From Sanguibacter suaedae (GTDB taxonomy: Bacteria > Actinomycetota > Actinomycetes > Actinomycetales > Cellulomonadaceae), in NCBI RefSeq assembly GCF_016342785.1, contig NZ_JAEINH010000003.1, positions 62,001-126,000 of the forward strand: a stretch of DNA of 64,000 nt, given 5' to 3'. Under the pieces are notes generated by a model. It worked only from the letters and a program-made list of their open reading frames with translations. It was not told the origin of the DNA and did no database searches. Both the position numbers and the translations under genes were made by a program. Below are positions 1 through 64,000 of the stretch, piece after piece; position 1 is the first letter of the stretch; every line of letters starts with the position of its first letter.

Positions 1-556
1 TGCCGGTGTAGCGGCGGAAGTCGAGGGGCTCGCCGATGACGATGCCGATCCGCATCGGGCGCGGGATGCGGCGGCCGATCGGCTGCGCCTTGTCCGTGCC
101 GACCATCGCGACGGGCACGACCGGGGCACCGGACTCGAGAGCGAGGCGCGCGACCCCCGTCTTGCCGCGGTAGAGACGGCCGTCGGGGCTGCGCGTGCCC
201 TCCGGGTAGATCCCGAAGAGCCCGCCCTCGTCGAGGCGCTTGAGACCCGTCCGCAACGCCGCCTCGCTCGCCTTGCCGCCGGACCTGTCGACGGGGATCG
301 TCCCGACGCCCCGCATGAACCCTGCAGTGATCCGCCCCTTGAGGCCGGTGCCCGTGAAGTACTCGGACTTGCCGATGAAGACGATCTCCCGGTCGAGGAC
401 CAGCGGGAGGATGAACGAGTCGATGACGGCGAGGTGGTTGCTCGCGACGATGGCGGGGCCGTCACCGGGGATGTTCTCGATGCCACGGACCCAGGGACGG
501 AACAGCACGCGAAGCAACGGTCCGACGAGGACCCGCTTCATCAGCCAGTAGAACAA
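1..556 (-). CDS. plsC: 1-acyl-sn-glycerol-3-phosphate acyltransferase (PlsC family), partial
   Basis: Membrane-associated acyltransferase of phospholipid synthesis, which transfers an acyl group to lysophosphatidate. The 3' end lies beyond the left edge of the window, so about 185 codons are visible. Family block I, NHLAVID, falls at residues 40-46 and supplies the catalytic His41/Asp46 pair; block III, PEGTRS, falls at 118-123. The chosen start is TTG at 556, preceded by an AGGAGG Shine-Dalgarno at 561-566. An in-frame ATG at 541 is the alternative and has no ribosome site. It diverges from the small membrane protein at 616. The family assignment is firm; substrate preference cannot be read from sequence. 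Confidence 0.9.
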   Translation of the reverse strand, partial: MFYWLMKRVLVGPLLRVLFRPWVRGIENIPGDGPAIVASNHLAVIDSFILPLVLDREIVFIGKSEYFTGTGLKGRITAGFMRGVGTIPVDRSGGKASEAALRTGLKRLDEGGLFGIYPEGTRSPDGRLYRGKTGVARLALESGAPVVPVAMVGTDKAQPIGRRIPRPMRIGIVIGEPLDFRRYTG

Positions 557-615
557 CCCGCCTCCTCATGCGCCTCGCATTCGCGGGACTCTCATCCGAC
601 TCTAGAGTGATCCCC

Positions 616-1152
616 ATGCCAGGAACCACCGACGACCCCGAGAACGTGCCGGACGACGCCGCACCGTCCGGGTCGGGCCCTGCGAGCGACCCGTCCGACC
701 GGAGCACGACCGACGAGGCCTGGGCCCGGATCGTCGCGGAGCTCTCCGATCTTTCCACGGATCCCGAGCCGGAACGAACTCCGTCCGGCGAGGACGGCCC
801 TCCCCCGGCCGAGGTCCTCGGATTTCCGACCGCCCCGTGGGTCGGCTCCCCACGCACCCCGCGACCGTCGGCCTCGGGCCCTCGCGACTGGGACGGGGAC
901 GACGGCGACGAGGGCGAGTTCGTGCCTCCCGACCCCGGTTTCCGTCTCGGGGACGACAAGGTCAGGAACCTGGGATGGGCGGCCGTCGTCGCCGCTCCCC
1001 TGCTCGGTGTCCTCGCCGCGATCTTCTGGAGGACCGCACCGACAGAGCTCTTCGTGGCCGCGACCGCCGTGTTCCTCACCGGCGTCGGTGTACTCGTGTG
1101 GCGGCTTCCGACCGACCGGGACGACCCGGGCGACGGCGGTGCCGTCGTCTGA
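616..1152 (+). CDS. Acidic actinobacterial membrane protein of unknown function
   Basis: A 178-residue protein. The first ~115 residues are rich in Asp, Glu, Pro and Ser and are probably disordered. Two hydrophobic segments follow, at about residues 120-138 and 142-160, joined by a short loop, and the tail is charged. No enzyme motif is visible. The start ATG at 616 is chosen because TAGAGT at 603-608 lies exactly 7 nt upstream, fitting the leaderless signature seen across the window; an in-frame start at 568 would put the promoter inside the gene. Its stop is 2 nt from the stop of the convergent ROK kinase. Function unknown. Confidence 0.65.
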   Translation: MPGTTDDPENVPDDAAPSGSGPASDPSDRSTTDEAWARIVAELSDLSTDPEPERTPSGEDGPPPAEVLGFPTAPWVGSPRTPRPSASGPRDWDGDDGDEGEFVPPDPGFRLGDDKVRNLGWAAVVAAPLLGVLAAIFWRTAPTELFVAATAVFLTGVGVLVWRLPTDRDDPGDGGAVV

Positions 1153-1154
1153 GA

Positions 1155-2099
1155 TCAGAGGCGAGCGAGGTCGGCCGCGCCGACGATCCCGGCCTCGTTG
1201 CCGAGCGCGGCGAGCTCGATCCGCGCCTCGGGCCGGTGACCGCGGGCCGGGAGTGCCTCGGCGTAAGCCTCGCGGGCCGGCTTGAGGAGGAGGTCCCCCG
1301 CGGCACCGACGCCGCCGCCCACGACGATGAGCTCGGGGTCGAGCAGGGCGGCGACGGACGCCGAGCCCTCACCGATCCAGCGCCCGAGGTCCGCGAGGAG
1401 CTCGATCGAGAGTGCGTCGCCCGACTGCGCGGCGAGGGTGACGAGCGGACCGGTGATCGCCTCGGCGACCCCTTCCGCCAGGTCGAGCAGGTACGCCGCC
1501 TCCCTGGGGCGCGAGATCGCTGCGGCCCGCGCGTCGCGGACGAGCGCCGAGCCGGAGGCGTACTGCTCCCAGCAGCCCTCGTGCCCGCACCCGCAGTAGT
1601 GGCCGCTCGGGACGACCCGCATGTGTCCCACCTCCGCGGCCATACCCCACCGTCCGCGCACGAGCTCGTTGCCGACGACGACCGCGCCGCCGAGCCCCGT
1701 ACCCACCGTGAGCATGAGCATGTCTGTCGCCTCGCGGCCCACACCGAAGCGGAACTCGGCCCAGCCCGCGGCGTTCGCGTCGTTCTCGACGACGATCGGG
1801 ACGTCGTCGCCCAGGAGCGCTCCCACGCGCCTGGCGATCGGGTAGTCCCTCCATGCGATGTTCGGTGCGAACAGCACGGAGGTCCGGTCGGGGCTGACGA
1901 ACCCTGCAGCGGCGAGACCGACGGCCCCCACCTCGTGGTCGCGCGACAGCACCGCATACACCTCGGCGATCGCACGGTCGATGCTCGACGCGTCGTCGGG
2001 CTCCGTGCTGACTCGCGTCTGAGCGAGGATCCGACCCTCCTCGTCGACCACCCCGGCCGCGATCTTGGTCCCGCCGATGTCGACCCCGATGGCGTGCAT
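1155..2099 (-). CDS. ROK-family sugar kinase (glucokinase type)
   Basis: A 314-residue ROK kinase that probably phosphorylates glucose at C6 in the cytosol using ATP. Visible features are the phosphate-binding DIGGTK at residues 7-12, VENDAN at 104-109 carrying the catalytic Asp, EVGHM at 156-160, and the ROK zinc motif CGCGHEGC at 169-176. The start ATG at 2099 has a GAGG ribosome site and a normal leader. There is no N-terminal helix-turn-helix, so it is a kinase and not a ROK repressor. N-acetylglucosamine or N-acetylmannosamine kinase activity cannot be excluded. A second ROK-fold gene, ppgK, lies at 53.8 kb. Confidence 0.88.
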   Translation of the reverse strand: MHAIGVDIGGTKIAAGVVDEEGRILAQTRVSTEPDDASSIDRAIAEVYAVLSRDHEVGAVGLAAAGFVSPDRTSVLFAPNIAWRDYPIARRVGALLGDDVPIVVENDANAAGWAEFRFGVGREATDMLMLTVGTGLGGAVVVGNELVRGRWGMAAEVGHMRVVPSGHYCGCGHEGCWEQYASGSALVRDARAAAISRPREAAYLLDLAEGVAEAITGPLVTLAAQSGDALSIELLADLGRWIGEGSASVAALLDPELIVVGGGVGAAGDLLLKPAREAYAEALPARGHRPEARIELAALGNEAGIVGAADLARL

Positions 2100-2235
2100 G
2101 AACTGTTCCTCGCTCACTTGGTGTTGGCGCACGAGCGTGCGACCCGGATGAAGCCTACTCACCTCGACGGGCACGGTGCACACAGCCCGAGTTGTAGGGT
2201 CTACCCACCATCGACCAACTGTCACTGGAGCCAGA

Positions 2236-4053
2236 ATGGACGAGTTCAGCACCCCACCGATCATCACGGTGCCCCCCGAGAAGAACCTCAACGACCTCCT
2301 GCTCGCCCGCGTCGCATCGACCGGTGACGCCCCCCTCATGGAGCGCAAGGACGTCGGTGCCAGCACCTGGACCCCTGTCACGGCACGAGACTTCGACGCC
2401 GAGGTCGTCGCTGTCGCGAAGGGTTTCGTCGCCGCCGGGATCGAGGTCGGGGACCACGTCGGGATCATGTCCCGCACCCGGTACGAGTGGTCGTTGCTCG
2501 ACTGGGCGGTGTGGGCGGCCGGTGCCGTCTCCGTGCCCCTCTACGAGACGTCGAGCGCCGAGCAGGTCGAGTGGATCCTCACCGACGCGGAGGTCAGGTT
2601 CCTGGTCGTGGAGACGCAGGAGCACGCCTCGACCGTCGACGAGGTCCGGGGCTCCGTCCCCGGCCTCCTCGACGTGGCCGTCATCGACGACGGCGCCGTG
2701 GCCACGCTCACCAGGGCCGGCGCGGCCGTCAGCGACGAGGAGATCGCCCGCCGCCGGAGGGCGGCGCGCCTCGCCGACGTCGCGACCGTCATCTACACCT
2801 CCGGGACGACGGGGCGCCCCAAGGGGGCGGAGCTCACGCACGAGAACTTCTACGCCCTCACCGTCAACGCCACCGAGCGGCTCAAGGAGGTCCTGCACCA
2901 CGGTGCACGACGCACCCTCCTCTTCATGCCACTCGCGCACGTCTTCGCACGGTTCATCCACGTGCTCGTCGTGCCGGCCGGGTCCGTTCTCGGGCACACG
3001 CCGGACACGAGGACCCTTCTCGAGGACCTCGCGTCGTACCGGCCCACGTACATCCTGTCCGTGCCTAGGGTCTTCGAGAAGGTCTACAACTCCTCGGAGC
3101 AGAAGGCGGCGGCCGGCGGCAAGGTGAAGATCTTCCGCTGGGCGGCACGGACCGCCATCGCCTACTCGAGGGCGCTGGACCGCGGCGGCCCCGGCATCGC
3201 GTTACGCGTCCAGCACACCGTGGCCGACGCGCTCGTGCTCAAGAAGATCCGGGCCGCCCTCGGGGGGCAGAACAAGTACGCCGTCTCCGGGGGCGCCGCG
3301 CTCGGCGAGCGCCTGGGGCACTTCTACCGAGGCGTCGGGCTCACCGTCCTCGAGGGGTACGGGCTGACGGAGACGACGGCACCCACGAGCGTCAGCCTCC
3401 CGGACAGGGTGAAGATCGGCACCGTGGGGCCACCGCTGCCCGGACACTCGGTGCGCATCGACGACGACGGCGAGGTACTCATCAGGGGGCCGCACGTCTT
3501 CGCCGGCTACCGGAACAACCCCGAGGCCACCGCGGAGGCCTTCGACGACGGGTGGTTCCGCTCCGGTGACCTCGGCAGCCTGGACGAGGACGGCTGCCTG
3601 CGGATCACCGGACGCAAGAAGGAGATCATCGTGACCGCGGGCGGGAAGAACGTCGCACCCGCGGTGCTCGAGGACCGCCTGCGGGCGCACCCGCTGGTCT
3701 CGCAGGTCGTCGTGGTCGGCGACGCCCAACCGTTCATCGCCGCCCTCGTGACCCTCGACGCCGAAGGGCTCCCGGGGTGGTTGTCGACGCACGGCAAGTC
3801 CCCGATGTCCGTCGAGGAGGCCGTCGAGGACCCCGACGTGCTCGCATCCATCGACGCCGCCGTGCAGCGGACGAACAAGGCCGTCTCGCGGGCGGAGTCC
3901 ATCCGGAAGATCTCGCTCCTGCCGACCGACTTCACGATCGAGAACGGCTATCTCACGCCGTCGCTCAAGGTGAAGAGGTCGCTCGTCATCCGCGACTACG
4001 TGGGCGAGATCGACGCGATCTACGCCGACGTGCAGCGCTCCGACCGGGACTGA
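2236..4053 (+). CDS. fadD: Long-chain fatty-acid--CoA ligase
   Basis: A 605-residue AMP-forming acyl-CoA synthetase that activates free fatty acids for lipid synthesis or beta-oxidation. The P-loop-like signature YTSGTTGRPKG is at residues 187-197; EGYGLTET follows in the middle of the chain and the GWFRSGDLG/GRKKEII hinge region near the C-terminus. Length is normal for the long-chain class. The start ATG at 2236 follows GGAG; a TAGGGT box about 40 nt upstream would give a short leader. It runs divergently from the ROK kinase. Chain-length specificity is inferred from overall resemblance only. Confidence 0.88.
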   Translation: MDEFSTPPIITVPPEKNLNDLLLARVASTGDAPLMERKDVGASTWTPVTARDFDAEVVAVAKGFVAAGIEVGDHVGIMSRTRYEWSLLDWAVWAAGAVSVPLYETSSAEQVEWILTDAEVRFLVVETQEHASTVDEVRGSVPGLLDVAVIDDGAVATLTRAGAAVSDEEIARRRRAARLADVATVIYTSGTTGRPKGAELTHENFYALTVNATERLKEVLHHGARRTLLFMPLAHVFARFIHVLVVPAGSVLGHTPDTRTLLEDLASYRPTYILSVPRVFEKVYNSSEQKAAAGGKVKIFRWAARTAIAYSRALDRGGPGIALRVQHTVADALVLKKIRAALGGQNKYAVSGGAALGERLGHFYRGVGLTVLEGYGLTETTAPTSVSLPDRVKIGTVGPPLPGHSVRIDDDGEVLIRGPHVFAGYRNNPEATAEAFDDGWFRSGDLGSLDEDGCLRITGRKKEIIVTAGGKNVAPAVLEDRLRAHPLVSQVVVVGDAQPFIAALVTLDAEGLPGWLSTHGKSPMSVEEAVEDPDVLASIDAAVQRTNKAVSRAESIRKISLLPTDFTIENGYLTPSLKVKRSLVIRDYVGEIDAIYADVQRSDRD

Positions 4054-4055
4054 CG

Positions 4056-4107
4056 GGGCCCGTCCGCCAGGAGCCCGCCGCCGACCTGTGAGGACGGCGA
4101 CGGGCCC
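4056..4107 (+). terminator. Possible terminator after fadD
   Basis: GGGCCCGTC at 4056-4064 is complementary to GACGGGCCC at 4099-4107, leaving a 34-nt loop with further GC-rich pairing possible. It lies right after the fadD stop and before the TAGCCT box of the next gene. The long loop and absence of a T-run keep confidence modest. Confidence 0.4.
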
Positions 4108-4139
4108 GCGGTGTCGGTGGGCGCCCTTAGCCTCTCCGC

Positions 4140-5990
4140 ATGTCTTCCGGAACTCTCGCCCAGGAGCCGCGGCCCGCCTCCGGTGCCCGTGCCGCAGGCC
4201 GACGTCTCGTGGCGTCGGCCCCGGCGGCGGCCGGCCACGGCACGCCGGACCACCGGTCCGGGCTGCCGTTCCAGCCGGCTCTCGACGAGCTGGGAACCCC
4301 GCTCCACGAGGTCACCTTCGTGGTGGTCGACCTCGAGACCACGGGCGGGTCACCTCGCGACTGCGGGATCACCGAGATCGGCGCGGTGAAGGTCCGTGGG
4401 GGTGAGGTGGTGGGCGAGCTCCAGACGCTCGTCGACCCCGGTGTCCCTGTGCCGGCCTTCATCGCGCGGCTCACCGGGATCACCACGTCGATGGTCCTCG
4501 GGGCACCCCGGATCGAGGCCGTCCTGCCGTCGTTCCTCGAGTTCGCGAGAGGAAGCGTGCTCGTCGCCCACAACGCCCCGTTCGACGTCTCGTTCCTCAA
4601 GGCCGCCGCCACCCGGATGGACCTCGCCTGGCCGGACAACCCCGTCGTCGACACCGTGGCTCTCGCCCGCCGCGTGGTCACCCGGGACGAGGCCCCCAAC
4701 CACAAGCTGGCGACGCTCGCGGCCCTCTTCCGCGCGACCATCACACCGGACCACCGGGCCCTGTCAGACGCGCGAGCGACCGTCGACGTCCTCCACGCCC
4801 TCCTCGCCCGGCTCGCCCCGCTGGGCATCACCCACCTCGAGGACCTCGCGACGGCCACGGACCCGGTGCCCCCGGACGTCCGGCGCAAACGGCACCTGGC
4901 CGACGGGCTCCCCGCCGGCCCAGGGGTCTACATGTTCGTCGGTCCCCGGCAGGAGGTCCTCTACGTCGGGACGTCGACGTCGGTCGCCAGGCGGGTGCGG
5001 TCGTACTTCACCGCCTCGGAGAAACGGCGGCGCATGACGGAGATGGTGCGGATCGCCGAGTCCGTCCGGGCGGTACCGTGCGCTACCGAGCTCGAGGCGC
5101 GGGTCCGGGAGCTCCGTCTCATCACCGAGCACGCCCCCAGGTACAACAGCCGGTCCAAGCACCCGGAGCGCATGCACTGGGTCAGCCTCACCACCGAGGC
5201 GTACCCGCGCCTCACCGTCCTGCGCCAGCTCCGCAGCACGGCCGACGGCCCGGTGCCGCACGTCGGGCCGTTCTCCTCTCGCGGCCGCGCCCAGGAAGCT
5301 CTCGAGGCCTTGCACGCCACCCACGACGTCCGGCAGTGCACCACACGCCTGCCGCTGAACCCGTCCGAGAAGGCCGCACCCTGTGTGCTCGCGGAGATGG
5401 GACGCTGCGGTGCGCCGTGCGTCCCCGAGGGGCGACGGCCCGCCTCCGCGCCCCGCGTTCCTTACGCCGACGTCGTGGCCGACGTCGCGACGACCATGTC
5501 GGGCGACCCCTCCACCGTGGTCAACGCCCTGGGTCGTCGGATCAGGGACCTGTCCCGCGACGAACGGTTCGAGGACGCCGCGAACGAGCGGGACCGACTG
5601 CAGTCCTTCCTCGGCGGGGCTGCACGCGCGCAGCGGGCGCGCCCGCTGCGCGAGTGTGCCGAGCTCGTCGCCGCACGTCCGCGGACCGAGGGCGGGTGGG
5701 AGATCGTCGTGGTCCGTCACGGACGGCTCGCGTCCACCGCCGTGTGCGGACCGCACGACGACCCTCATGCGACCGTGCGCTCCGCCGTCGCGCTCGCCGA
5801 GGACGTCGCTCCGCCGACGCCGTCGGCCCCGGCCTGCCACCCCGAGGAGACCGACATCGTGCTCGCTTGGCTCCGCACGCCCGGTGTGCGTCTCGTCTCG
5901 GTCACCGATCCCCAGACCTGCCCTGTGGGCGGGGCCGAGCGGTACCTGACGGACACGACGACCGCCGAGGTCGTGTCGAACGTCGTCTAG
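4140..5990 (+). CDS. DEDDh exonuclease fused to a UvrC-like GIY-YIG domain
   Basis: A 616-residue protein of two nucleases. Residues ~58-225 form a DnaQ/PolC-type 3'-5' exonuclease with DLE at 64-66 (two catalytic acids), HNAPFD, and a final HRALSDARATVD block giving the His and last Asp of DEDDh. Residues ~250-340 resemble the UvrC N-terminal GIY-YIG domain (GVYMF, then VLYVGTSTS), followed by UvrC-like sequence including AAPCVLAEMGRCGAPC. The UvrC C-terminal endonuclease and HhH domains are absent. The fusion is known in Actinomycetota; a repair role is likely but the substrate is unknown. Start ATG 4140 has TAGCCT at 4128-4133, 6 nt upstream, so it is probably leaderless. Confidence 0.82.
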   Translation: MSSGTLAQEPRPASGARAAGRRLVASAPAAAGHGTPDHRSGLPFQPALDELGTPLHEVTFVVVDLETTGGSPRDCGITEIGAVKVRGGEVVGELQTLVDPGVPVPAFIARLTGITTSMVLGAPRIEAVLPSFLEFARGSVLVAHNAPFDVSFLKAAATRMDLAWPDNPVVDTVALARRVVTRDEAPNHKLATLAALFRATITPDHRALSDARATVDVLHALLARLAPLGITHLEDLATATDPVPPDVRRKRHLADGLPAGPGVYMFVGPRQEVLYVGTSTSVARRVRSYFTASEKRRRMTEMVRIAESVRAVPCATELEARVRELRLITEHAPRYNSRSKHPERMHWVSLTTEAYPRLTVLRQLRSTADGPVPHVGPFSSRGRAQEALEALHATHDVRQCTTRLPLNPSEKAAPCVLAEMGRCGAPCVPEGRRPASAPRVPYADVVADVATTMSGDPSTVVNALGRRIRDLSRDERFEDAANERDRLQSFLGGAARAQRARPLRECAELVAARPRTEGGWEIVVVRHGRLASTAVCGPHDDPHATVRSAVALAEDVAPPTPSAPACHPEETDIVLAWLRTPGVRLVSVTDPQTCPVGGAERYLTDTTTAEVVSNVV

Positions 5991-6056
5991 GGCATGATCG
6001 GACCAGCAGCGCGGCCCGCACCCGGAGCCGCCCACCCGACACCGAGGAGCGAACGG

Positions 6057-6338
6057 ATGCCCACCGCCATCGTCATGATCGACACGGAGCAGGCCCGGAT
6101 CCCTGAGGTGGCGACGACCGTCGCCGAGGTCGACGGGGTCACCGCTGTCTACTCGGTGACCGGCGAGGTCGACCTCATCGCGATGGTCCGGGTCACCGAG
6201 CACCACGAGCTGGCCGACGTCATCGCCGACCGGATCTCCAAGGTGCCCGGCGTCGTACGGACGCGCACGTACCTGGCCTTCCGGGAGTACTCGAGCAGCG
6301 ACCTCGACGCCGCCTTCGCGCTGGGCCTCGAGGACTGA
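6057..6338 (+). CDS. Stand-alone Lrp/AsnC ligand-binding (RAM) domain protein
   Basis: A 93-residue protein made only of the alpha-beta effector-binding domain found at the C-terminus of Lrp/AsnC regulators; the DNA-binding helix-turn-helix is missing. The pattern VDGVTAVYSVTGEVDLIAMV, then VPGVVRTRTYLAF, is typical of the RAM fold. Such proteins can oligomerise alone or with full-length Lrp proteins and may sense amino acids. The start ATG at 6057 has GAGGAGC upstream. It is convergent with trpD, with only 1 nt between stops; proximity to a tryptophan gene suggests but does not show a link. Confidence 0.85.
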   Translation: MPTAIVMIDTEQARIPEVATTVAEVDGVTAVYSVTGEVDLIAMVRVTEHHELADVIADRISKVPGVVRTRTYLAFREYSSSDLDAAFALGLED

Positions 6339-6339
6339 C

Positions 6340-7395
6340 TCAGCGCGCCGCGGCCCACCGGTCGAGCACGGTGCGTGCACCACCCGAGTCGACCGCCTCG
6401 CGAGCGTGCTCGATCCCGCGGGCGAGCCGGTCGACGAGGGAGCCGTCGGACATGCCCTCGAGGGAGCCGTCCGCGACGAGCGCGGCTGCTGCGTTGAGAA
6501 GGACGGTCTCCCGGACGGCGCCGTCCTCCCCGTCGACGACCCGTCGAGCGACGGCAGCGTTGTAGGCCGCGTCGGCGCCACGGAGCTCTGCGACCGTCGT
6601 CGGTCGCAGGCCGAGCTCGGAGACCGGGTCGAGGGAGTGCTCGACGACGTGTCCGTCACGGACCTCCCAGACCGTGGCCACCGAGGTGGCCGCGAGCTCG
6701 TCGAGACCGTCGCCTCCCCTGAAGACGAGCGCTCTGGTCCCTCGCGCGGCGAAGACTCCCGCCATGATCGGCGCCAGGTCCGGGTCGCTCACGCCGACCG
6801 CCGTCGCCCCCGGTTGCGCGGGGTTCGTCAACGGGCCGAGGAAGTTGAACGCCGTGGGCAGGCCGAGCTCCCGGCGAGCCGAGGCCGCGTGCCGCATGGA
6901 GGGGTGGAACACCTGGGCGAAGCAGAACGTGATGCCCACCTCGGTGGCCAGAGCAGCCACTCGCTCCGGCGAGTGGTCGAGCCGCACACCGAGCGCCTCG
7001 AGGACGTCCGCGGACCCCGAGGAGGACGAGGACGCACGGTTGCCGTGCTTGACGACCCGGAGCCCCGTGCCGGCCAGGACGATGGCTGCCATCGTCGAGA
7101 CGTTGACCGTGTGCGACCGGTCCCCGCCGGTCCCCACGATGTCCACCGAGGGCCCGTCCACGCTGAACCGGACGGCGTGGCGGAGCATCGCGTCGGCCAG
7201 GCCGGTGACCTCGTCGACCGTCTCGCCCTTCGAGCGCAGTGCCACGAGGAACCCGGCGAGCTGGACCGGCGTCGACCCCCCGGTCATCACCGTGTCCATC
7301 GCCCACGCGGTCTGCTCGGCGGTGAGGTCCTCTCCCGCGATCAGCGACGCGGTGAGGTCCTGCCACGTGGACCGCGGGCTGCCGGCACCGGTCAC
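6340..7395 (-). CDS. trpD: Anthranilate phosphoribosyltransferase
   Basis: A 351-residue enzyme transferring phosphoribose from PRPP to anthranilate, the second committed step of tryptophan synthesis, in the cytosol. The PRPP/Mg site [17 protein letters not shown] and the [21 protein letters not shown] block are intact, and length is standard. The start is GTG at 7395, overlapping the stop of the upstream response regulator by 4 nt (GTGA), so the two are probably translationally coupled. No other trp gene is in the window, so trpD is separated from any trp operon, as in many actinobacteria. Confidence 0.93.
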
Positions 7396-7813
7396 AGCGC
7401 CGCCTGCGCGGACGCCGCGACGAACGGGCGGACGGCCCGCTGCAGCTCGAGGGGATCGAGCGGCCGGGGCACGGCGGCGTCCGCGAGCGACCACGACGCG
7501 AGCCAGGCGTCCTGGGGCCTACCGGTGAGGAGCACGACGGGGGGCACCGGAAGACCTCGTTCTTCAGCTGGCGGCACACGCCCATGCCTCCGGCCTTGTC
7601 CGCCTCGCCGTCGAGGATCATGAGGTCCAGCCCACCGCGGTCCGCGCGGGCGACGACCGCGGCGTGGGTCGCGACCTCCACCCACTCGATCGACGGACCG
7701 CCGCCACCGGCGACGTCCCCGACCGCGGCGCGCACCGCCGCGCGCACCGAGCTGTCGTCGCTGTAGAGCAGGACCGTGCGCTGCAGGTCGGAGCCGGGAC
7801 CGTTCGTCGACAT
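7392..7813 (-). pseudogene. Response-regulator receiver-like protein, frameshifted
   Basis: Reading from ATG 7813 gives an N-terminal receiver-like half (LQRTVLLYSDDSSVRAAV, then LDLMILDGEA with the phospho-acceptor-like Asp, then GGMGVCRQLKNEVF). The frame is then lost. The C-terminal half resumes in another frame as [18 protein letters not shown], ending with [15 protein letters not shown] at 7392. The break is at the six-G run at 7539-7544: one extra base would join the halves into a ~140-residue single-domain receiver. There is no output domain. It overlaps trpD by 4 nt. It is either a true pseudogene or a homopolymer sequencing error; the halves are otherwise well conserved, which favours error or a very recent mutation. 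Confidence 0.7.
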
Positions 7814-8045
7814 GTGCATCCTCGCTTTCGGGCTGGGTGGGCGTCGGCGCCCTCCCTGGAGACTACTGGGCTCGACCCTCCCGACGAAGGAGGTCGCCAC
7901 AGGGCGGCCGCGGCACCGTCGATTTCGTGACACTTCGACGACGTGCGTCATGAGAAGGTGCTCCCGCCCCCGCAAAGCGCCCCATTGTGAGATTCAACCC
8001 CCCGAATCGTTAGGTCCTAGGACCCACGCACACCCCTTCGTCGGC

Positions 8046-8058
8046 CATAATGAATCTT
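8046..8058 (+). promoter_or_regulatory. -10-like box of ctaE (leaderless)
   Basis: CATAAT at 8046-8051 sits 7 nt before the GTG at 8059. The 245-nt gap between the divergent regulator (7813) and ctaE holds no ORF with support and presumably carries both promoters. No clear -35 is visible. Confidence 0.5.
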
Positions 8059-8700
8059 GTGTCGACTGCAACGGCTGCCCCCAACGCCCAACACCACGTG
8101 AGCGTCAACCGACCGAACCCTGTCTCGGTCGGGACGATCGTGTGGCTCGCGAGCGAGCTCATGTTCTTCGCGGGCCTCTTCGCGATGTACTTCACGATCC
8201 GCGCGACGATCCCCGCGGAGGAGTGGTCCGAGGGGACGGGTCACCTCAACCTGACCTTCGCCCTGATCAACACCTGCGTGCTGGTCGCGTCATCGGTGAC
8301 GTGCCAGATGGGCGTCTGGGCGGCGGAGCGGTTCCAGCCGCGCCGGTCCGGGTCGCTGCTCGCCTTCACCAAGTGGGGCATGAACGAGTGGATGACCCTG
8401 ACGTACCTCATGGGCGCCTTCTTCGTGGCGGGCCAGGTGTACGAGTACGCCGAGCTCGTCGAGCACGGCCTCACCATCTCCTCGAGCCCGTACGGCTCGG
8501 TCTTCTACCTGGCCACCGGCTTCCACGGCCTCCACGTCGTGGGTGGGCTGATCGCGTTCCTCTTCCTCCTGGGTCGCTCCTTCACCGCGAAGAAGTTCGG
8601 GCACCACGAGGCGACGACCGCCATCGTCGTGTCCTACTACTGGCACTTCGTCGACGTCGTCTGGATCGCGCTCTTCGGAGTCATCTACTTCCTCATGTAG
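8059..8700 (+). CDS. ctaE: Cytochrome c oxidase subunit III
   Basis: A 213-residue membrane subunit of the aa3 terminal oxidase with five predicted helices (for example [20 protein letters not shown], and [17 protein letters not shown]). It stabilises the catalytic subunit I and helps proton uptake. GTG 8059 is preferred over the in-frame ATG at 8050 because that ATG overlaps the CATAAT -10 box; the GTG then fits the 6-7 nt leaderless spacing found elsewhere. It leads the ctaE-qcrC-qcrA-qcrB operon, the usual actinobacterial order, while subunits I, II and IV are encoded in the opposite direction from 16.5 kb. Confidence 0.93.
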
Positions 8701-8772
8701 CACCACACCGGCCGCGGGTCGCCCTCGGCCACCAGTTCCCTGCACCCCCATCTGCGAGACGAGGATCCATCC

Positions 8773-9552
8773 GTGAAGGCACTCGCCGCCCGCCGGCACC
8801 ACCGGGCGACACCGGTCGTGCTGCTGCTGCTGGCACTGCTGGTCACGGGCGGCGTGTACGCCGCCCTGGCCTCCAGCCCAGCCAGCGCCGACACCACGAT
8901 GTCGGACGACATCGAGACCGGTGACAAGCTCTTCCAGGCGAACTGCGCCACGTGCCACGGGCCTGACGCCGAGGGCACGGAGAGCGCTCCGTCCCTCATC
9001 GGTGTCGGGGCCGCGTCCGTCGACTTCCAGGTCGGCACCGGACGCATGCCGATGCAGGCCAACGGCCCTCAGGCCCTCGAGAAGCCCGTGCAGATGACGG
9101 CCGAGCAGACCCGCCAGCTCGCAGCGTTCGTCGCCTCGCTCGGTGCCGGACCTGCGATCCCCACCGCTGAGCAGGTCGACCCGACGCTCGGTGACGCGTC
9201 GAACGGTGCCGCGGTGTTCCGTACCAACTGCGCCATGTGCCACAACGCCGTCGGTGCAGGTGGCGCCCTCTCCGAGGGCAAGTTCGCGCCCGCGCTGTGG
9301 GACGTCACACCCACGCACATCTACGAGGCGATGGCTACCGGACCTCAGTCCATGCCGGTCTTCAACGACGCGACGCTCACCCCGGAGGAGAAGCGCGACG
9401 TCATCGCCTACCTCGTGGAGCAGCGCGAAGGTTCGGCCGGAGGCCTCGACCTCGGCTCGCTCGGACCTGTCAGCGAAGGTCTCTGGGTGTGGATCGTCGG
9501 GATCGGAGCCCTCATCGGTTGCTCGGTCTGGATCGGAGCGAAGTCCTCATGA
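8773..9552 (+). CDS. qcrC: Di-haem cytochrome c subunit of the bc1 complex
   Basis: A 259-residue membrane-bound cytochrome cc. An N-terminal hydrophobic segment (~15-32) acts as signal-anchor. There are two class I haem sites, CATCH at residues 58-62 and CAMCH at 153-157, each in its own domain, and a C-terminal membrane helix (~237-256). In actinobacteria this di-haem subunit hands electrons straight to the CuA site of CtaC inside a bc1-aa3 supercomplex, without soluble cytochrome c. The start GTG 8773 follows GAGGA. Its stop overlaps the qcrA ATG by 4 nt. Confidence 0.95.
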   Translation: MKALAARRHHRATPVVLLLLALLVTGGVYAALASSPASADTTMSDDIETGDKLFQANCATCHGPDAEGTESAPSLIGVGAASVDFQVGTGRMPMQANGPQALEKPVQMTAEQTRQLAAFVASLGAGPAIPTAEQVDPTLGDASNGAAVFRTNCAMCHNAVGAGGALSEGKFAPALWDVTPTHIYEAMATGPQSMPVFNDATLTPEEKRDVIAYLVEQREGSAGGLDLGSLGPVSEGLWVWIVGIGALIGCSVWIGAKSS

Positions 9553-10583
9553 GCACTCACCACACCTCCTCGGACATCACCACGACCAACCCCGCCGGAA
9601 CACCCGAGCGCTTCAACGACCCGGGCATCCCTGAGCACCGCTCCCGCATGGCCGACCGCGACCCCAAGGCCGCGAAGCGGGCCGAGCGTCAGGTCGTCGT
9701 CCTGTTCGTCATCTCGATCCTCGGCACCATCGGCATGCTCGTCGCGTACTTCGCGATCCAGCCCGACGGCACCACCGCCGGGACGCGGAACTCGAACCTC
9801 GCGCTCGGCCTCGGCCTCTTCCTGTCGCTCATGGGGATCGGCCTCGCAGCCGTGCACTGGGCGAAGACGCTCATGTCGGACCACGAGAGGTCGGAGGAGC
9901 GGCACGACCAGCGGAGCCCCGACGAAGTGCGCGTCGCCGCCGTCACCGCACTGAAGGACGGCGCGGAGGACTCGGGCATCGCGCGACGGGGCGTGCTCAA
10001 GGGTGCGGTCGTCACCGCGCTCGGCCTCTTCCCGCTCACCATCGCGGTCCCCCTCATCGGCTCCGTCGGCAACGACTGGGACGTCAGCAAGTTCCGCCAC
10101 ACGATGTGGAAGAAGGGCACACGTCTGGCGACCGACCCTGCCGGCCGTCCCATCAAGGCGTCGGACGTGACCATCGGATCCGTCGTCCACGTCGTCCCCG
10201 ACGCTCCTGAGGAGGAGCGCCGCACCCACCACTGGATCACGGAGAAGGCCAAGTCCGTCGTCCTCATCGTCCGTCTCGACCCGGCGGACCTCAAGGAAGC
10301 CGAGGACCGCAAGGACTGGTCCTACAACGGCATCGTCGCCTACTCGAAGATCTGCACCCACGTCGGGTGCCCCGTCGCCCTGTACGAGCAGCAGACGCAC
10401 CACCTCCTCTGCCCGTGCCACCAGTCCACTTTCGACGTCGCCGACGGCGCAAAGGTCGTCTTCGGACCGGCGAAGCGGCCGCTCCCGCAGCTGCCCATCA
10501 CCGTCGACGACGAGGGCTACCTCATCGCACAGGACGACTTCAACGAGCCGGTCGGCCCGAGCTACTGGGAGCGCCTCAAGTGA
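9549..10583 (+). CDS. qcrA: Rieske iron-sulfur subunit of the bc1 complex
   Basis: A 344-residue membrane-anchored Rieske protein. Hydrophobic stretches at ~50-70, 84-104 and 150-172 match the three-helix actinobacterial form, unlike the one-helix mitochondrial type. The 2Fe-2S ligands are C269/H271 in CTHVGC and C288/H291 in CPCH, with C274 and C290 available for the stabilising disulfide. It takes electrons from menaquinol at the QcrB site and passes them to QcrC. Start overlaps qcrC (ATGA) and the stop overlaps the qcrB GTG, so the three are translationally coupled. Confidence 0.95.
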   Translation: MSTHHTSSDITTTNPAGTPERFNDPGIPEHRSRMADRDPKAAKRAERQVVVLFVISILGTIGMLVAYFAIQPDGTTAGTRNSNLALGLGLFLSLMGIGLAAVHWAKTLMSDHERSEERHDQRSPDEVRVAAVTALKDGAEDSGIARRGVLKGAVVTALGLFPLTIAVPLIGSVGNDWDVSKFRHTMWKKGTRLATDPAGRPIKASDVTIGSVVHVVPDAPEEERRTHHWITEKAKSVVLIVRLDPADLKEAEDRKDWSYNGIVAYSKICTHVGCPVALYEQQTHHLLCPCHQSTFDVADGAKVVFGPAKRPLPQLPITVDDEGYLIAQDDFNEPVGPSYWERLK

Positions 10584-12295
10584 GCAGCACAGAACGCGCC
10601 GCGGCAGGTACCGCGGACTATCTCGACCAGCGCACCGGGGTCGCCTCAGCAGTCAAGGGGTTCGCCCGCAAGATCTTCCCGGACCACTGGTCCTTCCTCC
10701 TGGGTGAGATCGCCCTCTACTCCTTCGTCGTCCTGCTGATCTCGGGCGTCTTCCTCACCATGTTCTTCGTGCCCTCGATGGGTCTCATGGAGTACGAGGG
10801 CCCCATCGCGTCGATGAACGGGCAGCTCATGTCCGAGGCGTTCGCCTCGACGCTCGACCTGTCGTTCGAGGTCCCGGGCGGGCTGCTCATGCGGCAGATC
10901 CACCACTGGTCAGCACTGCTCTTCATGGCCGCGATCGTCACGCACATGATGCGCGTGTTCTTCACCGGTGCCTTCCGCAAGCCGCGTGAGCTCAACTGGA
11001 TGGTCGGTTTCATCCTGATGATCCTCGGCCTCGCTGCCGGCTTCACCGGGTACTCGCTCCCCGACGACGTGCTCTCCGGCAACGGTCTGCGCATCACGGA
11101 CGGCGTCGTGAAGTCCATCCCGCTCGTCGGCTCGTACATGTCGTACATGATCTTCGGCGGGGAGTTCCCCGGCGAGCACATCATCCCGAGGCTCTTCACC
11201 CTCCACATCCTCGTGGTGCCGGCGCTGATCCTCGCACTCATCGGGCTCCACCTGCTCTTCGTGGTCCTCCACAAGCACACCCAGTACCCCGGCGGCGGGC
11301 GCACCGACAAGAACGTCGTCGGCTTCCCCCTGTTCCCCGTGTACGTCGCGAAGGCTGGTGGGTTCTTCTTCATCGTCTTCGGTGTCCTCGCGCTCATGGG
11401 CGGCACCATGGCGATCAACAACGTCTGGAACTACGGGCCGTACGACCCCTCCCCCGTGTCGGCGGGCGCCCAGCCCGACTGGTACATGCTCTTCCTCGAG
11501 GGATCCCTGCGCCTCATGCCCGGGCAGACGGAGTTCGTCATCGCGGGATACACCCTGTCGCTGAACGTCCTCATCCCGGCAGTGGTGGTCCCAGGTCTGC
11601 TGTTCACCTTCCTGGCCGTGTACCCGTTCCTCGAGGCGGCCGTGACCAAGGACAAGCGCGAGCACCACGTGCTCGACCGCCCGCGGAACGTCCCCGTGCG
11701 CACGGGCCTCGGTGTCGCGTTCCTCGCCGAGTTCATCCTCCTTGCGCTCGCCGGTTCCAACGACCTCATCGCGACCCACTTCGACCTGTCGCTCAACGCC
11801 ATCACATGGGTCTTCCGGGTCGGGTTCTTCGTCCTGCCCGTCATCGCGTTCTGGGTCACCAAGCGCATCTGCCTGGGCCTCCAGCGCAAGGATCGCGAGC
11901 TCGTCCTTCACGGGCACGAGACCGGTCGGATCGTCCGGTTCGCCAACGGTGAGTACATCGAGGTCCACAAGCCGATCAGCGACGAGGAGCGGTGGCTCCG
12001 TGTCAACTACGACGCGCACCGCCCGCTCGAGATCGAACCGCGCGAGGACTCCCGCGGGGTGCGCCGCAAGGGGTTCCGCAAGGACCAGGCGCTGCAGGCG
12101 CTCTCGCGATTCTTCTACGAGGACCGTGTGGAGCCAGTGACCCCGGCCGAGCTGGCCGCTGCTCACTCGCACGGCGACCACGACTCTCTCGGTTCCGCCG
12201 AGGACAGCGAGTCCGCCCTTGCGATCGCTGGTGCTCCCAGAGACGCCGCACCGGCACCAGACCAGCAGTCGGACGACCACGGGCACATGTCCTGA
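10580..12295 (+). CDS. qcrB: Cytochrome b subunit of the bc1 complex
   Basis: A 571-residue menaquinol-oxidising cytochrome b with eight or more membrane helices. Haem-ligand histidines lie in helices such as RQIHHWSALLFMAAIVTHMM and in the segment around LHILVVPALILALIGLHLLF; the quinol-site PDW appears in GAQPDWYMLFLEG. The C-terminal ~110 residues are an extended hydrophilic tail after the last helix, longer than in proteobacterial homologues and usual for actinobacteria. GTG 10580 overlaps the qcrA stop by 3 nt; an in-frame extension upstream is only a shadow of qcrA. Confidence 0.95.
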   Translation: MSSTERAAAGTADYLDQRTGVASAVKGFARKIFPDHWSFLLGEIALYSFVVLLISGVFLTMFFVPSMGLMEYEGPIASMNGQLMSEAFASTLDLSFEVPGGLLMRQIHHWSALLFMAAIVTHMMRVFFTGAFRKPRELNWMVGFILMILGLAAGFTGYSLPDDVLSGNGLRITDGVVKSIPLVGSYMSYMIFGGEFPGEHIIPRLFTLHILVVPALILALIGLHLLFVVLHKHTQYPGGGRTDKNVVGFPLFPVYVAKAGGFFFIVFGVLALMGGTMAINNVWNYGPYDPSPVSAGAQPDWYMLFLEGSLRLMPGQTEFVIAGYTLSLNVLIPAVVVPGLLFTFLAVYPFLEAAVTKDKREHHVLDRPRNVPVRTGLGVAFLAEFILLALAGSNDLIATHFDLSLNAITWVFRVGFFVLPVIAFWVTKRICLGLQRKDRELVLHGHETGRIVRFANGEYIEVHKPISDEERWLRVNYDAHRPLEIEPREDSRGVRRKGFRKDQALQALSRFFYEDRVEPVTPAELAAAHSHGDHDSLGSAEDSESALAIAGAPRDAAPAPDQQSDDHGHMS

Positions 12296-12422
12296 TGGTG
12301 CTGCACTGTTGAGACGTGGCCCGCGCCTGTCTCCTCGCCTCGTGGCGCCCGGTCGCGGGCCACTCGCTTTCCCGCACGCACGGCTCTCACGCCGTGAACA
12401 CACCCTCTAGGAGGACATCGGA

Positions 12423-13049
12423 ATGGCTGCATACACCCTGCCAGATCTCGGGTACGACTACGGCGCGCTCGAGCCGCACATCTCCGGTCGCATCATGGAG
12501 CTGCACCACTCCAAGCATCACCAGGCGTACGTCACCGGCGCGAACACAGCCCTCGAGAAGCTCGCCGAAGCTCGTGAGAGCGGTGACCTCGCTGCGGTGA
12601 ACCTCCACTCCAAGAACCTCGCGTTCAACCTCGGAGGGCACGTCAACCACTCCGCGTTCTGGTCGAACCTCTCCCCCGAGGGAGGCGGCGAGCCCACCGG
12701 TGACATCGCCGCTGCGATCGACGAGGACTTCGGGTCGTTCGAGGCGTTCAAGAAGCACTTCGCCGCCGTCGCCGCGGGCGTGCAGGGCTCCGGGTGGGCC
12801 ATCCTCGCCTGGGACTCCATCGGGCAGAAGCTCATCATCGTCCAGCTGTACGACCAGCAGGGCAACATTCCCCTCGGCCTGACGCCCATCGTCCTCCTGG
12901 ACGTCTGGGAGCACGCCTACTACCTGGACTACCAGAACGTGCGTGCCGACTACGTGACCGCGTGGTGGAACATCGTCAACTGGGCGGACGCCGACGCGCG
13001 TCTCGCGCGGGCACGCACCCAGACCGCAGGGCTCATCGTCCCCTCCTGA
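12423..13049 (+). CDS. sodA: Superoxide dismutase, Mn/Fe type
   Basis: A 208-residue cytosolic Mn/Fe superoxide dismutase converting superoxide to peroxide and oxygen. Metal ligands are H28 (in MELHHSKHH), H76 (in HVNHSAFW), D160 and H164 (in DVWEHAYY). No signal peptide is visible. The ribosome site AGGAGG precedes ATG 12423. The gene sits between the bc1 genes and the oxidase genes, closed by a strong hairpin at 13112-13148. Whether the metal is Mn or Fe cannot be read safely. The placement suggests protection of the respiratory chain, an inference from context. Confidence 0.95.
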
Positions 13050-13111
13050 CCGGTTCGCTGGGTCCGCCAGGCACACCCCAGGCCCAGCGAGAGTTACCCC
13101 GTGCCAGTCCA

Positions 13112-13148
13112 TCGAGGGCGCCCACCACATACCGGTGGGCGCCCTCGA
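13112..13148 (+). terminator. Terminator of sodA
   Basis: A perfect 15-bp inverted repeat, TCGAGGGCGCCCACC at 13112-13126 and its complement at 13134-13148, with a 7-nt loop, 63 nt after the sodA stop. There is no T-run, which is normal for high-G+C hairpins. Confidence 0.8.
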
Positions 13149-13165
13149 CTCATATGGCAGCGCAC

Positions 13166-13219
13166 CACGCCACGCCACGCCACGCCACGCCACGCCACGC
13201 CACGCCACGCCACGCCACG
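13166..13219. repeat. CACGC pentanucleotide tandem repeat
   Basis: Ten perfect head-to-tail copies of CACGC from 13166 to 13215, then a partial CACG. It lies in the 348-nt gap between sodA and the convergent ctaF. The rest of that gap holds the two terminators and no supported gene. A unit of 5 in non-coding DNA is typical of a slippage-prone microsatellite; there are no spacers, so it is not a CRISPR array. Confidence 0.9.
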
Positions 13220-13318
13220 GGGCATGATGCAGAGCCCTAGCCAGGATTTCCCATGCGCGGTGCCAGACGGGCAACAAGAGACAGTGGCGAATCCTCGAAG
13301 GAGAGTGCATCACACGAC

Positions 13319-13353
13319 GATCGCCCCCTCTCCGGTGTGGAGAAGGGGCGATC
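13319..13353 (-). terminator. Terminator of the ctaC-ctaD-ctaF operon
   Basis: Arms at 13319-13333 and 13339-13353 pair over 15 bp with one mismatch around a 5-nt loop, 44 nt downstream of the ctaF stop on the minus strand. The stem contains GATCGCCCC and GGGGCGATC. Confidence 0.7.
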
Positions 13354-13397
13354 TCGAGATTGGCGCCCGCGCTTGGTCCTCGCGGGACGTGGGTGGG

Positions 13398-13799
13398 TCA
13401 GTGGGCGTGCTGTCCTCGGGAGAACTCGAAGACCCAGCCGACGAGGGCGATGATCGAGAACACCACTCCGATGCCGACGATCCACCACCCTGCAGCGAGC
13501 CCGAGGAACACGATCGCCGCTCCGGCGGCGATGGCGAGAGGCCACCAGCTCCAGGGCGAGAAGACGCCCTGCTCACCGGCGCCCTGCTCGATCTCTCCCT
13601 CGGGGTCGTCCTCGGGACGGGCATCGATGCGGCGTGCGGTGGCCGCGAGGTACCACCCGATCATCGCGACGAGACCGGCCGTGAGGAACAGGCCGACGAT
13701 GCCGACCGGCTCGGACCACCCCGTCCAGAAACCGTAGACGAGCGCGACGAGGAGGAAGAACGGCGCGAGGTAGGTGAAGAGGTTGCTCTCGATCTTCAT
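13398..13799 (-). CDS. ctaF: Cytochrome c oxidase subunit IV (actinobacterial)
   Basis: A 133-residue accessory subunit of the actinobacterial aa3 oxidase. Four hydrophobic helices are visible: residues ~9-27 and 34-52, then after an acidic loop ~85-100 and 103-122. The motif SPWSWWPL precedes the second helix pair. Its ATG overlaps the ctaD stop by 4 nt (ATGA). It is the last gene of the leftward ctaC-ctaD-ctaF operon. The subunit has no redox centre and probably stabilises the complex. Confidence 0.9.
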
Positions 13800-15574
13800 G
13801 ACTGTCGGCCTTCCGTGGTCGTCCCTGCGTCCTTCTCGTCGACGCGGCGCTGCGCGTCCTCCTGCTCACCTCGGCGGTCCGGCTCGCCGTAGACCTTGTC
13901 GAGGACTGTCGGGTTGGCGAACTGGTGGTCCATGGCGGCGACCTCGGGGTGGTGGAGGTCGAAGGCGGGACGCTCCGAGCGGATCCGCGGCAGCGCCACG
14001 AAGTTGTGCCTCGGCGGCGGGCAGGAGGTGGCCCACTCGAGCGAGGCCCCGAAGCCCCATGGGTCGTCCACGGTGACCTTCGGCGCGTTGCGCCACGTGG
14101 TGTAGACGTTCCAGAGGAACGGCAGCGTCGAGGCCGCGAGGATGAACGAACCGACCGTGGACACCTGGTTCATCCAGGTGAAACCCTCCTCGGGCATGTA
14201 GTCCGCGTAACGGCGCGGCATGCCCTCGGCACCCAGCCAGTGCTGGATGAGGAACGTCGTGTGGAAACCGACGAAGAGGAGCCAGAAGTGGAGCTTGCCG
14301 AGCCGCTCGTCGAGCATGCGTCCGGTGAACTTGGGCCACCAGAAGTAGAAGCCGGCGAACATCGCGAACACGACTGTCCCGAAGACGACGTAGTGGAAGT
14401 GCGCCACGACGAAGTAGGTGTCGGAGACGTGGAAGTCCATGACCGGGCTCGACAGGATGATCCCCGTGAGACCGCCGAAGAGGAACGTCACGAGGAAGCC
14501 GAGCGACCAGAGCATCGGGGTCTCGTACGTGAGCTTCCCGCGCCACATCGTGCCGATCCAGTTGAAGAACTTCACACCGGTCGGGACTGCGATGAGCATC
14601 GTCATGAACGAGAAGAACGGGAGGAGGACCGCACCGGTGACGTACATGTGGTGCGCCCAGACGGTCACAGAGAGCGCTGCGATGGCGATCGTCGCGTAGA
14701 CGAGTCCCTTGTAGCCGAAGATCGGCTTGCGGCTGAAGACCGGCAGGATCTCGCTGACGATCCCGAAGAACGGGAGGGCGATGATGTACACCTCGGGGTG
14801 CCCGAAGAACCAGAAGAGGTGCTGCCAGAGGATGGCCCCGCCGTTCTCCGGGTTGAAGATCTGGGCACCGAGGCGCCGGTCTGCGCCGAGGGCGAAGAGC
14901 GCGGCCGCGAGGGGCGGGAAGGCCATGAGCACGAGGAGGCTGGTGACCAGGGTGTTCCACGTGAAGATCGGCATCCGGAACATCGTCATCCCGGGTGCAC
15001 GCATCGTGATGATCGTGGTGATGAAGTTCACCGCGCCGAGGATCGTCCCGAACCCGGTCATCGCGAGCCCGAAGACCCAGAGGTCACCACCCAGGCCCGG
15101 GCTGAAGGTCGCGCTGGAGAGCGGGGCGTAGGCGAACCAGCCGAACGAGGCGGCACCCTGCGGCGTGAAGAACCCTGCTGAGGCGATGATCCCGCCGAAG
15201 AGGTAGAGCCAGTAGGCAAACATGTTCAGACGCGGGAAGCAGACGTCGGGCGCACCGATCTGCAGCGGCATGATGATGTTCGCGAAACCCGCGAAGAGCG
15301 GCGTCGCGAACAGCAGGAGCATGATCGTCCCGTGCATCGTGAACAGCTGGTTGTACTGCTCGTTGCTCTGCACGATCTGGATCCCGGGCTCGAAGAGCTC
15401 GGCACGGATCACCAGGGCCATGAGGCCACCGATGCAGAAGAAGATGAAGGACGTGATCAGGTACATGTACCCGATCGTCTTGTGATCGGTGGAGGTGACC
15501 CACTTGATCACGGTGCGGCCCAGGGTCTGGCGCCGTGGGCCCAGACCGGGAACCGTCTCGTCTGCCGCTGCCAT
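13796..15574 (-). CDS. ctaD: Cytochrome c oxidase subunit I (aa3 type)
   Basis: A 592-residue catalytic subunit with 12 predicted membrane helices. Key sites are [12 protein letters not shown] (haem a ligand His), [16 protein letters not shown] (CuB His and the cross-linked Tyr, plus the Glu of the D-channel), WAHHMYVTG (two CuB His) and [12 protein letters not shown] (haem a3 and haem a His). The C-terminal tail is hydrophilic. It reduces oxygen to water with proton pumping. ATG 15574 overlaps the ctaC stop; the stop overlaps ctaF. A longer frame upstream only reads antisense or out of frame within ctaC. Confidence 0.97.
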
Positions 15575-16488
15575 CAGTTCTCGCCTTCCCTGGAGTCGCC
15601 CTGCGCTCCGTCTTGCTGGCGGCGGAGCTCGAGACCGAGCTCTCCGCTCTGGCCCTTCGCCCGCAGCTCGTCCATGTGCGTGTCGAACTCCTCGCGGGAC
15701 ACGACCTCCACGTTGAAGAGCATCCCCGAGTGGAACTCCCCGCAGAGCTCGGCGCACTTTCCTGCGTAGACGCCCTCGCGGAGAGGCGTCACCTGCCACT
15801 CGTTGGTCCGGAAGGGGATCATGTCCATCTTGTCGAGGAAGGCCGGGATCCAGAACGAGTGGATGACGTCGCGGGAGTCGAGCTCGAAGCGGACCGTCTC
15901 ACCCACGGGGAGGTAGAGGGTCGGGAACGAGGTGTCCGTGCCCGGCGCGCCGAGGTCGTCGGTGAGCTGACCGACGTTCACCGCGTGCTGCCCGGTCTCG
16001 TAGACGTCCTCGTCGAGGTAGTTGAAGTCCCAGCTCCACTGCTTGCCGATGACCTGCACGGTGAGGTCCGGCTCCGTGGAGAGGTCACGCATCTCCGTCA
16101 TGTCGCGCTGGGTGAAGAAGAAGAGCACACCGACCATGACGATGGGCACGATCGTGTACATGATCTCGAGCGGCAGGTGGTAGCGGGTCTGCACGGGCAG
16201 GACATCATCGTCCTTGCGCTTGCGGTAGGCCACGACGCACCAGAGCATCAGGCCCCACGTGATCAGCCCGACCACGAGCGCTGCGGTCCACGACCCGACC
16301 CAGAGGTCGGTGGCGCGATCCGTCTGGTCGGTGACGGGGCCGTCCTCGAAGCCGGGCAGGAAACCACGCTGGGCTTCGGCCGAGCAGCCGGACAGGGCGA
16401 GCGCGACGAGCGCTGTGGCGACGACCAACCTGCTGGTCGTCCGCCGGGTGCGGGTGGGGCGTTCCGAGCGCAAGGGGTGGCCTTTCAC
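15574..16488 (-). CDS. ctaC: Cytochrome c oxidase subunit II (CuA), lipoprotein
   Basis: A 304-residue CuA-bearing subunit. The N-terminus has a lipoprotein signal, with LALSGC as lipobox, then two membrane helices (roughly 58-82 and 98-118) and a periplasmic-side cupredoxin domain. The CuA ligands lie in [16 protein letters not shown] plus an upstream His in DVIHSFWIP. It accepts electrons from QcrC. GTG 16488 is chosen because it gives a short basic N-region before the lipobox; an ORF extending to 16617 would add 43 residues of no recognisable character. It is the first gene of ctaC-ctaD-ctaF. Confidence 0.93.
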
Positions 16489-16690
16489 ATCACGTCCTGC
16501 GCACCACTCCTGCTCGGGCAGCACACAGGACCTTCGTCCTCGACGAGATGAAGCGTATCGCGGACTTGCCCTCCCCAGCGCCCTGGGCGCGCGCCCCGAG
16601 TGTGACAAATGCTGCACTCAGTCACAGTTGCTAACACGCGGACCCGGACTGTCATGAACCCTCCCGGTGCGGGGCTCGTCGAGGCTCTCT

Positions 16691-16718
16691 CGAGCGACGA
16701 GCGACGAGCGACGAGCGG
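16691..16718. repeat. 7-bp tandem repeat (CGAGCGA x4)
   Basis: Four consecutive heptamers, three perfect CGAGCGA and a final CGAGCGG, in the 291-nt divergent gap between ctaC and the desulfurase-like gene. No other feature besides the TACCGT box at 16768-16773 is seen in this gap. Confidence 0.75.
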
Positions 16719-16779
16719 CGCCCGACGCCCCCGCCCTCGAGAGTCCGAGCACCGGGTGCCCCGCCGCTACCGTGGTGCT

Positions 16780-17994
16780 GTGATCACTCCCGACCCCGCC
16801 GACGCACCCGGGCAGGACGCGGCCACGCAGGCCCCCCACCGCCCTCGTCGGGCCCATCTCGACGCCGGGGGCAGCGCCCGGCTGCTCCCGGCTGCGCGGC
16901 AGGCCTTCCTCGAGGCGCTCGAGGACGGATGGGCCGACCCTGCCCGCCTCCACTCGGAGTCGCGACGAGCGCGCTCGTTCCTCGACGCTGCGCGCGAGAC
17001 CTTCGCCGCGCGTCTCGGCGCCCGGACCGAGGAGGTCCACCTCGCCCCCTCGCACGTCCTCGCGACGCACTCCGCGGTCCGCGCGGTCGTCTCGGGACGC
17101 CGCCGGACGGGTCGCGCCGTCGTCGCCTCCGCCGTGGAGCGCGCGGCGGTGCTCGACGCAGCCTCCTATGCCGCGGACGCCCGGACCACCGGCGCGCCGA
17201 GCCCCGCCGTGGTCCCGGTGGACCGGCTCGGACGGGTGGACGTCGACGCGTTCGCTGCCGCCGTCCGTCAGCCCGGTGTGGCGCTCGCCGCCCTGCAGCA
17301 CGCGAACGGCGAGGTCGGCACGGTGCAGCCCGTGGACGCCATGCACGAGGCGGCGCGTGCCGCGCGGGTCCCGCTCCTCGTCGATGCGGGCGCGTCCGTC
17401 GGCCACGTCGCTCCACCGCGGTCGTGGGACCTCGTGACGGCCGATGCCGCCGACTGGGGTGGCCCGCAGGGGATCGCCGTCCTCGCCGTCCGGGCGGGGG
17501 TCCGATGGCGAGCGGAGTGGCCCGAGGCGCCCGACCCGTGGTTCCCCGGTGGTGTGAGCGTGCCTGCCGCGCTGGCCGCGGCGGTCGCCCTCGAGAGCGC
17601 CCTGTCCGACCAGGCGGCGCAGGACGCGCGTCGACGGGAGCTCGTCGCCGAGATCAGGGAGGTCGTCGCGCGGACGGTGCCGGATGTCGAGGTCGTCGGC
17701 GATCCCGTCGACAGGCTCCCTCACGTCGTGACGTTCTCGTGCCTGTACGCCGACGGCGAGGCCCTCCTCACCGAGCTCGACCGGGAGGGATTCGCGGTCG
17801 GGTCGGGGTCGGCATGCACGTCGGCGACCCTCCGTCCGAGCCACGTGCTCGCGGCCATGGGGGTGCTCACGCACGGCAACGTCAGGATCGCTCTCGACCG
17901 GACGACGACCCGCGACGACGTCGCGGCCTTCCTCGCGGCGCTGCCACCCGCGGTCGCCCGCGTCCGCGGCTCTCTGGGTGCCGGTGCTCTGTGA
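16780..17994 (+). CDS. Cysteine-desulfurase-fold protein lacking the PLP lysine
   Basis: A 404-residue class V aminotransferase-fold protein most like NifS/IscS desulfurases. The active-site Cys loop is intact: GSGSACTSAT with C346, followed by RPSHVLAAMG. The cofactor pocket is not. The SAHK-x-GGP motif that carries the PLP lysine reads ADAADWGGP, with A224 and D225 in place of His and Lys. The Gln that contacts the PLP ring (VDAxQS) is A205, and the GATE loop is absent (SHVLATHS). It may therefore bind sulfur but not make PLP Schiff-base chemistry. GTG 16780 has TACCGT 6 nt upstream. The stop overlaps a TusA-like gene. Function unknown. Confidence 0.8.
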   Translation: MITPDPADAPGQDAATQAPHRPRRAHLDAGGSARLLPAARQAFLEALEDGWADPARLHSESRRARSFLDAARETFAARLGARTEEVHLAPSHVLATHSAVRAVVSGRRRTGRAVVASAVERAAVLDAASYAADARTTGAPSPAVVPVDRLGRVDVDAFAAAVRQPGVALAALQHANGEVGTVQPVDAMHEAARAARVPLLVDAGASVGHVAPPRSWDLVTADAADWGGPQGIAVLAVRAGVRWRAEWPEAPDPWFPGGVSVPAALAAAVALESALSDQAAQDARRRELVAEIREVVARTVPDVEVVGDPVDRLPHVVTFSCLYADGEALLTELDREGFAVGSGSACTSATLRPSHVLAAMGVLTHGNVRIALDRTTTRDDVAAFLAALPPAVARVRGSLGAGAL

Positions 17995-18242
17995 CGCACG
18001 AGGACGCGGTGGTGGTCGACGCCCGCGGGAAGCGGTGCCCGGTCCCGGTGATCGACCTGGCCCGCGCGTGCCGTGGGCTCCCGGGAGGAGGTCTCGTGAC
18101 GGTGCTCTGCACCGACCCGGCCGCGGAGCACGACGTCCCCGCGTGGGCACGGATGCGCGGTCACACCTTGGTCGGATCGTCGAGGATCGCGGGGTCGGAG
18201 GCACACATCGCGCTCACCGTACGACTCGGCCCCGACGCCTGA
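17991..18242 (+). CDS. TusA-like sulfur-carrier protein
   Basis: An 83-residue SirA/TusA-family protein. The N-terminal CPxP motif is present as CPVP at residues 16-19, with C16 as the expected persulfide-carrying cysteine. The GTG start overlaps the stop of the desulfurase-like gene by 4 nt, so the two are translationally coupled and likely partners in sulfur transfer. TusA proteins deliver sulfur from desulfurases to tRNA thiolation, molybdenum cofactor or other acceptors; the acceptor here is unknown. Confidence 0.85.
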   Translation: MTHEDAVVVDARGKRCPVPVIDLARACRGLPGGGLVTVLCTDPAAEHDVPAWARMRGHTLVGSSRIAGSEAHIALTVRLGPDA

Positions 18243-18287
18243 ACGGTGTTCATCAGGCGCCGGGGCCGGTGTCCCGCGGGCGTGGCG

Positions 18288-18653
18288 TCAGCTGAAGGAG
18301 CCGCCGCAGGCGCAGCCCTCCCCGGCGTTCGGGTTGTCGATGGTGAAGCCCTGCTTCTCGATCGTGTCCGCGAAGTCGATCGTCGCGCCCTCGAGGTAGG
18401 GCACGCTCATCTTGTCGACGACGACCTCGACACCGTCGTAGTCGCGCAGCGCGTCGCCGTCGAGCACCCGCTCGTCGAAGTACAGCTGGTAGATCAGGCC
18501 GGAGCAGCCGCCGGGCTGGACCGCGACACGCAGGCGGAGGTCGTCGCGCCCCTCCTGATCGAGGAGCGTCCTGATCTTCTGTCCCGCGACGTCGGTCAGC
18601 AGGACCCCGTGCGTCGCGGTCTCGGTGGTCGCGGTCTCGGTGGTCTCGCTCAT
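18288..18653 (-). CDS. A-type iron-sulfur carrier (HesB/ErpA family)
   Basis: A 121-residue Fe-S cluster carrier or insertion protein. The three cluster-binding cysteines are C50 (PGGCSG), C114 and C116 (GEGCACGGSF). The N-terminus has a low-complexity Thr/Glu stretch (TETATTETATHG). ATG 18653 follows GGGAGAG and is preferred over an in-frame ATG six codons upstream. It is convergent with the TusA-like gene, making this a small sulfur/Fe-S neighbourhood next to the respiratory genes, whose Rieske centre needs such carriers. Confidence 0.92.
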   Translation of the reverse strand: MSETTETATTETATHGVLLTDVAGQKIRTLLDQEGRDDLRLRVAVQPGGCSGLIYQLYFDERVLDGDALRDYDGVEVVVDKMSVPYLEGATIDFADTIEKQGFTIDNPNAGEGCACGGSFS

Positions 18654-18776
18654 GGTCTCTCCCACTGTCAAGAAGTCGTGTGACGGACGGTCGGGCGGCG
18701 GGCACCCTGCGGAGCGTCCTCCAGGACCCTCCGCACACGTACCAACCGTGCGGGACCATCCCTTGTTCCCACCACC

Positions 18777-19931
18777 CTAAGCCCTCGTCCGGCGCGTCTC
18801 GCCGCTCCTGTCCGGAGCCACCTCGAGGGCCCCGTGCACCCGAGCGGGTGACCAGGTGCGGGACATCCGGTCCGCCGCTCGTCCCAGCTCCGGTGCGCCG
18901 ACGGCACCACGGCCTCCGGGCTCGACGACGTACACCGCGGAGAGTCCCTCCGCCGCGCTCTCGCGACGTCCCATCGCGGCAGAGGTGACGAGCGCGACGC
19001 AGGGAAGCCCCCAGGCGGCGGCCGCCCGCGACGCCGAGACGGCGACCGACCCGCCGAACGTCCCACCGTCGAGGGCGCCGGTCCCGGTGAGGACGAGGTC
19101 CGCTCGCTCGGCGCGCGCGACCAGTCCGAGCGCCTCCGCGAAGACCGGCGCCGCCGGGAGGATCCGCGCGCCCAGGGCGGCGAGGGCGAAGGCCGTCCCA
19201 CCTCCCGCGCCCGAGCCCGCGAGACCGGCCAACGGTCGGGGACGCGTTCCCGCTCGCCCCGCCTGCGCGAGGGTGAGACGTGGACCCGCCCCCGCGTCGA
19301 CGGCCGCCTGAACGACGTGCGCGAAGCCACCGAGGGCGCGTTCGAGGGCGTGGGCGGCCTCGTCCGTCACGAGCCCGGCACGGGCGCTCGTCGCCGACGC
19401 GCCGTGGAGCCCGAGCAGGGGGACGTCGGACCCGGTGGCGACGACGAGGTCGACCGGGTCGAAGAGCCCGCGGGCGGTTCCGAGGCCGGCGAGGTCCCGC
19501 TCGCCGAGGGAGTCGAGAGCGGCGTCCGGGTGCAGGCCCCGAGGGACGGCCCCGAGCGCGGCGAGGAGGCCCGCGCCGCCGTCGGGCACCTCGATGTCGG
19601 GTCCCAGCCCGACGACGATTCGACCCGCGCGCGCGGCGAGCGCTACCGAGAGCCGGCCCGCGAGGACCTCTCCCCAGGACCCCGGGGGCACGCGCCCCGA
19701 CACATAGGCGACCTTCGATGCCCCGTGCCCGACGACGAGGACCTCGCCCTCGGGGACGTCGGCCCCAAGGGCGGCAGCCAGGGTCGGGACGAGACCCTCC
19801 CCGCCGTCGGGCAGCCCGATCGCCTCGACGGTGTCGTGAGGCGCGCCGACCATCCACCCGTCGGCGAGGGCGCGGGCGGCGTCGAGAGCCGTCAGTGCGC
19901 CGAAGGCGTCGGCGGCGACGAGCACGTGCAT
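18777..19931 (-). CDS. Glycerate kinase family protein
   Basis: A 384-residue protein of the GarK/GlxK glycerate-kinase family, which phosphorylates glycerate with ATP. Family landmarks are LPDGGEGL near residue 50, DGGAGLLAALGAVPRG in the middle, GGGTAFALAALGA and ADLVLTGTGALD near the C-terminus. The usual N-terminal SFKGTL segment is diverged (ADAFGALTA) and the internal Gly-Thr loops are shortened, so substrate identity is less certain than fold. The only support for the start ATG 19931 is homology. It diverges from nadA. Confidence 0.75.
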   Translation of the reverse strand: MHVLVAADAFGALTALDAARALADGWMVGAPHDTVEAIGLPDGGEGLVPTLAAALGADVPEGEVLVVGHGASKVAYVSGRVPPGSWGEVLAGRLSVALAARAGRIVVGLGPDIEVPDGGAGLLAALGAVPRGLHPDAALDSLGERDLAGLGTARGLFDPVDLVVATGSDVPLLGLHGASATSARAGLVTDEAAHALERALGGFAHVVQAAVDAGAGPRLTLAQAGRAGTRPRPLAGLAGSGAGGGTAFALAALGARILPAAPVFAEALGLVARAERADLVLTGTGALDGGTFGGSVAVSASRAAAAWGLPCVALVTSAAMGRRESAAEGLSAVYVVEPGGRGAVGAPELGRAADRMSRTWSPARVHGALEVAPDRSGETRRTRA

Positions 19932-20006
19932 ACCGCCATCCTGCCCCACGACCAAGGGTCCGACGACCCCGCCGAGCGCCTGGGCCGCTGTGAGACGATG
20001 TGCCCC

Positions 20007-21209
20007 GTGAGCACCCTGCTGAACTCGTCCTTCACAGAACCGGCGGCCTCCCCCGCGCTCCTCCTCCTCGGGCAGGGGCGCGACCTCGCGTCCGAGCGCG
20101 GCGTCGAGTGCGTCGGAGAGCTCCCCCACGCGAGCGACCCCGACCTCGTCGAGCGCGCCAGGGCGGCTCGCGCCGCCCTCGGCGACCGCGCCTTCGTCCT
20201 CGGACACCACTACCAGCGCGACGAGGTCATCGACCTCGCCGACGTCACGGGCGACTCCTTCAAGCTCGCACGCGAGGCCGCCGCACGACCGGACGCGGAG
20301 TTCATCATCTTCTGCGGCGTGCACTTCATGGCCGAGAGCGCGGACATCCTCACCTCGGACACGCAGCAGGTGGTCCTCCCCGACCTCGCGGCCGGGTGCT
20401 CCATGGCCGACATGGCCGCCATCAACCAGGTCGAGGAGTGCTGGGACGTCCTGGAGGACGCGGGCATCGCCGACGTCACGCTCCCGGTGACGTACATGAA
20501 CTCCACCGCAGCCATCAAGGCGTTCACGGGACGGCACGGCGGGACGGTGTGCACGTCGTCGAACGCCGAGGTCGCGCTCCGCTGGGCCTTCGACCAGGTG
20601 GGTGGGCTGGAGGGCACCGGGAAGGTGCTCTTCATGCCGGACCAGCACCTCGGGCGCAACACGGCGGTCCTCAAGCTGGGGCTGGACCTCGCGGACTGCG
20701 TCGTCTTCGACCCGCGCAAGCCCAACGGCGGCCTCACGGACGCCGAGCTGCGCGACGCTCGGATGATCCTCTGGCGCGGACACTGCTCGGTGCACGGCCG
20801 CTTCTCCGCACGGAACGTCTCCGACGTCCGGGCCGCCGTCCCCGACGTCACCGTCCTCGTGCACCCCGAGTGCACGCACGAGGTCGTCACGGGAGCGGAC
20901 CTCGTCGGCTCCACGGAGTTCATCATCTCCACGCTCGACGCGGCGGCACCCGGGTCCTCGTGGGCCATCGGGACCGAGCTCAACCTGGTCCGGCGGGTCG
21001 CCGCCGCCCACCCCGACAAGAACGTCCACTACCTCGACTCGACGGTCTGCTTCTGCTCGACCATGAACCGCATCGACCTCCCCCACCTGGTGTGGACCAT
21101 GGAGTCGCTCGTCGCGGGTCGAGTCGTGAACAGGATCGTCGTCGACGCGGACGACGCCCACTGGGCGAGGGTGGCTCTCGACCAGATGCTTGCGCTCCCG
21201 GGCCTCTGA
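20007..21209 (+). CDS. nadA: Quinolinate synthase A
   Basis: A 400-residue [4Fe-4S] enzyme that condenses iminoaspartate with dihydroxyacetone phosphate to form quinolinate for NAD synthesis. Conserved cysteines for the cluster include C103 (FCGVHFM), C131 (AAGCSMADM) and those in HPECTHEV and VCFCSTMNR; the substrate-binding HHYQRDEV and STAAIKA blocks are present. GTG 20007 is the preferred start; ATG 19998 in frame is an alternative. Partners nadB and nadC are not next to it here. nadE, the last step of NAD synthesis, lies at 50 kb. Confidence 0.95.
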   Translation: MSTLLNSSFTEPAASPALLLLGQGRDLASERGVECVGELPHASDPDLVERARAARAALGDRAFVLGHHYQRDEVIDLADVTGDSFKLAREAAARPDAEFIIFCGVHFMAESADILTSDTQQVVLPDLAAGCSMADMAAINQVEECWDVLEDAGIADVTLPVTYMNSTAAIKAFTGRHGGTVCTSSNAEVALRWAFDQVGGLEGTGKVLFMPDQHLGRNTAVLKLGLDLADCVVFDPRKPNGGLTDAELRDARMILWRGHCSVHGRFSARNVSDVRAAVPDVTVLVHPECTHEVVTGADLVGSTEFIISTLDAAAPGSSWAIGTELNLVRRVAAAHPDKNVHYLDSTVCFCSTMNRIDLPHLVWTMESLVAGRVVNRIVVDADDAHWARVALDQMLALPGL

Positions 21210-21269
21210 GCGTTTAGTGGGACCTCAGGGGCCGCCCTCCGGGAGGCCGCGCGCGACCTGAGGAGTCCG

Positions 21270-21869
21270 ATGAGCACCGGTGGACAGCTGAGGATCGGCC
21301 TGTACGTGTTCGACGACGCGGAGGAGCTCGACGTCGTCGGCCCGTACGCCGTGCTGGTGCGCTGGGCGGGGCGCAGCGCGCTCCACCCGCAGGTGATGAC
21401 CTTCTCCGACGACGGCGCGGGCGTCAGGCTCTCCCACGGCTTGCGGTTGGTCCCGGACTGCTCGTGGGAGGACGTGGAGCCCCTCCACGTCCTCGTGCAC
21501 CCGGGTGGGCCCGGGGCGACGCGCCTCATGGCCGACTCCGACCACCTCGCCCGGGTGCGGGACGCCCGTGCGCGGGTGCCGCTCCTCGTCTCCGTCTGCA
21601 CAGGGTCGCTCGTGCTCGCCGCCGCGGGGCTCCTCGCGGGGAGGGCCGTCGCGGCCCACCGGGACCACGTCGACCTCCTGTCCCGTGCGGAGCCGGGGGC
21701 TCTGGTCGACGGCGAGGCGCGCTACGTGGACGACGGCGACCTCGTCACGACCTCGGGGACGTCCGCCGGTGTCGACGCGGCGCTGCACCTCGTGTCGCGC
21801 TTCGAGGGCGAGGACCTGGCGAGGGACCTGGGACACGAGCTGCAGCACGACCCGTGGCCGCCCGCCTGA
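21270..21869 (+). CDS. DJ-1/PfpI-family glutamine-amidotransferase-like protein
   Basis: A 199-residue single-domain member of the DJ-1/PfpI superfamily, resembling the N-terminal domain of GATase-1-like AraC regulators but without the DNA-binding part. The nucleophile elbow is SVCTGSLVLAAAGLL with C110; the family Glu is in AEELDVVGPY near residue 19. It may be an isonitrile hydratase-like or stress-related enzyme; no substrate can be named. It follows nadA by 60 nt in the same direction, with GAGGAG before ATG 21270. Confidence 0.8.
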   Translation: MSTGGQLRIGLYVFDDAEELDVVGPYAVLVRWAGRSALHPQVMTFSDDGAGVRLSHGLRLVPDCSWEDVEPLHVLVHPGGPGATRLMADSDHLARVRDARARVPLLVSVCTGSLVLAAAGLLAGRAVAAHRDHVDLLSRAEPGALVDGEARYVDDGDLVTTSGTSAGVDAALHLVSRFEGEDLARDLGHELQHDPWPPA

Positions 21870-21975
21870 CCCAGGAGCGACTGACCGGTCGCTCCCGCCC
21901 GCCCACCGATCGACGTGACGAGATACCCGGTACCCCAGGTCCCGCACACCGGCGGCCCCGTAGTACGTTGAGCCG

Positions 21976-22500
21976 GTGACCCGCCAGATCTCCCTCGCCC
22001 TCGCCACCTACCTGCCCCGCAAGGCCGTCCCCGGACAGACGATCGTCGATCCCTCGATCACGCGGACCCGGGTGCGCCCGGGCGACCTCGACATCTACCT
22101 GCACGTGAACAACGCGGTCTACCTCAACATGATGGACACCGCGCGCAGCAACCTGCTCGCGGACTGCGGCGGCATGAAGACGCTCAACGCGAAGGGCTGG
22201 TACCCGGTGGTCGCCGCGTCCACCGTGAAGTACAAGCGGTCGCTGGTGCTCTGGGACCCTGTCGTCGTCACCACGCGCGTCCTGGGCTGGGACCCGAGGA
22301 TCGCCTACCTCGAGCAGACGATCACCGTGCGCGGCGAGCTTTCCGCACGCGGCATCGTCGCGGGTCGGTTCCTCGGCAAGGGCGGCGTGCGGGTCCCCGC
22401 TCCCGACGTCGTCGAGCTGCTCGGCGGTCCGGGGACGAGCCCCGAGCTGCCCGACGACGTCATGACCTGGGCGAGGGCGGTCGACGTCGCCCACAGGTGA
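21976..22500 (+). CDS. Acyl-CoA thioesterase (4HBT hot-dog fold)
   Basis: A 174-residue single hot-dog-fold thioesterase of the YbgC/FadM/THEM6 type. The active-site segment is GDLDIYLHVNNAVYLN, with the catalytic Asp and HxNN motif. The rest (AASTVKYKRSLVLWDPVVV) fits the central helix and strand order. It probably hydrolyses acyl-CoA or a related thioester. GTG 21976 has TACGTT at 21964-21969, 6 nt upstream, so it is probably leaderless. It is convergent with the M20 peptidase. Confidence 0.85.
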   Translation: MTRQISLALATYLPRKAVPGQTIVDPSITRTRVRPGDLDIYLHVNNAVYLNMMDTARSNLLADCGGMKTLNAKGWYPVVAASTVKYKRSLVLWDPVVVTTRVLGWDPRIAYLEQTITVRGELSARGIVAGRFLGKGGVRVPAPDVVELLGGPGTSPELPDDVMTWARAVDVAHR

Positions 22501-22525
22501 CGACGACCTCGACGCGCCTGCGGCG

Positions 22526-23869
22526 CTAGCGCCGAGCCAGGCGTGCGAGGAGCAGGCTCTCCGCGAGGACGACCTTCTCGAGCTCCGCGAGGTGCACCGA
22601 CTCGTCGGCGCCGTGCGCACGAGAGTCCGGGTCCTCGACGCCGGTGACGAGGATCGACGCGTCCGGGTAGACCTCGAGGAGGTCGGCGATGAACGGGATG
22701 GAGCCCCCGATGCCGATGTCGACAGGCGGCGTGCCCCACGCCTCCTCGAACGACTCGCGGGCCGCCCGCATCGCGGCCGAGTCCGACGGCGCGAGGAACG
22801 GACGACCGAGCTCCCCGTCGCGGACGACCACCTGCGCCCCGAACGGTGCGTGCGCCTCGAGGTGCGCACGCAAGGCAGCCATCGCCTCCGTCGGGTCCTG
22901 CCCTGCAGCGATGCGCAGCGAGAGCTTCGCGGTGACGCGTGGCGTGATCGTGTTCGACGAGAGCGCGACGCTCGGTGCGTCGAAGCCGATGACGGACAGG
23001 GCGGGGCGTGTCCACATGCGTGCCGAGATCGGCCCCGTGCCGGCGAGACGGGTCCCCTCGAGCATCCCGGAGTCCGTGCGGAAGTCGGCCTCGTCGTAGT
23101 CGACGGCAGGGTCGGGTGCGTGGGCGAGGCCCTCGACCGCGACGTCGCCGTTCTCGTCGTGCAGGGTCGCGACGAGCCGGGACATGAGCGTCACCGCGTC
23201 GAGCACGGGCCCGCCGAACATCCCGGAGTGCACGGCGTGGGACAGGACGCTCAGCTCCACGTCGCAGTCCACGAGACCACGCAGCGACGTCGTGAGGCCA
23301 GGGACGCCGACCTTCCAGTTCGACGAGTCCGCGACGACGATGACGTCGGCGCGCAGAAGCTCCTCGTGCTCTGCGAGGAACGCCCCGAAGGACGGTGAAC
23401 CGATCTCCTCCTCCCCCTCGACGAAGACCGTGACACCGACCGCGAGGTCCTCACCCAGGGCACGCAGCGCGCCGACGTGGGCGACGATCCCCGCCTTGTC
23501 GTCGGCCGCGCCGCGCCCGTAGAGGCGCCCGTCACGCTCCACCGGCTCGAACGGGTCGGAGGTCCAGGCGGACGCGTCGCCCGGGGGCTGGACGTCGTGG
23601 TGGGCGTAGAGGAGGACTGTCGGGGCGCCCTCCGGTGCAGGACGTCTGGCGATCACCGCAGGCCTGCTGCCGCCCGCGGTGAGGATCCGGACGTCGTCGA
23701 GACCTGCGCCCCGCAGGAGCTCGGCGACCGCGTCGGCGCTGGCCGACACGTGCGCCTGGTCGAACGCCGGCGCGGACACGCTCGGGATGCGCACGAGGCT
23801 CTCGAGGTCGGCCCGCAGCGCAGGGAAGAGGTCATGGACACGGGCACGGAGATCGGCAGTATCGCTCAC
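22526..23869 (-). CDS. M20-family dipeptidase
   Basis: A 447-residue zinc-dependent cytosolic peptidase of family M20 (PepV/CNDP-like). The metal site is readable: YAHHDVQP (first His, with the catalytic Asp two residues on), YGRGAADDK (bridging Asp), VEGEEEIGSPS (general-base Glu and metal Glu), a later Asp near VVADSSNW and the final His in SRAHGADESVHL. A dimerisation lid domain sits in the middle. GTG 23869 has TACGGT 6 nt upstream on the minus strand, matching the leaderless pattern, and shares a short divergent promoter region with the DUF3043 gene. Confidence 0.9.
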   Translation of the reverse strand: MSDTADLRARVHDLFPALRADLESLVRIPSVSAPAFDQAHVSASADAVAELLRGAGLDDVRILTAGGSRPAVIARRPAPEGAPTVLLYAHHDVQPPGDASAWTSDPFEPVERDGRLYGRGAADDKAGIVAHVGALRALGEDLAVGVTVFVEGEEEIGSPSFGAFLAEHEELLRADVIVVADSSNWKVGVPGLTTSLRGLVDCDVELSVLSHAVHSGMFGGPVLDAVTLMSRLVATLHDENGDVAVEGLAHAPDPAVDYDEADFRTDSGMLEGTRLAGTGPISARMWTRPALSVIGFDAPSVALSSNTITPRVTAKLSLRIAAGQDPTEAMAALRAHLEAHAPFGAQVVVRDGELGRPFLAPSDSAAMRAARESFEEAWGTPPVDIGIGGSIPFIADLLEVYPDASILVTGVEDPDSRAHGADESVHLAELEKVVLAESLLLARLARR

Positions 23870-23922
23870 CCGAGCACCGTATCGCGCTCGGGGGTCGTCA
23901 CAGGGTCGACTAGGATCGTCGC

Positions 23923-24546
23923 GTGTTCTCCCGCCGCAGCTCCTCGTCCGACGACCCGTCCACGACCCCGAAGGCCGTGACCCCCTCGACCACGGGCGAC
24001 GACCTCGCACCGGTCGAGCGCGCCGCGGGCAAGGGGCACCCCACGCCCAAGCGCAAGGAGGCGCAGGCCGCCAACAAGCGTCCCCTCGTCCCGGACGACC
24101 GCCGCGCCGCCGCGAAGGCGGCCCGGGCCAAGGCCCGCGCGGAGCGCGAGCGCGAGTACCAGGCCATGCAGACCGGGGACGAGAAGAACCTCCCCTACCG
24201 CGACCGCGGCCCCGTGCGGCGTTACGTGCGCAACTACGTCGACGCCCGGTGGAACGTCGGCGAGTTCTTCCTCTTCCTCGCGCTCGGCTTCCTCGTCGTC
24301 ACGCTCTTCGCCGGTCAGGCGCCGGTCCTCGCGCTCGTCGCGCTCGTCGCCCTCTACGTCGTGGTGCTCGTCGCCATCGTCGACGCGTTCGTCCTGTGGC
24401 GACTGCTCAAGAAGCGCCTCGTCGCCAAGTTCGGCGAGGACGCCCTCGGCCGTGGGCTCGCGATGTACGCCGTGATGCGCGCCTTCCAGATCCGTCGAGC
24501 ACGGCTGCCCAAGCCCCAGGTGAAGCACGGCGAGTACCCGGTCTGA
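23923..24546 (+). CDS. DUF3043 membrane protein
   Basis: A 207-residue actinobacterial protein with a basic, Ala-rich cytoplasmic N-terminal half containing GKGHPTPKRKEAQAANKRPL and a long Ala/Lys/Arg/Glu helix (likely coiled coil, ~65-90). Two membrane helices at ~113-130 and 132-152 and a short cytoplasmic tail follow. The Lys-Arg-rich motif is the DUF3043 hallmark. No function is established. GTG 23923 has TAGGAT at 23911-23916, 6 nt upstream, with no Shine-Dalgarno. Confidence 0.85.
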   Translation: MFSRRSSSSDDPSTTPKAVTPSTTGDDLAPVERAAGKGHPTPKRKEAQAANKRPLVPDDRRAAAKAARAKARAEREREYQAMQTGDEKNLPYRDRGPVRRYVRNYVDARWNVGEFFLFLALGFLVVTLFAGQAPVLALVALVALYVVVLVAIVDAFVLWRLLKKRLVAKFGEDALGRGLAMYAVMRAFQIRRARLPKPQVKHGEYPV

Positions 24547-24602
24547 GGGTCGGCACGCACGCTCGCCCGGTGAGACCCGCACGACGTGGCTAGGGTCTGA
24601 TC

Positions 24603-25616
24603 ATGGTCAACTATCGCTACCTCGGCAGCTCCGGGCTGAAGATCTCGGAGATCACCTACGGCAACTGGCTCACCCACGGGTCCCAGGTGGAGAACGACAC
24701 CGCGACGGCGTGCGTGCACGCCGCGCTCGACGCCGGGATCTCGACGTTCGACACGGCGGACGTCTACGCGAACACCGTCGCCGAGCAGGTCCTCGGGGAC
24801 GCGCTCAAGGGTCAGCGGCGCGCGTCGCTCGAGATCCTCACCAAGGTCTACTGGCCGACCGGCCCCAAGGGCCCCAACGACTCGGGACTGTCACGCAAGC
24901 ACATCCGGGAGTCCATCGACGGCTCGCTCCAGCGGCTGGGCACCGACTACGTCGATCTCTACCAGGCGCACCGGTACGACACCGAGACGCCGCTCGAGGA
25001 GACGATGCAGGCGTTCGCCGACGTCGTGCGGCAGGGCAAGGCCCTGTACATCGGCGTGAGCGAGTGGACCGCCGACCAGATCCGGGCCGGCCGCGCGCTG
25101 GCCGACGACCTCGGCTTCCAGCTCGTCTCGTCCCAGCCCCAGTACTCCATGCTCTGGCGTGTCATCGAGGGCGAGGTCGTCCCGGCCTCGACGGAGGTCG
25201 GGGTCTCGCAGATCGTCTGGTCGCCCGTCGCCCAGGGGGTGCTCAGCGGGAAGTACGCGCCCGGCGCCGAGCTGCCTGCCGGGTCCAGGGCCACGGACGA
25301 CAAGGGGGGCGCGACCTTCATCAAGCGGTTCCTGCGGGACGACGTCCTCGAGCGCGTCCAGGGCCTGCGGCCCGTCGCGGAGGAGCTCGGGCTGACGATG
25401 CCGCAGCTCGCGGTCGCCTGGGTGCTGCAGAATCCCAACGTCGCCTCGGCGATCATCGGGGCGTCCCGCCCGGAGCAGGTCGAGGAGAACGTCAAGGCGT
25501 CGGGCGTGACGATCCCCGCCGAGCTCATGACGCGCATCGACGACGTCCTGGGTGACGTCGTCGAGAGGGACCCGGCCCGCACGGCGGAAGGTGCGCCTGC
25601 GTCCCGCCCCTCCTGA
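24603..25616 (+). CDS. Aldo/keto reductase
   Basis: A 337-residue NADPH-dependent (beta/alpha)8 oxidoreductase resembling the K+-channel beta-subunit branch of the aldo/keto reductases. The catalytic tetrad is visible: D50, Y55 (FDTADVY), K81 (LTKVYW) and H123 (YQAHRYD); the cofactor-binding end IIGASRPEQVEENVKA is present. Substrate unknown. ATG 24603 is 6 nt after TAGGGT at 24591-24596, predicting a leaderless mRNA. A very strong terminator follows at 25627. Confidence 0.92.
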   Translation: MVNYRYLGSSGLKISEITYGNWLTHGSQVENDTATACVHAALDAGISTFDTADVYANTVAEQVLGDALKGQRRASLEILTKVYWPTGPKGPNDSGLSRKHIRESIDGSLQRLGTDYVDLYQAHRYDTETPLEETMQAFADVVRQGKALYIGVSEWTADQIRAGRALADDLGFQLVSSQPQYSMLWRVIEGEVVPASTEVGVSQIVWSPVAQGVLSGKYAPGAELPAGSRATDDKGGATFIKRFLRDDVLERVQGLRPVAEELGLTMPQLAVAWVLQNPNVASAIIGASRPEQVEENVKASGVTIPAELMTRIDDVLGDVVERDPARTAEGAPASRPS

Positions 25617-25626
25617 CGTGTGCCGC

Positions 25627-25664
25627 AGGCCCCGCCTCCCACCCTCTGGTGGGAGGCGGGGCCT
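25627..25664. terminator. Bidirectional terminator
   Basis: A perfect 17-bp stem, AGGCCCCGCCTCCCACC at 25627-25643 and its complement at 25648-25664, with a CTCT loop, lies exactly between the convergent aldo/keto reductase and the small gene ending at 25675. It can serve both. Confidence 0.85.
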
Positions 25665-25674
25665 CTCCGTCGGA

Positions 25675-25902
25675 TCAGCGAGGAGGCGGAGCCACCTCGG
25701 TCGAGAGCACGACGCCCGCGGCGGCCTGCGTCCCGTCGTTGTAGAGCTCTGCGACGGAGGCGCCCTGGCGCGCGAGGTCGCGCCACGACTCGCCGAGCCA
25801 CTGCTCGGCGTCGAACCGGTTGGTGAACACCGGGCACCGCGGCTCGGTCATCTCGTCGCCCTGGGCGTCACGCAGGTGCCACACCCACCGCGGCGGGATC
25901 AT
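25675..25902 (-). CDS. Small conserved protein downstream of pyrD
   Basis: A 75-residue protein with no recognised catalytic motif. It contains FTNRFDAEQWLGESWRDLA, an arrangement common in small actinobacterial proteins that resembles a SPOR-like helix-strand unit. The ATG overlaps the pyrD stop by 4 nt (ATGA), which supports it as a real, co-translated last gene of the pyrD operon. Confidence 0.7.
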   Translation of the reverse strand: MIPPRWVWHLRDAQGDEMTEPRCPVFTNRFDAEQWLGESWRDLARQGASVAELYNDGTQAAAGVVLSTEVAPPPR

Positions 25903-26927
25903 CGCAGGAGCCCGCGGTTGACGCGCCGGGCCCAGAAGGGGCCCTCGTAGACGAATCCCGTGTACCCCTGGGTGAGGTCGGCACCGGCGTCGAGGTAGGC
26001 ACGCGCGTCCTCGGCGGTGCGGATCCCGCCCGTCCCGATGATCACGGGCCCGTCGCCCAGCCGTGCGCGGAGCCTGCGGACGACGTCGACGCCGCGACCG
26101 AGCAGCGGCGCACCCGAGAGGCCACCCTCCCCGAGGTCGTGGTCGATCGTCGTGTTCACGGCCACCATCCCGTCGAGACCGAGCTCGAGGACGAGGTCGG
26201 CGACCGCGTCGACGTCCGGGTCCGCGAGGTCCGGTGCGATCTTCACCAGGAGCGGGACGCGCGGCCGCCCTGCCGACTCGGTAGCCCGGTCGGCCGCCTC
26301 CCGCACGGCCACGAGGATGGGTCGGAGCGCGTCGACCGACTGGAGGTCACGCAGCCCGGGCGTGTTCGGGGAGGAGACGTTGACCACGAGATAGTCGGCG
26401 AGCGGTGCGAGCAGGCTCGCGCTCGTGGCGTAGTCGCCGGCGGCCTCGGCCGCCGGGGTGACCTTGCTCTTGCCGATGTTGGCTCCGACGAAGACGGCCC
26501 GCCCCGACCTGGTGGAACGCAGGGCTCGCAGCCGCTCGGCCGCGGCGGCGGCCCCCTCGTTGTTGAAGCCCATGCGGTTGCGGACGCCACCCAGCTCGAT
26601 CTCACGCCACATCCGGGGGCGTTCGTTCCCCGGCTGGGCGAGCGCGGTCACCGTGCCGATCTCCACGAAGCCGAACCCGAGCATCGTCAGCCCGCGCACG
26701 GCCTCGGCGTTCTTGTCGAAACCACCCGCGACCCCGAAGGGCGCGGGGACGCGCCGACCGAAGGCACGGACGCCCGACCCCACGAGGTAGGGCGCGAGAG
26801 CCCCCTGGACGACACCGCGGAGCACAGGGACACGCCCCGCGAGCGCGATGAGCCGGAAGGCGAGGGTGTGGGCCCGTTCCGGGTCCATCCTCTGGAAGAC
26901 GGTGCGGAAGATCGCGCGGTAGATCAT
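25899..26927 (-). CDS. pyrD: Dihydroorotate dehydrogenase (quinone), class 2
   Basis: A 342-residue FMN enzyme that oxidises dihydroorotate to orotate and passes electrons to menaquinone, linking pyrimidine synthesis to the respiratory chain. The N-terminal ~45 residues form the membrane-associating helices specific to class 2. The active-site base Ser lies in VVNVSSPNTPGLRDLQS, and FMN contacts in MGFNNEGA, VKIAPDL and GTGGI. It overlaps the membrane-protein gene upstream (ATGA) and the small gene downstream, so it sits in a four-gene coupled operon (27786 to 25675). Confidence 0.95.
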   Translation of the reverse strand: MIYRAIFRTVFQRMDPERAHTLAFRLIALAGRVPVLRGVVQGALAPYLVGSGVRAFGRRVPAPFGVAGGFDKNAEAVRGLTMLGFGFVEIGTVTALAQPGNERPRMWREIELGGVRNRMGFNNEGAAAAAERLRALRSTRSGRAVFVGANIGKSKVTPAAEAAGDYATSASLLAPLADYLVVNVSSPNTPGLRDLQSVDALRPILVAVREAADRATESAGRPRVPLLVKIAPDLADPDVDAVADLVLELGLDGMVAVNTTIDHDLGEGGLSGAPLLGRGVDVVRRLRARLGDGPVIIGTGGIRTAEDARAYLDAGADLTQGYTGFVYEGPFWARRVNRGLLR

Positions 26928-27424
26928 CGGTCCGGTGCATCCTTCGGGTCGGGGTCCGTGGGGTCGGTGGGGTCGGTGGCCGGTCCCACGGTCGTGCTGC
27001 TCGCGGCTCCGCGACGTGTTCGAGCGAGCCAGACGAGCCCGACGACGGGGAGGACGAGGGGGACGTACCCGTAGCCCTGACCGAACGACGACCACACCGT
27101 CGCCTCCGGGAAGGCGTCCGCGTCGACGATCGTCGCGACGCCCACGGCGAGGACACCGCCGAGCTCGACGGCGCAGGCGACCCAGGCGACCCTCCGCGCG
27201 CCGGGCGTGCCGCGACCGAGTGCGAGGGTCGCGACGACGTAGACGACTCCCGCGCCGAGGGACAGGCCGTAGGCGAGGGGCGCGCTGGCACCGTCGGTGG
27301 CGAGCTGGTAGGCGCCCCGCACGGTCGCCGCGACCGCCAGGATGCCGTACACGAGGACGAGCAGGCGCCCGAAGCCCGCGCTCGTGGAGGACGGTGACGA
27401 CGGTGCGGTGGGGGTGCGCTGCAT
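26924..27424 (-). CDS. Four-helix membrane protein, unknown function
   Basis: A 166-residue protein with four predicted membrane helices (about residues 19-40, 48-66, 76-98 and 112-132) and a C-terminal hydrophilic tail that contains TDPTDPTDPDPKD, a short Thr-Asp-Pro repeat. No family motif recognised. The stop overlaps the pyrD ATG by 4 nt, and its own ATG overlaps the upstream stop by 1 nt, so it is part of the pyrD operon. Confidence 0.75.
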   Translation of the reverse strand: MQRTPTAPSSPSSTSAGFGRLLVLVYGILAVAATVRGAYQLATDGASAPLAYGLSLGAGVVYVVATLALGRGTPGARRVAWVACAVELGGVLAVGVATIVDADAFPEATVWSSFGQGYGYVPLVLPVVGLVWLARTRRGAASSTTVGPATDPTDPTDPDPKDAPDR

Positions 27425-27786
27425 CAGCGGCTCCAGATCTGGACGAGGCGCCACTCGAGGAAGACGACGGTGAGCGCGGCGACGACGAGCACGACCGAGC
27501 TCCAGCGGGAGCGCTCGGCGAAGGCCCAGGCAGCCGCGAACGGGAGGATGAGCAGGACCGTGACGAGGTAGCCCCAGAGCTCCCAGACCTCGATGTCCGG
27601 GGAGCCGGTGGCGATCAGGACCGCCGCGACGACGAGCTGGACGACGAGGAGAGCCTCGACGACCGCGGCGCCCAGGAGCTGGCGCAGGACCACCGCGCGG
27701 TCCGTGACCGCGAACCACGCCGCCCACCCCGAGAGCACCAGGGCCGCGGCGACGACGAGGAGGGTGAGGGGGGCGACCACAGGCAC
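27424..27786 (-). CDS. Small membrane protein, unknown function
   Basis: A 120-residue protein with four likely hydrophobic helices (~4-26, 37-60, 70-90, 92-112). First gene of the coupled pyrD operon. GTG 27786 is the annotated start; its divergent neighbour pepA begins 33 nt away, so the two share a very short promoter region. No function can be assigned. Confidence 0.75.
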   Translation of the reverse strand: MPVVAPLTLLVVAAALVLSGWAAWFAVTDRAVVLRQLLGAAVVEALLVVQLVVAAVLIATGSPDIEVWELWGYLVTVLLILPFAAAWAFAERSRWSSVVLVVAALTVVFLEWRLVQIWSR

Positions 27787-27818
27787 GAGACTACCGTCCG
27801 CGGGGATACGATCGAGCC

Positions 27819-29297
27819 GTGTCAGACCTCACCTTCACGTCCAGAGACCTCCGTTCCCTGCGTACCGACGCCCTCGTCGTCGGCGTCACGAGCACCTCGG
27901 GAGGGCCGCGGCTCGTCTCCGTCGACGGCTTCCCCGACAGCGCCCGCCCGGGTGTCGACCTCGAGCTGCTCGGGGTGAGCGCCGACGTCTGCTCCGTCTC
28001 ACGTGTGCCCGCCGGCACCGAGCTCGGGGCCGACGTCCTCGTCCTCGTCGGTCTCGGTGCCGCCGACCGGGTCACCCCGGAGACGCTCCGTCGTGCCGCG
28101 GGCGCCGCGGTCCGCTCCCTCGCGGGTGTCCCGTCCGTCGCGGTCGCGCTGCCCACCGCCGACGAGGCGGACGTCGCCGCGGTCGCCGAGGGCGCGCTCC
28201 TCGGCGCCTACGCGTTCCGCACCTACCGCACCGGCGACGCCGCGACGTCGGGCTCGCCGGTCGAGGCGATCCAGGTGGTGACGCCCCTGGCGCGCCAGTC
28301 CTCGGTGAAGAAGGCCGGCGAGCGGGCGGCCGTGGTCGCCGCGGCGGTCCACGGGACCCGTGACCTCGTGAACACCGCACCGAACGACCTCTTCCCCGCC
28401 GCGTTCGCCGACATCGCCAAGGCGTCGGCGAAGGGCACGGGCGTGAAGGTCACGGTGCTCGACGAGAAGGCGCTCGCCGCGGGCGGCTACGGCGGTCTCC
28501 TGGGGGTCGGGCTCGGCTCGAGCCGGGGCCCGCGCCTCGTGAAGCTCTCCTACGCGCCCTCCCGCGCGAAGGCGAAGGTGGCGCTCGTCGGCAAGGGCAT
28601 CACCTTCGACTCCGGGGGCATCTCCATCAAGCCCGCCAAGGGCATGGAGGCGATGAAGTCCGACATGGCCGGCGCCGCCGCCGTTCTCCACACCGTCCTC
28701 GCCGCTGCCCGGCTCGGCCTGCCCGTGGCCGTCACGGGCTGGTTGTGCCTGGCCGAGAACATGCCGTCCGGGACGGCTCAGCGCCCCTCGGACGTCATCA
28801 CCATCCGCGGCGGCAAGACCGTCGAGGTGCTCAACACCGACGCCGAGGGACGTCTGGTCCTCGCGGACGGTCTGGTGGCGGCCGGCGAGGAGAACCCCGA
28901 CGTGATCCTCGACGTCGCGACGCTCACCGGCGCGCAGATGGTGGCCCTCGGCAACCGCGTCTCGGCCGTGATGGGCAGCGAGGACGTGCGCACCGCCGTG
29001 CTCGAGGCGGCGGAGCGGACCGGCGAGCAGTTCTGGCCCATGCCTCTGCCCGAGGAGCTGCGGGCGAGCATGGACTCCCCCGTCGCCGACATCGCGAACA
29101 TCGGCGAGAGGTTCGGCGGGATGCTCGTCGCCGGGCTGTTCCTCAAGGAGTTCGCGGGAGACTTCCCGTGGGCGCACCTCGACATCGCGGGACCGTCGTT
29201 CAACGAGGGAACGGCCCACGGGTACACCCCGGTGGGCGGGACCGGCGTGGCCGTCCGCACCCTCGTGGGCTTCCTCGAGTCGCACGCGACCCGCTGA
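27819..29297 (+). CDS. pepA: Leucyl aminopeptidase (M17)
   Basis: A 492-residue two-domain metallo-aminopeptidase that removes N-terminal residues from peptides in the cytosol. The C-terminal catalytic domain carries the two-metal site: GKGITFDSGGIS (Lys and Asp ligands), MKSDMAGAAAV (Asp) and the M17 signature NTDAEGRL (Asp, Glu and catalytic Arg). GTG 27819 is 6 nt after TACGAT at 27807-27812, so it is probably leaderless. In some bacteria PepA also binds DNA; nothing here shows that. Confidence 0.95.
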   Translation: MSDLTFTSRDLRSLRTDALVVGVTSTSGGPRLVSVDGFPDSARPGVDLELLGVSADVCSVSRVPAGTELGADVLVLVGLGAADRVTPETLRRAAGAAVRSLAGVPSVAVALPTADEADVAAVAEGALLGAYAFRTYRTGDAATSGSPVEAIQVVTPLARQSSVKKAGERAAVVAAAVHGTRDLVNTAPNDLFPAAFADIAKASAKGTGVKVTVLDEKALAAGGYGGLLGVGLGSSRGPRLVKLSYAPSRAKAKVALVGKGITFDSGGISIKPAKGMEAMKSDMAGAAAVLHTVLAAARLGLPVAVTGWLCLAENMPSGTAQRPSDVITIRGGKTVEVLNTDAEGRLVLADGLVAAGEENPDVILDVATLTGAQMVALGNRVSAVMGSEDVRTAVLEAAERTGEQFWPMPLPEELRASMDSPVADIANIGERFGGMLVAGLFLKEFAGDFPWAHLDIAGPSFNEGTAHGYTPVGGTGVAVRTLVGFLESHATR

Positions 29298-29324
29298 TCC
29301 CTCCTCCGGGTGACGGGGCTCGGC

Positions 29325-29684
29325 TCAGCGCTTCTTCCTGCGCTGGGCCGAGTTCCAGTCCCGCATGCGCTGCGGGTATCCGGTGAAGTTCACGTCGTAG
29401 ACGGGGATACCGATCTCGGCGGCGATCTTCCGCGCCACGAAGGCGTCGGGCACGCGGCGCCTCGTCCACTCGCCGGTCGTGGCGACGAGCAGGAGCGACG
29501 TCGGTTGGTCGTGGGTCGGCGGCTCGATGTACGACTCCACCCCGACCCGGGAGCGGGTGAACTCGGCGAGGTGCTCCACCGTCTCGCGGCGCCGGTCGCG
29601 GTCGTCGGGCACGGAGGGCGAACCCACGGGAGTCTCGGGGGCTCGGCGGGTGAAGAGGCGGGTGTACCAGGACGGGCGTGCCAT
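29325..29684 (-). CDS. Conserved small actinobacterial protein
   Basis: A 119-residue protein with a basic C-terminus (RDWNSAQRRKKR) and the block RKIAAEIGIPVYDVNFTGYP. No catalytic motif or membrane segment is recognised. It is convergent with pepA and diverges from lpdA. Its even codon use and independent position suggest a real gene; function unknown. Confidence 0.7.
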   Translation of the reverse strand: MARPSWYTRLFTRRAPETPVGSPSVPDDRDRRRETVEHLAEFTRSRVGVESYIEPPTHDQPTSLLLVATTGEWTRRRVPDAFVARKIAAEIGIPVYDVNFTGYPQRMRDWNSAQRRKKR

Positions 29685-29822
29685 GCGGGAACACTACCTC
29701 CGGGAGATGTCTCGAGCATCACACCGCCCGAGCGCTCGGATCAGCGCTGTTCCGCTTTGGAGACCCGCCACTTGGTGACAAGATGGGCTGGTAACGAATC
29801 CATCGCGCCTTAGGAGCTGCAC

Positions 29823-31208
29823 GTGGCCGAGACCCCCGGCACAGATTTCGACATCGTCGTCCTGGGCGGAGGCAGCGGCGGCTACGCCACCGCGTTGCGC
29901 GCCGCTCAGCTCGGTCAGAAGGTCGCACTCATCGAGGGAGACAAGCTCGGCGGGACGTGCCTCCACTACGGCTGCGTCCCCACGAAGGCACTCCTCCACG
30001 CGGCCGAGCTCGCGGACAACGCACGTGACGGTAGCCACTTCGGTGTGAACACCGAGCTCAAGGGCATCGACATGGAGGGCGTCAACAAGTACAAGGACGG
30101 CGTCGTCTCCGGTCTCTTCAAGGGACTCCAGGGCCTCGTGAAGTCCCGGGCCATCACCATCGTCGAGGGATGGGGCAAGCTCGTCGCGGAGAACGCCGTC
30201 GAGGTCGACGGGCGTCGCATCACCGGCAAGCACATCGTCCTCGCGACCGGCTCGTACTCCCGCTCCCTCCCCGGCCTCGAGATCGGCGGCCGGGTGCTCA
30301 CGTCGGAGCACGCCCTCAAGCTGGACTCGGTGCCGAAGTCCGTCATCGTCCTCGGCGGCGGGGTCATCGGTTCGGAGTTCGCGAGCGTCTGGAAGTCCTT
30401 CGGCGCGGACGTCACCATCATCGAGGGCCTCCCGCACCTCGTCCCCGCGGAGGATGTCGCACTGAGCAAGGCGCTCGAGAGGGCCTTCCGCAAGCGCGGC
30501 ATCGCCTTCAACCTCGGTGACCGCTTCAAGTCGGTGACCCAGGACGACTCCGGCGTGCACGTCACCCTCGAATCCGGCAAGACGTTCGACGCCGAGATCC
30601 TCCTCGTCGCCGTCGGCCGCGGGCCTCGCACCGCGGACCTCGGCTACGAGCAGCAGGGCGTGACGCTCGACCGCGGCTTCGTCATCACCGACGAGAAGCT
30701 CCACACGGGCGTCGGCAACATCTGGGCCGTCGGCGACATCGTCCCCGGTCTGCAGCTCGCGCACCGCGGCTTCGCGCAGGGCATCTTCGTCGCGGAGCAG
30801 ATCCTCGGCATGAACCCCGCACCCATCGTCGAGTCCGGCATCCCCCGAGTCACGTACTCCGACCCGGAGATCGGCTCCGTCGGTCTCACCGAGGCCAAGG
30901 CCAAGGAGCAGTTCGGCGACGACTCGGTGGAGATCCTCGAGTACAACCTCGCCGGCAACGGCAAGAGCAAGATCCTCGCGACCCAGGGCTTCATCAAGCT
31001 CGTGCGCCAGAAGGACGGCCCCGTGGTGGGCGTCCACATGATCGGCGCACGCGTGGGTGAGCTCATCGGCGAGGGCCAGCTCATCGTCAACTGGGAGGCG
31101 TACCCCGAGGACGTCGCCGCGCTCGTCCATGCTCACCCCACTCAGAACGAGGCACTCGGAGAGGCGTTCCTGGCTCTGGCCGGCAAGCCCCTGCACGCCC
31201 ACAACTGA
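29823..31208 (+). CDS. lpdA: Dihydrolipoyl dehydrogenase (E3)
   Basis: A 461-residue FAD disulfide reductase that reoxidises the dihydrolipoyl arm of 2-oxoacid dehydrogenase complexes. The FAD site [18 protein letters not shown] opens the protein; the redox disulfide is C46/C51 in GGTCLHYGC; the second Rossmann motif is [15 protein letters not shown]; and the C-terminal active-site His-Glu pair is in [17 protein letters not shown] 29823 has TAGGAGC upstream. sucB follows after 29 nt, so E3 and E2 are co-transcribed. Confidence 0.96.
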
Positions 31209-31237
31209 CCAAGCGATCGAAGGAGACCGGAGAGGTC

Positions 31238-33106
31238 ATGTCTGACAACGTGCAGATGCCCGCACTGGGCGAATCAGTCACCGAAGGCACCGTTACGCGC
31301 TGGCTCAAGCAGGTCGGCGACACCGTCGAGCTCGACGAGCCCTTGCTCGAGGTCTCGACCGACAAGGTCGACACCGAGATCCCGTCGCCGTTCGCGGGCG
31401 TGCTCGAGAAGATCCTCGTCGAGGAGGACGACACCGTCGAGGTCGGTGCTCCCCTCGCCGTCATCGGTTCCGGCGACGGTGCGGGCGACGCGCCCGAGGA
31501 GGCCCCGGCCGAGCCGGACGCCGAGCCCGAGGCGCCGCAGGCCGAGCAGGAGTCCGGCTCCGGTGGCGGGTACGAGGCACCGGCACCGGCCGACGAGTCC
31601 GTGGCCGCATCGGAGCAGTCGGAGCCGTCGGGCGAAGCGCAGCAGCAGGAGTCGGAGTCGTCGGGTGACGCGCAGCAGCAGTCGGGCGGCGAGGAGATCA
31701 CCCTTCCCGCGCTCGGCGAGTCCGTCACCGAGGGCACCGTGACCCGCTGGCTCAAGCAGGTCGGCGACACCGTCGAGGTCGACGAGCCCCTGCTCGAGGT
31801 CTCGACCGACAAGGTCGACACCGAGGTCCCGTCCCCGGTCGCCGGCACCGTCCAGCAGATCCTCGTCCAGGAGGACGAGACCGTCGAGGTCGGCGCCGTG
31901 CTCGCCGTCGTCGGCTCCGGTGCCGCCCCGGCGAAGCCCGCCGAGGCTGCCGCCGCACCCTCACCGGCCGAGAAGCCGCAGACCCCTGCCGCGGAGGCGA
32001 CCCCGGTCGCTGCCGAGGAGGTCGTCCAGGCACCCGAGCCCGAGAAGGCGCAGGCCGAGGCACCCACCGAGAAGGCACCTGAGAAGGCGCCCACCGAGAA
32101 GGCCCCCGAGAAGGAGTCGGCCGGCACGCCCAAGCCGTCGCCGGCTGCGGGCGGCTCATACCTCACTCCCCTCGTCCGCAAGCTCGCAGCGGAGAAGGGC
32201 GTCGACGTCGGTTCCCTCACGGGCACCGGTGTGGGCGGACGGATCCGTAAGGAGGACGTGCTCGAGGCCGCGGCGAAGGCCGAGCAGGCCGCCAAGGACG
32301 CGGCTGCCGAGAAGACACCTGCCGACAAGGCACCCGAGGCGACCTCCGCACCCGCCGGCAAGGCAGCGAGCATCCCGGACGTCTCGCCGCTGCGGGGCAC
32401 CACCGAGAAGGCGAGCCGTCTGCGCAAGATCATCGCCGAGCGCATGGTCGAGGCCCTGCACACGCAGGCGCAGCTCACGACCGTCGTCGAGGTCGACGTC
32501 ACGAAGGTCGCACGCCTGCGGACCAAGGCGAAGGACGGGTTCAAGGCACGCGAGGGAGCGAACCTCACGTTCCTGCCGTTCTTCACCCTGGCGGCTGTCG
32601 AGGCGCTCAAGGCCTACCCCAAGGTCAACGGTGTGCTCGAGGGCGACACGATCACCTACCACGGCCAGGAGAACGTCGGCATCGCCGTCGACACCCCGCG
32701 CGGGCTCCTCGTCCCCGTCATCCGTGACGCCGGTGACCTCAACCTCGGGGGCATCGCCCGCAAGATCGCGGATCTCGCGACGCGGACCCGCGACAACAAG
32801 GTGACCCCGGACGAGCTCGGCGGGGCGACCTTCACCATCACCAACACCGGATCGGGCGGGGCGCTCATCGACACCCCGATCGTGCCCGGCGGCACCTCTG
32901 CCATCCTCGGCACCGGGACCATCGTCAAGCGCCCAGCAGTCATCAAGGACGCGGACGGCGAAGAGGTCATCGCCATCCGTTCCATGTGCTACCTGTCGCT
33001 GTCGTACGACCACCGGCTCGTCGACGGCGCGGACGCGTCGCGCTACCTCACCGCGATCAAGAACCGCATCGAGGAAGGTGCGTTCGAGTCCGAGGTCGGA
33101 CTCTGA
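31238..33106 (+). CDS. sucB: Dihydrolipoyllysine succinyl/acetyltransferase (E2), two lipoyl domains
   Basis: A 622-residue E2 core subunit. Two near-identical lipoyl domains lie at ~1-78 and ~151-228, with lipoyl-lysines K43 and K192 in STDKVDTE. Long Ala/Pro/Glu-rich linkers follow, including an EKAP/TEKAP repeat at ~270-292. The peripheral-subunit-binding domain is ~307-345 and the catalytic acyltransferase domain ~380-622, with [13 protein letters not shown] giving the active-site His and Asp. In actinobacteria such E2 subunits can serve both pyruvate and 2-oxoglutarate complexes, so the substrate label is provisional. GGAGA precedes the ATG. lipA and lipB downstream make its cofactor. 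Confidence 0.92.
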
Positions 33107-33137
33107 CGGACCACTACCCGGCTGCACCCGGGTGACA

Positions 33138-33180
33138 CGCGGGAGAGCCCGCAGCCGACCCGGCTGCGGGCTCTCCCGCG
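33138..33180 (+). terminator. Terminator of lpdA-sucB
   Basis: A perfect 20-bp stem: arms 33138-33157 and 33161-33180 with a 3-nt ACC loop, 31 nt after the sucB stop. The stem core is GGGAGAGCCCGCAGCC. It is the strongest hairpin in the window. Confidence 0.85.
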
Positions 33181-33241
33181 TCCCGGGCCCGGGTGCGTGC
33201 CGCCCCGGGCACAGCCTTCGGGACGCACCTAGGATGAGGCG

Positions 33242-34159
33242 ATGGACACCCCCCGCCGCTCCCCCCGGACCATCCTCGTCGCGGGGTCGAGCGGACTCAT
33301 CGGGACCGCCCTCGTCGACTCGCTCCGTGCGGACGGCGACACGGTCCGCACACTGGTGCGGCGCCCGCCCCGCCGCTCCGACGAGCACCGGTGGGACCCT
33401 GCGCTCGGTCACCTCGACCCCGACGTGCTCGCCGGCGTCGATGCGGTCGTCAACCTCGCCGGCGCCGGTGTCGGGGACCACCGCTGGACGTCGTCCTACC
33501 GGCGGACCATCCGCACCTCCCGGACGTCCACCACCGGTCTCCTCGCCACTGCGATCCGCGACCACGGCGGAACGATCCCCCTCATCCAGGGAACGGCCAT
33601 CGGCTACTACGGGGACCGGGGCGACGAGGTGCTCACCGAGTCCTCGTCCCAGGGGGACGGTTTCCTCGCCGAGGTCGTGGCCGACTGGGAGCGCGCTACC
33701 GCCCCGGCGAGCGACGCGGGCAGCAGGGTGGTGCTCGCCCGCACCGGCATCGTCCTCAGCGGGTCCGGCGGGGCCCTCGGTCGGCTCCTCCCCCTCCTGC
33801 GCCTCGGTGTCGGAGGTCGCCTCGGAGGAGGGACCCAGTTCTGGAGCTGGATCACCCTCGAGGACGAGGTCCGCGCCCTGCGTCACCTCGTCGACGTCGA
33901 CGTGGCCGGGGTCGTGAACCTGACCGCTCCGTCACCGGCGCGCAACTCCGAGATCACGCAGGCTCTCGCCCACGCGTTCCACCGCCCGGCGGTCGTCGCC
34001 GTGCCCGGCGTCGCTCTGAAGGTCGCGCTCGGCGAGTTCTCCACCGAGATCCTCGGGTCCCAGCGAGTCCTGCCGACGGTGCTCGAGAAGTCGGGGTTCG
34101 AGTTCTCGCACGCCACCCTCGACGCCGCAGCCGGATGGGTGGCCGGCGCCTCAGGCTGA
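33242..34159 (+). CDS. TIGR01777-family epimerase-like protein
   Basis: A 305-residue short-chain dehydrogenase-fold protein (YfcH/SulA-like family). The dinucleotide loop VAGSSGLIGTALVDSLRADG is at the N-terminus; FWSWITLEDEVRAL and the C-terminal GSQRVLPTVLEKSGFEF block identify the family. The reaction is not known. ATG 33242 is 6 nt after TAGGAT at 33230-33235. Its 3' end overlaps the convergent pseudokinase gene by 9 nt. Confidence 0.85.
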   Translation: MDTPRRSPRTILVAGSSGLIGTALVDSLRADGDTVRTLVRRPPRRSDEHRWDPALGHLDPDVLAGVDAVVNLAGAGVGDHRWTSSYRRTIRTSRTSTTGLLATAIRDHGGTIPLIQGTAIGYYGDRGDEVLTESSSQGDGFLAEVVADWERATAPASDAGSRVVLARTGIVLSGSGGALGRLLPLLRLGVGGRLGGGTQFWSWITLEDEVRALRHLVDVDVAGVVNLTAPSPARNSEITQALAHAFHRPAVVAVPGVALKVALGEFSTEILGSQRVLPTVLEKSGFEFSHATLDAAAGWVAGASG

Positions 34160-35605
34160 CGGTTCCGTCACGGACCCGACCCGCCACCCCTGGTCCGTCC
34201 GGACCAGGTCGAGCACCACCTCCCGCGACGGCTCCGCAGCGACCGACCTCGTTCCGTCCGCCGACTCGACCGTGTACCCACCGAGCACGTAGACGACCTC
34301 GACACGGGCGTGGCCGTCCACCTCCTCGAGCACCTCGACGGAGACGACCTCGGTGCTCAGGTCGGAGAGGACCTCGCCCTCGATCAGCTCTTCCGCGAGC
34401 ATCACAGCCTGGGCGTGGGCGGGTGACCCGGGCACGGTCACGCGGTCCCAGGCATCGGCCGCGGCAGTGCCGGCCGAGATCTCCATGAGGACGTCGAACC
34501 TGGCCTGCGTCAGCTCTTCCGCGGCGTCGGACACGGTCACGTCCCGCGGAGTGTCCGACGCCGCACCGTCCACCGTGACGTCCTGGGCCACGACGGCCGG
34601 CGCGTCGTGTCTGGCTGCGAGCGCGGCGCCCGCCCCGACGACCAGCGCTCCGACCGCGCATGCCACCACGAGCCTCGCCGGGGGGCGTCGGCGTCGCTCC
34701 GGTGGGTCTCCGAGGGCCCGCAGCCCTGGGCGGGGTGAACCCGAGGCCCCGGTGTCGTCCTGGGTGGCCCGGGCGTGCGTCGCAGGCCCGCTGGGCTCGT
34801 GCCCCGACCCGCCCGCAGCGAGCGCGGTCCGGTCTGCGACGCCGCGGATGACGAGCGGCCGACACGGCGCGACGGCGTGGCTTCGCGCAGCGAGGGTGCC
34901 CACGCCGGGCCGGTCCTGGGCGTCGCCGAGGGTGCTGGTGACGAGCCGCGCGAGCGCCCTGAGGGGACCGAGGTCGCCCGGTGGGGCGGAGGGTCCGTAG
35001 GTCTCGGCCATGACGGACCGGGCGAGCGACGCGAGGTGGTACGCGTCCTCCACGGCGGAGGACGCGATCGGCCGGGGGTCGTGGGCGGGGAGGGGGACCG
35101 TGAGGACGGGTTCGCCGTGCCCGAGGAGGACGGCCGAGGTGGTGATCGGACCGTAGTGCAGGCCTGCGGCGTGGAGGCGCGCGAGGGTCCGGCCCAGGAC
35201 GACGAGGAGGGTGCTCGTGTGCCCGGCGGTGAGGGGTCCTTCCTCGCGGACGAGGTGCGCGAGGTCGTGGCTGTCGGTCGGGTGAGTCACGACGGCCGCG
35301 CGGTCCCCGAGGTCCACGGCGTCCATGAGCCGTTCGAGGCCGGGGTCGTCGACGTCGCGCCACCGCGCGAGGTGGTCCTTGAGCACCTGGCGGGTGACCT
35401 CCTCGTCGTACCGGACGATCTGGACGACGTGGGTCGCCCCGGGCACGGGCCCGTGACCGGTGTCGCGGTCCGTACCTCCGCGGTCGGCCCCGGTCCGCGC
35501 CTCGGGCCTGCGTACCCGTGCGCGTCCGGTGAGGGGGCACGGGTCCGCAGGGACGTAGCCCGCGGCTGCGAGCACCTCGAGCTGGGGGTCTGTCAGGGCG
35601 TGCAT
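34151..35605 (-). CDS. Membrane-anchored pseudokinase-like protein
   Basis: A 484-residue protein. Residues ~55-250 resemble a degenerate Ser/Thr-kinase fold: LARLHAAGLHYGPITTSAVLL stands where the catalytic loop HRDLxxxN would be, but the catalytic Asp and DFG are missing. A Pro/Arg-rich linker leads to one membrane helix (~329-350) and an extracellular C-terminal domain that ends with REVVLDLVRTDQGWRVGSV, a fold reminiscent of small NTF2-like or sensor domains. It may be a scaffold or receptor. ATG 35605 is preferred. Convergent overlap of 9 nt with the epimerase-like gene. Function unknown. Confidence 0.6.
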   Translation of the reverse strand: MHALTDPQLEVLAAAGYVPADPCPLTGRARVRRPEARTGADRGGTDRDTGHGPVPGATHVVQIVRYDEEVTRQVLKDHLARWRDVDDPGLERLMDAVDLGDRAAVVTHPTDSHDLAHLVREEGPLTAGHTSTLLVVLGRTLARLHAAGLHYGPITTSAVLLGHGEPVLTVPLPAHDPRPIASSAVEDAYHLASLARSVMAETYGPSAPPGDLGPLRALARLVTSTLGDAQDRPGVGTLAARSHAVAPCRPLVIRGVADRTALAAGGSGHEPSGPATHARATQDDTGASGSPRPGLRALGDPPERRRRPPARLVVACAVGALVVGAGAALAARHDAPAVVAQDVTVDGAASDTPRDVTVSDAAEELTQARFDVLMEISAGTAAADAWDRVTVPGSPAHAQAVMLAEELIEGEVLSDLSTEVVSVEVLEEVDGHARVEVVYVLGGYTVESADGTRSVAAEPSREVVLDLVRTDQGWRVGSVTEPSA

Positions 35606-35674
35606 GTGCCCATCCCACCCGACGGGGACGCCTCGGAGAGGTTGTCCACAGGCACGGAGCGTGCGGCGCGGCAC

Positions 35675-36715
35675 TCAGACGGTGACCCGCTCCCCCGTCC
35701 TCGCGCTGACCCGGGCGGCGTCGAGGACGCGCGCCGTGCGCACGACGTCCTCGGGGTCGACGGGCGCCGGGGCGCCGTCGAGCACCCACGCCGCGACGGC
35801 GGGGTAGAAGTCCTCGTGCCCCCCGGGCGCCTGCGGCACCGCGGTCCGCTCGCGGCCGCGCGCGATCCACCCCTCGCTGCCCTGCGGCGCGTCGGCGTCC
35901 ATCTCCTCGAAGGGCGAGGCGTCGTTCTCAAACGTGGTGACGACGTACGCGCCCGCGTCGCCGAGGACGCGTGTGCGCGGCCCTGGCGCCCCGACGACGG
36001 AACCGGCCGTGAGGTGGCTCACCACCCCGCGGCCGGTCCCGCTCGCCGGGACATGGTGCAGGGAGAGGAACACGTCGTCCTCGGTGGGCGTCGTGATGGC
36101 CCGGAGCTCCGCGTACACGGACTGCACCGGTCCGAAGAGCTGGACGGCCGAGTCGACGAGGTGCGTCCCGAGGTCGAGGAGGAGTCCTCCTCCGTCGGGG
36201 TCCTGCTCCTTCCAGCGCTGCTGGGGCACGGGCCGCCACCGCTCCCAGCGTCGTTCGAACCGGTGGACGGTCCCGAGATCCCCGGAGGCGAGGACCGCGC
36301 GGAGGGTGAGCTGCTCTGGGTCCCAGCGGCGGTTCTGGAAGACGGTGAACGGTGTCCCGGTGCTGCGGGAGACGTCGAGGACGGCGGCCGCTCCGTCGCC
36401 CGACAGCGCGAGGGGCTTGTCCATGAGCAGCGGGACACCGGCGCGCAGGACGGCTGCGGCGTGCTCCTCGTGGAGCCCGGTGGGGCTGGTGACGACGACG
36501 AGGTCGACCTCGTCGTGGGTGGCGAGCAGCGTGTCGAGGTCCGGGTGGACCACGGCGGCGGGCCAGTCGGCCCGCACCTGGGCGACCCGCTCCTCGGAGC
36601 GCACGACGACTCCCCGAACGTCGTGCCCTGCCTTCCGGGCCAGGCGGGCGTGGATGCCCCGCCCCGATCCCCCGTACCCGACGATGCCGATCCTCAGCCT
36701 GTCCTCTGCACTCAT
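35675..36715 (-). CDS. Gfo/Idh/MocA-family oxidoreductase
   Basis: A 346-residue NAD(P)-dependent oxidoreductase. An N-terminal Rossmann domain (IGIVGYGGSGRGIHARLA) is followed by the family EKP-type segment, here MDKPLALS, where the Lys acts in catalysis. GGGLLLDLGTHLVDSAVQLFG carries the conserved Asp/His region of the C-terminal domain. Substrates are usually sugars or inositols and cannot be fixed here. ATG 36715 overlaps the stop of the MMPL gene by 4 nt, so the two are translated together, which is an unusual pairing. Confidence 0.88.
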   Translation of the reverse strand: MSAEDRLRIGIVGYGGSGRGIHARLARKAGHDVRGVVVRSEERVAQVRADWPAAVVHPDLDTLLATHDEVDLVVVTSPTGLHEEHAAAVLRAGVPLLMDKPLALSGDGAAAVLDVSRSTGTPFTVFQNRRWDPEQLTLRAVLASGDLGTVHRFERRWERWRPVPQQRWKEQDPDGGGLLLDLGTHLVDSAVQLFGPVQSVYAELRAITTPTEDDVFLSLHHVPASGTGRGVVSHLTAGSVVGAPGPRTRVLGDAGAYVVTTFENDASPFEEMDADAPQGSEGWIARGRERTAVPQAPGGHEDFYPAVAAWVLDGAPAPVDPEDVVRTARVLDAARVSARTGERVTV

Positions 36716-38979
36716 GAGGACACGGTATCCGCCGTCCGCGCACCGGTCCCGGCCCCGCCGTCCGCCTCGTCGGCACCGTCGGTGCGTGCGAGGCGCGACG
36801 GCCACCACACGACGGGGCCGAGGTCGTGGACGAGGGCCGGCACGAGGAGACTGCGCACGACGATGGTGTCGAGGAGGACACCGAAGGCGACGATGAACGC
36901 GAGCTGCGCGAGGAAGAGGAGCGGGATGATGCCGAGCGCCGCGAACGTCGCCGCGAGGACGATGCCTGCGGACGTGATGACGGACCCGGTGACGGCGAGG
37001 CCCCGGACCACGCCCTCGCGCGTGCCGTGGACGAGCGACTCCTCGCGCACCCGGGTCATGAGGAAGATCGTGTAGTCGACGCCGAGGGCGACGAGGAAGC
37101 AGAAGGCGTAGAGGGGGACGGTCGGGTCGGCCCCGGGGAACCCGAAGACGTGCTCGAAGAGGATCGCGGAGACACCGAGGGCCGCCCCGAAGGACAAGAT
37201 GTTCGCGGCCATGAGGAGCACCGCGGACAGGACCGACCTCAGCAGGAGCATGAGGATGAGCAGGACGACCACGAGGACGACGGGGACGATGACCTGGAGG
37301 TCGCGCGTGCCGGCGTCCTGGGTGTCGAGCCGTTGGGCGGCGGCGCCCCCGACGATCGCGTCGTCGGACGCTGCACGGACCGCTGCCCGCAGCTCCTCGA
37401 CCGTGCGCACCGCCTCCTGGGAGTCGGAGGGTGCAGAGGTGAGGGCGTCGATGCGGACGGTGCCGTCGACCACGAGAGGTGGCTCACCGGCCGACGCGCC
37501 GGGCGGGCCGCCCTGGGCGGAGGCGGCGGTGACCGCGGAGGCGTCGTCGATGCCGGGCACCTCCTGGGCTGCGGAGAGGACGGCGTCGAGGTCTGCCTCA
37601 GGGGCGAGGACGATCGCGGGCTGCACCCCGAGCCCGTCGAAGTGCTCGGTGAGGACCTGCTCGCCGTCGACGGAGTCCACCTGCGTGAGGAAGACGTCAC
37701 CTTCGCCGGTGCCGTCCGCGTCGAGGGTGGGGACGAATGCGGCAGCGGCCACGAGGACGAGAGCTGTGACCATCCACACGGGTCGATCGTGCCGGGTGAC
37801 GAACCGGGCGACACGCGTCCAGAGGCCGCCGGCCGCGGAGACCTCGTCGACGCGGTCGTCGACCTGCTCGTGGAAGGCGGGGACTCGCGGCCAGAACACG
37901 GCGCGCGACCGCCGCCCGGCGACGAGGAGGAGCGCTGGGAGGAAGGTCATGGCACTGAGGAAGGCCGCGATGATGCCGACGGCTGCGACGGGTCCCAGGC
38001 TCCGGTTGGACGCGAGGTCGGAGAGGAGGAGGCACAGCAGGCCGGCGATGACGGTGCCGGCGCTCGCGAGGATCGGTTCGACGGAGGCCCGCAGGGCGGT
38101 GCGCAGCGCGTCGAACGGGTCGCGGACCCGTCCGAGCTCCTCGCGGTATCGCGCCACGACCAGCAGAGAGTAGTCGACGGAGGCCCCGACCACGAGGATC
38201 GACAGGATCCCCTGCGCCTGGCCGTTGAGGACGAGCACGCCGGCGTCGGCGAGGTGGTAGACGACGAGCCCGGCGAGGGACAGCGCGAGCACCGCGGTGA
38301 CGATGACGATGAAGGGCAGCACCGGCGACCGGTAGACGAACGCGAGGATGAGCAGGACCGCGACGAGCGCGACGAGGAGGAGCACCGTGTCGATGCCTCC
38401 GAACGCGACCACGAGGTCGGCGACGAAGCCCGCGGGCCCTGTGACGAGTGCGACGAGCCCGCTGTCACCGAGGCTGTCGTCGGCCGCGCCACGGACGGCG
38501 TCGACGACGGCCGGGGTGAGGCCCTCGCCGTCGGCGAGGGTGTTGCCCGCCGAACCTGCGTCGAGCGGCACGGTGAGCAGGGCTGCCAGCCCGTCCTCGG
38601 AGGGGACGACGACGACCGGCCCGACGAGGACGTCGGCGAGGGTCTGCGGGTCTCCGGTCCCCGCACCGGGGACCGGCTGTGCCGGGAGGGCCTGGGCGAG
38701 GTCGTCCGCCGCACCCAGCTGCTCCGGGGTCAGGGGCGAGCCGTCGTCGCTCTCGAGGACCACGAGCGCGGGGAGCGCCTCGGTATCGACGAACTCCGAG
38801 GCGAGACCGTCGACGCGGGTCGACTCCGCGCTCGTGGGCAGGGAGGCACCGGCGTCGTTGGTCTGGACGGAGCTCAGCTTCCCCTGGGCCTGTCCCCCGA
38901 TCCCGCCGATGCCGAGCCAGACCACGATGGCTGCGACAATGACCAGACCCCGAAGGACACCCGACTTTTTACTAAGCAT
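36712..38979 (-). CDS. MMPL/RND-family membrane transporter
   Basis: A 755-residue transporter built of two repeats. Each has one membrane helix, a large extracytoplasmic domain, then a bundle of five helices (first bundle ~200-360, second ~560-735). MMPL-like motifs include VDYSLLVVARYREELG in the first half and GVDYTIFLMTRVREES in the second, both with the conserved Asp-Tyr pair used in proton coupling. Members export lipids or drugs. It diverges from a MarR regulator, with a palindrome in the 53-nt gap, so repression by that MarR is likely. ATG 38979. Confidence 0.9.
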   Translation of the reverse strand: MLSKKSGVLRGLVIVAAIVVWLGIGGIGGQAQGKLSSVQTNDAGASLPTSAESTRVDGLASEFVDTEALPALVVLESDDGSPLTPEQLGAADDLAQALPAQPVPGAGTGDPQTLADVLVGPVVVVPSEDGLAALLTVPLDAGSAGNTLADGEGLTPAVVDAVRGAADDSLGDSGLVALVTGPAGFVADLVVAFGGIDTVLLLVALVAVLLILAFVYRSPVLPFIVIVTAVLALSLAGLVVYHLADAGVLVLNGQAQGILSILVVGASVDYSLLVVARYREELGRVRDPFDALRTALRASVEPILASAGTVIAGLLCLLLSDLASNRSLGPVAAVGIIAAFLSAMTFLPALLLVAGRRSRAVFWPRVPAFHEQVDDRVDEVSAAGGLWTRVARFVTRHDRPVWMVTALVLVAAAAFVPTLDADGTGEGDVFLTQVDSVDGEQVLTEHFDGLGVQPAIVLAPEADLDAVLSAAQEVPGIDDASAVTAASAQGGPPGASAGEPPLVVDGTVRIDALTSAPSDSQEAVRTVEELRAAVRAASDDAIVGGAAAQRLDTQDAGTRDLQVIVPVVLVVVLLILMLLLRSVLSAVLLMAANILSFGAALGVSAILFEHVFGFPGADPTVPLYAFCFLVALGVDYTIFLMTRVREESLVHGTREGVVRGLAVTGSVITSAGIVLAATFAALGIIPLLFLAQLAFIVAFGVLLDTIVVRSLLVPALVHDLGPVVWWPSRLARTDGADEADGGAGTGARTADTVSS

Positions 38980-38989
38980 GCTGAGTACT

Positions 38990-39009
38990 ATCGGTGCTCG
39001 GGCACCGAT
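38990..39009. promoter_or_regulatory. Palindromic operator for the divergent MarR regulator
   Basis: ATCGGTGC at 38990-38997 and GCACCGAT at 39002-39009 form a perfect 8-bp inverted repeat with a 4-nt spacer, centred in the gap between the MMPL gene (38979) and marR (39033). Size and place fit a MarR dimer site controlling both genes. A second smaller palindrome, AGCATGCT, overlaps the MMPL start. Confidence 0.6.
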
Positions 39010-39032
39010 CCGCAACCGCACCTGGAGGTGAC

Positions 39033-39470
39033 GTGGCCGAGGACCCGTCGACCTGGCCCACCGGCCGGCTGCTCTCCCACGTCGCACGCCGCCTGGAGAG
39101 GGAGTGGAACGCGCACCTCGAGCAGTGGCACCTCAACCACGCGAGCCTGCCGGTCCTCCTGGCCCTGCTGCGCAGCGACCATTCCCAGCGCGAGCTCGCA
39201 GCGGCGTCGGACGTCACCGAGCAGACCATGAGCCGCACCGTCGCCCGGCTGGAGCGGACCGGGTACGTCACGCGCGTCACCTCCCCCTCCGACGCACGAC
39301 GTCACGTCGTGCGTCTCACCGATGCCGGCCGCACGACGGTCACCCACGCCGCCCAGGTGGGCCCGGGCGAGGACATCGTCGCGCGCGGCCTGCGCCCCGA
39401 CCAGGTCACCGCGCTGCGGGAGATCCTCGTCACCATGGTGGCCTCGGGCGACACGGACGACGAGGACTAG
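39033..39470 (+). CDS. MarR-family transcriptional regulator
   Basis: A 145-residue winged helix-turn-helix protein. The recognition region is QRELAAASDVTEQTMSRTV (~52-70), followed by the wing with DARRHVVRLTDAGR, a MarR hallmark. GTG 39033 has GGAGGTGAC upstream. It is divergent from the MMPL exporter and probably represses it and itself through the palindrome between them. The TAGCCT box of lipB overlaps its 3' end. The ligand is unknown. Confidence 0.92.
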   Translation: MAEDPSTWPTGRLLSHVARRLEREWNAHLEQWHLNHASLPVLLALLRSDHSQRELAAASDVTEQTMSRTVARLERTGYVTRVTSPSDARRHVVRLTDAGRTTVTHAAQVGPGEDIVARGLRPDQVTALREILVTMVASGDTDDED

Positions 39471-39479
39471 CCTGGTCCC

Positions 39480-40208
39480 ATGGAGTTCCTCGACATCGAC
39501 CTCGGATCCGCACTCGCCGACTACGAGGAGACCTGGGCCCTCCAGCGGCGCGTCCACGACGAGGTCGTCGCCGGGACCCGGCCCTCGACGACCATCCTCG
39601 TCGAGCACGCGTCGGTCTACACCGCAGGACGCCGGACGCGCGCCGCCGAGCGGCCCGCGGACGGGATCCCCGTCGTCGACGTCGACCGCGGCGGCAAGAT
39701 CACCTGGCACGGGCCCGGACAGCTCGTCGCCTACCCCATCGTCGCCCTCCCCGACCCCGTCGACGTCGTCCGGTACGTGCGCACCCTCGAGGAAGCCGTC
39801 ATCGACCTCTGCGCCTCCCTGGGGCTCGAGACCGTCCGGGTCGAGGGGCGCAGCGGCGTGTGGTTCCCCGCGACGCCCGAGCGCCTCGAGCGCAAGGTCT
39901 GCGCCGTCGGGGTGCGCGTCGCCAAGGGCGTGACGATGCACGGGCTGGCGCTCAACTGCGACCCGGACCTCGACGCCTTCGCACGGATCGTGCCCTGCGG
40001 GATCACCGACGCCGACGTCACGTCGCTGACCGCCGAGCTCGGCCGACGGACCACCGTCGAGGACGTCGCCCCCCTCCTCCGTGACCACCTCGGGACGCAC
40101 CTGGACGGCCTGTCACGGAGATCACGTCCCGCCCCCGCGCAGGACGCCCGCACGACCACGGCGCTGGCGTACGCTGGGACGAATCAACCTCTGGGAGACA
40201 GCGCGTGA
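39480..40208 (+). CDS. lipB: Lipoyl(octanoyl) transferase
   Basis: A 242-residue transferase that moves octanoyl from acyl-carrier protein to lipoyl domains, such as those of the E2 protein at 31.2 kb. The family motif [19 protein letters not shown] is intact, as are the catalytic Lys in [11 protein letters not shown] and the Cys in LNCDPDL. ATG 39480 is 6 nt after TAGCCT at 39468-39473, predicting a leaderless start. The stop overlaps the lipA GTG by 4 nt. The last ~20 residues are extra relative to short homologues. Confidence 0.95.
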
Positions 40209-41206
40209 CGATCGCACCTGAAGGACGGCGGATGCTCCGGGTCGAGGCCCGCAACAGCGCCACCCCCATCGAGAAGAAGCCCGAGTGGATCAAGACCCGG
40301 GCGACCATGGGGCCCGAGTACACCGAGCTCAAGGGGCTGGTGAAGAAGGAAGGGCTCCACACCGTCTGCGAAGAGGCAGGCTGCCCCAACATCTTCGAGT
40401 GCTGGGAGGATCGCGAGGCGACCTTCCTCATCGGCGGGGACCAGTGCACGCGTCGCTGCGACTTCTGCCAGATCGACACCGGCAAGCCCGCCGACTTCGA
40501 CGCCGACGAGCCGCGACGGGTCGCCGAGTCCGTCAAGGCCATGGGCCTGCGCTACTCGACCATCACCGGCGTGGCGCGGGACGACCTGCCCGACGGCGGC
40601 GCATGGCTGTACGCCGAGACCGTGCGCCAGATCCACACGATGAACCCGGGGACGGGCGTCGAGCTCCTCATCCCCGACTTCAACGCCATCCCCGAGCTCC
40701 TCGACGAGGTCAACTCCTCGCGCCCCGAGGTCCTCGCGCACAACCTCGAGACCGTCCCGCGGATCTTCAAGCAGATCCGTCCGGCGTTCCGCTACGAGCG
40801 GTCGCTGTCCGTCATCACCAGCGCCCGCGACGCAGGCCTGGTCACCAAGTCGAACATCATCCTCGGCATGGGCGAGACCATGGAGGAGGTCGTCGAGGCC
40901 CTCCAGGACCTCCACGACGCAGGGTGCGACCTCATCACCATCACCCAGTACCTGCGTCCCTCCGTGCGCCACCACCCCGTCGACCGGTGGGTCCGTCCGG
41001 AGGAGTTCGTGGAGCTCTCCGACGAGGCCGAGCGCATCGGGTTCCTCGGCGTCATGTCCGGCCCTCTCGTGCGCTCGTCGTACCGCGCCGGACGTCTGTG
41101 GGGCCAGGCGATGAAGCGCCGCGGCCAGGAGATCCCCGAGGCTCTAGCGCACCTCGCCGAGCCGACCACGTCCCGCCAGGAGGCGGCGAGCCTGATCCGT
41201 CGCTGA
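40205..41206 (+). CDS. lipA: Lipoyl synthase
   Basis: A 333-residue radical-SAM enzyme inserting two sulfur atoms into octanoyl-lysine. The radical-SAM cluster motif CTRRCDFC is present, as is the auxiliary cluster motif in [12 protein letters not shown], whose sulfide is the sulfur donor. Near the C-terminus the conserved RSSYRA supplies the Ser ligand. GTG 40205 overlaps lipB (GTGA). The auxiliary cluster is consumed in each turnover, so Fe-S carriers such as the ErpA-like protein are expected partners. Confidence 0.97.
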
Positions 41207-41234
41207 GCAACGGCGCGGCGCACGACGCGCTCCC

Positions 41235-41276
41235 GGACGCCCTCGGACCACCGCTCGCCGGTGTCCGAGGGCGTCC
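41235..41276 (+). terminator. Terminator of lipB-lipA
   Basis: Arms GGACGCCCTCGGAC at 41235-41248 and its complement at 41263-41276 (14 bp perfect) with a 14-nt loop, 28 nt after the lipA stop. Confidence 0.75.
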
Positions 41277-41301
41277 CCACCTGGCCGGTAGACTGACGAC
41301 C

Positions 41302-42033
41302 ATGGCTCGCAAGAAGACTGACGCTCCCACCGCGGGCGGCGCCCCGGCGACGAAGAAGCCCAAGAAGGTCCGCTGGTACCACCAGGTCGCGCAGGCGTAC
41401 CGCATGACGTACGCCCGGGACCGCAATCTCCCGTGGCTCATGCTCGCGGTCTTCGCCGCGATCCTCGCCGTCGCCGTCCTCATCGGTGCGTGGTGGGGCC
41501 AGATCGTCTACATGATCATCATCGGGCTCCCGTTCGCGCTCCTCGGTGCCATGTTCGTGCTCGCCCGACGCGCGGAGCGCGCCCAGTACACGGAGATCGA
41601 GGGCCAGGCCGGTGCCTCGCGGGCCGCACTGGGGACCATCCGCCGCGGGTGGTCCTTCGACGAGGAACCCGTCGCGGTCGACCCGAAGACCCAGGACCTC
41701 GTCTTCCGCGGCCTGGGACGCCCCGGCGTCCTGCTCGTGAGCGAAGGACCGCCGCACCGCGTGAAGAAGCTCATCGACGCCGAGCAGCGCAAGCTCTCCC
41801 GCATCCTCTCCGGCGTCCCGGTGGTCGTGGTCCAGTGCGGCAACGAGGAGGGCCAGGTGCCCCTCCCCAAGCTCGCGCGGCACGTCCAGAAGCTCAAGCC
41901 GAGGCTGACGAAGGCCGAGGTCGGCGAGGTCGGCAAGCGCCTGACCGCGCTCGGGCGGATCCGCATGCCCATCCCCAAGGGCATCGACCCGAACAGGGCG
42001 CGGCCCGACCGCAAGGGCATGCGGGGACGTTGA
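41302..42033 (+). CDS. DUF4191 membrane protein
   Basis: A 243-residue actinobacterial protein, consistently found next to lipA. The N-terminus is basic (KKTDA..KKPKKVRW); two membrane helices lie at ~47-66 and 72-91; the remainder is cytoplasmic, with RRGWSFDEEPVAVDPKT and a basic tail. No enzymatic motif. ATG 41302 follows TAGACT at 41289-41294 with a 7-nt gap and no Shine-Dalgarno, hence probably leaderless despite lying just behind the lipA terminator. Function unknown. Confidence 0.85.
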   Translation: MARKKTDAPTAGGAPATKKPKKVRWYHQVAQAYRMTYARDRNLPWLMLAVFAAILAVAVLIGAWWGQIVYMIIIGLPFALLGAMFVLARRAERAQYTEIEGQAGASRAALGTIRRGWSFDEEPVAVDPKTQDLVFRGLGRPGVLLVSEGPPHRVKKLIDAEQRKLSRILSGVPVVVVQCGNEEGQVPLPKLARHVQKLKPRLTKAEVGEVGKRLTALGRIRMPIPKGIDPNRARPDRKGMRGR

Positions 42034-42091
42034 TCGTCGCCCGCCGCACAGAGGGCTGACGCGCGGCGGCGGCACGTCGAACCGGTCGAAC

Positions 42092-42130
42092 GAGGAGGGC
42101 CCGGTCGCAGCACGCGACCGGGCCCTCCTC
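42092..42130. terminator. Bidirectional terminator
   Basis: A perfect 17-bp stem, GAGGAGGGCCCGGTCGC at 42092-42108 and its complement at 42114-42130, loop AGCAC, between the convergent DUF4191 and RDD genes. Confidence 0.85.
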
Positions 42131-42178
42131 CGTGTCCGCCCTGCGAGCGGGCCAGGGGCGTGACTCGGGGCGAGCGGT

Positions 42179-42628
42179 TCAGGACCGCACGATGATGGTC
42201 CGCGCCGCCCGGTCGTGCATCCCGCGTCCGTCCGCGTCCCAGATGGCCGCGGGGATGACGAGGCACAGCAGGACTGTCCGGATCGCCCCGCGCAGGAGGC
42301 CGACCACCGGGGCGCGCTCGTCCTCGGGGCGCACACGCAACCCGAACAGCCGGTGCCCGACGGTGTAACCGGTCGACGAGACGAGGACGAGGTTCTCCAC
42401 CGCGAACACGGCGAGGGTCGCCATCGGGGCGGAGTCGAAGAGCAGCAGGCTCACCGCCATGGACAGGAACCAGTCGACGACGAGCGCCCCCACGCGTCGC
42501 CCCACGGGGGCGAACGAGCCGGAACCTGTCGCGGGAAGGCGCAACCTGTCGTCGCGCGAGGACCGTCCGTCACCCGCTCCCTGCGGTGATCCGTCCAACC
42601 ACGAGCCCATGTCCTCACGAGATGCCAC
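42179..42628 (-). CDS. RDD-family membrane protein
   Basis: A 149-residue protein of the RDD family. After a hydrophilic N-terminus, helices lie at ~45-63, ~67-85 and ~110-130. GRRVGALVVDWFLS has the Arg and first Asp of the RDD signature, and YTVGHRLFGLRV is the conserved loop. RDD proteins may be transporters, but here no substrate is implied. GTG 42628 follows TACGCT with 6 nt between (minus strand), the same leaderless pattern. It diverges from glnA, like its relatives in other actinobacteria. Confidence 0.85.
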   Translation of the reverse strand: MASREDMGSWLDGSPQGAGDGRSSRDDRLRLPATGSGSFAPVGRRVGALVVDWFLSMAVSLLLFDSAPMATLAVFAVENLVLVSSTGYTVGHRLFGLRVRPEDERAPVVGLLRGAIRTVLLCLVIPAAIWDADGRGMHDRAARTIIVRS

Positions 42629-42704
42629 GGTGCAAGCGTACGACTCCCCGCATGCGGCTTCGCGGTAGTCTCGAGGCGATCCCCCGGGGCCACGTCATCC
42701 GGAC

Positions 42705-42740
42705 GTCACATGATCGACGCGTTCGTAACACGGTCGAAAC
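42705..42740 (+). promoter_or_regulatory. Candidate GlnR operator upstream of glnA
   Basis: GTAAC at 42725-42729, six bases, then GAAAC at 42736-42740 is an exact match to the actinobacterial GlnR half-site pattern GTNAC-n6-GAAAC. A weaker copy, GTCAC-n6-GACGC, lies just upstream at 42705-42720. The site is 83 nt before the glnA ATG. GlnR activates or represses nitrogen genes according to nitrogen supply. No glnR gene is in the window. Confidence 0.65.
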
Positions 42741-42822
42741 ATGAAGCACACGGAAGAGAAACTCGCCCGCTCTAGTTTCGAGGTGCCCGGGTAAGAGGGC
42801 GACACCGATCAAGGAGCAACGG

Positions 42823-44247
42823 ATGTTCAAGAACGCCGAGGAGGCCATTGCCTTCACCCAGAACGAGGGCGTCGAGTTCGTCGACGTCCGGTTCTGCGAC
42901 CTGCCGGGCGTCATGCAGCACTTCAACATTCCGATCTCGCAGTTCGCCGAGTCGGCCTTCACCGACGGCATGATGTTCGACGGGTCCTCGATCCGCGGCT
43001 TCCAGGCGATCCACGAGTCGGACATGAAGCTCATCCCCGACGTGACGACCGCCTACGTCGACCCCTTCCGCAAGCGCAAGACGCTCATCGTGAACTTCTC
43101 GATCGTCGACCCCTTCACCGACGAGGCGTACTCCCGCGACCCCCGCAACGTCGCCGCGAAGGCCGAGGCTTACCTCAAGAGCACCGGCATCGCGGACACC
43201 GCCTTCTTCGCCCCCGAGGCCGAGTTCTACGTCTTCGACTCGATCCGCTTCGCGACGAACCAGCACGAGAGCTACTACCACATCGACTCCGCCGAGGCCG
43301 CCTGGAACACGGGCCGCGAGGAGGAGGGTGGCAACAAGGGCTACAAGACGCGCTACAAGGGTGGGTACTTCCCCGTGTCGCCGTCCGACCAGTTCGCAGA
43401 CCTCCGTGACGAGATGTGCGCCGTCCTCGGCGAGGTGGGCCTCGACGTCGAGCGCGCGCACCACGAGGTGGGCACCGCCGGCCAGCAGGAGATCAACTAC
43501 CGCTTCAACACCCTGCAGCACTCCGCCGACGACCTGATGAAGTTCAAGTACATCATCAAGAACGTCGCGTGGGAGGCCGACAAGACGGTCACCTTCATGC
43601 CGAAGCCGATCTTCGGCGACAACGGCTCGGGCATGCACTCGCACCAGTCCCTGTGGAAGGACGGCAAGCCGCTCTTCTTCGACGAGAAGGGCTACGGCGG
43701 CCTGTCCGACATGGCTCGCTGGTACATCGGTGGTCTCCTCAAGCACGCACCGGCCCTGCTGGCCTTCACCAACCCGTCGGTGAACTCCTACCACCGCCTG
43801 GTGCCCGGGTACGAGGCCCCCGTGAACCTCGTCTACTCGGCCCGCAACCGGTCCGCCTGCATCCGCATCCCGGTGACGGGCAGCTCGCCGAAGGCCAAGC
43901 GCATCGAGTTCCGCGTGCCCGACCCGTCGGCGAACCCGTACCTGGCCTTCTCCGCCCAGCTCCTGGCCGGCATCGACGGCATCAAGAACCGCATCGAGCC
44001 GCCGGAGCCCGTCGACAAGGACCTCTACGAGCTTCCTCCGGAGGAGCACGCGGCCATCCAGCAGGTCCCCGCGTCGCTCGGCGAGGCGCTCGACGCGCTC
44101 GAGGCCGACCACGACTTCCTGACCGTCGGGGACGTGTTCACCCCCGACCTCATCCAGACGTGGATCGACTACAAGCGCACCCACGAGATCGACCCGATCC
44201 GTCTGCGCCCGCACCCGCACGAGTTCGACCTCTACTACGACATCTGA
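42823..44247 (+). CDS. glnA: Glutamine synthetase, type I (adenylylated form)
   Basis: A 474-residue dodecameric GSI-beta enzyme that makes glutamine from glutamate, ammonia and ATP. Visible are DGSSIRGF in the beta-grasp domain, [11 protein letters not shown] and [16 protein letters not shown] (metal site), [18 protein letters not shown] (ATP site) and NRSACIRIP. The adenylylation loop DLYELPPEE contains the Tyr that GlnE modifies. AAGGAG precedes ATG 42823. A GlnR-type site lies upstream and a hairpin terminator downstream. glnE and a second glutamine synthetase are close by. Confidence 0.97.
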
Positions 44248-44270
44248 GCCGACCGGAGCTCGGCACCACG

Positions 44271-44315
44271 GGCCCCCTGGCCCGGCACCCTCCACGGGCG
44301 TCGGGCCAGGGGGCC
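44271..44315 (+). terminator. Terminator of glnA
   Basis: GGCCCCCTGGCCCG at 44271-44284 pairs with 44302-44315 over 14 bp, loop 17 nt, 23 nt after the glnA stop. Confidence 0.75.
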
Positions 44316-44409
44316 GCGTCGTGCAGCACGACGATCAGCCGCGTGTTCCAAGCCCCCGCCAAGGCCCGCCACGGTACGATTCAGCGCCCCTCACGGAAGG
44401 ACGCCACCA

Positions 44410-45552
44410 GTGGCCCTGAACGACACCCGTCCCGTCGGCGCGGATCGACCGCCCCGATGGTTCGGACGCGCCCTCGTCATGACCGTCCTCGCCGTCTTCG
44501 TCGCGATCTTCGTCTGGCGTGCCCTCGGCTCGCTGTCCGGCCTCGTCGTCAACCTCGTCATCGCGCTCTTCTTCGCGCTCGCCATGGAGCCGATGATCCT
44601 GTGGCTCGTCCGGCACGGTTGGAAGCGCGGGGCAGCGACCGGGGTCGTCATGTTCGGGATCCTCGCGGCGACCGCGGCCGTGCTCGCCCTCTTCGGCGGG
44701 ATGTTCGTCGAGCAGGCGGGGCAGCTCGCGAAGACCCTGCCCGACACCTACGCGTCCGTGTCCGTCTGGTTGGAGGACCGCCTGGCGGTGGAAGTCCCGC
44801 CCATGGCACAGCTCCAGACCCAGCTCGTCGACGACTGGGGCGACGAGGTGGCCACCCGGGCCCTCGCGATCGGGTCGTCCGTCATCGGCGGCATCTTCGC
44901 GTTCAGCGTCATCCTCCTCGTGGCCTACTACCTCGCCGCAGCCGGTCCCCGGTTCCGGGCGTCGATCTGCGCCTGGTTGAGCCCCAAGAACCAGACCGAG
45001 GTCCTGCGCCTGTGGGAGGTCACCCAGCTGAAGATCTCCGACTACATCAACTCGCGGATCGTCCTCGCCGTGGTCGCGAGCGTCTTCACCGGTGTCTTCC
45101 TCACGATCATCGACATCCCCTACGCGCTCCCCCTGGCCCTCTTCACCGGAGTGGTCTCGCAGTTCGTCCCCACCATCGGGACGTACATCGGCGGGGCCCT
45201 GCCGATCATCTTCGCGGTGACGACCGACGGCCCCCAGAAGGCCGTCATGGTGCTCGTCTTCATCGTCCTCTACCAGCAGGTCGAGAACTTCTGGTTCGCC
45301 CCGAAGGTGTCCGCCCGGGCGCTGCAGATGAACCCGGCCGTCGCGTTCGTGTCGGTCCTGGCCTTCGGTGCCGTCTTCGGGGCGCTCGGGGCGTTCCTCG
45401 CCCTGCCGGTCGCCGCGACCATCCAGGCCGTCGCCTCGACCTACCTGCAGCGGCACGAGCTGGTGGACTCCCACATGTTCCGGGACCCCGAGCAACGGCC
45501 CGCAGAGAGCGAGCAGGCCGGGACCGAGGAACCTCAGACCTCCTCGCCGTAG
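44410..45552 (+). CDS. AI-2E-family transporter (PerM/TqsA-like)
   Basis: A 380-residue membrane protein with about eight helices in the AI-2E transporter arrangement: two N-terminal pairs, an extracytoplasmic stretch (~105-150), then a four-helix C-terminal block containing PTIGTYIGGALPIIFAV. Family members export small signals or act as Na+/H+ antiporters; no cargo can be named. GTG 44410 has GGAAGGA upstream and a TACGAT box at about 44374-44379, so this gene has a leader. Its end overlaps the convergent glnE end by 19 nt. Confidence 0.88.
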   Translation: MALNDTRPVGADRPPRWFGRALVMTVLAVFVAIFVWRALGSLSGLVVNLVIALFFALAMEPMILWLVRHGWKRGAATGVVMFGILAATAAVLALFGGMFVEQAGQLAKTLPDTYASVSVWLEDRLAVEVPPMAQLQTQLVDDWGDEVATRALAIGSSVIGGIFAFSVILLVAYYLAAAGPRFRASICAWLSPKNQTEVLRLWEVTQLKISDYINSRIVLAVVASVFTGVFLTIIDIPYALPLALFTGVVSQFVPTIGTYIGGALPIIFAVTTDGPQKAVMVLVFIVLYQQVENFWFAPKVSARALQMNPAVAFVSVLAFGAVFGALGAFLALPVAATIQAVASTYLQRHELVDSHMFRDPEQRPAESEQAGTEEPQTSSP

Positions 45553-48500
45553 AAGACCCTCTCCATGACCGTCCTGGCGCGTCGCGCCGCACGGAGGTAG
45601 TCCTCCTCGAGATCGCTGCCGCTCGCCGGCGGGTAGTGCAACGTCCGAGCGATGCCGGCGAGCGCGACCCTGTCGGCGGGCAGGACGTCCGCCGTGGCTC
45701 CACCTGCCCTGCCGGACCAGAGGACCACGGAGTCGCGGAGGTTCGACGCGAGCTGCCACGCGATCTCGAGTGTCTCGGCGTCGGAGGCGTCGAGGAGCCC
45801 GGCGTCACGGGCGGCGCGGAGCCCGGCCAGGGTGCCGGTGGTGCGCAGCCCCGGGACGGCGGCGGCGTGCTCGAGCTGGAGGAGCTGGACGGTCCACTCG
45901 ACGTCGGTCACGGCACCTCGTCCGAGCTTGAGGTGGCGGGTCGGGTCGGCGCCTCGAGGCAGCCTCTCGGCCTCGACCCGCGCCTTGATGCGTCGGATCT
46001 CGCGGACCGTGGCCGGGTCGAGGCCACCCTGCGGGTAGCGCAACGGGTCGACGAGCGCCGTGAAGCGTCGACCGAGGTCCGGGTCCCCGGCGACGGGGCG
46101 TGCCCGGAGGAGCGCCTGGCTCTCCCAGGGCGAGGACCACCGGCCGTAGTACTCGGCGTACGAGTCGAAGGACCGGACCAGCGGGCCGTTGCGGCCCTCG
46201 GGCCGGAGGTCGGCGTCGACCTCGAGCGACGGCTCCTCCCCCGTCGCCCCGAGCAGCTGACGGACGCGCTGGGCGACGGCCAGCGCGTACGTCTGCGCGA
46301 CGGACGGGTCGGCACCGTCGGTGGCGTCGTGCACGAAGAGCACGTCGGCGTCGGACCCGTAGCCGAGCTCGCGCCCACCGAGTCGTCCCATCGCGATGAT
46401 GCTCATCGCAGCCGGGGGGCGGGCGAGGTCATGGCCCTGCTCGTCGCACACGACGTGCTGGGCGACGCGCAGACCCCCGACGAGGACCGTGTCGGCGGCG
46501 TCGGAGATCCCGGGCGCCGCGTCCTCGGGCTCGCAGACGCCGAGCAGCTCCGCACAGGCGATGCGGGCCAGCTCTCGGCGGCGCAGGGCCCGGAGCAGGG
46601 TGACGGCCTGGCGCGGGTCGTCGGCCCGCGTGAGGATCGCGTCGGCCTCGACGAGGAGGCGCGCGACCGGTCGCGGGGCGAGGTCCGCGTCGTCCGCGAG
46701 CCACGTGACGGACTCCGGCGACCGACCGAGGGCGTCGGCGACGTAGCTCGACGAGGAGAGGAGGTACGCGAGCCGGAACGCAGCCGAGCCGGAGTCGCGC
46801 AGGAGCTTGAGGTACCAGGGCGTGGTGCCGAGCTCGTCGGACAGCCGCCGGAACGCGAGGAGGCCACCGTCGGGGTCCGAGCCCTCCGCGAACCAGCCCA
46901 GCATGACGGGCAGGAGCTGGCGCTGGATGGCGGCCCGGCGGCTCACGCCGTCCGTGAGGGCGGCGATGTGCCGGACCGCACCGGTGGGGTCGCGGTACCC
47001 GATGGCGGCGAGGCGCGCCCGCGCCGCGTCGGGCGCGAGGCTGGCCTCCTCGGCGGAGAGCTGGGCGGTCGCGGGCAGGAGCGGCCTGTAGAAGAGCTCC
47101 TCGTGGAGCGAGCGGACGTCCCGACGGACGGTGCGCCAGCGTGCGAGCAGGCCCTCGGCACCCTCGGCGCGCATCCCCACGGACCGTGCGAGGCGTCGCA
47201 GGTCGTCCTCGGACGTGGGCATGAGGTGGGTGCGGCGCAGGTTGACGAGCTGGATACGGTGCTCGATCGACCTCAGGAAGCGGTAGCAGACGGCGAGCTG
47301 GGCGGCGTGCTCGCGCCCGACGTACCCGGCGGCGGCGAGGGCGGCGAGCGCCGTGAGCGTGTTCGAGCTCCTGATGGCGGGGTCGGAGCGTCCGTGCACC
47401 AGCTGGAGGAGCTGGACGGTGAACTCGACGTCCCGGAGACCTCCCTTGCCGAGCTTGAGCTGGCGGTCGGCCTCGGCGGCCGGGACGTTGTCCTCGACGC
47501 GGCGGCGCATCGCCTGGGAGTCCTGGACGAAGTTGTCGCGCTCCACCGCGGTCCACACGAGCGGGGTCACGGCGTCGACGTACGCGGCCCCGAGCTCGCG
47601 GTCGCCGGCGACGTGCCGCGCCTTGAGGAGAGCCTGGAACTCCCAGGTCTTGGCCCAGCGGTCGTAGTAGGACACGTGGCTGGACAGGGTGCGCACGAGC
47701 GGCCCGTTCTTGCCCTCCGGTCGCAGCGCCGCGTCGACGGGCCACAGCGCGGGTTCGCCGCTGGGCCCGGCGCACACCCGGGCCAGGCTCGAGGCGAGCC
47801 TCGTCCCGACGGTGATCGCGTAGTCCTCGTCGTACCCGTCGCGGGGCTCGACGACGTAGATGACGTCGACGTCGCTCACGTAGTTGAGCTCTCGGCCACC
47901 GCACTTGCCCATGCCGAGGACTGCGAGCCGCACACCCTCGCCGTGGTCGTCGACGTCGGCCCTGGCGACGGCGAGCGCGGCCTCCAGGGCGCCGGCCGCC
48001 AGGTCGGCGATCGCTGCGGCGACGGCGGGCAGGAGGGAGAGGGGCTCACGTGAGGTGAGGTCGCTGGCGGCGATGCGCAGCAGCCTGCGCCGGTAGGCGC
48101 GTCGCACGGCGTCGACGGTCGCCGGTGCGGCGTCGCGGGCGACGGGCACGTCGGCGTCGGGATCGGCGCCGACGGCGTGGAGCATCTCACCACGGACGGC
48201 GCGGACGTCGACCCCCACGCCGGAGGTGACGTCGTCGACGACGTCGAGGAGCTCGGGGTGGCGGACGAGCTCGTCGCCGAGCGCCGTGGAGGCGCCGAGG
48301 ACCGAGACGAGGCGGCTGCGGACCTGGACCGCGTCGCTCTGGCTGGCGGCGTCGCGCATCGTGAGGAGGGTCGCGAGGCGTGTACGACGTTCCTCGGCGC
48401 CTGGGTCGCCGGCCCCGGCCTCGGCGCAGGCCGCCTCGCAGAGGCGGACGAGCGCGAGGAGCGCGAGGTCGGGGTCGGCCGACTCGGCGAGCGCGTCGAG

Positions 48501-48641
48501 GACGGGGTGGTCGGGCGCGACGGCACCGACGACGGCCGTGAAGTCCTTGTCCGTGCACAGGTGGATCGCGCGGGCGACGTCCCTGAACCCGAGCCGGGTC
48601 AACCGACCTCCGAGCGTGGCCGTCCTCGACGTGCTCACCAT
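45534..48641 (-). CDS. glnE: Bifunctional glutamine synthetase adenylyltransferase/deadenylase
   Basis: A 1035-residue enzyme that adds and removes AMP on the glnA Tyr. Two nucleotidyltransferase halves are visible: VSDVDVIYVVE in the N-terminal adenylyl-removase domain and GSDADVLFVHD in the C-terminal adenylyl-transferase domain, each preceded by a GRE/GGRELxY block and separated by a helical linker. ATG 48641 overlaps the glnA2 stop by 1 nt; the open frame runs on upstream through glnA2 but that part is out-of-frame shadow. Placed between glnA and glnA2, the conserved actinobacterial order. Confidence 0.95.
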   Translation of the reverse strand: MVSTSRTATLGGRLTRLGFRDVARAIHLCTDKDFTAVVGAVAPDHPVLDALAESADPDLALLALVRLCEAACAEAGAGDPGAEERRTRLATLLTMRDAASQSDAVQVRSRLVSVLGASTALGDELVRHPELLDVVDDVTSGVGVDVRAVRGEMLHAVGADPDADVPVARDAAPATVDAVRRAYRRRLLRIAASDLTSREPLSLLPAVAAAIADLAAGALEAALAVARADVDDHGEGVRLAVLGMGKCGGRELNYVSDVDVIYVVEPRDGYDEDYAITVGTRLASSLARVCAGPSGEPALWPVDAALRPEGKNGPLVRTLSSHVSYYDRWAKTWEFQALLKARHVAGDRELGAAYVDAVTPLVWTAVERDNFVQDSQAMRRRVEDNVPAAEADRQLKLGKGGLRDVEFTVQLLQLVHGRSDPAIRSSNTLTALAALAAAGYVGREHAAQLAVCYRFLRSIEHRIQLVNLRRTHLMPTSEDDLRRLARSVGMRAEGAEGLLARWRTVRRDVRSLHEELFYRPLLPATAQLSAEEASLAPDAARARLAAIGYRDPTGAVRHIAALTDGVSRRAAIQRQLLPVMLGWFAEGSDPDGGLLAFRRLSDELGTTPWYLKLLRDSGSAAFRLAYLLSSSSYVADALGRSPESVTWLADDADLAPRPVARLLVEADAILTRADDPRQAVTLLRALRRRELARIACAELLGVCEPEDAAPGISDAADTVLVGGLRVAQHVVCDEQGHDLARPPAAMSIIAMGRLGGRELGYGSDADVLFVHDATDGADPSVAQTYALAVAQRVRQLLGATGEEPSLEVDADLRPEGRNGPLVRSFDSYAEYYGRWSSPWESQALLRARPVAGDPDLGRRFTALVDPLRYPQGGLDPATVREIRRIKARVEAERLPRGADPTRHLKLGRGAVTDVEWTVQLLQLEHAAAVPGLRTTGTLAGLRAARDAGLLDASDAETLEIAWQLASNLRDSVVLWSGRAGGATADVLPADRVALAGIARTLHYPPASGSDLEEDYLRAARRARTVMERVFYGEEV

Positions 48642-49975
48642 CACAGGACCTGGAGGAGCCGCTTCAGCTCGAAGGGCGTGACCTGCGCGCTGTACCCCGC
48701 CCACTCCTGGCGCTTGTTGCGGAGGACGAAGTCGAAGACGTGCTCGCCGAGCGTCTCTGCGACGAGCTCGGACCGCTCCATGAGCTCGATGGCGTCGTCG
48801 AGGGACTGGGGCAGGGGCTTGATGCCGAGCGCCCGGCGCTCGGCATCGGTGAGCTCCCACACGTCGTCCTCGGTGGCGTCGGGGAGCTCGTAGCCCTCGG
48901 TGATGCCCTTGAGCCCGGCGGCGAGCATGAGGGCGAAGGCGAGGTACGGGTTCGCCGCGGTGTCGAGCGCCCGGTACTCGACCCGGCTGGAGTTGCCCTT
49001 GCCGGGCTTGTACATGGGCACCCGCACCAGGGCCGAGCGGTTGTTGTGGCCCCAGCAGATGTAGCTGGGCGCCTCGGCGCCGCCCCACAGCCGCTTGTAG
49101 GAGTTCACGTACTGGTTGGTGACCGCGGTGATCTCCGCGGAGTGGTGCAGGAGCCCGGCGATGAACTGGCGGGCCGTCTTCGACAGCTCGTACTGGGCCC
49201 CGGGCTCGTGGAAGGCGTTGCGGTCGCCCTCGAAGAGCGAGAGGTGGGTGTGCATGCCGGAGCCGGGCTGGTCGGCGAGGGGCTTGGGCATGAACGACGC
49301 GAAGACGCCCTGCTCGAGCGCGACCTCCTTGACGACCGTGCGGAACGTCATGAGGTTGTCGGCGGTGGTCAGCGCGTCCGCGTAGCGCAGGTCGATCTCG
49401 TTCTGGCCCGGCCCGGCCTCGTGGTGGGAGAACTCCACGGAGATGCCCATGGACTCGAGCATCGTGATCGCCGCGCGCCGGAAGTCGTGCCCCTGCGTCC
49501 GTGCCACGTGGTCGAAGTAGCCTCCGTGGTCGATCGGCACGAGGGGCCCGCCGGCCGTCGGCGGCTCGAAGAGGTAGAACTCGACCTCGGGGTGCGTGTA
49601 GAACGTGAAGCCCTGGTCGCTGGCCCGCGTGAGGGTCCGCTTGAGGACGTTGCGCGAGTCGGAGAGCGAGGGTTCGCCGTCGGGCGTGAGGATGTCGCAG
49701 AACATCCTCGCGGTCCCCTGGTGGTCGCCGCGCCACGGCAGGACCTGGAACGTCGTCGGGTCGGGGCGAGCGACCATGTCCGCCTCGTAGACGCGCGTGA
49801 GGCCCTCGATGGCGCTGCCGTCGAACCCGATGCCCTCGGCGAAGGCCGACTCGAGCTCCGCGGGGGCGATGGCCACGGACTTGAGCATGCCGAGCACGTC
49901 GGTGAACCAGAGACGGATGAAGCGGATGTCGCGCTCCTCGACCGTGCGGAGCACGAACTCTTGCTGCCTGTCCAT
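48641..49975 (-). CDS. glnA2: Glutamine synthetase, type I (GlnA2-like)
   Basis: A 444-residue paralogue of glnA. The active-site blocks GIGFDGSAIEG, HPEVEFYLFEPP, HHEAGPGQNEIDLRYADAL, MPKPLADQPGSGMHTHLS and NNRSALVRVP are intact. In the loop where glnA has the modifiable Tyr this protein reads EDDVWELTDAERRALG, with Trp instead, so it should escape GlnE control, as GlnA2 proteins do. It is upstream of and overlaps glnE. The role of GlnA2 paralogues is debated and may include other amines. Confidence 0.93.
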   Translation of the reverse strand: MDRQQEFVLRTVEERDIRFIRLWFTDVLGMLKSVAIAPAELESAFAEGIGFDGSAIEGLTRVYEADMVARPDPTTFQVLPWRGDHQGTARMFCDILTPDGEPSLSDSRNVLKRTLTRASDQGFTFYTHPEVEFYLFEPPTAGGPLVPIDHGGYFDHVARTQGHDFRRAAITMLESMGISVEFSHHEAGPGQNEIDLRYADALTTADNLMTFRTVVKEVALEQGVFASFMPKPLADQPGSGMHTHLSLFEGDRNAFHEPGAQYELSKTARQFIAGLLHHSAEITAVTNQYVNSYKRLWGGAEAPSYICWGHNNRSALVRVPMYKPGKGNSSRVEYRALDTAANPYLAFALMLAAGLKGITEGYELPDATEDDVWELTDAERRALGIKPLPQSLDDAIELMERSELVAETLGEHVFDFVLRNKRQEWAGYSAQVTPFELKRLLQVL

Positions 49976-50055
49976 GCGTACATCCTGCCTGATGTGCGTC
50001 CTCCTGTGGTGCTCGCGGCCCGAAAAAGGTCGGACGACGCAATAGGGTGAGTCGC

Positions 50056-51717
50056 ATGGCGGAGATCAGGATCGCGCTCGCGCAGATCGACACGTGCGTG
50101 GGCGACATCGACAACAATGCCCGGACCATCCTCGAGCGGGCGCAGCAGGCCGCCGGTGCGGGGGCCGACGTGGTCGTGCTCCCCGAGATGACGGTGACCG
50201 GGTACCCCATCGAGGACCTCGCTCTGCGGGCCTCCTTCCAGCGGGGCGCGCACGCAGCGCTGGAGCAGGTCGCCGCCGACCTGGCGTCCCGAGGGTTGGG
50301 ATCGCTCACCGTCGTGGTGGGGACGGTGGGCGCCACGCGCCCGAGCAGCGACCACCCCGAGCCCCGCCCGACGAACCGTGCCGTCGTCCTCCAGCACGGT
50401 GCGGTCGTGGCGTCCTACGACAAGCACCACCTGCCCAACTACGGGGTGTTCGACGAGTTCCGGATCTTCGCCCCGGGCCACGAGACGTGCGTGGTCGAGG
50501 TCCGGGGTCGGCGGCTCGGGCTCGTCGTGTGCGAGGACATCTGGCAGGACGGCGGCCCCGTCGCGCAGATGGCCGCCGAGGGCGTCGACGCCCTCCTCGT
50601 CCTCAACGGCTCGCCGTTCGAGGAGGGCAAGGGGCACGTCCGGACCGAGCTCGCCGCCCGCCGTGCCCGCGAGGTCGGGGCACCCCTGGTCTACGTGAAC
50701 ATGGTGGGCGGTCAGGACGACCTCGTCTTCGACGGCGGCTCCTTCGTGGTCGGCGCCGACGGGACGGTCCTCACGAGCGCCCCGCGCTTCGTCGAGCACC
50801 TCCTGCTGTGGGACCTCGCCGAGGACGCCGACGCGCCGCACCGCGGCGAGGTCGCCCCCGAGCTGGACCAGGACGAGGAGATCTACCGGGCGCTCGTCAC
50901 CGGCCTCACGGGGTACGTGCGCAAGAACGGCTTCCGCAGCGTCGTCCTCGGGCTGTCCGGCGGCATCGACTCGGCTCTCGTCGCGGCGGTGGCCGCCGAC
51001 GCGGTGGGTGGCGAGAACGTCGTCGGCGTGTCGATGCCGTCGGTGTACTCCTCCGAGCACTCCAAGGACGACGCCAAGGACCTCGCGGAACGCATCGGTG
51101 CCACCTACCGGGTGCAGCCGATCGCGCCGATGGTCGACGCCTTCCAGGGCGAGCTCGCCCTCGACGGTGTCGCCGCGGAGAACCTCCAGGCCCGGGTGCG
51201 CGGCATGATCCTCATGGCGCTGTCCAACGCCGAGGGGCACCTCGTGCTCGCCACCGGCAACAAGTCCGAGCTCGCCGTCGGGTACTCGACCATCTACGGC
51301 GACGCCGTCGGGGGGTACGCCCCCCTGAAGGACGTCGACAAGTCCCGCGTGTGGGCGCTGTCCCGGTGGCGGAACAACCTCGCGCTCGACCGAGGCGAGA
51401 TCCCACCGATCCCGGAGAGCTCCATCACGAAGCCGCCCTCGGCGGAGCTGCGCCCCGGCCAGGTGGACCAGGACTCCCTGCCGCCGTACGACCTCCTCGA
51501 CGAGGTCCTCGACGCGTACATCGAGCACGCCGAGGGCCGGGTCGAGCTGCTCGCGCGCGGCTTCGACGCCGACGTCGTCGACAGGGTCCTCGCGCTCGTG
51601 GACCAGGCCGAGTGGAAGCGGCGGCAGTACCCGCTGGGCCCCAAGGTCACGGCTCTCGCCTTCGGGCGGGACCGCCGCCTCCCCATCACCTCACGCTGGC
51701 GCGAGCCCCTGTCCTGA
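50056..51717 (+). CDS. nadE: Glutamine-dependent NAD+ synthetase
   Basis: A 553-residue two-domain enzyme. The N-terminal nitrilase-like glutaminase domain has its Glu in LPEMTVTGYP, Lys in YDKHHLPNYG and Cys in VVCEDIW. The C-terminal synthetase domain has the PP-loop GLSGGIDSALVAAV and the signature GNKSELAVGY. It amidates deamido-NAD with ammonia channelled from glutamine. ATG 50056 lies 7 nt after TAGGGT at 50043-50048, so it is probably leaderless. Its need for glutamine fits its place beside glnA2 and glnE. Confidence 0.96.
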   Translation: MAEIRIALAQIDTCVGDIDNNARTILERAQQAAGAGADVVVLPEMTVTGYPIEDLALRASFQRGAHAALEQVAADLASRGLGSLTVVVGTVGATRPSSDHPEPRPTNRAVVLQHGAVVASYDKHHLPNYGVFDEFRIFAPGHETCVVEVRGRRLGLVVCEDIWQDGGPVAQMAAEGVDALLVLNGSPFEEGKGHVRTELAARRAREVGAPLVYVNMVGGQDDLVFDGGSFVVGADGTVLTSAPRFVEHLLLWDLAEDADAPHRGEVAPELDQDEEIYRALVTGLTGYVRKNGFRSVVLGLSGGIDSALVAAVAADAVGGENVVGVSMPSVYSSEHSKDDAKDLAERIGATYRVQPIAPMVDAFQGELALDGVAAENLQARVRGMILMALSNAEGHLVLATGNKSELAVGYSTIYGDAVGGYAPLKDVDKSRVWALSRWRNNLALDRGEIPPIPESSITKPPSAELRPGQVDQDSLPPYDLLDEVLDAYIEHAEGRVELLARGFDADVVDRVLALVDQAEWKRRQYPLGPKVTALAFGRDRRLPITSRWREPLS

Positions 51718-51800
51718 CCGGAAGGCTCACGCCCCCTGCACCACAGACCACGACCCCGCGGCCGCACCCACAGGCCGCCCGACGGACACCAGAGGGAACC

Positions 51801-52655
51801 ATGCACCTCCACTCCTCGACCGGACCCGACACCCCCGCCCCGGCAGCGCCGGTGCGCAAGCGGATCCGCGTCCATCACCTCGCCGAGGACAAGGCCGCCG
51901 GGCGCCGGACGACCATGCTCACCGCGTACGACGCGCTCACGGCGCGCATCTTCGACCAGGCGGGCATCGACATGCTGCTCGTCGGCGACTCCCTCGGGAA
52001 CGTCGTCCTCGGCCACGAGACGACCATCCCCGTGACCCTCGACGAGCTCGTCGTCGCCACGCGGTCCGTCGCGCGGGCCACGACGCGCGCCCTGGTCCTC
52101 GCCGACCTGCCCTTCGGATCGTACGAGGCCTCCCCGCAGCAGGCCCACGCGAGCGCGGTGCGGCTGCTCAAGGAGGGCGGTGCGCACGCCGTGAAGCTCG
52201 AGGGAGGCGCCCGGGTCGCCGAGCACGTCGCGCTGCTCACCGGCTCCGGCATCCCCGTGTTCGGTCACCTGGGCTTCACCCCCCAGTCCGAGAACATGCT
52301 CGGGGGCAAGCGCGTCCAGGGCCGCAGCGACGAGGCGGCCGAGCGCATCTGCGAGGACGCCGTCGCCCTGCAGGAGGCGGGCGTCGTGGCCGTCGTCCTC
52401 GAGATGATCCCGGCACCCGTCGCCGCCCGGGTCACGGAGATCCTCCGTGTCCCCACCATCGGCATCGGGGCCGGCTCGGAGGTCGACGGCCAGGTCCTCG
52501 TGTGGACGGACATGGCCGGCATGGGCGACTGGTCGCCGCGCTTCGCGAAGCAGTTCGGGCAGGTGGGCGCCGCGCTCACCCGGGCCACCCAGGACTACGT
52601 CGCCGAGGTGCAGGCGGGAACCTTCCCCGCGCGCGAGCACCAGTTCGACGAGTAG
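51801..52655 (+). CDS. panB: 3-methyl-2-oxobutanoate hydroxymethyltransferase
   Basis: A 284-residue ketopantoate hydroxymethyltransferase, first step of pantothenate and CoA synthesis. Motifs are TAYDALTARIFDQAGID, LLVGDSLGNVVLG (metal Asp), DLPFGSY (metal Asp), VKLEGG and GHLGFTPQ. Length and motifs are standard. GAGGGAA before ATG 51801 is the ribosome site. It follows nadE by 83 nt in the same direction. panC and panD are not in the window. Confidence 0.95.
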   Translation: MHLHSSTGPDTPAPAAPVRKRIRVHHLAEDKAAGRRTTMLTAYDALTARIFDQAGIDMLLVGDSLGNVVLGHETTIPVTLDELVVATRSVARATTRALVLADLPFGSYEASPQQAHASAVRLLKEGGAHAVKLEGGARVAEHVALLTGSGIPVFGHLGFTPQSENMLGGKRVQGRSDEAAERICEDAVALQEAGVVAVVLEMIPAPVAARVTEILRVPTIGIGAGSEVDGQVLVWTDMAGMGDWSPRFAKQFGQVGAALTRATQDYVAEVQAGTFPAREHQFDE

Positions 52656-52672
52656 GAGCGCGGCCGCCCCGC

Positions 52673-52846
52673 TCACCTGTCCTGCTCGTCCTCCTCGTCC
52701 CAGGTCTCGGTCCTCTGCTCAGCGATGTCCAGCGCCTTCGACGCGGCCTCCCGGGTGGGGTACGGACCCATCCGGTTCCGCCAGGAGGACGGCTTGCCCT
52801 CCTCGACCTCCTTGGTGCTGGTGTTGAAGTAGAACTCCGGTGACAT
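52673..52846 (-). CDS. Small conserved actinobacterial protein (SPOR-like)
   Basis: A 57-residue protein starting [16 protein letters not shown], with [18 protein letters not shown] and an acidic tail. This Phe/Tyr-x-Asn...Gly-Pro-Tyr-x-Thr pattern is widespread in short actinobacterial proteins sometimes annotated as SPOR-like. ATG 52846 has GAGGCGACC upstream; a longer frame to 52900 adds 18 unlikely residues. Convergent with panB, divergent from map. Function unknown. Confidence 0.72.
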
Positions 52847-52947
52847 GGTCGCCTCCTCCTGGGCCGCGTCCGGGCCCGTCGCGCGTTCCGCGTCGTCCAC
52901 CCGTGCCGGGCGGACGACGCGGACGATCAGTCCGTAGACTGCCAGGT

Positions 52948-53820
52948 ATGCCGACCGTCCACGCGCCGAGAGCGCCGCTCACCCCCGGGACCGTGAGCCC
53001 GGTCCTGTCCGTCCCGTCCTCGATCCCCCGCCCCGAGTACGTGGGTCGTCCCGGCCCGGCGCCGTTCACGGGGAGCGACGTGGTCGCTCCGGACACGATC
53101 GAGCGGATCCGGGTGGCGTCGCGCATCGCCGCGCAGGCCCTCGCGGAGGTCGGCAGGCACGTCGCGCCGGGCGTGACCACTGACGCGCTCGACCGGATCG
53201 GGCACGAGTTCCTCCTCGACCACCAGGCGTACCCCTCGACCCTGGGGTACCGCGGCTTCCCCAAGTCGTTGTGCACCTCGGTCAACGAGGTCGTCTGTCA
53301 CGGGATCCCGGACTCGACCGTCCTCGCCGACGGCGACATCGTGAACGTCGACATCACGGCGTACGTCGACGGTGTCCATGGCGACAACAACGCGACGTTC
53401 GAGGTGGGCGAGGTCGACGAGGACTCGCACCTCCTCGTGGAGAGGACCCGGGAGGCGCTCGCCCGCGCGATCAAGGCGGTCAAGCCGGGGCGCGAGGTCA
53501 ACGTCATCGGGCGGGTCATCGAGAAGTACGCCGACCGTTTCGGGTACGGCACCGTCCGTGACTACACGGGGCACGGTGTCGGCGAGGCCTTCCACACCGG
53601 CCTGGTCATCCCCCACTTCGACGCGGCGCCCCACCACGACACCGTGATCGAGACCGGGATGGTCTTCACCATCGAGCCGATGCTCACGCTCGGCACCTAC
53701 GACTGGACCATGTGGGACGACGGCTGGACCGTGGTCACCGCGGACGGCCGGCGGACAGCACAGTTCGAGCACACCCTCGTCGTCACCGACACCGGAGCGG
53801 AGATCCTCACACTGCCATGA
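52948..53820 (+). CDS. map: Methionine aminopeptidase, type I
   Basis: A 290-residue metallopeptidase that removes the initiator Met. The five metal ligands can be placed in VNVDITAY (Asp), HGDNNATF (Asp), [13 protein letters not shown] (His), VFTIEPML (Glu) and QFEHTLVV (Glu). The ~40-residue N-terminal extension, with [14 protein letters not shown], is the SH3-ligand-like stretch of actinobacterial type Ic enzymes. ATG 52948 is 7 nt after TAGACT at 52935-52940. The stop overlaps ppgK. Confidence 0.95.
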
Positions 53821-54605
53821 GCACCTCACCCACCCTTCCCGGGGACCACGGACCCGCAGGGTCCCTCGCGTTCGGCATCGACGTCGGGGGGTCGGGCATC
53901 AAGGGCGCCCCGGTCGACCTCGGTTCCGGAGAGTTCGCAGCGGACCGGGTCCGCATCCCGACCCCGCGCGAGTCGACGCCCGAGGCCGTCGACGGCGTGC
54001 TGCGCGAGCTGCGCGGCTCGTTCGAGCTCTCCGACGACACCCCCATCGGTATCGCGTTCCCGGCACCCATCCACCACGGGGTCATCCCGAGCATCGCGAA
54101 CCTCCACGCCTCGTGGGCCGGGGTCGACCTCGAGGACCTCGCCTCGCAGGCGCTCGGCACCCGCGTCGTCGCCGTGAACGACGCGGACGCCGCCGGTTTC
54201 GGGGAGGCCGCCTACGGGGCCGCCCGCGGCGCCGAGGGGGTCGTCCTCGTCGTGACGCTCGGCACGGGCATCGGCAGTGCGATCATCGTCGACGGGAACC
54301 TCCTGCCGAACACGGAGCTGGGGCACCTGGAGATCGACGGCTTCGACGCCGAATCGCGTGCGGCGGAGTCGGCGCGCTCGCGCGAGGACCTCTCCTGGGG
54401 CGAGTGGGCCGAGCGTCTCCAGCGCTACTTCTCGGTCGTGGAGTACCTCTTCTCCCCCGACCTCATCGTCGTCGGGGGCGGCGTGAGCAAGCACCACGAG
54501 GAGTTCCTCCCCCTGCTCGACCTCCGGGCGCCGATCATCCCGGCCACCCTGCGCAACCGGGCGGGGATCGTCGGGGCGGCGGCGTTGGCTGCGCGGCTGC
54601 ACTGA
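53817..54605 (+). CDS. ppgK: Polyphosphate glucokinase
   Basis: A 262-residue ROK-fold glucokinase that uses inorganic polyphosphate (and usually ATP). The phosphate loop is [16 protein letters not shown], and [15 protein letters not shown] carries the catalytic Asp. [14 protein letters not shown] and ELGHLEIDG follow. The zinc-cysteine motif of ordinary ROK kinases is absent, as expected for the PpgK branch. The ATG overlaps the map stop by 4 nt (ATGA). Confidence 0.93.
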
Positions 54606-54643
54606 ACCACCCTGTCGGCGAGACCGCCGCCGACGAGGACGGC

Positions 54644-54677
54644 GAAGCCCGCCACCGGACGTCCGGTGGCGGGCTTC
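54644..54677. terminator. Bidirectional terminator
   Basis: A perfect palindrome: arms 54644-54660 (GAAGCCCGCCACCGGAC) and 54661-54677, directly abutting, so the central bases form the loop. It lies between ppgK and the convergent STAS gene. Confidence 0.85.
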
Positions 54678-54703
54678 GTCGAACAGGTGCCGCGTCGCGT
54701 CTC

Positions 54704-55060
54704 TCAGCTGAGGACCAGGCCTCCACGGCTGTTCGCCGGCGCGCTCTCGAAGAAGTCGTCGACACCCAGCATCCCGAGGACGTCGCTCACGGCGGCGGGC
54801 GGGTTGCGCAGGTGGACGTCGAGACCCTCCTCGTGGCCGATCGTGTAGAACTGCACGAGGAACGCGATACCCATGGAGTCCATGAACAGGACGTCGGAGG
54901 TGTCGATGACCACCGGGAGGTCCCGGTCCAGGGCCATGGCGAGCGCCATGCTCGCCTCGGTCCGGAGCGCTCCGTCGATCTCGCCCCACATGGAGACGAC
55001 GCTCTGCGTGGCCTCGCCGACCAACCGGATTCCGCCGCTGCGTTCCTTGACGTCCTTCAT
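54704..55060 (-). CDS. STAS-domain anti-sigma-factor antagonist
   Basis: A 118-residue SpoIIAA/RsbV-like protein. The phosphorylation-site region is VLFMDSMGIAFLVQF, with the conserved Asp-Ser, preceded by DLPVVIDTS. Such proteins release sigma factors by binding an RsbW-type kinase when unphosphorylated. No partner kinase or sigma factor is adjacent, so the target is unknown. ATG 55060 is preferred over an in-frame ATG ten codons upstream because homologous sequence begins there; the ribosome site is weak. Confidence 0.88.
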   Translation of the reverse strand: MKDVKERSGGIRLVGEATQSVVSMWGEIDGALRTEASMALAMALDRDLPVVIDTSDVLFMDSMGIAFLVQFYTIGHEEGLDVHLRNPPAAVSDVLGMLGVDDFFESAPANSRGGLVLS

Positions 55061-55225
55061 GACACACCACTTTTCACGGGTCGCGGTCATCTGGCGGGCC
55101 GGTTCCTCGGCCGGGCGGCCTCGTCGATGTGATGTCCAGGCTAGATGGCCGATAATCCTCTTGGCAAGACCTTTGCCTGAGCAAAACCTGATTGCCCCTT
55201 CAACTGTCGCCCCGCGGACCCGGGT

Positions 55226-55576
55226 TCAGCGACGCGGCTGGGCCGGGTTGGTCGGCACCCCCTGCGACGGCGGGTTCTGGACGGGGCCCTGCGTGTCCGG
55301 GCTGACCGGCCCCGAGCCCTGCGGGTCCGGAGCGAGCTCGGGTGCCACGGCCGAGGCGTCCCCGGAGGACAGCTCGGCGCCGGACTCCACCTCGTCGAGG
55401 CGGGTGCGCAGCACCTGGGTGATGGGCAGACGGTCACCATGAGCCTCCTCGTAGGCGAGGAGAGCGCCGATCTCGCTCGCGTCGAGGGACCGGATGCGGT
55501 GGGCGAGGCTCCCCGTGGGCAGGTGATCGTAGTCCGGGACGGGCAGTGCGTCGCGGTCGGGCGTCTGGTCGGTCAT
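55226..55576 (-). CDS. Conserved small protein with Pro/Gly-rich tail
   Basis: A 116-residue protein. The N-terminal half holds a conserved block, PVPDYDHLPTGSLAHRIRSL, then ALLAYEEAHGDRLPITQVLR, found widely in actinobacteria and without known function. The C-terminal half is low-complexity, rich in Pro, Gly, Ser and Gln. GAGGAC precedes ATG 55576. It diverges from the ion channel. Confidence 0.75.
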   Translation of the reverse strand: MTDQTPDRDALPVPDYDHLPTGSLAHRIRSLDASEIGALLAYEEAHGDRLPITQVLRTRLDEVESGAELSSGDASAVAPELAPDPQGSGPVSPDTQGPVQNPPSQGVPTNPAQPRR

Positions 55577-55682
55577 CGTGTCCTCCACTGCGTGCTCGGT
55601 CCGTGCGTACTGATCCCTCGACCCTAAGGAGGTCCGGGGCGTGGTGCACGGCGAGCGCCGCACGTCTGGCAGCATGGCGGTC

Positions 55683-56426
55683 ATGGACCGGGTCGAAGAG
55701 TGGGAGCGACGGTCGGAGCGGGCGCTCACCGCTGCGGCGTTCGTCTTCCTCGTCGCGTACGCGGTGCCGATCGTCTGGCCGCGCACCGGTGGGACGGTGG
55801 CCGTGGTGTGCGGTGCGCTCGTCGCGGTCACGTGGGCCGCGTTCTGCGTGGACTACGTGGCGCGCCCGGCGTTGAGCCGGGACCGGCGGTCGTTCGCCCG
55901 CACGCACCTGTTCGACCTCGCCGTGATCCTGCTGCCCATGCTCCGCCCGCTGCGGCTGCTGCAGCTGATCACGCTCCTCAACGTCCTCAACCGCACGGGG
56001 GTGTACGGGTTGCGGGGACGGGTCGTCACCTACGCCACGGGCGGGACGGTGCTGCTCATCCTCTGCGGGGCGCTCGCCATCACCGATGCGGAGCGCGGTC
56101 ACCCGGACGCCGTGATCGGCGGCTTCGGCGACGGGCTGTGGTGGGCCATGGCGACGCTGACCACCGTCGGGTACGGGGACACCTACCCGGTGACCGTCAC
56201 GGGACGGATCGTCGCCTCGCTGCTCATGATCGCGGGGATCGCGCTCCTCGGTGTGGTCACCGCCACCCTCGCGTCGTGGCTCGTGGACCGTGTCTCCGAC
56301 GTGTCCGAGGCGGAGCAGGCCGCGACCCGGAGCCAGGTCGACGCCCTCGCGACGGAGATCCGGGAGCTCCGTGCGGAGCTCGCCGTACGGAGCCCGGACG
56401 AGCGTGCCGGTCCCCCGCTGGGCTGA
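55683..56426 (+). CDS. Voltage-gated-type potassium channel
   Basis: A 247-residue channel with a six-helix layout: helices S1-S4 in residues ~17-105, including the basic segment LRPLRLLQLITLLNVLNRTG as a possible voltage sensor, then S5 (~115-134), the pore helix with the K+ selectivity filter TTVGYGD at 160-166, and S6 (~178-200). A C-terminal coiled coil (~205-235) likely tetramerises it. ATG 55683. It is the last chromosomal gene before the prophage remnant, whose left att site starts 15 nt after its stop. Confidence 0.9.
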   Translation: MDRVEEWERRSERALTAAAFVFLVAYAVPIVWPRTGGTVAVVCGALVAVTWAAFCVDYVARPALSRDRRSFARTHLFDLAVILLPMLRPLRLLQLITLLNVLNRTGVYGLRGRVVTYATGGTVLLILCGALAITDAERGHPDAVIGGFGDGLWWAMATLTTVGYGDTYPVTVTGRIVASLLMIAGIALLGVVTATLASWLVDRVSDVSEAEQAATRSQVDALATEIRELRAELAVRSPDERAGPPLG

Positions 56427-56441
56427 GGCCGGCGGTCGTGC

Positions 56442-56469
56442 GCGGATGAGCTGGCCGGTACGCCGGGTT
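56442..56469. repeat. Left attachment site (28-bp repeat of rnpB 3' end)
   Basis: Identical over 28 bp to 62887-62914, beginning GCGGATGAGCTGGCC. The sequences on both sides differ, so the repeat is limited to the crossover core. It is not a second rnpB: the remaining ~360 nt are absent here. Confidence 0.9.
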
Positions 56470-56641
56470 TCGTCCGACGCGCTCTTGACCTATGTCTTTA
56501 CGCCGCAGGGGCTGGGTGGGAGCCGGGAGAATGATTCCGTCGACTGCGTCGCGCATCCGCTCGGTGCGCCAGCTTCGCAGCCTTCAGGAGAAGCAATCCG
56601 CAGAGGCAACTCGCGCGCAGAAGGCGGAGGCCGACAGGCAG

Positions 56642-57180
56642 GTGCGCGAGAGGAGACATGTACGCCAAGCTCGCCGTCTCCGTCGACCCCGCAGCGAAGT
56701 CGAGGAGCACGTCGGACATGACCGCTATCATCGTGACCGCCCTCGACAGGGAGGGCATCACGTGGATGCTCGACAACCGCACACTCAAGGGCACCCCATC
56801 GAATGGGGCACCGCAGTGTGGGCGGCCTCCTCGACTGAAACGCGGATGAGGTCATTATCGAGGACAACCAGGGCGGCGAGATGGTCCTCGAACTCCTCCG
56901 CTCCGCGTGGCGGCACATGCACCGCCAGCGTCCGCCCACGCGCCTTCCCCCGCGCGTCCGGTCCGTCACGGCGTCGCAATCTAAGCGGACCCGCGCGGAG
57001 TCCACCGTAGCCTTCTACGAGATCGGCGGCGTCCGCCACGTATCCGACGGCACGACCCGCCTCGATGCGCTCGAGACGCAGCAACTCACGTGGACGGGCT
57101 CGGGTGACTCCCCCGAGCGGACCGACGCCGCGGTGCGCGGCCTCACCGCATTCCTGCTAACCGAGCACTTCGAGGGGTCC
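56642..57180 (+). pseudogene. Phage terminase large subunit, C-terminal fragment, frameshifted
   Basis: The nuclease half of a TerL protein is read in three frames. Frame 1 gives AKLAVSVDPAAKSRSTSDMT, then DREGITWMLDNRTLKGTP. A lost base near 56808 leads to WGTAVWAASS, and a second near 56850 to DEVIIEDNQGGEMVLELLRS, then VTASQSKRTRAES and a final TWTGSGDSPERTDAAVRG. The Asp in VSVDPA and those in DNQGGEM are in the expected nuclease positions. The N-terminal ATPase half is missing, cut off near the left att site. Two independent single-base losses indicate decay. Confidence 0.75.
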
Positions 57181-57374
57181 GTCGCCGCGAAGCCGGCCGG
57201 GCAGGCATGCGCGGGCGCTGACCTACTCGGGAAGCGCGCCCTGACCTGCTTAGCCCGCTCAGGCGTCAGGTGGCATGGCGCCCGCTGGACGACCTGGAAG
57301 CCATTGGTGCGCAGCCACGCCCGGATGGTCTTCGAGCTCTTGTTGAGCTCCTTCGGGGTCGCTGTCGGATCCAC
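57015..57374 (-). pseudogene. Phage helix-turn-helix protein, likely truncated
   Basis: The first ~48 residues from GTG 57374 resemble small actinophage/Lsr2-type DNA-binding units: ATPKELNKSSKTIRAWLRTN, then LTPERAKQVRARF. After about 57235 the frame simply runs antisense through the terminase fragment and loses protein character. A deletion probably fused the two convergent genes. The intact DNA-binding part may still be expressed. Confidence 0.45.
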
Positions 57375-57432
57375 GTCCGGAGTCTAGGCGTGCCCGATGG
57401 AGCGGCGCCGGGCGGGCACGCGCGGCCGCTGA

Positions 57433-57618
57433 CTAGTTCTTGTTCGCGTCCCGGACCATCTTCGTGACCGCCGAGCGGTCCGGCGTCACTCCGCGCTTCT
57501 TGAGCTCCTTCATCGTGTCCGACACCTGCTGCGACTCAGACTTCGTGCGATCCAGCTCGACCGGCGCGAACATCCTCTTCGCGGCGGCGTCGTTCCACTT
57601 GATCTCAACCTTGCCCAC
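57433..57618 (-). CDS. Small phage-type protein, unknown function
   Basis: A 61-residue basic protein with VEIKWNDAAAKRMFAPVELD and a C-terminal KKRGVTPDRSAVTKMVRDANKN-like helix. The GTG at 57618 is chosen because AAGGAGG lies 7 nt upstream; the longer frame to 57684 is not supported. The 237-nt gap to the right (57619-57855) shows no gene. Confidence 0.5.
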   Translation of the reverse strand: MGKVEIKWNDAAAKRMFAPVELDRTKSESQQVSDTMKELKKRGVTPDRSAVTKMVRDANKN

Positions 57619-57855
57619 GGTGACTCCTCCTTGTCGAAACGGCCCGATATGACCATGGCTCACGGTAGTGCGGGCCACTGACACCCCGCGCAGACCATGA
57701 GCGAACCGTCCGACACCCCCGCGGTCACGCAGGTCGACTCCCGCTGACCGGCCGACTCCCTGCCGGAGTCAGCGCACTCCGCGACCAAGACGCGTGAGCG
57801 CGCGCGGCGAGGAGAAGAGGACCCGGCAGGGCGCAGATCCGGCTAGTATCCGCTC

Positions 57856-58479
57856 ATGGCATCAAGAGTGTGCTGGTCATGCGGGTCCTTCTCTCACCAC
57901 ACCACTGCTGCAGACCCTCGCGCGGCGGCCGAGCCAACGTTCTGGTGGGGGGCGTACCGATGCGATCACTGCGGCGTTTGGTCGGTCGCGCGCTGGGAGA
58001 ACAGCAAAGGCACGGCCAGCGGGAACGTAAAAACGTACATGGACGCCGCCACCAACCTTGAATGGCATCCTTCTAAGGTCGAAGGAAAGCAGTTCCCTGA
58101 CGTACCGGAGCACATCGCATCCGCGGCTGACGAGGCATACCGATGCTTCTCCATCTCCGCGCTTCGAGCGGCAATCCTCCTCGGCCGATCGGTTGTAGAG
58201 GCGACAGCCAAAGACAAGGGCATAGTCAAGGGGACGCTGGCAACGAAGATCAACGGCCTAGAAGCTGCTGGGCACATCCGGCCTCTCATTGCTGAGACCG
58301 CGCACGAGATCCGGTTTCTCGGCAACGATATGGCCCATGGTGACTTTATCGAGCCCGTTAGCGACGGTCAAGCTGCGGACGTTCTCGCCTTCATGGACGA
58401 GGTGCTGAACGAAGTCTATCAAGGTCCGGCGCGAGTAAACGCGCGTCGGGCAGCCCGAATCGCGCCGACAGCCGACTAA
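57856..58479 (+). CDS. Zinc-ribbon DUF4145 protein (cargo)
   Basis: A 207-residue protein. The N-terminus has a zinc ribbon, C6xxC9 and C36xxC39 (VCWSCG, RCDHCG). The C-terminal ~110 residues match the DUF4145 pattern: CFSISALRAAILLGRSVVEA, then LATKINGLEAAGHI and EIRFLGNDMAHGDF. DUF4145 domains often sit beside restriction-modification or other defence genes, but no biochemical role is fixed. Base composition is clearly lower in G+C than the host, indicating transfer. Its stop lies 1 nt from the IS481-type element, so the insertion left it intact. Confidence 0.75.
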   Translation: MASRVCWSCGSFSHHTTAADPRAAAEPTFWWGAYRCDHCGVWSVARWENSKGTASGNVKTYMDAATNLEWHPSKVEGKQFPDVPEHIASAADEAYRCFSISALRAAILLGRSVVEATAKDKGIVKGTLATKINGLEAAGHIRPLIAETAHEIRFLGNDMAHGDFIEPVSDGQAADVLAFMDEVLNEVYQGPARVNARRAARIAPTAD

Positions 58480-58480
58480 C

Positions 58481-59606
58481 TGTTGTGGGTCATGACGTTG
58501 GTGACGCACCGGAGGGGGTGGGGGCATAGGCGAGGGGTAGGTCCCGGTCGTGCAGGATGAAAGTACCTCTACAACCGCCTGCTCGAAGGACCTACCCCTC
58601 ATGACCCACGCTAATGCCCCGCCGACCCCTGCCGGAAGACTGCGATTGATGCGGCGCTGCGAGCATCGTCCGATTGCCCACGTAGCGGCCGAGGCCGGCG
58701 TCGCGCGTGCGACCGTGACGAAGTGGTTGCGCCGCTATAAGCGCCTTGGCGAGGCCGGACGGGTAGACCGGTCCAGCGCCCCGTTCTCGAGCCCGACCCA
58801 GACCTCGCCTGGGGTGGTGGAACGGATCGAGGACCTGCGCCGCACCCACAAGTGGACGGCCCGCCAGGTCCATCTCGAGCTGGTCCGTGAGGGCCACCAA
58901 ATTGCTCCGGTGGCGGCGGCTCGGTGGTTGCGTAGGTTGGAGATCGCCCAGCGGCGGGACACCGACCCCACCAGAGTGAGCAACCGGGTCGTCCGCCGGA
59001 TCGTGGCCCGGCATCCTAGTCAGATGGTTCATCTGGATGTGAAGAAGGTCGGGTGGATCCCTGACGGCGGTGGCTGGCGGGTTTACGGACGAGGTTCACC
59101 GCAGGCCAGGGCCGTCAACCGGGCCAAGGCCAAGGCCGCTAGGGCCGGATACGTCCACCTGCACTCCGCGGTCGACGGCTTCTCCCGCCTGGCCTACACC
59201 GAAGCGCTCCCCAACGAGACCGCCGCCACCACCACCACCATCGAATTCTGGGCCCGCGCACGGGCGTTCTTCGCCGCCCACGGCATCGCCCGCATCACCC
59301 GGGTCATGACTGACAACGGGTCGAACTACCGGGCCAAGGACTTCCACCAGGCGGCCTTGGCGACCGCGGCCAAGCACCAACGCATCCAGCCCCACCCCCA
59401 AGCACAACGGGAAAGTCGAACGCTACAACCACACCCTGGCCGAGGAACTTCTCTACGCCCGCGGATGGCCTCAGAAGCCCACCGCACCGCGGCAATCGAC
59501 GTCTGGAGCATCCACTACAACTACCATCGACCACACACTGCAGCCAGGAACCAACCCCCAGCCTCACGCCTCCGAGAAGGTGTCACCAACGTCATGACAC
59601 AGAACA
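58481..59606 (+). mobile_element. IS481-family insertion sequence
   Basis: 1126 bp with terminal inverted repeats at 58481-58505 and 59582-59606 (23 of 25 bases match; both start TGTT and share TCATGACGTTGGTGAC). One transposase gene fills it. Flanks read CTAAC on the left and GCTAG on the right, so no clean target duplication is seen. It is inserted exactly between the stop codons of two convergent cargo genes. Confidence 0.88.
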
Positions 59607-59611
59607 GCTAG
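58601..59611 (+). pseudogene. IS481-family transposase with two compensating frameshifts
   Basis: A DDE integrase-fold transposase with an N-terminal helix-turn-helix (IAHVAAEAGVARATVTKWLR) and catalytic acids D146 (MVHLDVKKVG) and D238 (VMTDNGSNYR). Between ~59393 and ~59465 the frame is wrong: the family stretch NGKVERYNHTLAEELLYARG is present but in another frame, including the third catalytic residue, Glu at 59418-59420. The original frame returns as EAHRTAAIDVWSIHYNYHRP. Losses of 2 and 1 bases explain this. The product keeps length but not the catalytic Glu, so it should be inactive. The stop codon lies just outside the right repeat. Confidence 0.85.
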
Positions 59612-60039
59612 TTCGTCCAAGCGGGCAGGTTCTTGTACCCACGCCGCGCTTGGATTACCGCCCCAACGATGAGCATCACGATTCCGATGACCGTGTAGGC
59701 GATTGCGAGCCAGAAAACGACTGACACGGACTCATTGGAGGTGTTCATCACCGCGAAAGCCGAGCCCCAAGCTGCTAGGGCGGCGAGAAGTGCCACGACA
59801 CCGGCACCCGTGTAGGGGGTGCGCCACCACACATTGCTGAGCTGGTGCGAAGTGAACTTGATGAACTGCTTCAGCTGTTTCTCTTCGTTGGTCGAAAGGC
59901 CGCCCGCAATAACTAGCGCTCGTGCTTCACGGATCGCTTCGACTCGGGCGAGACTTCGATCGCCGTGGAAGAGCGCCGAGAGGACTGCCACTAGCGCTAC
60001 GGCGACGGTTCCGATACTGATCCACTCTGCTGCTCCCAT
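59608..60039 (-). CDS. Three-helix membrane protein (cargo)
   Basis: A 143-residue protein. An N-terminal helix (~5-24) is followed by a cytoplasmic helical region (RVEAIREARALVIAGG, then NEEKQLKQFIKFTSHQL) and two helices (~76-96 and 104-128), ending in a basic tail. No family recognised. Lower G+C than the host. Its stop is 1 nt from the IS right end; before the insertion it was convergent with the DUF4145 gene and almost touching it, so the two may form a pair. Function unknown. Confidence 0.65.
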   Translation of the reverse strand: MGAAEWISIGTVAVALVAVLSALFHGDRSLARVEAIREARALVIAGGLSTNEEKQLKQFIKFTSHQLSNVWWRTPYTGAGVVALLAALAAWGSAFAVMNTSNESVSVVFWLAIAYTVIGIVMLIVGAVIQARRGYKNLPAWTN

Positions 60040-60126
60040 GACGTTAGTTGTACACCCACACTGACATACCCGAGGTCGGTCCTCACGAATCCCCCCTCAC
60101 GGACGATGGACTCAGGAGGCCCGCCC

Positions 60127-60448
60127 ATGACGCCCCCCTGATCCCGCACTCATCCGCGACGAGGTCACCAGCCCTGACGATGCAACGCTCGAGGAGTGGT
60201 TCGACGAGCTCGGGCACTGGCTGCCCGTGGCGATCCGCATCCTCTTGCGCCGGTACGCCGACGCGTCCGCCGGCGGGCCAGAGGTCTCGAACTTCGGGCT
60301 CGACGGCGTTCTCACGGTCGGCTTCTCGAAGGCGACTCTTGCGAGCCTCGCCGCGCAGATCGCCCGCCCCGAGGACCTCCTCAACCCGACCTCCACGTCC
60401 GGCCGGCTCCAGATCGCACCGATCCTGCGCCCGGACGGCTACTGGTGA
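60127..60448 (+). pseudogene. Small phage protein with a one-base insertion
   Basis: ATG 60127 has AGGAGG upstream, but the frame stops after four codons. Removing one C from the C6 run just after the start opens a ~106-residue frame to 60448, including LEEWFDELGHWLPVAIRILL, then LDGVLTVGFSKATLASLAAQ and ending LRPDGYW. Its stop overlaps the GTG of the next gene by 4 nt. It sits where small head genes or a portal end would be; identity unknown. Confidence 0.5.
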
Positions 60449-61456
60449 CCCAGCCCGACAGCATCGAAGCGCTCACCGCCCAGCTGCGGACTGAAGTGGC
60501 GGCCGTGTGGGCGTGGATCGTGCGCGAGCTGGACGAGCTCCTGCGTGAGTGGTGGGGCCTCGCCCCGGCGGTGCGCGTGAACCGCCTCACCGAGCTCGAG
60601 GCGGCCGTGTGCGCGCTCGGGGACCAGGGACACGCTCGCCGCCACGCAAGTCCTGACGGCCACGCAGGCGGCCTACGAGATCGGTGCGTTCACCGTCGCC
60701 ACGACCCTCGGCACGCCCACGGCCTTCGCTGCCATCGACACCAACGTGATCGCGGCACTCGCTAAGGACACGATGGCCGACATCCTCCTCGCGACCCGCG
60801 GCATGGACGAGTCTGCGAAGGCGTTCACCCGCACAATGGCCCCGGACTGGGTGTGCGCGAAGATCTACTCCGGCCTCACCGCGGGCAGGCCGGGGTGCGC
60901 CTGGCCGCCGAACTCCCGCCGAACTCCTACCGAACGGAATCACGGCCGTCACCTACGCGAACGGGCGCAAGATCGGCCTGTCGACGTACACGGACATGGT
61001 CGTGCGCACGAAGACGGTCATGGCGTACCAGGAGGGAGCGTTCAACCAGGCCGAGGCGCTCGGCGTGGAGTGGATGGAGATCTTCGACGGCGCCGCCTGC
61101 GAGTGGACGTCGCAAGACGACCTCCAAAAGGACAACGGCATGATCGTCACGCTCGCGAGTACCCGATCAGCTATCCAAACTGCCGACGCTCGTCGTCGCC
61201 CCGGATCGACATCTCGTCGGCGGCGGACGCGAAGGTCGCTCGAGCGACCACGACCGAGGCGCAGCACGCCGACCAGGAAGCCGCGGGCAGGCTCGTGCGG
61301 CCGCCTACGCCCGCCCACCCGACGCGTCTCCCTCGACTCCCAGGTGGCTCTACCCGCAGGCGCACGAACATCGACCTCCAGGCCTGGGTCGTCGGGTCCA
61401 AGGCCGCCGCTCGGAACGCGACCCTCACGCAGAAGCGAGTGCCACCGCCCGAGTGA
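60445..61456 (+). pseudogene. MuF-like phage minor head protein, multiply frameshifted
   Basis: From GTG 60445 the protein begins SIEALTAQLRTEVAAVWAWI. It then continues in other frames as TQVLTATQAAYEIGAFTVA with DTMADILLATRGMDESAKAF, next as NGRKIGLSTYTDMVVRTKTV, then EWMEIFDGAACEWTSQDD, and last YPISYPNCRRSSSPR. This matches the layout of actinophage minor head/MuF proteins, in which FDGxxCxWTxHDD and the C-terminal HPNCRRS segment are typical. At least four frame changes (near 60630, 60905, 60950 and 61160) show it is dead. Confidence 0.7.
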
Positions 61457-61466
61457 CCATCGCGGC

Positions 61467-61660
61467 ATGACGACCCACGCACCGCGACCACGCCGTTCAC
61501 GCTCACCACCACGTCTCCCGCCACCGCCGCGGTCACCTTCGGCGGCGTGAACGTGTCGGACGACGTCGTCGCGGTCGAGTTCACGCAGGCAGCCGGCGAC
61601 CAGGCGGCGCTCGTCCTGCATCTCAAGCCCAAGGTCACCATCACGGGGACGCGATCGTGA
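61467..61660 (+). pseudogene. Small phage protein, frameshifted
   Basis: An ATG at 61467 lies one base out of frame with a ~55-residue stretch, TPFTLTTTSPATAAVTFGGV and then VEFTQAAGDQAALVLHLKPK, ending at TGA 61658-61660. A single-base loss near 61480 would account for it. The stop overlaps the next GTG by 3 nt, typical of packed phage genes. Confidence 0.4.
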
Positions 61661-61827
61661 CCGTCGTCCGCGATCCCACCGACGACGAGTTTCGCGCCCG
61701 GCCCGGGGACTGGCAGGCCACCCTCGACCCCGTCGCGCTCGACGCCGAGGTCCGCCCACTCCTGACGAGCATGCGCGGCTCCTACGCCGCGCGCATCGAG
61801 GTCCTCGCGGAGAACGTCCGTGGTTGA
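61657..61827 (+). CDS. Small phage protein, unknown
   Basis: A 56-residue ORF, too short for most gene lists: VVRDPTDDEFRARPGDWQAT, then LTSMRGSYAARIEVLAENVR. The GTG start overlaps the previous stop and its stop overlaps the next GTG by 8 nt, a packed phage head-tail arrangement. Confidence 0.5.
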   Translation: MTVVRDPTDDEFRARPGDWQATLDPVALDAEVRPLLTSMRGSYAARIEVLAENVRG

Positions 61828-62272
61828 CCTCGGCCCCGTCCTCAACCTCGGCGGCACCCTCGCCGCATCCGCCGTCCGCACGTTCGGGACTGAGGTCACC
61901 CCGGCCGTCGAGATCTTCGGGGAGACCGACCCAGTCACGCTCGAGCGGCCCGTCGCCGTCCAGGCGCTCGGGAAGCAGCAGGGCATCATCATCAAGACCG
62001 GCGGCGCGACGGGCGAGCTCATCCCCGGCGTCCAAGTCCAGGTCACTGACTGGCGCGTAGTCCTCCTGCCGAACGTCCCCGACGTCGCGACCGTCTCGAC
62101 GAACCTGCCCCAGGCGCGCCGTCTCGAGTTCGGGTTCTTCGGCGAAGATTCCCTCGGCCGCAACTACCGCCAGCCCCCGTACCCGCACTGGCGCCCAGCC
62201 ATCGCCGGCGTCGCCGACGTGTTTGCGACCGAGCTCGACCGCGCCACGCGAGCCTCCCGGAGGACATCGTGA
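61820..62272 (+). CDS. Phage head-tail connector-like protein
   Basis: A 150-residue protein with FGETDPVTLERPVAVQALGK and VQVTDWRVVLLPNVPDVATV, a beta-rich pattern like phage head-closure/connector proteins. It is one of the few phage genes here without a frameshift. Assignment rests on position after the minor head gene and on composition; no diagnostic motif is present. GTG 61820. Confidence 0.5.
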   Translation: MVDLGPVLNLGGTLAASAVRTFGTEVTPAVEIFGETDPVTLERPVAVQALGKQQGIIIKTGGATGELIPGVQVQVTDWRVVLLPNVPDVATVSTNLPQARRLEFGFFGEDSLGRNYRQPPYPHWRPAIAGVADVFATELDRATRASRRTS

Positions 62273-62325
62273 GCCTGTACCGAACCGAGCCCATCCGCGA
62301 CGCCGCCGTCGTCGCCGCCGCGTAA
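62269..62325 (+). other. Possible 18-codon ORF, phage gene stump
   Basis: GTG 62269 has GGAGG 6 nt upstream and overlaps the previous stop, but reads only VSLYRTEPIRDAAVVAAA before TAA. It is probably the start of a tail gene cut short by deletion. Confidence 0.25.
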
Positions 62326-62393
62326 CCACCCCCTCGTCGTCGCCGCACCCCTTCGCTCGTGTGCGGGGACGACCCTCATGGAAGGACGCCGTC

Positions 62394-62834
62394 ATGGCAC
62401 TGCCGCAGAAGAACACCCGCATCATCCGCGTCCCGATCGTCCTCGACTCCGAGGTCGATCTGGAATGCCTCCAGGCGCAGCGCGCCGTCGACGTGCGCGC
62501 CGCAGAGCTGCTCAGCACTGCGGCCGACCGGATCCACATCGCCCGCGCCGCCGCGCCCTCTGAAACTGAGATCGACGCCGCGAACCGCATCGTCGACTGG
62601 GACAAGGCCGTCATCGCCGAACTCAAGGCCACCGCCGAGGAGAAGAAGGCCGCGCTCGAGGACGTGACCGCATGGTCCGCGGTCCGCGCCCTCGGCCGCA
62701 AGACGTGGGCCGACCTCGTCCGCCGCCACCCCGCGACGCTCGAGGACCAAAAGCAGTGGGAGGCCGACGGCGGGAAGGGCAAGGCGCCGTACAACGAGAT
62801 CGAGCTCGCCAAGGACCTCTTCCACCTCGCGTGA
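62394..62834 (+). CDS. Phage tail-assembly-type protein
   Basis: A 146-residue mostly helical protein (VDVRAAELLSTAADRIHIAR, then VRALGRKTWADLVRRHPATL and a C-terminal YNEIELAKDLF). This resembles actinophage tail-assembly chaperone-type proteins, which lie between the major tail protein and the tape measure. The frame is intact; AAGGA precedes ATG 62394; a longer frame from 62223 is not supported. Last gene before the right att site, 52 nt away. Confidence 0.5.
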   Translation: MALPQKNTRIIRVPIVLDSEVDLECLQAQRAVDVRAAELLSTAADRIHIARAAAPSETEIDAANRIVDWDKAVIAELKATAEEKKAALEDVTAWSAVRALGRKTWADLVRRHPATLEDQKQWEADGGKGKAPYNEIELAKDLFHLA

Positions 62835-62886
62835 ATCTCACCCCTGGAGACTCCCGAATGTTTCCACAGTTCAGAGAGCATAAAAG

Positions 62887-62914
62887 GCGGATGAGCTGGC
62901 CGGTACGCCGGGTT
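62887..62914. repeat. Right attachment site (inside rnpB 3' end)
   Basis: Identical to 56442-56469. It covers the 3' strand of helix P1 and the adjoining conserved AACCCGG segment of RNase P RNA. Unlike the left copy it is continuous with a full rnpB. Confidence 0.9.
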
Positions 62915-63275
62915 CTGTTCCCGCGCCCGGTTGCCCCGGCGCGGGCGACGACCATCCATCTACGACGTACGTCGCCGTACGCCTCCAGCGGCCTACCCGG
63001 ATGCTCGGGCGAGCAGCCCTCGGACGCATCCTGTCTGACCTTGCTCCAGGTGGGGTTTACCTAGCCACGCCAGTCACCTGGCGTGCTGGTGGTCTCTTAC
63101 ACCACCGTTTCACCCTTACCGGGTGCGCGAACGCCCCGGCGGTCTGTTCTCTGTGGCACTGTCCCGCGGGTCACCCCGGGTGGGCGTTACCCACCACCTC
63201 GCTCTGTGGAGCCCGGACGTTCCTCGGCGGGAGGCGGACCTCCCGACGCGGTCGTCTGGCCAACTCATCCGCACC
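62887..63275 (-). ncRNA. rnpB: RNase P RNA (type A)
   Basis: The ~390-nt catalytic RNA that removes tRNA 5' leaders. On the minus strand it opens with GCGGATGAGTTGGCC (63272-63258), which pairs with GGCCAGCTCATCCGC at the 3' end (62901-62887) to form helix P1. The universal GAGGAACGTCCGGGCTCC core follows near the 5' end, with AGGGTGAAA in the middle and ACAGAACCCGG near the 3' end. TAGTAC on the minus strand at 63287-63282 is a plausible -10 box and overlaps the stop codon of the upstream tautomerase gene. The prophage uses its 3' end as att site without damaging it. Confidence 0.95.
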
Positions 63276-63284
63276 GCAAGGGTA

Positions 63285-63668
63285 CTAGAGGGTGACCGGG
63301 TACGTGAGCGTCAGCTCGTCCCCGCTCACACCGCGGATCCCCCACCGGTCCTGCGGACTCTCGAGGACGACGATCTCGAGGTCGTCGACGGGGAGCCCGA
63401 ACGCCGGGCAGACCCGCGCGTACGTCTCGCGGACGAGCGCCCGGACGGCCTGGGTGCTCCGGCCGGCGAACGCGACGACCTCGACCACGAGGTACGCGTG
63501 CCCGCGGGGAGCCACGAGATCGTCGTCGTCGAGCCAGACGAAGCGCTGGAACCGCTTGTCCTCCGGGAGCTGCCACGCGGCCATCAGCGCGCCGTGGAGG
63601 ACGTCGGAGAGGTCCTCCCGTCGTCCTGCCCACACCGAGCGTCGACCGTAGACCTTGAGCTGTGCCAT
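63285..63668 (-). CDS. Tautomerase-superfamily protein lacking Pro1
   Basis: A 127-residue protein of the tautomerase/MIF fold: an N-terminal LKVYGRRSVW block, FAGRSTQAVRALVRETYARV in the middle and LESPQDRWGIRGVSGDELTL near the end, as in family members beginning Met-Pro. Here the second residue is Ala (codon GCA), so the catalytic amino-terminal proline is absent. ATG 63668. It is upstream of and very close to rnpB, and diverges from yaaA. Activity is doubtful; a structural or altered role is possible. Confidence 0.75.
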   Translation of the reverse strand: MAQLKVYGRRSVWAGRREDLSDVLHGALMAAWQLPEDKRFQRFVWLDDDDLVAPRGHAYLVVEVVAFAGRSTQAVRALVRETYARVCPAFGLPVDDLEIVVLESPQDRWGIRGVSGDELTLTYPVTL

Positions 63669-63711
63669 GCCAGCCGACGGTACACGCACCGCGGCCGCCT
63701 AGAATCGTCGG

Positions 63712-64000
63712 GTGCTGCTGCTCCTCCCGCCCTCCGAGGGCAAGACCCCCGCCGCGAGCGGCGCGCCGTGCGACCTCTCGGCACTCTCCTCGCCCGACCT
63801 CACGGTTCACCGGACGCGCGTCCTCCGGGCGCTCGCCCGGGTCAGCGCAGGCACCGACGCGATGGAGCGGCTGGGTGTCGGTCCCAGCCTCGCCGAGGAC
63901 GTGGCGCGCAACACGCGCCTCGACGTCGAGCCGGCGGGCCCGGCGTCCTCCGTCTACACGGGGGTCCTCTACGCAGCTGCGGGGCTCGCGGACCTGGACG
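63712..64000 (+). CDS. yaaA: YaaA/DUF328 peroxide-stress protein, partial
   Basis: The first 96 codons of a YaaA-family protein, cut by the window edge. The opening VLLLLPPSEGKTPAASG is the family signature (PPSEGKT), and VYTGVLYAA is the next conserved block. E. coli YaaA lowers free iron under peroxide stress and binds DNA; transfer of that role here is by family only. GTG 63712 lies 6 nt after TAGAAT at 63700-63705, a clear leaderless start. Confidence 0.88.
   Translation, partial: MLLLLPPSEGKTPAASGAPCDLSALSSPDLTVHRTRVLRALARVSAGTDAMERLGVGPSLAEDVARNTRLDVEPAGPASSVYTGVLYAAAGLADLD

Follow-up and report, generated by a model that had tools for sequence, protein, structure and literature searches.

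The last bases of rnpB, the gene for the RNA component of RNase P, recur 6.4 kb away in a contig of Sanguibacter suaedae, which raises the question of how this second copy arose and what lies between the two. The analysed stretch (the window) comprises 64,000 nt of contig NZ_JAEINH010000003.1 (positions 62,001-126,000), and all coordinates below are window positions. The class A rnpB gene (62888..63267, minus strand) was detected with RF00010 (299.6 bits), and the model was matched in full (1-367), so that the gene is complete after insertion. Its last 28 nt (rnpB-side att core, 62887..62914, minus strand) are repeated in the same orientation at 56442..56469 (distal att core, minus strand). 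An earlier note had called this duplication exact, which was confirmed: 28/28 bases are identical, and the next base differs at either side. In the RNase P RNA, this core corresponds to the 3' strand of helix P1 together with some of the conserved 3' region.

A chance repeat was rejected on the basis of core uniqueness in the genome, shuffles of the window and matrix scores. With up to three mismatches permitted, the 25-nt core was found at only two sites in the 3.16-Mb genome (reversed-pattern control, 0), and the repeat is thus missing from the unrelated sites at which it might have been expected had the idea of an attachment site been wrong. Plain shuffles of the window contained a mean of 0.3 and a maximum of 3 duplicated 20-mers (20 shuffles), and the remaining duplicated 28-mers printed for the real window could all be traced to a single tandem array of a 5-nt unit at 13165. 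When a matrix of rnpB 3' ends was built without the window's own end, the two core sites scored 53.0 and 45.1, with the runner-up in the window at 2.6. Inclusion of the K+ channel gene as cargo, which needs a third core copy around that gene, was likewise rejected, as no third copy is present within the window.

The element between the cores is very probably a phage remnant, derived from a temperate phage that used site-specific recombination to enter at the rnpB 3' end. This reading is drawn from what can be seen directly in the DNA: the repeat, an integrase stub and arm-like sites in the window itself, congeners in which the site is occupied or looks empty, and attP in two isolated phages. 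Tyrosine recombinases place prophages and islands at the 3' ends of genes for tRNA and tmRNA, and the rule that mobile elements target the 3' ends of structural-RNA genes rests on these two kinds of gene. The locus resembles such systems in that the core coincides with a structural RNA gene's 3' end, the RNA is restored by the copy of this end on attP, an integrase lies beside an att site, and the distal side of the insert is marked by a direct repeat of the RNA gene end, as elements that target RNA genes should show; it differs in that the target is rnpB.

Next to the distal core, the last ~24 codons of a tyrosine integrase survive (56491..56562, minus strand; tblastn match to residues 352-375 of the S. 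inulinus integrase), with the C-terminus facing the core and adjoining the distal repeat as in relatives. The claim that there is no integrase is corrected accordingly, although the stub scores weakly (tblastn E 0.27 in the window; profile E 0.16 in the element, against 0.13 for an unrelated frame there). By position and motif, it belongs to the integrase lineage that adjoins rnpB ends: its M codon lies 87 nt from the core, compared with 90 nt in S. inulinus and 100-102 nt in three further genomes (G099, G138, G149), unlike the situation in G075, where stub and core are ~1.2 kb apart. The window contains no intact tyrosine recombinase, and since only the stub remains, the element was classed as a remnant rather than a working phage. 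Degenerate forms of motifs found in relatives were also recognised at both ends of the element, all on the minus strand. These are AGGTCAAGAG (56482..56491), corresponding to the putative arm-like site GCAGGTCA; GCTCCCACCCAGCCCC (56501..56523), corresponding to the stretch GCCCCCACACAGCCCCC, whose role is likewise putative; and, on the rnpB side, CTGAACTG (62867..62874), corresponding to the putative arm-like site CTGACCTGC. The inner flanks thus resemble those of relatives at either end, with the arm-like sites partly kept at both, in flank tests that were run after the motifs had been spotted by eye.

These remains bear on two other readings. The remnant might still be mobile, should a related phage arrive whose integrase can act on the core and arm-like sites; the identity of the two cores and the partial retention of the arm-like sites speak for this, but the latter are degenerate and no related integrase was found in this genome, which makes continued mobility unlikely. 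Even less probable is an origin as a mobilisable island or phage satellite that had lacked an integrase throughout and relied on one supplied in trans. The small size of the remnant (6.4 kb), the lack of an intact integrase and the absence from the genome of any integrase homologue at E<=1e-30 would suit such an element, but the C-terminal stub of the right integrase sits exactly at the place of the gene in relatives. The earlier note had left open whether the integrase was lost or the element mobilised in trans. As the 3' stub points to deletion in place, the first possibility stands and trans mobilisation is not needed to explain the missing gene; an integrase that was absent from the start was discarded on the same evidence.

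The contents of the element fit a decayed prophage in part. Starting from the distal end, it contains an ORF of 83 aa without family match (57433..57684, minus strand), a gene for a DUF4145 protein (57856..58479, plus strand) that matches phrog_1305 (57856-58476, E 2.9e-22) and PD-T7-4 in PADLOC, an IS481-type insertion sequence (58475..59612) with 31-nt ends that are 90% complementary and a transposase gene (58550-59611, plus strand), and a gene for a small protein with weak matches to holin and membrane proteins (59608..60039, minus strand). A broken phage structural region (60196..62834, plus strand) is directed towards rnpB and includes matches to phrog_37388 (function unknown; 60996-61547, plus strand, E 2e-11) and phrog_5 (neck or tail completion; 61820-62269, plus strand, E 2.4e-4) as well as an unknown ORF (62394-62834, plus strand). 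Structural genes are therefore present in fragmentary form, as judged by the phrog_5 match, and six of the ten element proteins had a weak match at most, or none, in the PHROGs comparison. The interval had been described as phage-like, decayed or of foreign composition; its phage character holds for part of it, and the compositional signal is weak (67.0% GC, with 1-kb windows of 62-71%, versus 70-73% in the left flank). Of three window proteins compared with 50,697 phage records in search of the parent phage, two had no match and one had weak partial matches, and a scan of IMG/VR with one window protein did not reveal a relative.

Occupied and empty-looking versions of the site were found in congeners. 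In S. inulinus DSM 100099 (G001; L020, L021; NZ_JACBYE010000009.1), phage genes follow rnpB on one contig; a different contig has the same ppgK flank and, next to it, the second core, separated by 3 nt from the intact tyrosine integrase gene behind it (Phage_integrase PF00589, E 6.8e-14). YqaJ, RecT and an amidase are also encoded. This prophage shares the genus group, the site and the core with the window, and the C-terminus of its integrase and the flanking motifs are alike. It differs in that its integrase is intact and the element is split across two contigs, and its fetched 36.9 kb gave no match to the element proteins at E 1e-4. Two further congeners (G002, G005) look like empty sites at the species level, given a single exact core and a gap of just 0.6-0.85 kb between rnpB and ppgK; G005 has one additional core match with three mismatches on another contig. 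An empty site in relatives, as predicted earlier, is thus supported, but the predicted junction of rnpB with the K+ channel gene did not appear: no homologue of that gene was found in the fetched stretches of five congeners. For comparisons of this locus, ppgK is the usable anchor gene. Across the family, credible extra core copies were detected in 12 of 221 genomes (that of the window counted; reversed-pattern control, 0), with same-strand pairs on one contig, 2.8-57.7 kb apart, in ten (window included) and copies on separate contigs in G001 and G010.

The same rnpB end is also present in isolated phages. Arthrobacter phages Kukla (PQ362669.1) and TripleJ (NC_049470.1) carry a 32-nt rnpB 3' end behind a homologous tyrosine integrase gene, in the same orientation; the integrase and its S. 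inulinus counterpart share ~45% identity, and the phages differ from the window's element in being intact and from another host family. By its sequence and setting, this rnpB end is attP, for which the fetched feature tables list no att feature, and an IMG/VR contig (L089) carries an attP with both arms. The core-bearing attP was thus seen in relatives rather than in the window's own phage. Together with the core uniqueness and the sites in S. inulinus, G002 and G005, these phages support the proposal that rnpB is used like a tRNA or tmRNA gene. That the repeat arose through ordinary segmental duplication, with unrelated phage-like genes in between, is highly improbable. Short duplications do occur, and the window's phage genes lack matches to the S. 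inulinus prophage pieces, but this origin is contradicted by the recurrence of the same end and orientation in ten family genomes, by the stub and the arm-like sites at either end of the element, by intact integrases at occupied sites and by the attP in phages.

In the favoured phage-remnant reading, the phage would have carried, next to its tyrosine integrase gene, an attP with its own version of the final ~28-31 nt of rnpB. When this recombined with the chromosomal rnpB 3' end, the gene would have received its new end from the phage (the P1 3' strand plus a portion of the conserved 3' region), so that the essential RNA would have stayed whole, and the displaced host copy would have come to lie at the distal side of the insert. 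The prophage would then have decayed, losing most of its genome and the integrase gene but for its last codons, an IS481-type element would have inserted, and the remaining structural genes would have broken up. We infer this order of events, together with the crossover point and the continued function of RNase P.

Integrase loci were scored with a matrix of 15 rnpB ends at a cut-off of 15 picked by eye, leaving out integrase matches without an assigned locus. Among integrase loci of Actinomycetota with E below about 1e-50 (query included), 30 of 36 adjoin an rnpB 3' end. The end lay downstream of the integrase in 7/8 (1e-100), 15/17 (1e-60) and 8/11 (1e-50) loci per E-value bin, and in 3/9 (1e-40) and 4/24 (1e-30) in the weaker bins. 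Overall, the matrix matched downstream at 50 genome loci, upstream at 10 (11 with the window's row omitted), and at 18 viral loci, with no match at 1380 shuffled loci or at the 14 viral integrases that were less than 40% identical. The upstream stretch, intended as a control, was not clean, as an rnpB-like end lay there instead in 10-11 of 80 genome loci. In a fasttree tree of 160 loci, in which long branches meet and 34 loci are unlabelled because too little sequence follows the integrase, rnpB use requires 21 changes, for which reason a single origin is not claimed; the 'none' label hardly clustered (20/500 shuffles as low). The labels came from a matrix version with the window's row (1/15) one base out of register, for which the best of 20 shuffles reached at least 15.0 at 5/69 loci.

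On balance, we lean towards regarding rnpB as a third dedicated structural-RNA attachment class, served by widespread actinobacterial tyrosine integrases: integration would swap the 3' end of the ribozyme, lysogens would depend on an RNase P RNA that is part host, part phage, and phages would have to follow the P1 helix of their host. No report of rnpB as attB emerged from full-text searches of an open-access library. An essential ribozyme, the RNA of RNase P, would serve as a target, via an integrase lineage present in many actinobacterial families and two cultured phages. Since the site exists in every such host and is rebuilt on insertion, these integrases might be developed into tools for chromosomal integration. 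It can now be tested whether the swap of the P1 3' strand alters RNase P and restricts the hosts open to lysogeny. In all 14 hosts tested, which were picked from 21 same-orientation genome loci, the integrase-side copy resembles the host's own rnpB end (23-28/28 identical) and can pair with the 5' strand of the host P1 helix.

The stretch behind rnpB (63267-62888, minus strand) is best read as a decayed prophage, left in this gene by a widespread integrase lineage. As claimed in the earlier note, the last 28 nt of rnpB (rnpB-side att core, 62887-62914) are duplicated exactly and in the same orientation at 56442-56469 (distal core). Occurrence of the repeat at unrelated sites would speak against this reading; the 25-nt core, searched with up to 3 mismatches, was confined to these two places in the 3.16-Mb genome. 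It presumably also contains one strand of helix P4 of RNase P RNA.

The phage structural genes of the remnant are broken and run towards rnpB. The remnant also includes the C-terminal stub of an integrase, an ORF of 83 aa, a DUF4145 protein (phrog_1305; 57856-58479), a small protein that matches holins weakly, and an insertion of the IS481 type whose ends are 31 nt long. The decayed character noted earlier was borne out, the phage-like character in part, and the supposed foreign composition was reduced to a modest difference in GC content (67.0% vs 70-73% in the left flank). The DUF4145 protein, matched by PADLOC to PD-T7-4 (E 7.8e-7), is a possible anti-phage cargo gene. The IS481-type insertion may be inactive, since its transposase looks out of frame by eye over a short stretch (59390-59470).

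No intact integrase gene was found in the remnant, in line with the earlier note, which had overlooked the C-terminal stub kept at 56562-56491 (minus strand; residues 352-375 of the integrase of the congener Sanguibacter inulinus). The stub is the best tblastn match of that integrase in the window, and by score the match is weak (E 0.27; with a 17-integrase profile, E 0.16 vs 0.13 for an unrelated frame within the element). Its position, however, is informative. In 690,189 bases read in six frames (window and 36 loci), 8 matches to the motif MR[DVA]A.DG[ILV] were obtained, the stub being counted twice since locus L037 overlaps it, and all other matches fall in integrase C-termini, intact or broken. 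The distance from the M codon to the core is 87 nt in the window, 90 nt in S. inulinus and 100-102 nt in the family genomes G099, G138 and G149, apart from G075 with about 1.2 kb.

The gene order rnpB, ppgK, map, nadE, glnA (names assigned by reading the sequences) is conserved in relatives, and two congeners have a site that looks empty: G002 and G005 have a single core at this place and an rnpB-ppgK distance of 0.84 and 0.61 kb, respectively. The gaps of G003 (8.0 kb) and G004 (5.9 kb) have one core each and no clear arm-like site. In S. inulinus (G001), phage-type genes follow rnpB as far as the end of contig L020, and contig L021 has a second core on the ppgK side, with an integrase 3 nt beyond it and YqaJ and RecT genes further on.

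At up to 3 mismatches, the core was matched in 97 of 221 family genomes, own genome included (reversed-pattern control, 0 matches). Two or more matches were obtained in 13 genomes and are credible in 12; G005 was discounted, its extra match having 3 mismatches and lying on another contig. Same-strand pairs on one contig were present in 10 genomes (2.8-57.7 kb apart), and in G001 and G010 the copies are spread over different contigs. The fetched stretches contained intact or nearly intact integrases in G001, G063, G067, G075, G099, G138 and G149. Those of G010, G135 and G160 contained stubs, and those of G019 no detectable family integrase. Locus L071 (G135) probably represents two stacked decayed elements, with integrase fragments and three rnpB 3'-end copies at 2136, 3397 and 4924, one of which has 4 mismatches. 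The three copies of G010 (contigs L026, L027, L028; integrase fragment adjoining rnpB) are probably stacked insertions.

Integrase searches covered 396 genomes of the order (11 matches in 10 genomes at E≤1e-50), 394 of the class (30 positive at E≤1e-35) and 220 of the family (31 positive at E≤1e-30). These sets share members; a matrix of rnpB 3' ends (cut-off 15) was applied to 69 distinct loci. The first version of the matrix, with one row off by one base, gave a downstream rnpB end in 11/11 order-search loci. With the mended version, the end was present in 7/8 loci at E <1e-100 (query included), 15/17 to 1e-60, 8/11 to 1e-50, 3/9 to 1e-40 and 4/24 to 1e-30; shuffled loci reached the cut-off in 0/1380 cases. 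This survey and that of paired copies are not independent, because G001, G063, G067, G075, G099, G138 and G149 are in both.

Among named genome loci (best 80 of 361 relatives), an rnpB end lay within 1.5 kb downstream in 50 (20 in the orientation of the integrase, 30 opposite) and upstream in 10 more. Among the hosts with downstream hits are Cellulomonas, Arthrobacter, Microbacterium, Mycobacterium, Nocardioides, Geodermatophilus and Blastococcus. In a FastTree tree, each orientation class was clustered (0/500 shuffles as low), a result that near-copies favour. An rnpB-like end upstream in place of a downstream one, seen with the first matrix in L210, L211, L217, L234, L181, L186, L190, L212, L216, L225 and L232, forms a third arrangement, partly in Mycobacteriaceae.

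Phages and viral contigs also carry the core beside related integrases. The nearest phage integrases (about 45% identical) are those of Arthrobacter phages Kukla and TripleJ; directly behind both genes lies ACAGAACCCGGCGTATCGGTCAACCCATCCAC, in agreement with the rnpB ends of Arthrobacter and Pseudarthrobacter. The integrase of Dulem virus 32, at 40% identity, is not followed by an rnpB-end stretch. A pattern scan of IMG/VR returned 8 stretches, four of which (L088, L089, L091, L092) have the core beside a related integrase and no rnpB: L089 includes both arm-like sites, L091 shares its att stretch and record length with TripleJ, and for L088 and L092 either attP or a distal copy is conceivable. 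L090 contains a full rnpB, and in L093-L095 its 3' part extends to the contig end. Among the best 80 of at least 439 viral loci, many ending at the integrase end, an rnpB end was found in 18; among viral integrases that share <40% identity with the alignment and are followed by at least 400 nt, the count was 0/14.

The repeat, the occupied sites of relatives and the phage copies of the rnpB end all support the proposal that rnpB is used as an attachment gene. Integration would work as in tRNA and tmRNA genes, differing in the target gene. Full-text searches of an open-access library returned no report of rnpB as attB.

Many relatives have GCAGGTCA on one side of the core and TGACCTGC on the other, both inside the element, and type-A relatives have, on the integrase side, a stretch resembling GCCCCCACACAGCCCCC; these motifs may be integrase arm sites. 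All three recur in degenerate form in the window. In a comparison with six type-A ends, taken from five elements and contig L089, the inner distal 60 nt of the window were matched or beaten by 2/2000 shuffles and 5/2000 random window segments, and its rnpB-side 40 nt by 0/2000 and 1/2000, in a test run after the motifs had been picked out by eye. The mean rnpB-side score was 10.08, vs 5.83-7.0 in four congeners that lack a second copy and 8.0 in the flank outside the distal core, all partly raised by three core-adjacent bases common to most sites. Locus L030 (G018) has an element-type CTGACCTGC site after rnpB at 5488 and no second core within its 20-kb stretch (up to 4 mismatches); it is perhaps an occupied site whose far copy is lost or distant.

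In 14 named hosts picked from same-orientation loci, the integrase-side copy was identical to the host's own rnpB end in 9 (28/28) and matched it at 23-27/28 positions in 5. Either copy can form 9-14 bp with a segment close to the 5' end of rnpB, taken as the best run in a lenient search. In a Propionibacteriaceae MAG (L331/L185), the distal copy pairs fully by Watson-Crick pairs and the rnpB-side P1 strand has one G-U pair, as expected for a phage-derived rnpB end, a single case that is suggestive only. On a single contig of Pseudarthrobacter polychromogenes, about 47 kb lie between rnpB (122069-122460) and a partial match (169109-169187). Elsewhere in the window, a perfect 5-nt tandem array (CCACG x 11) lies at 13165-13219.
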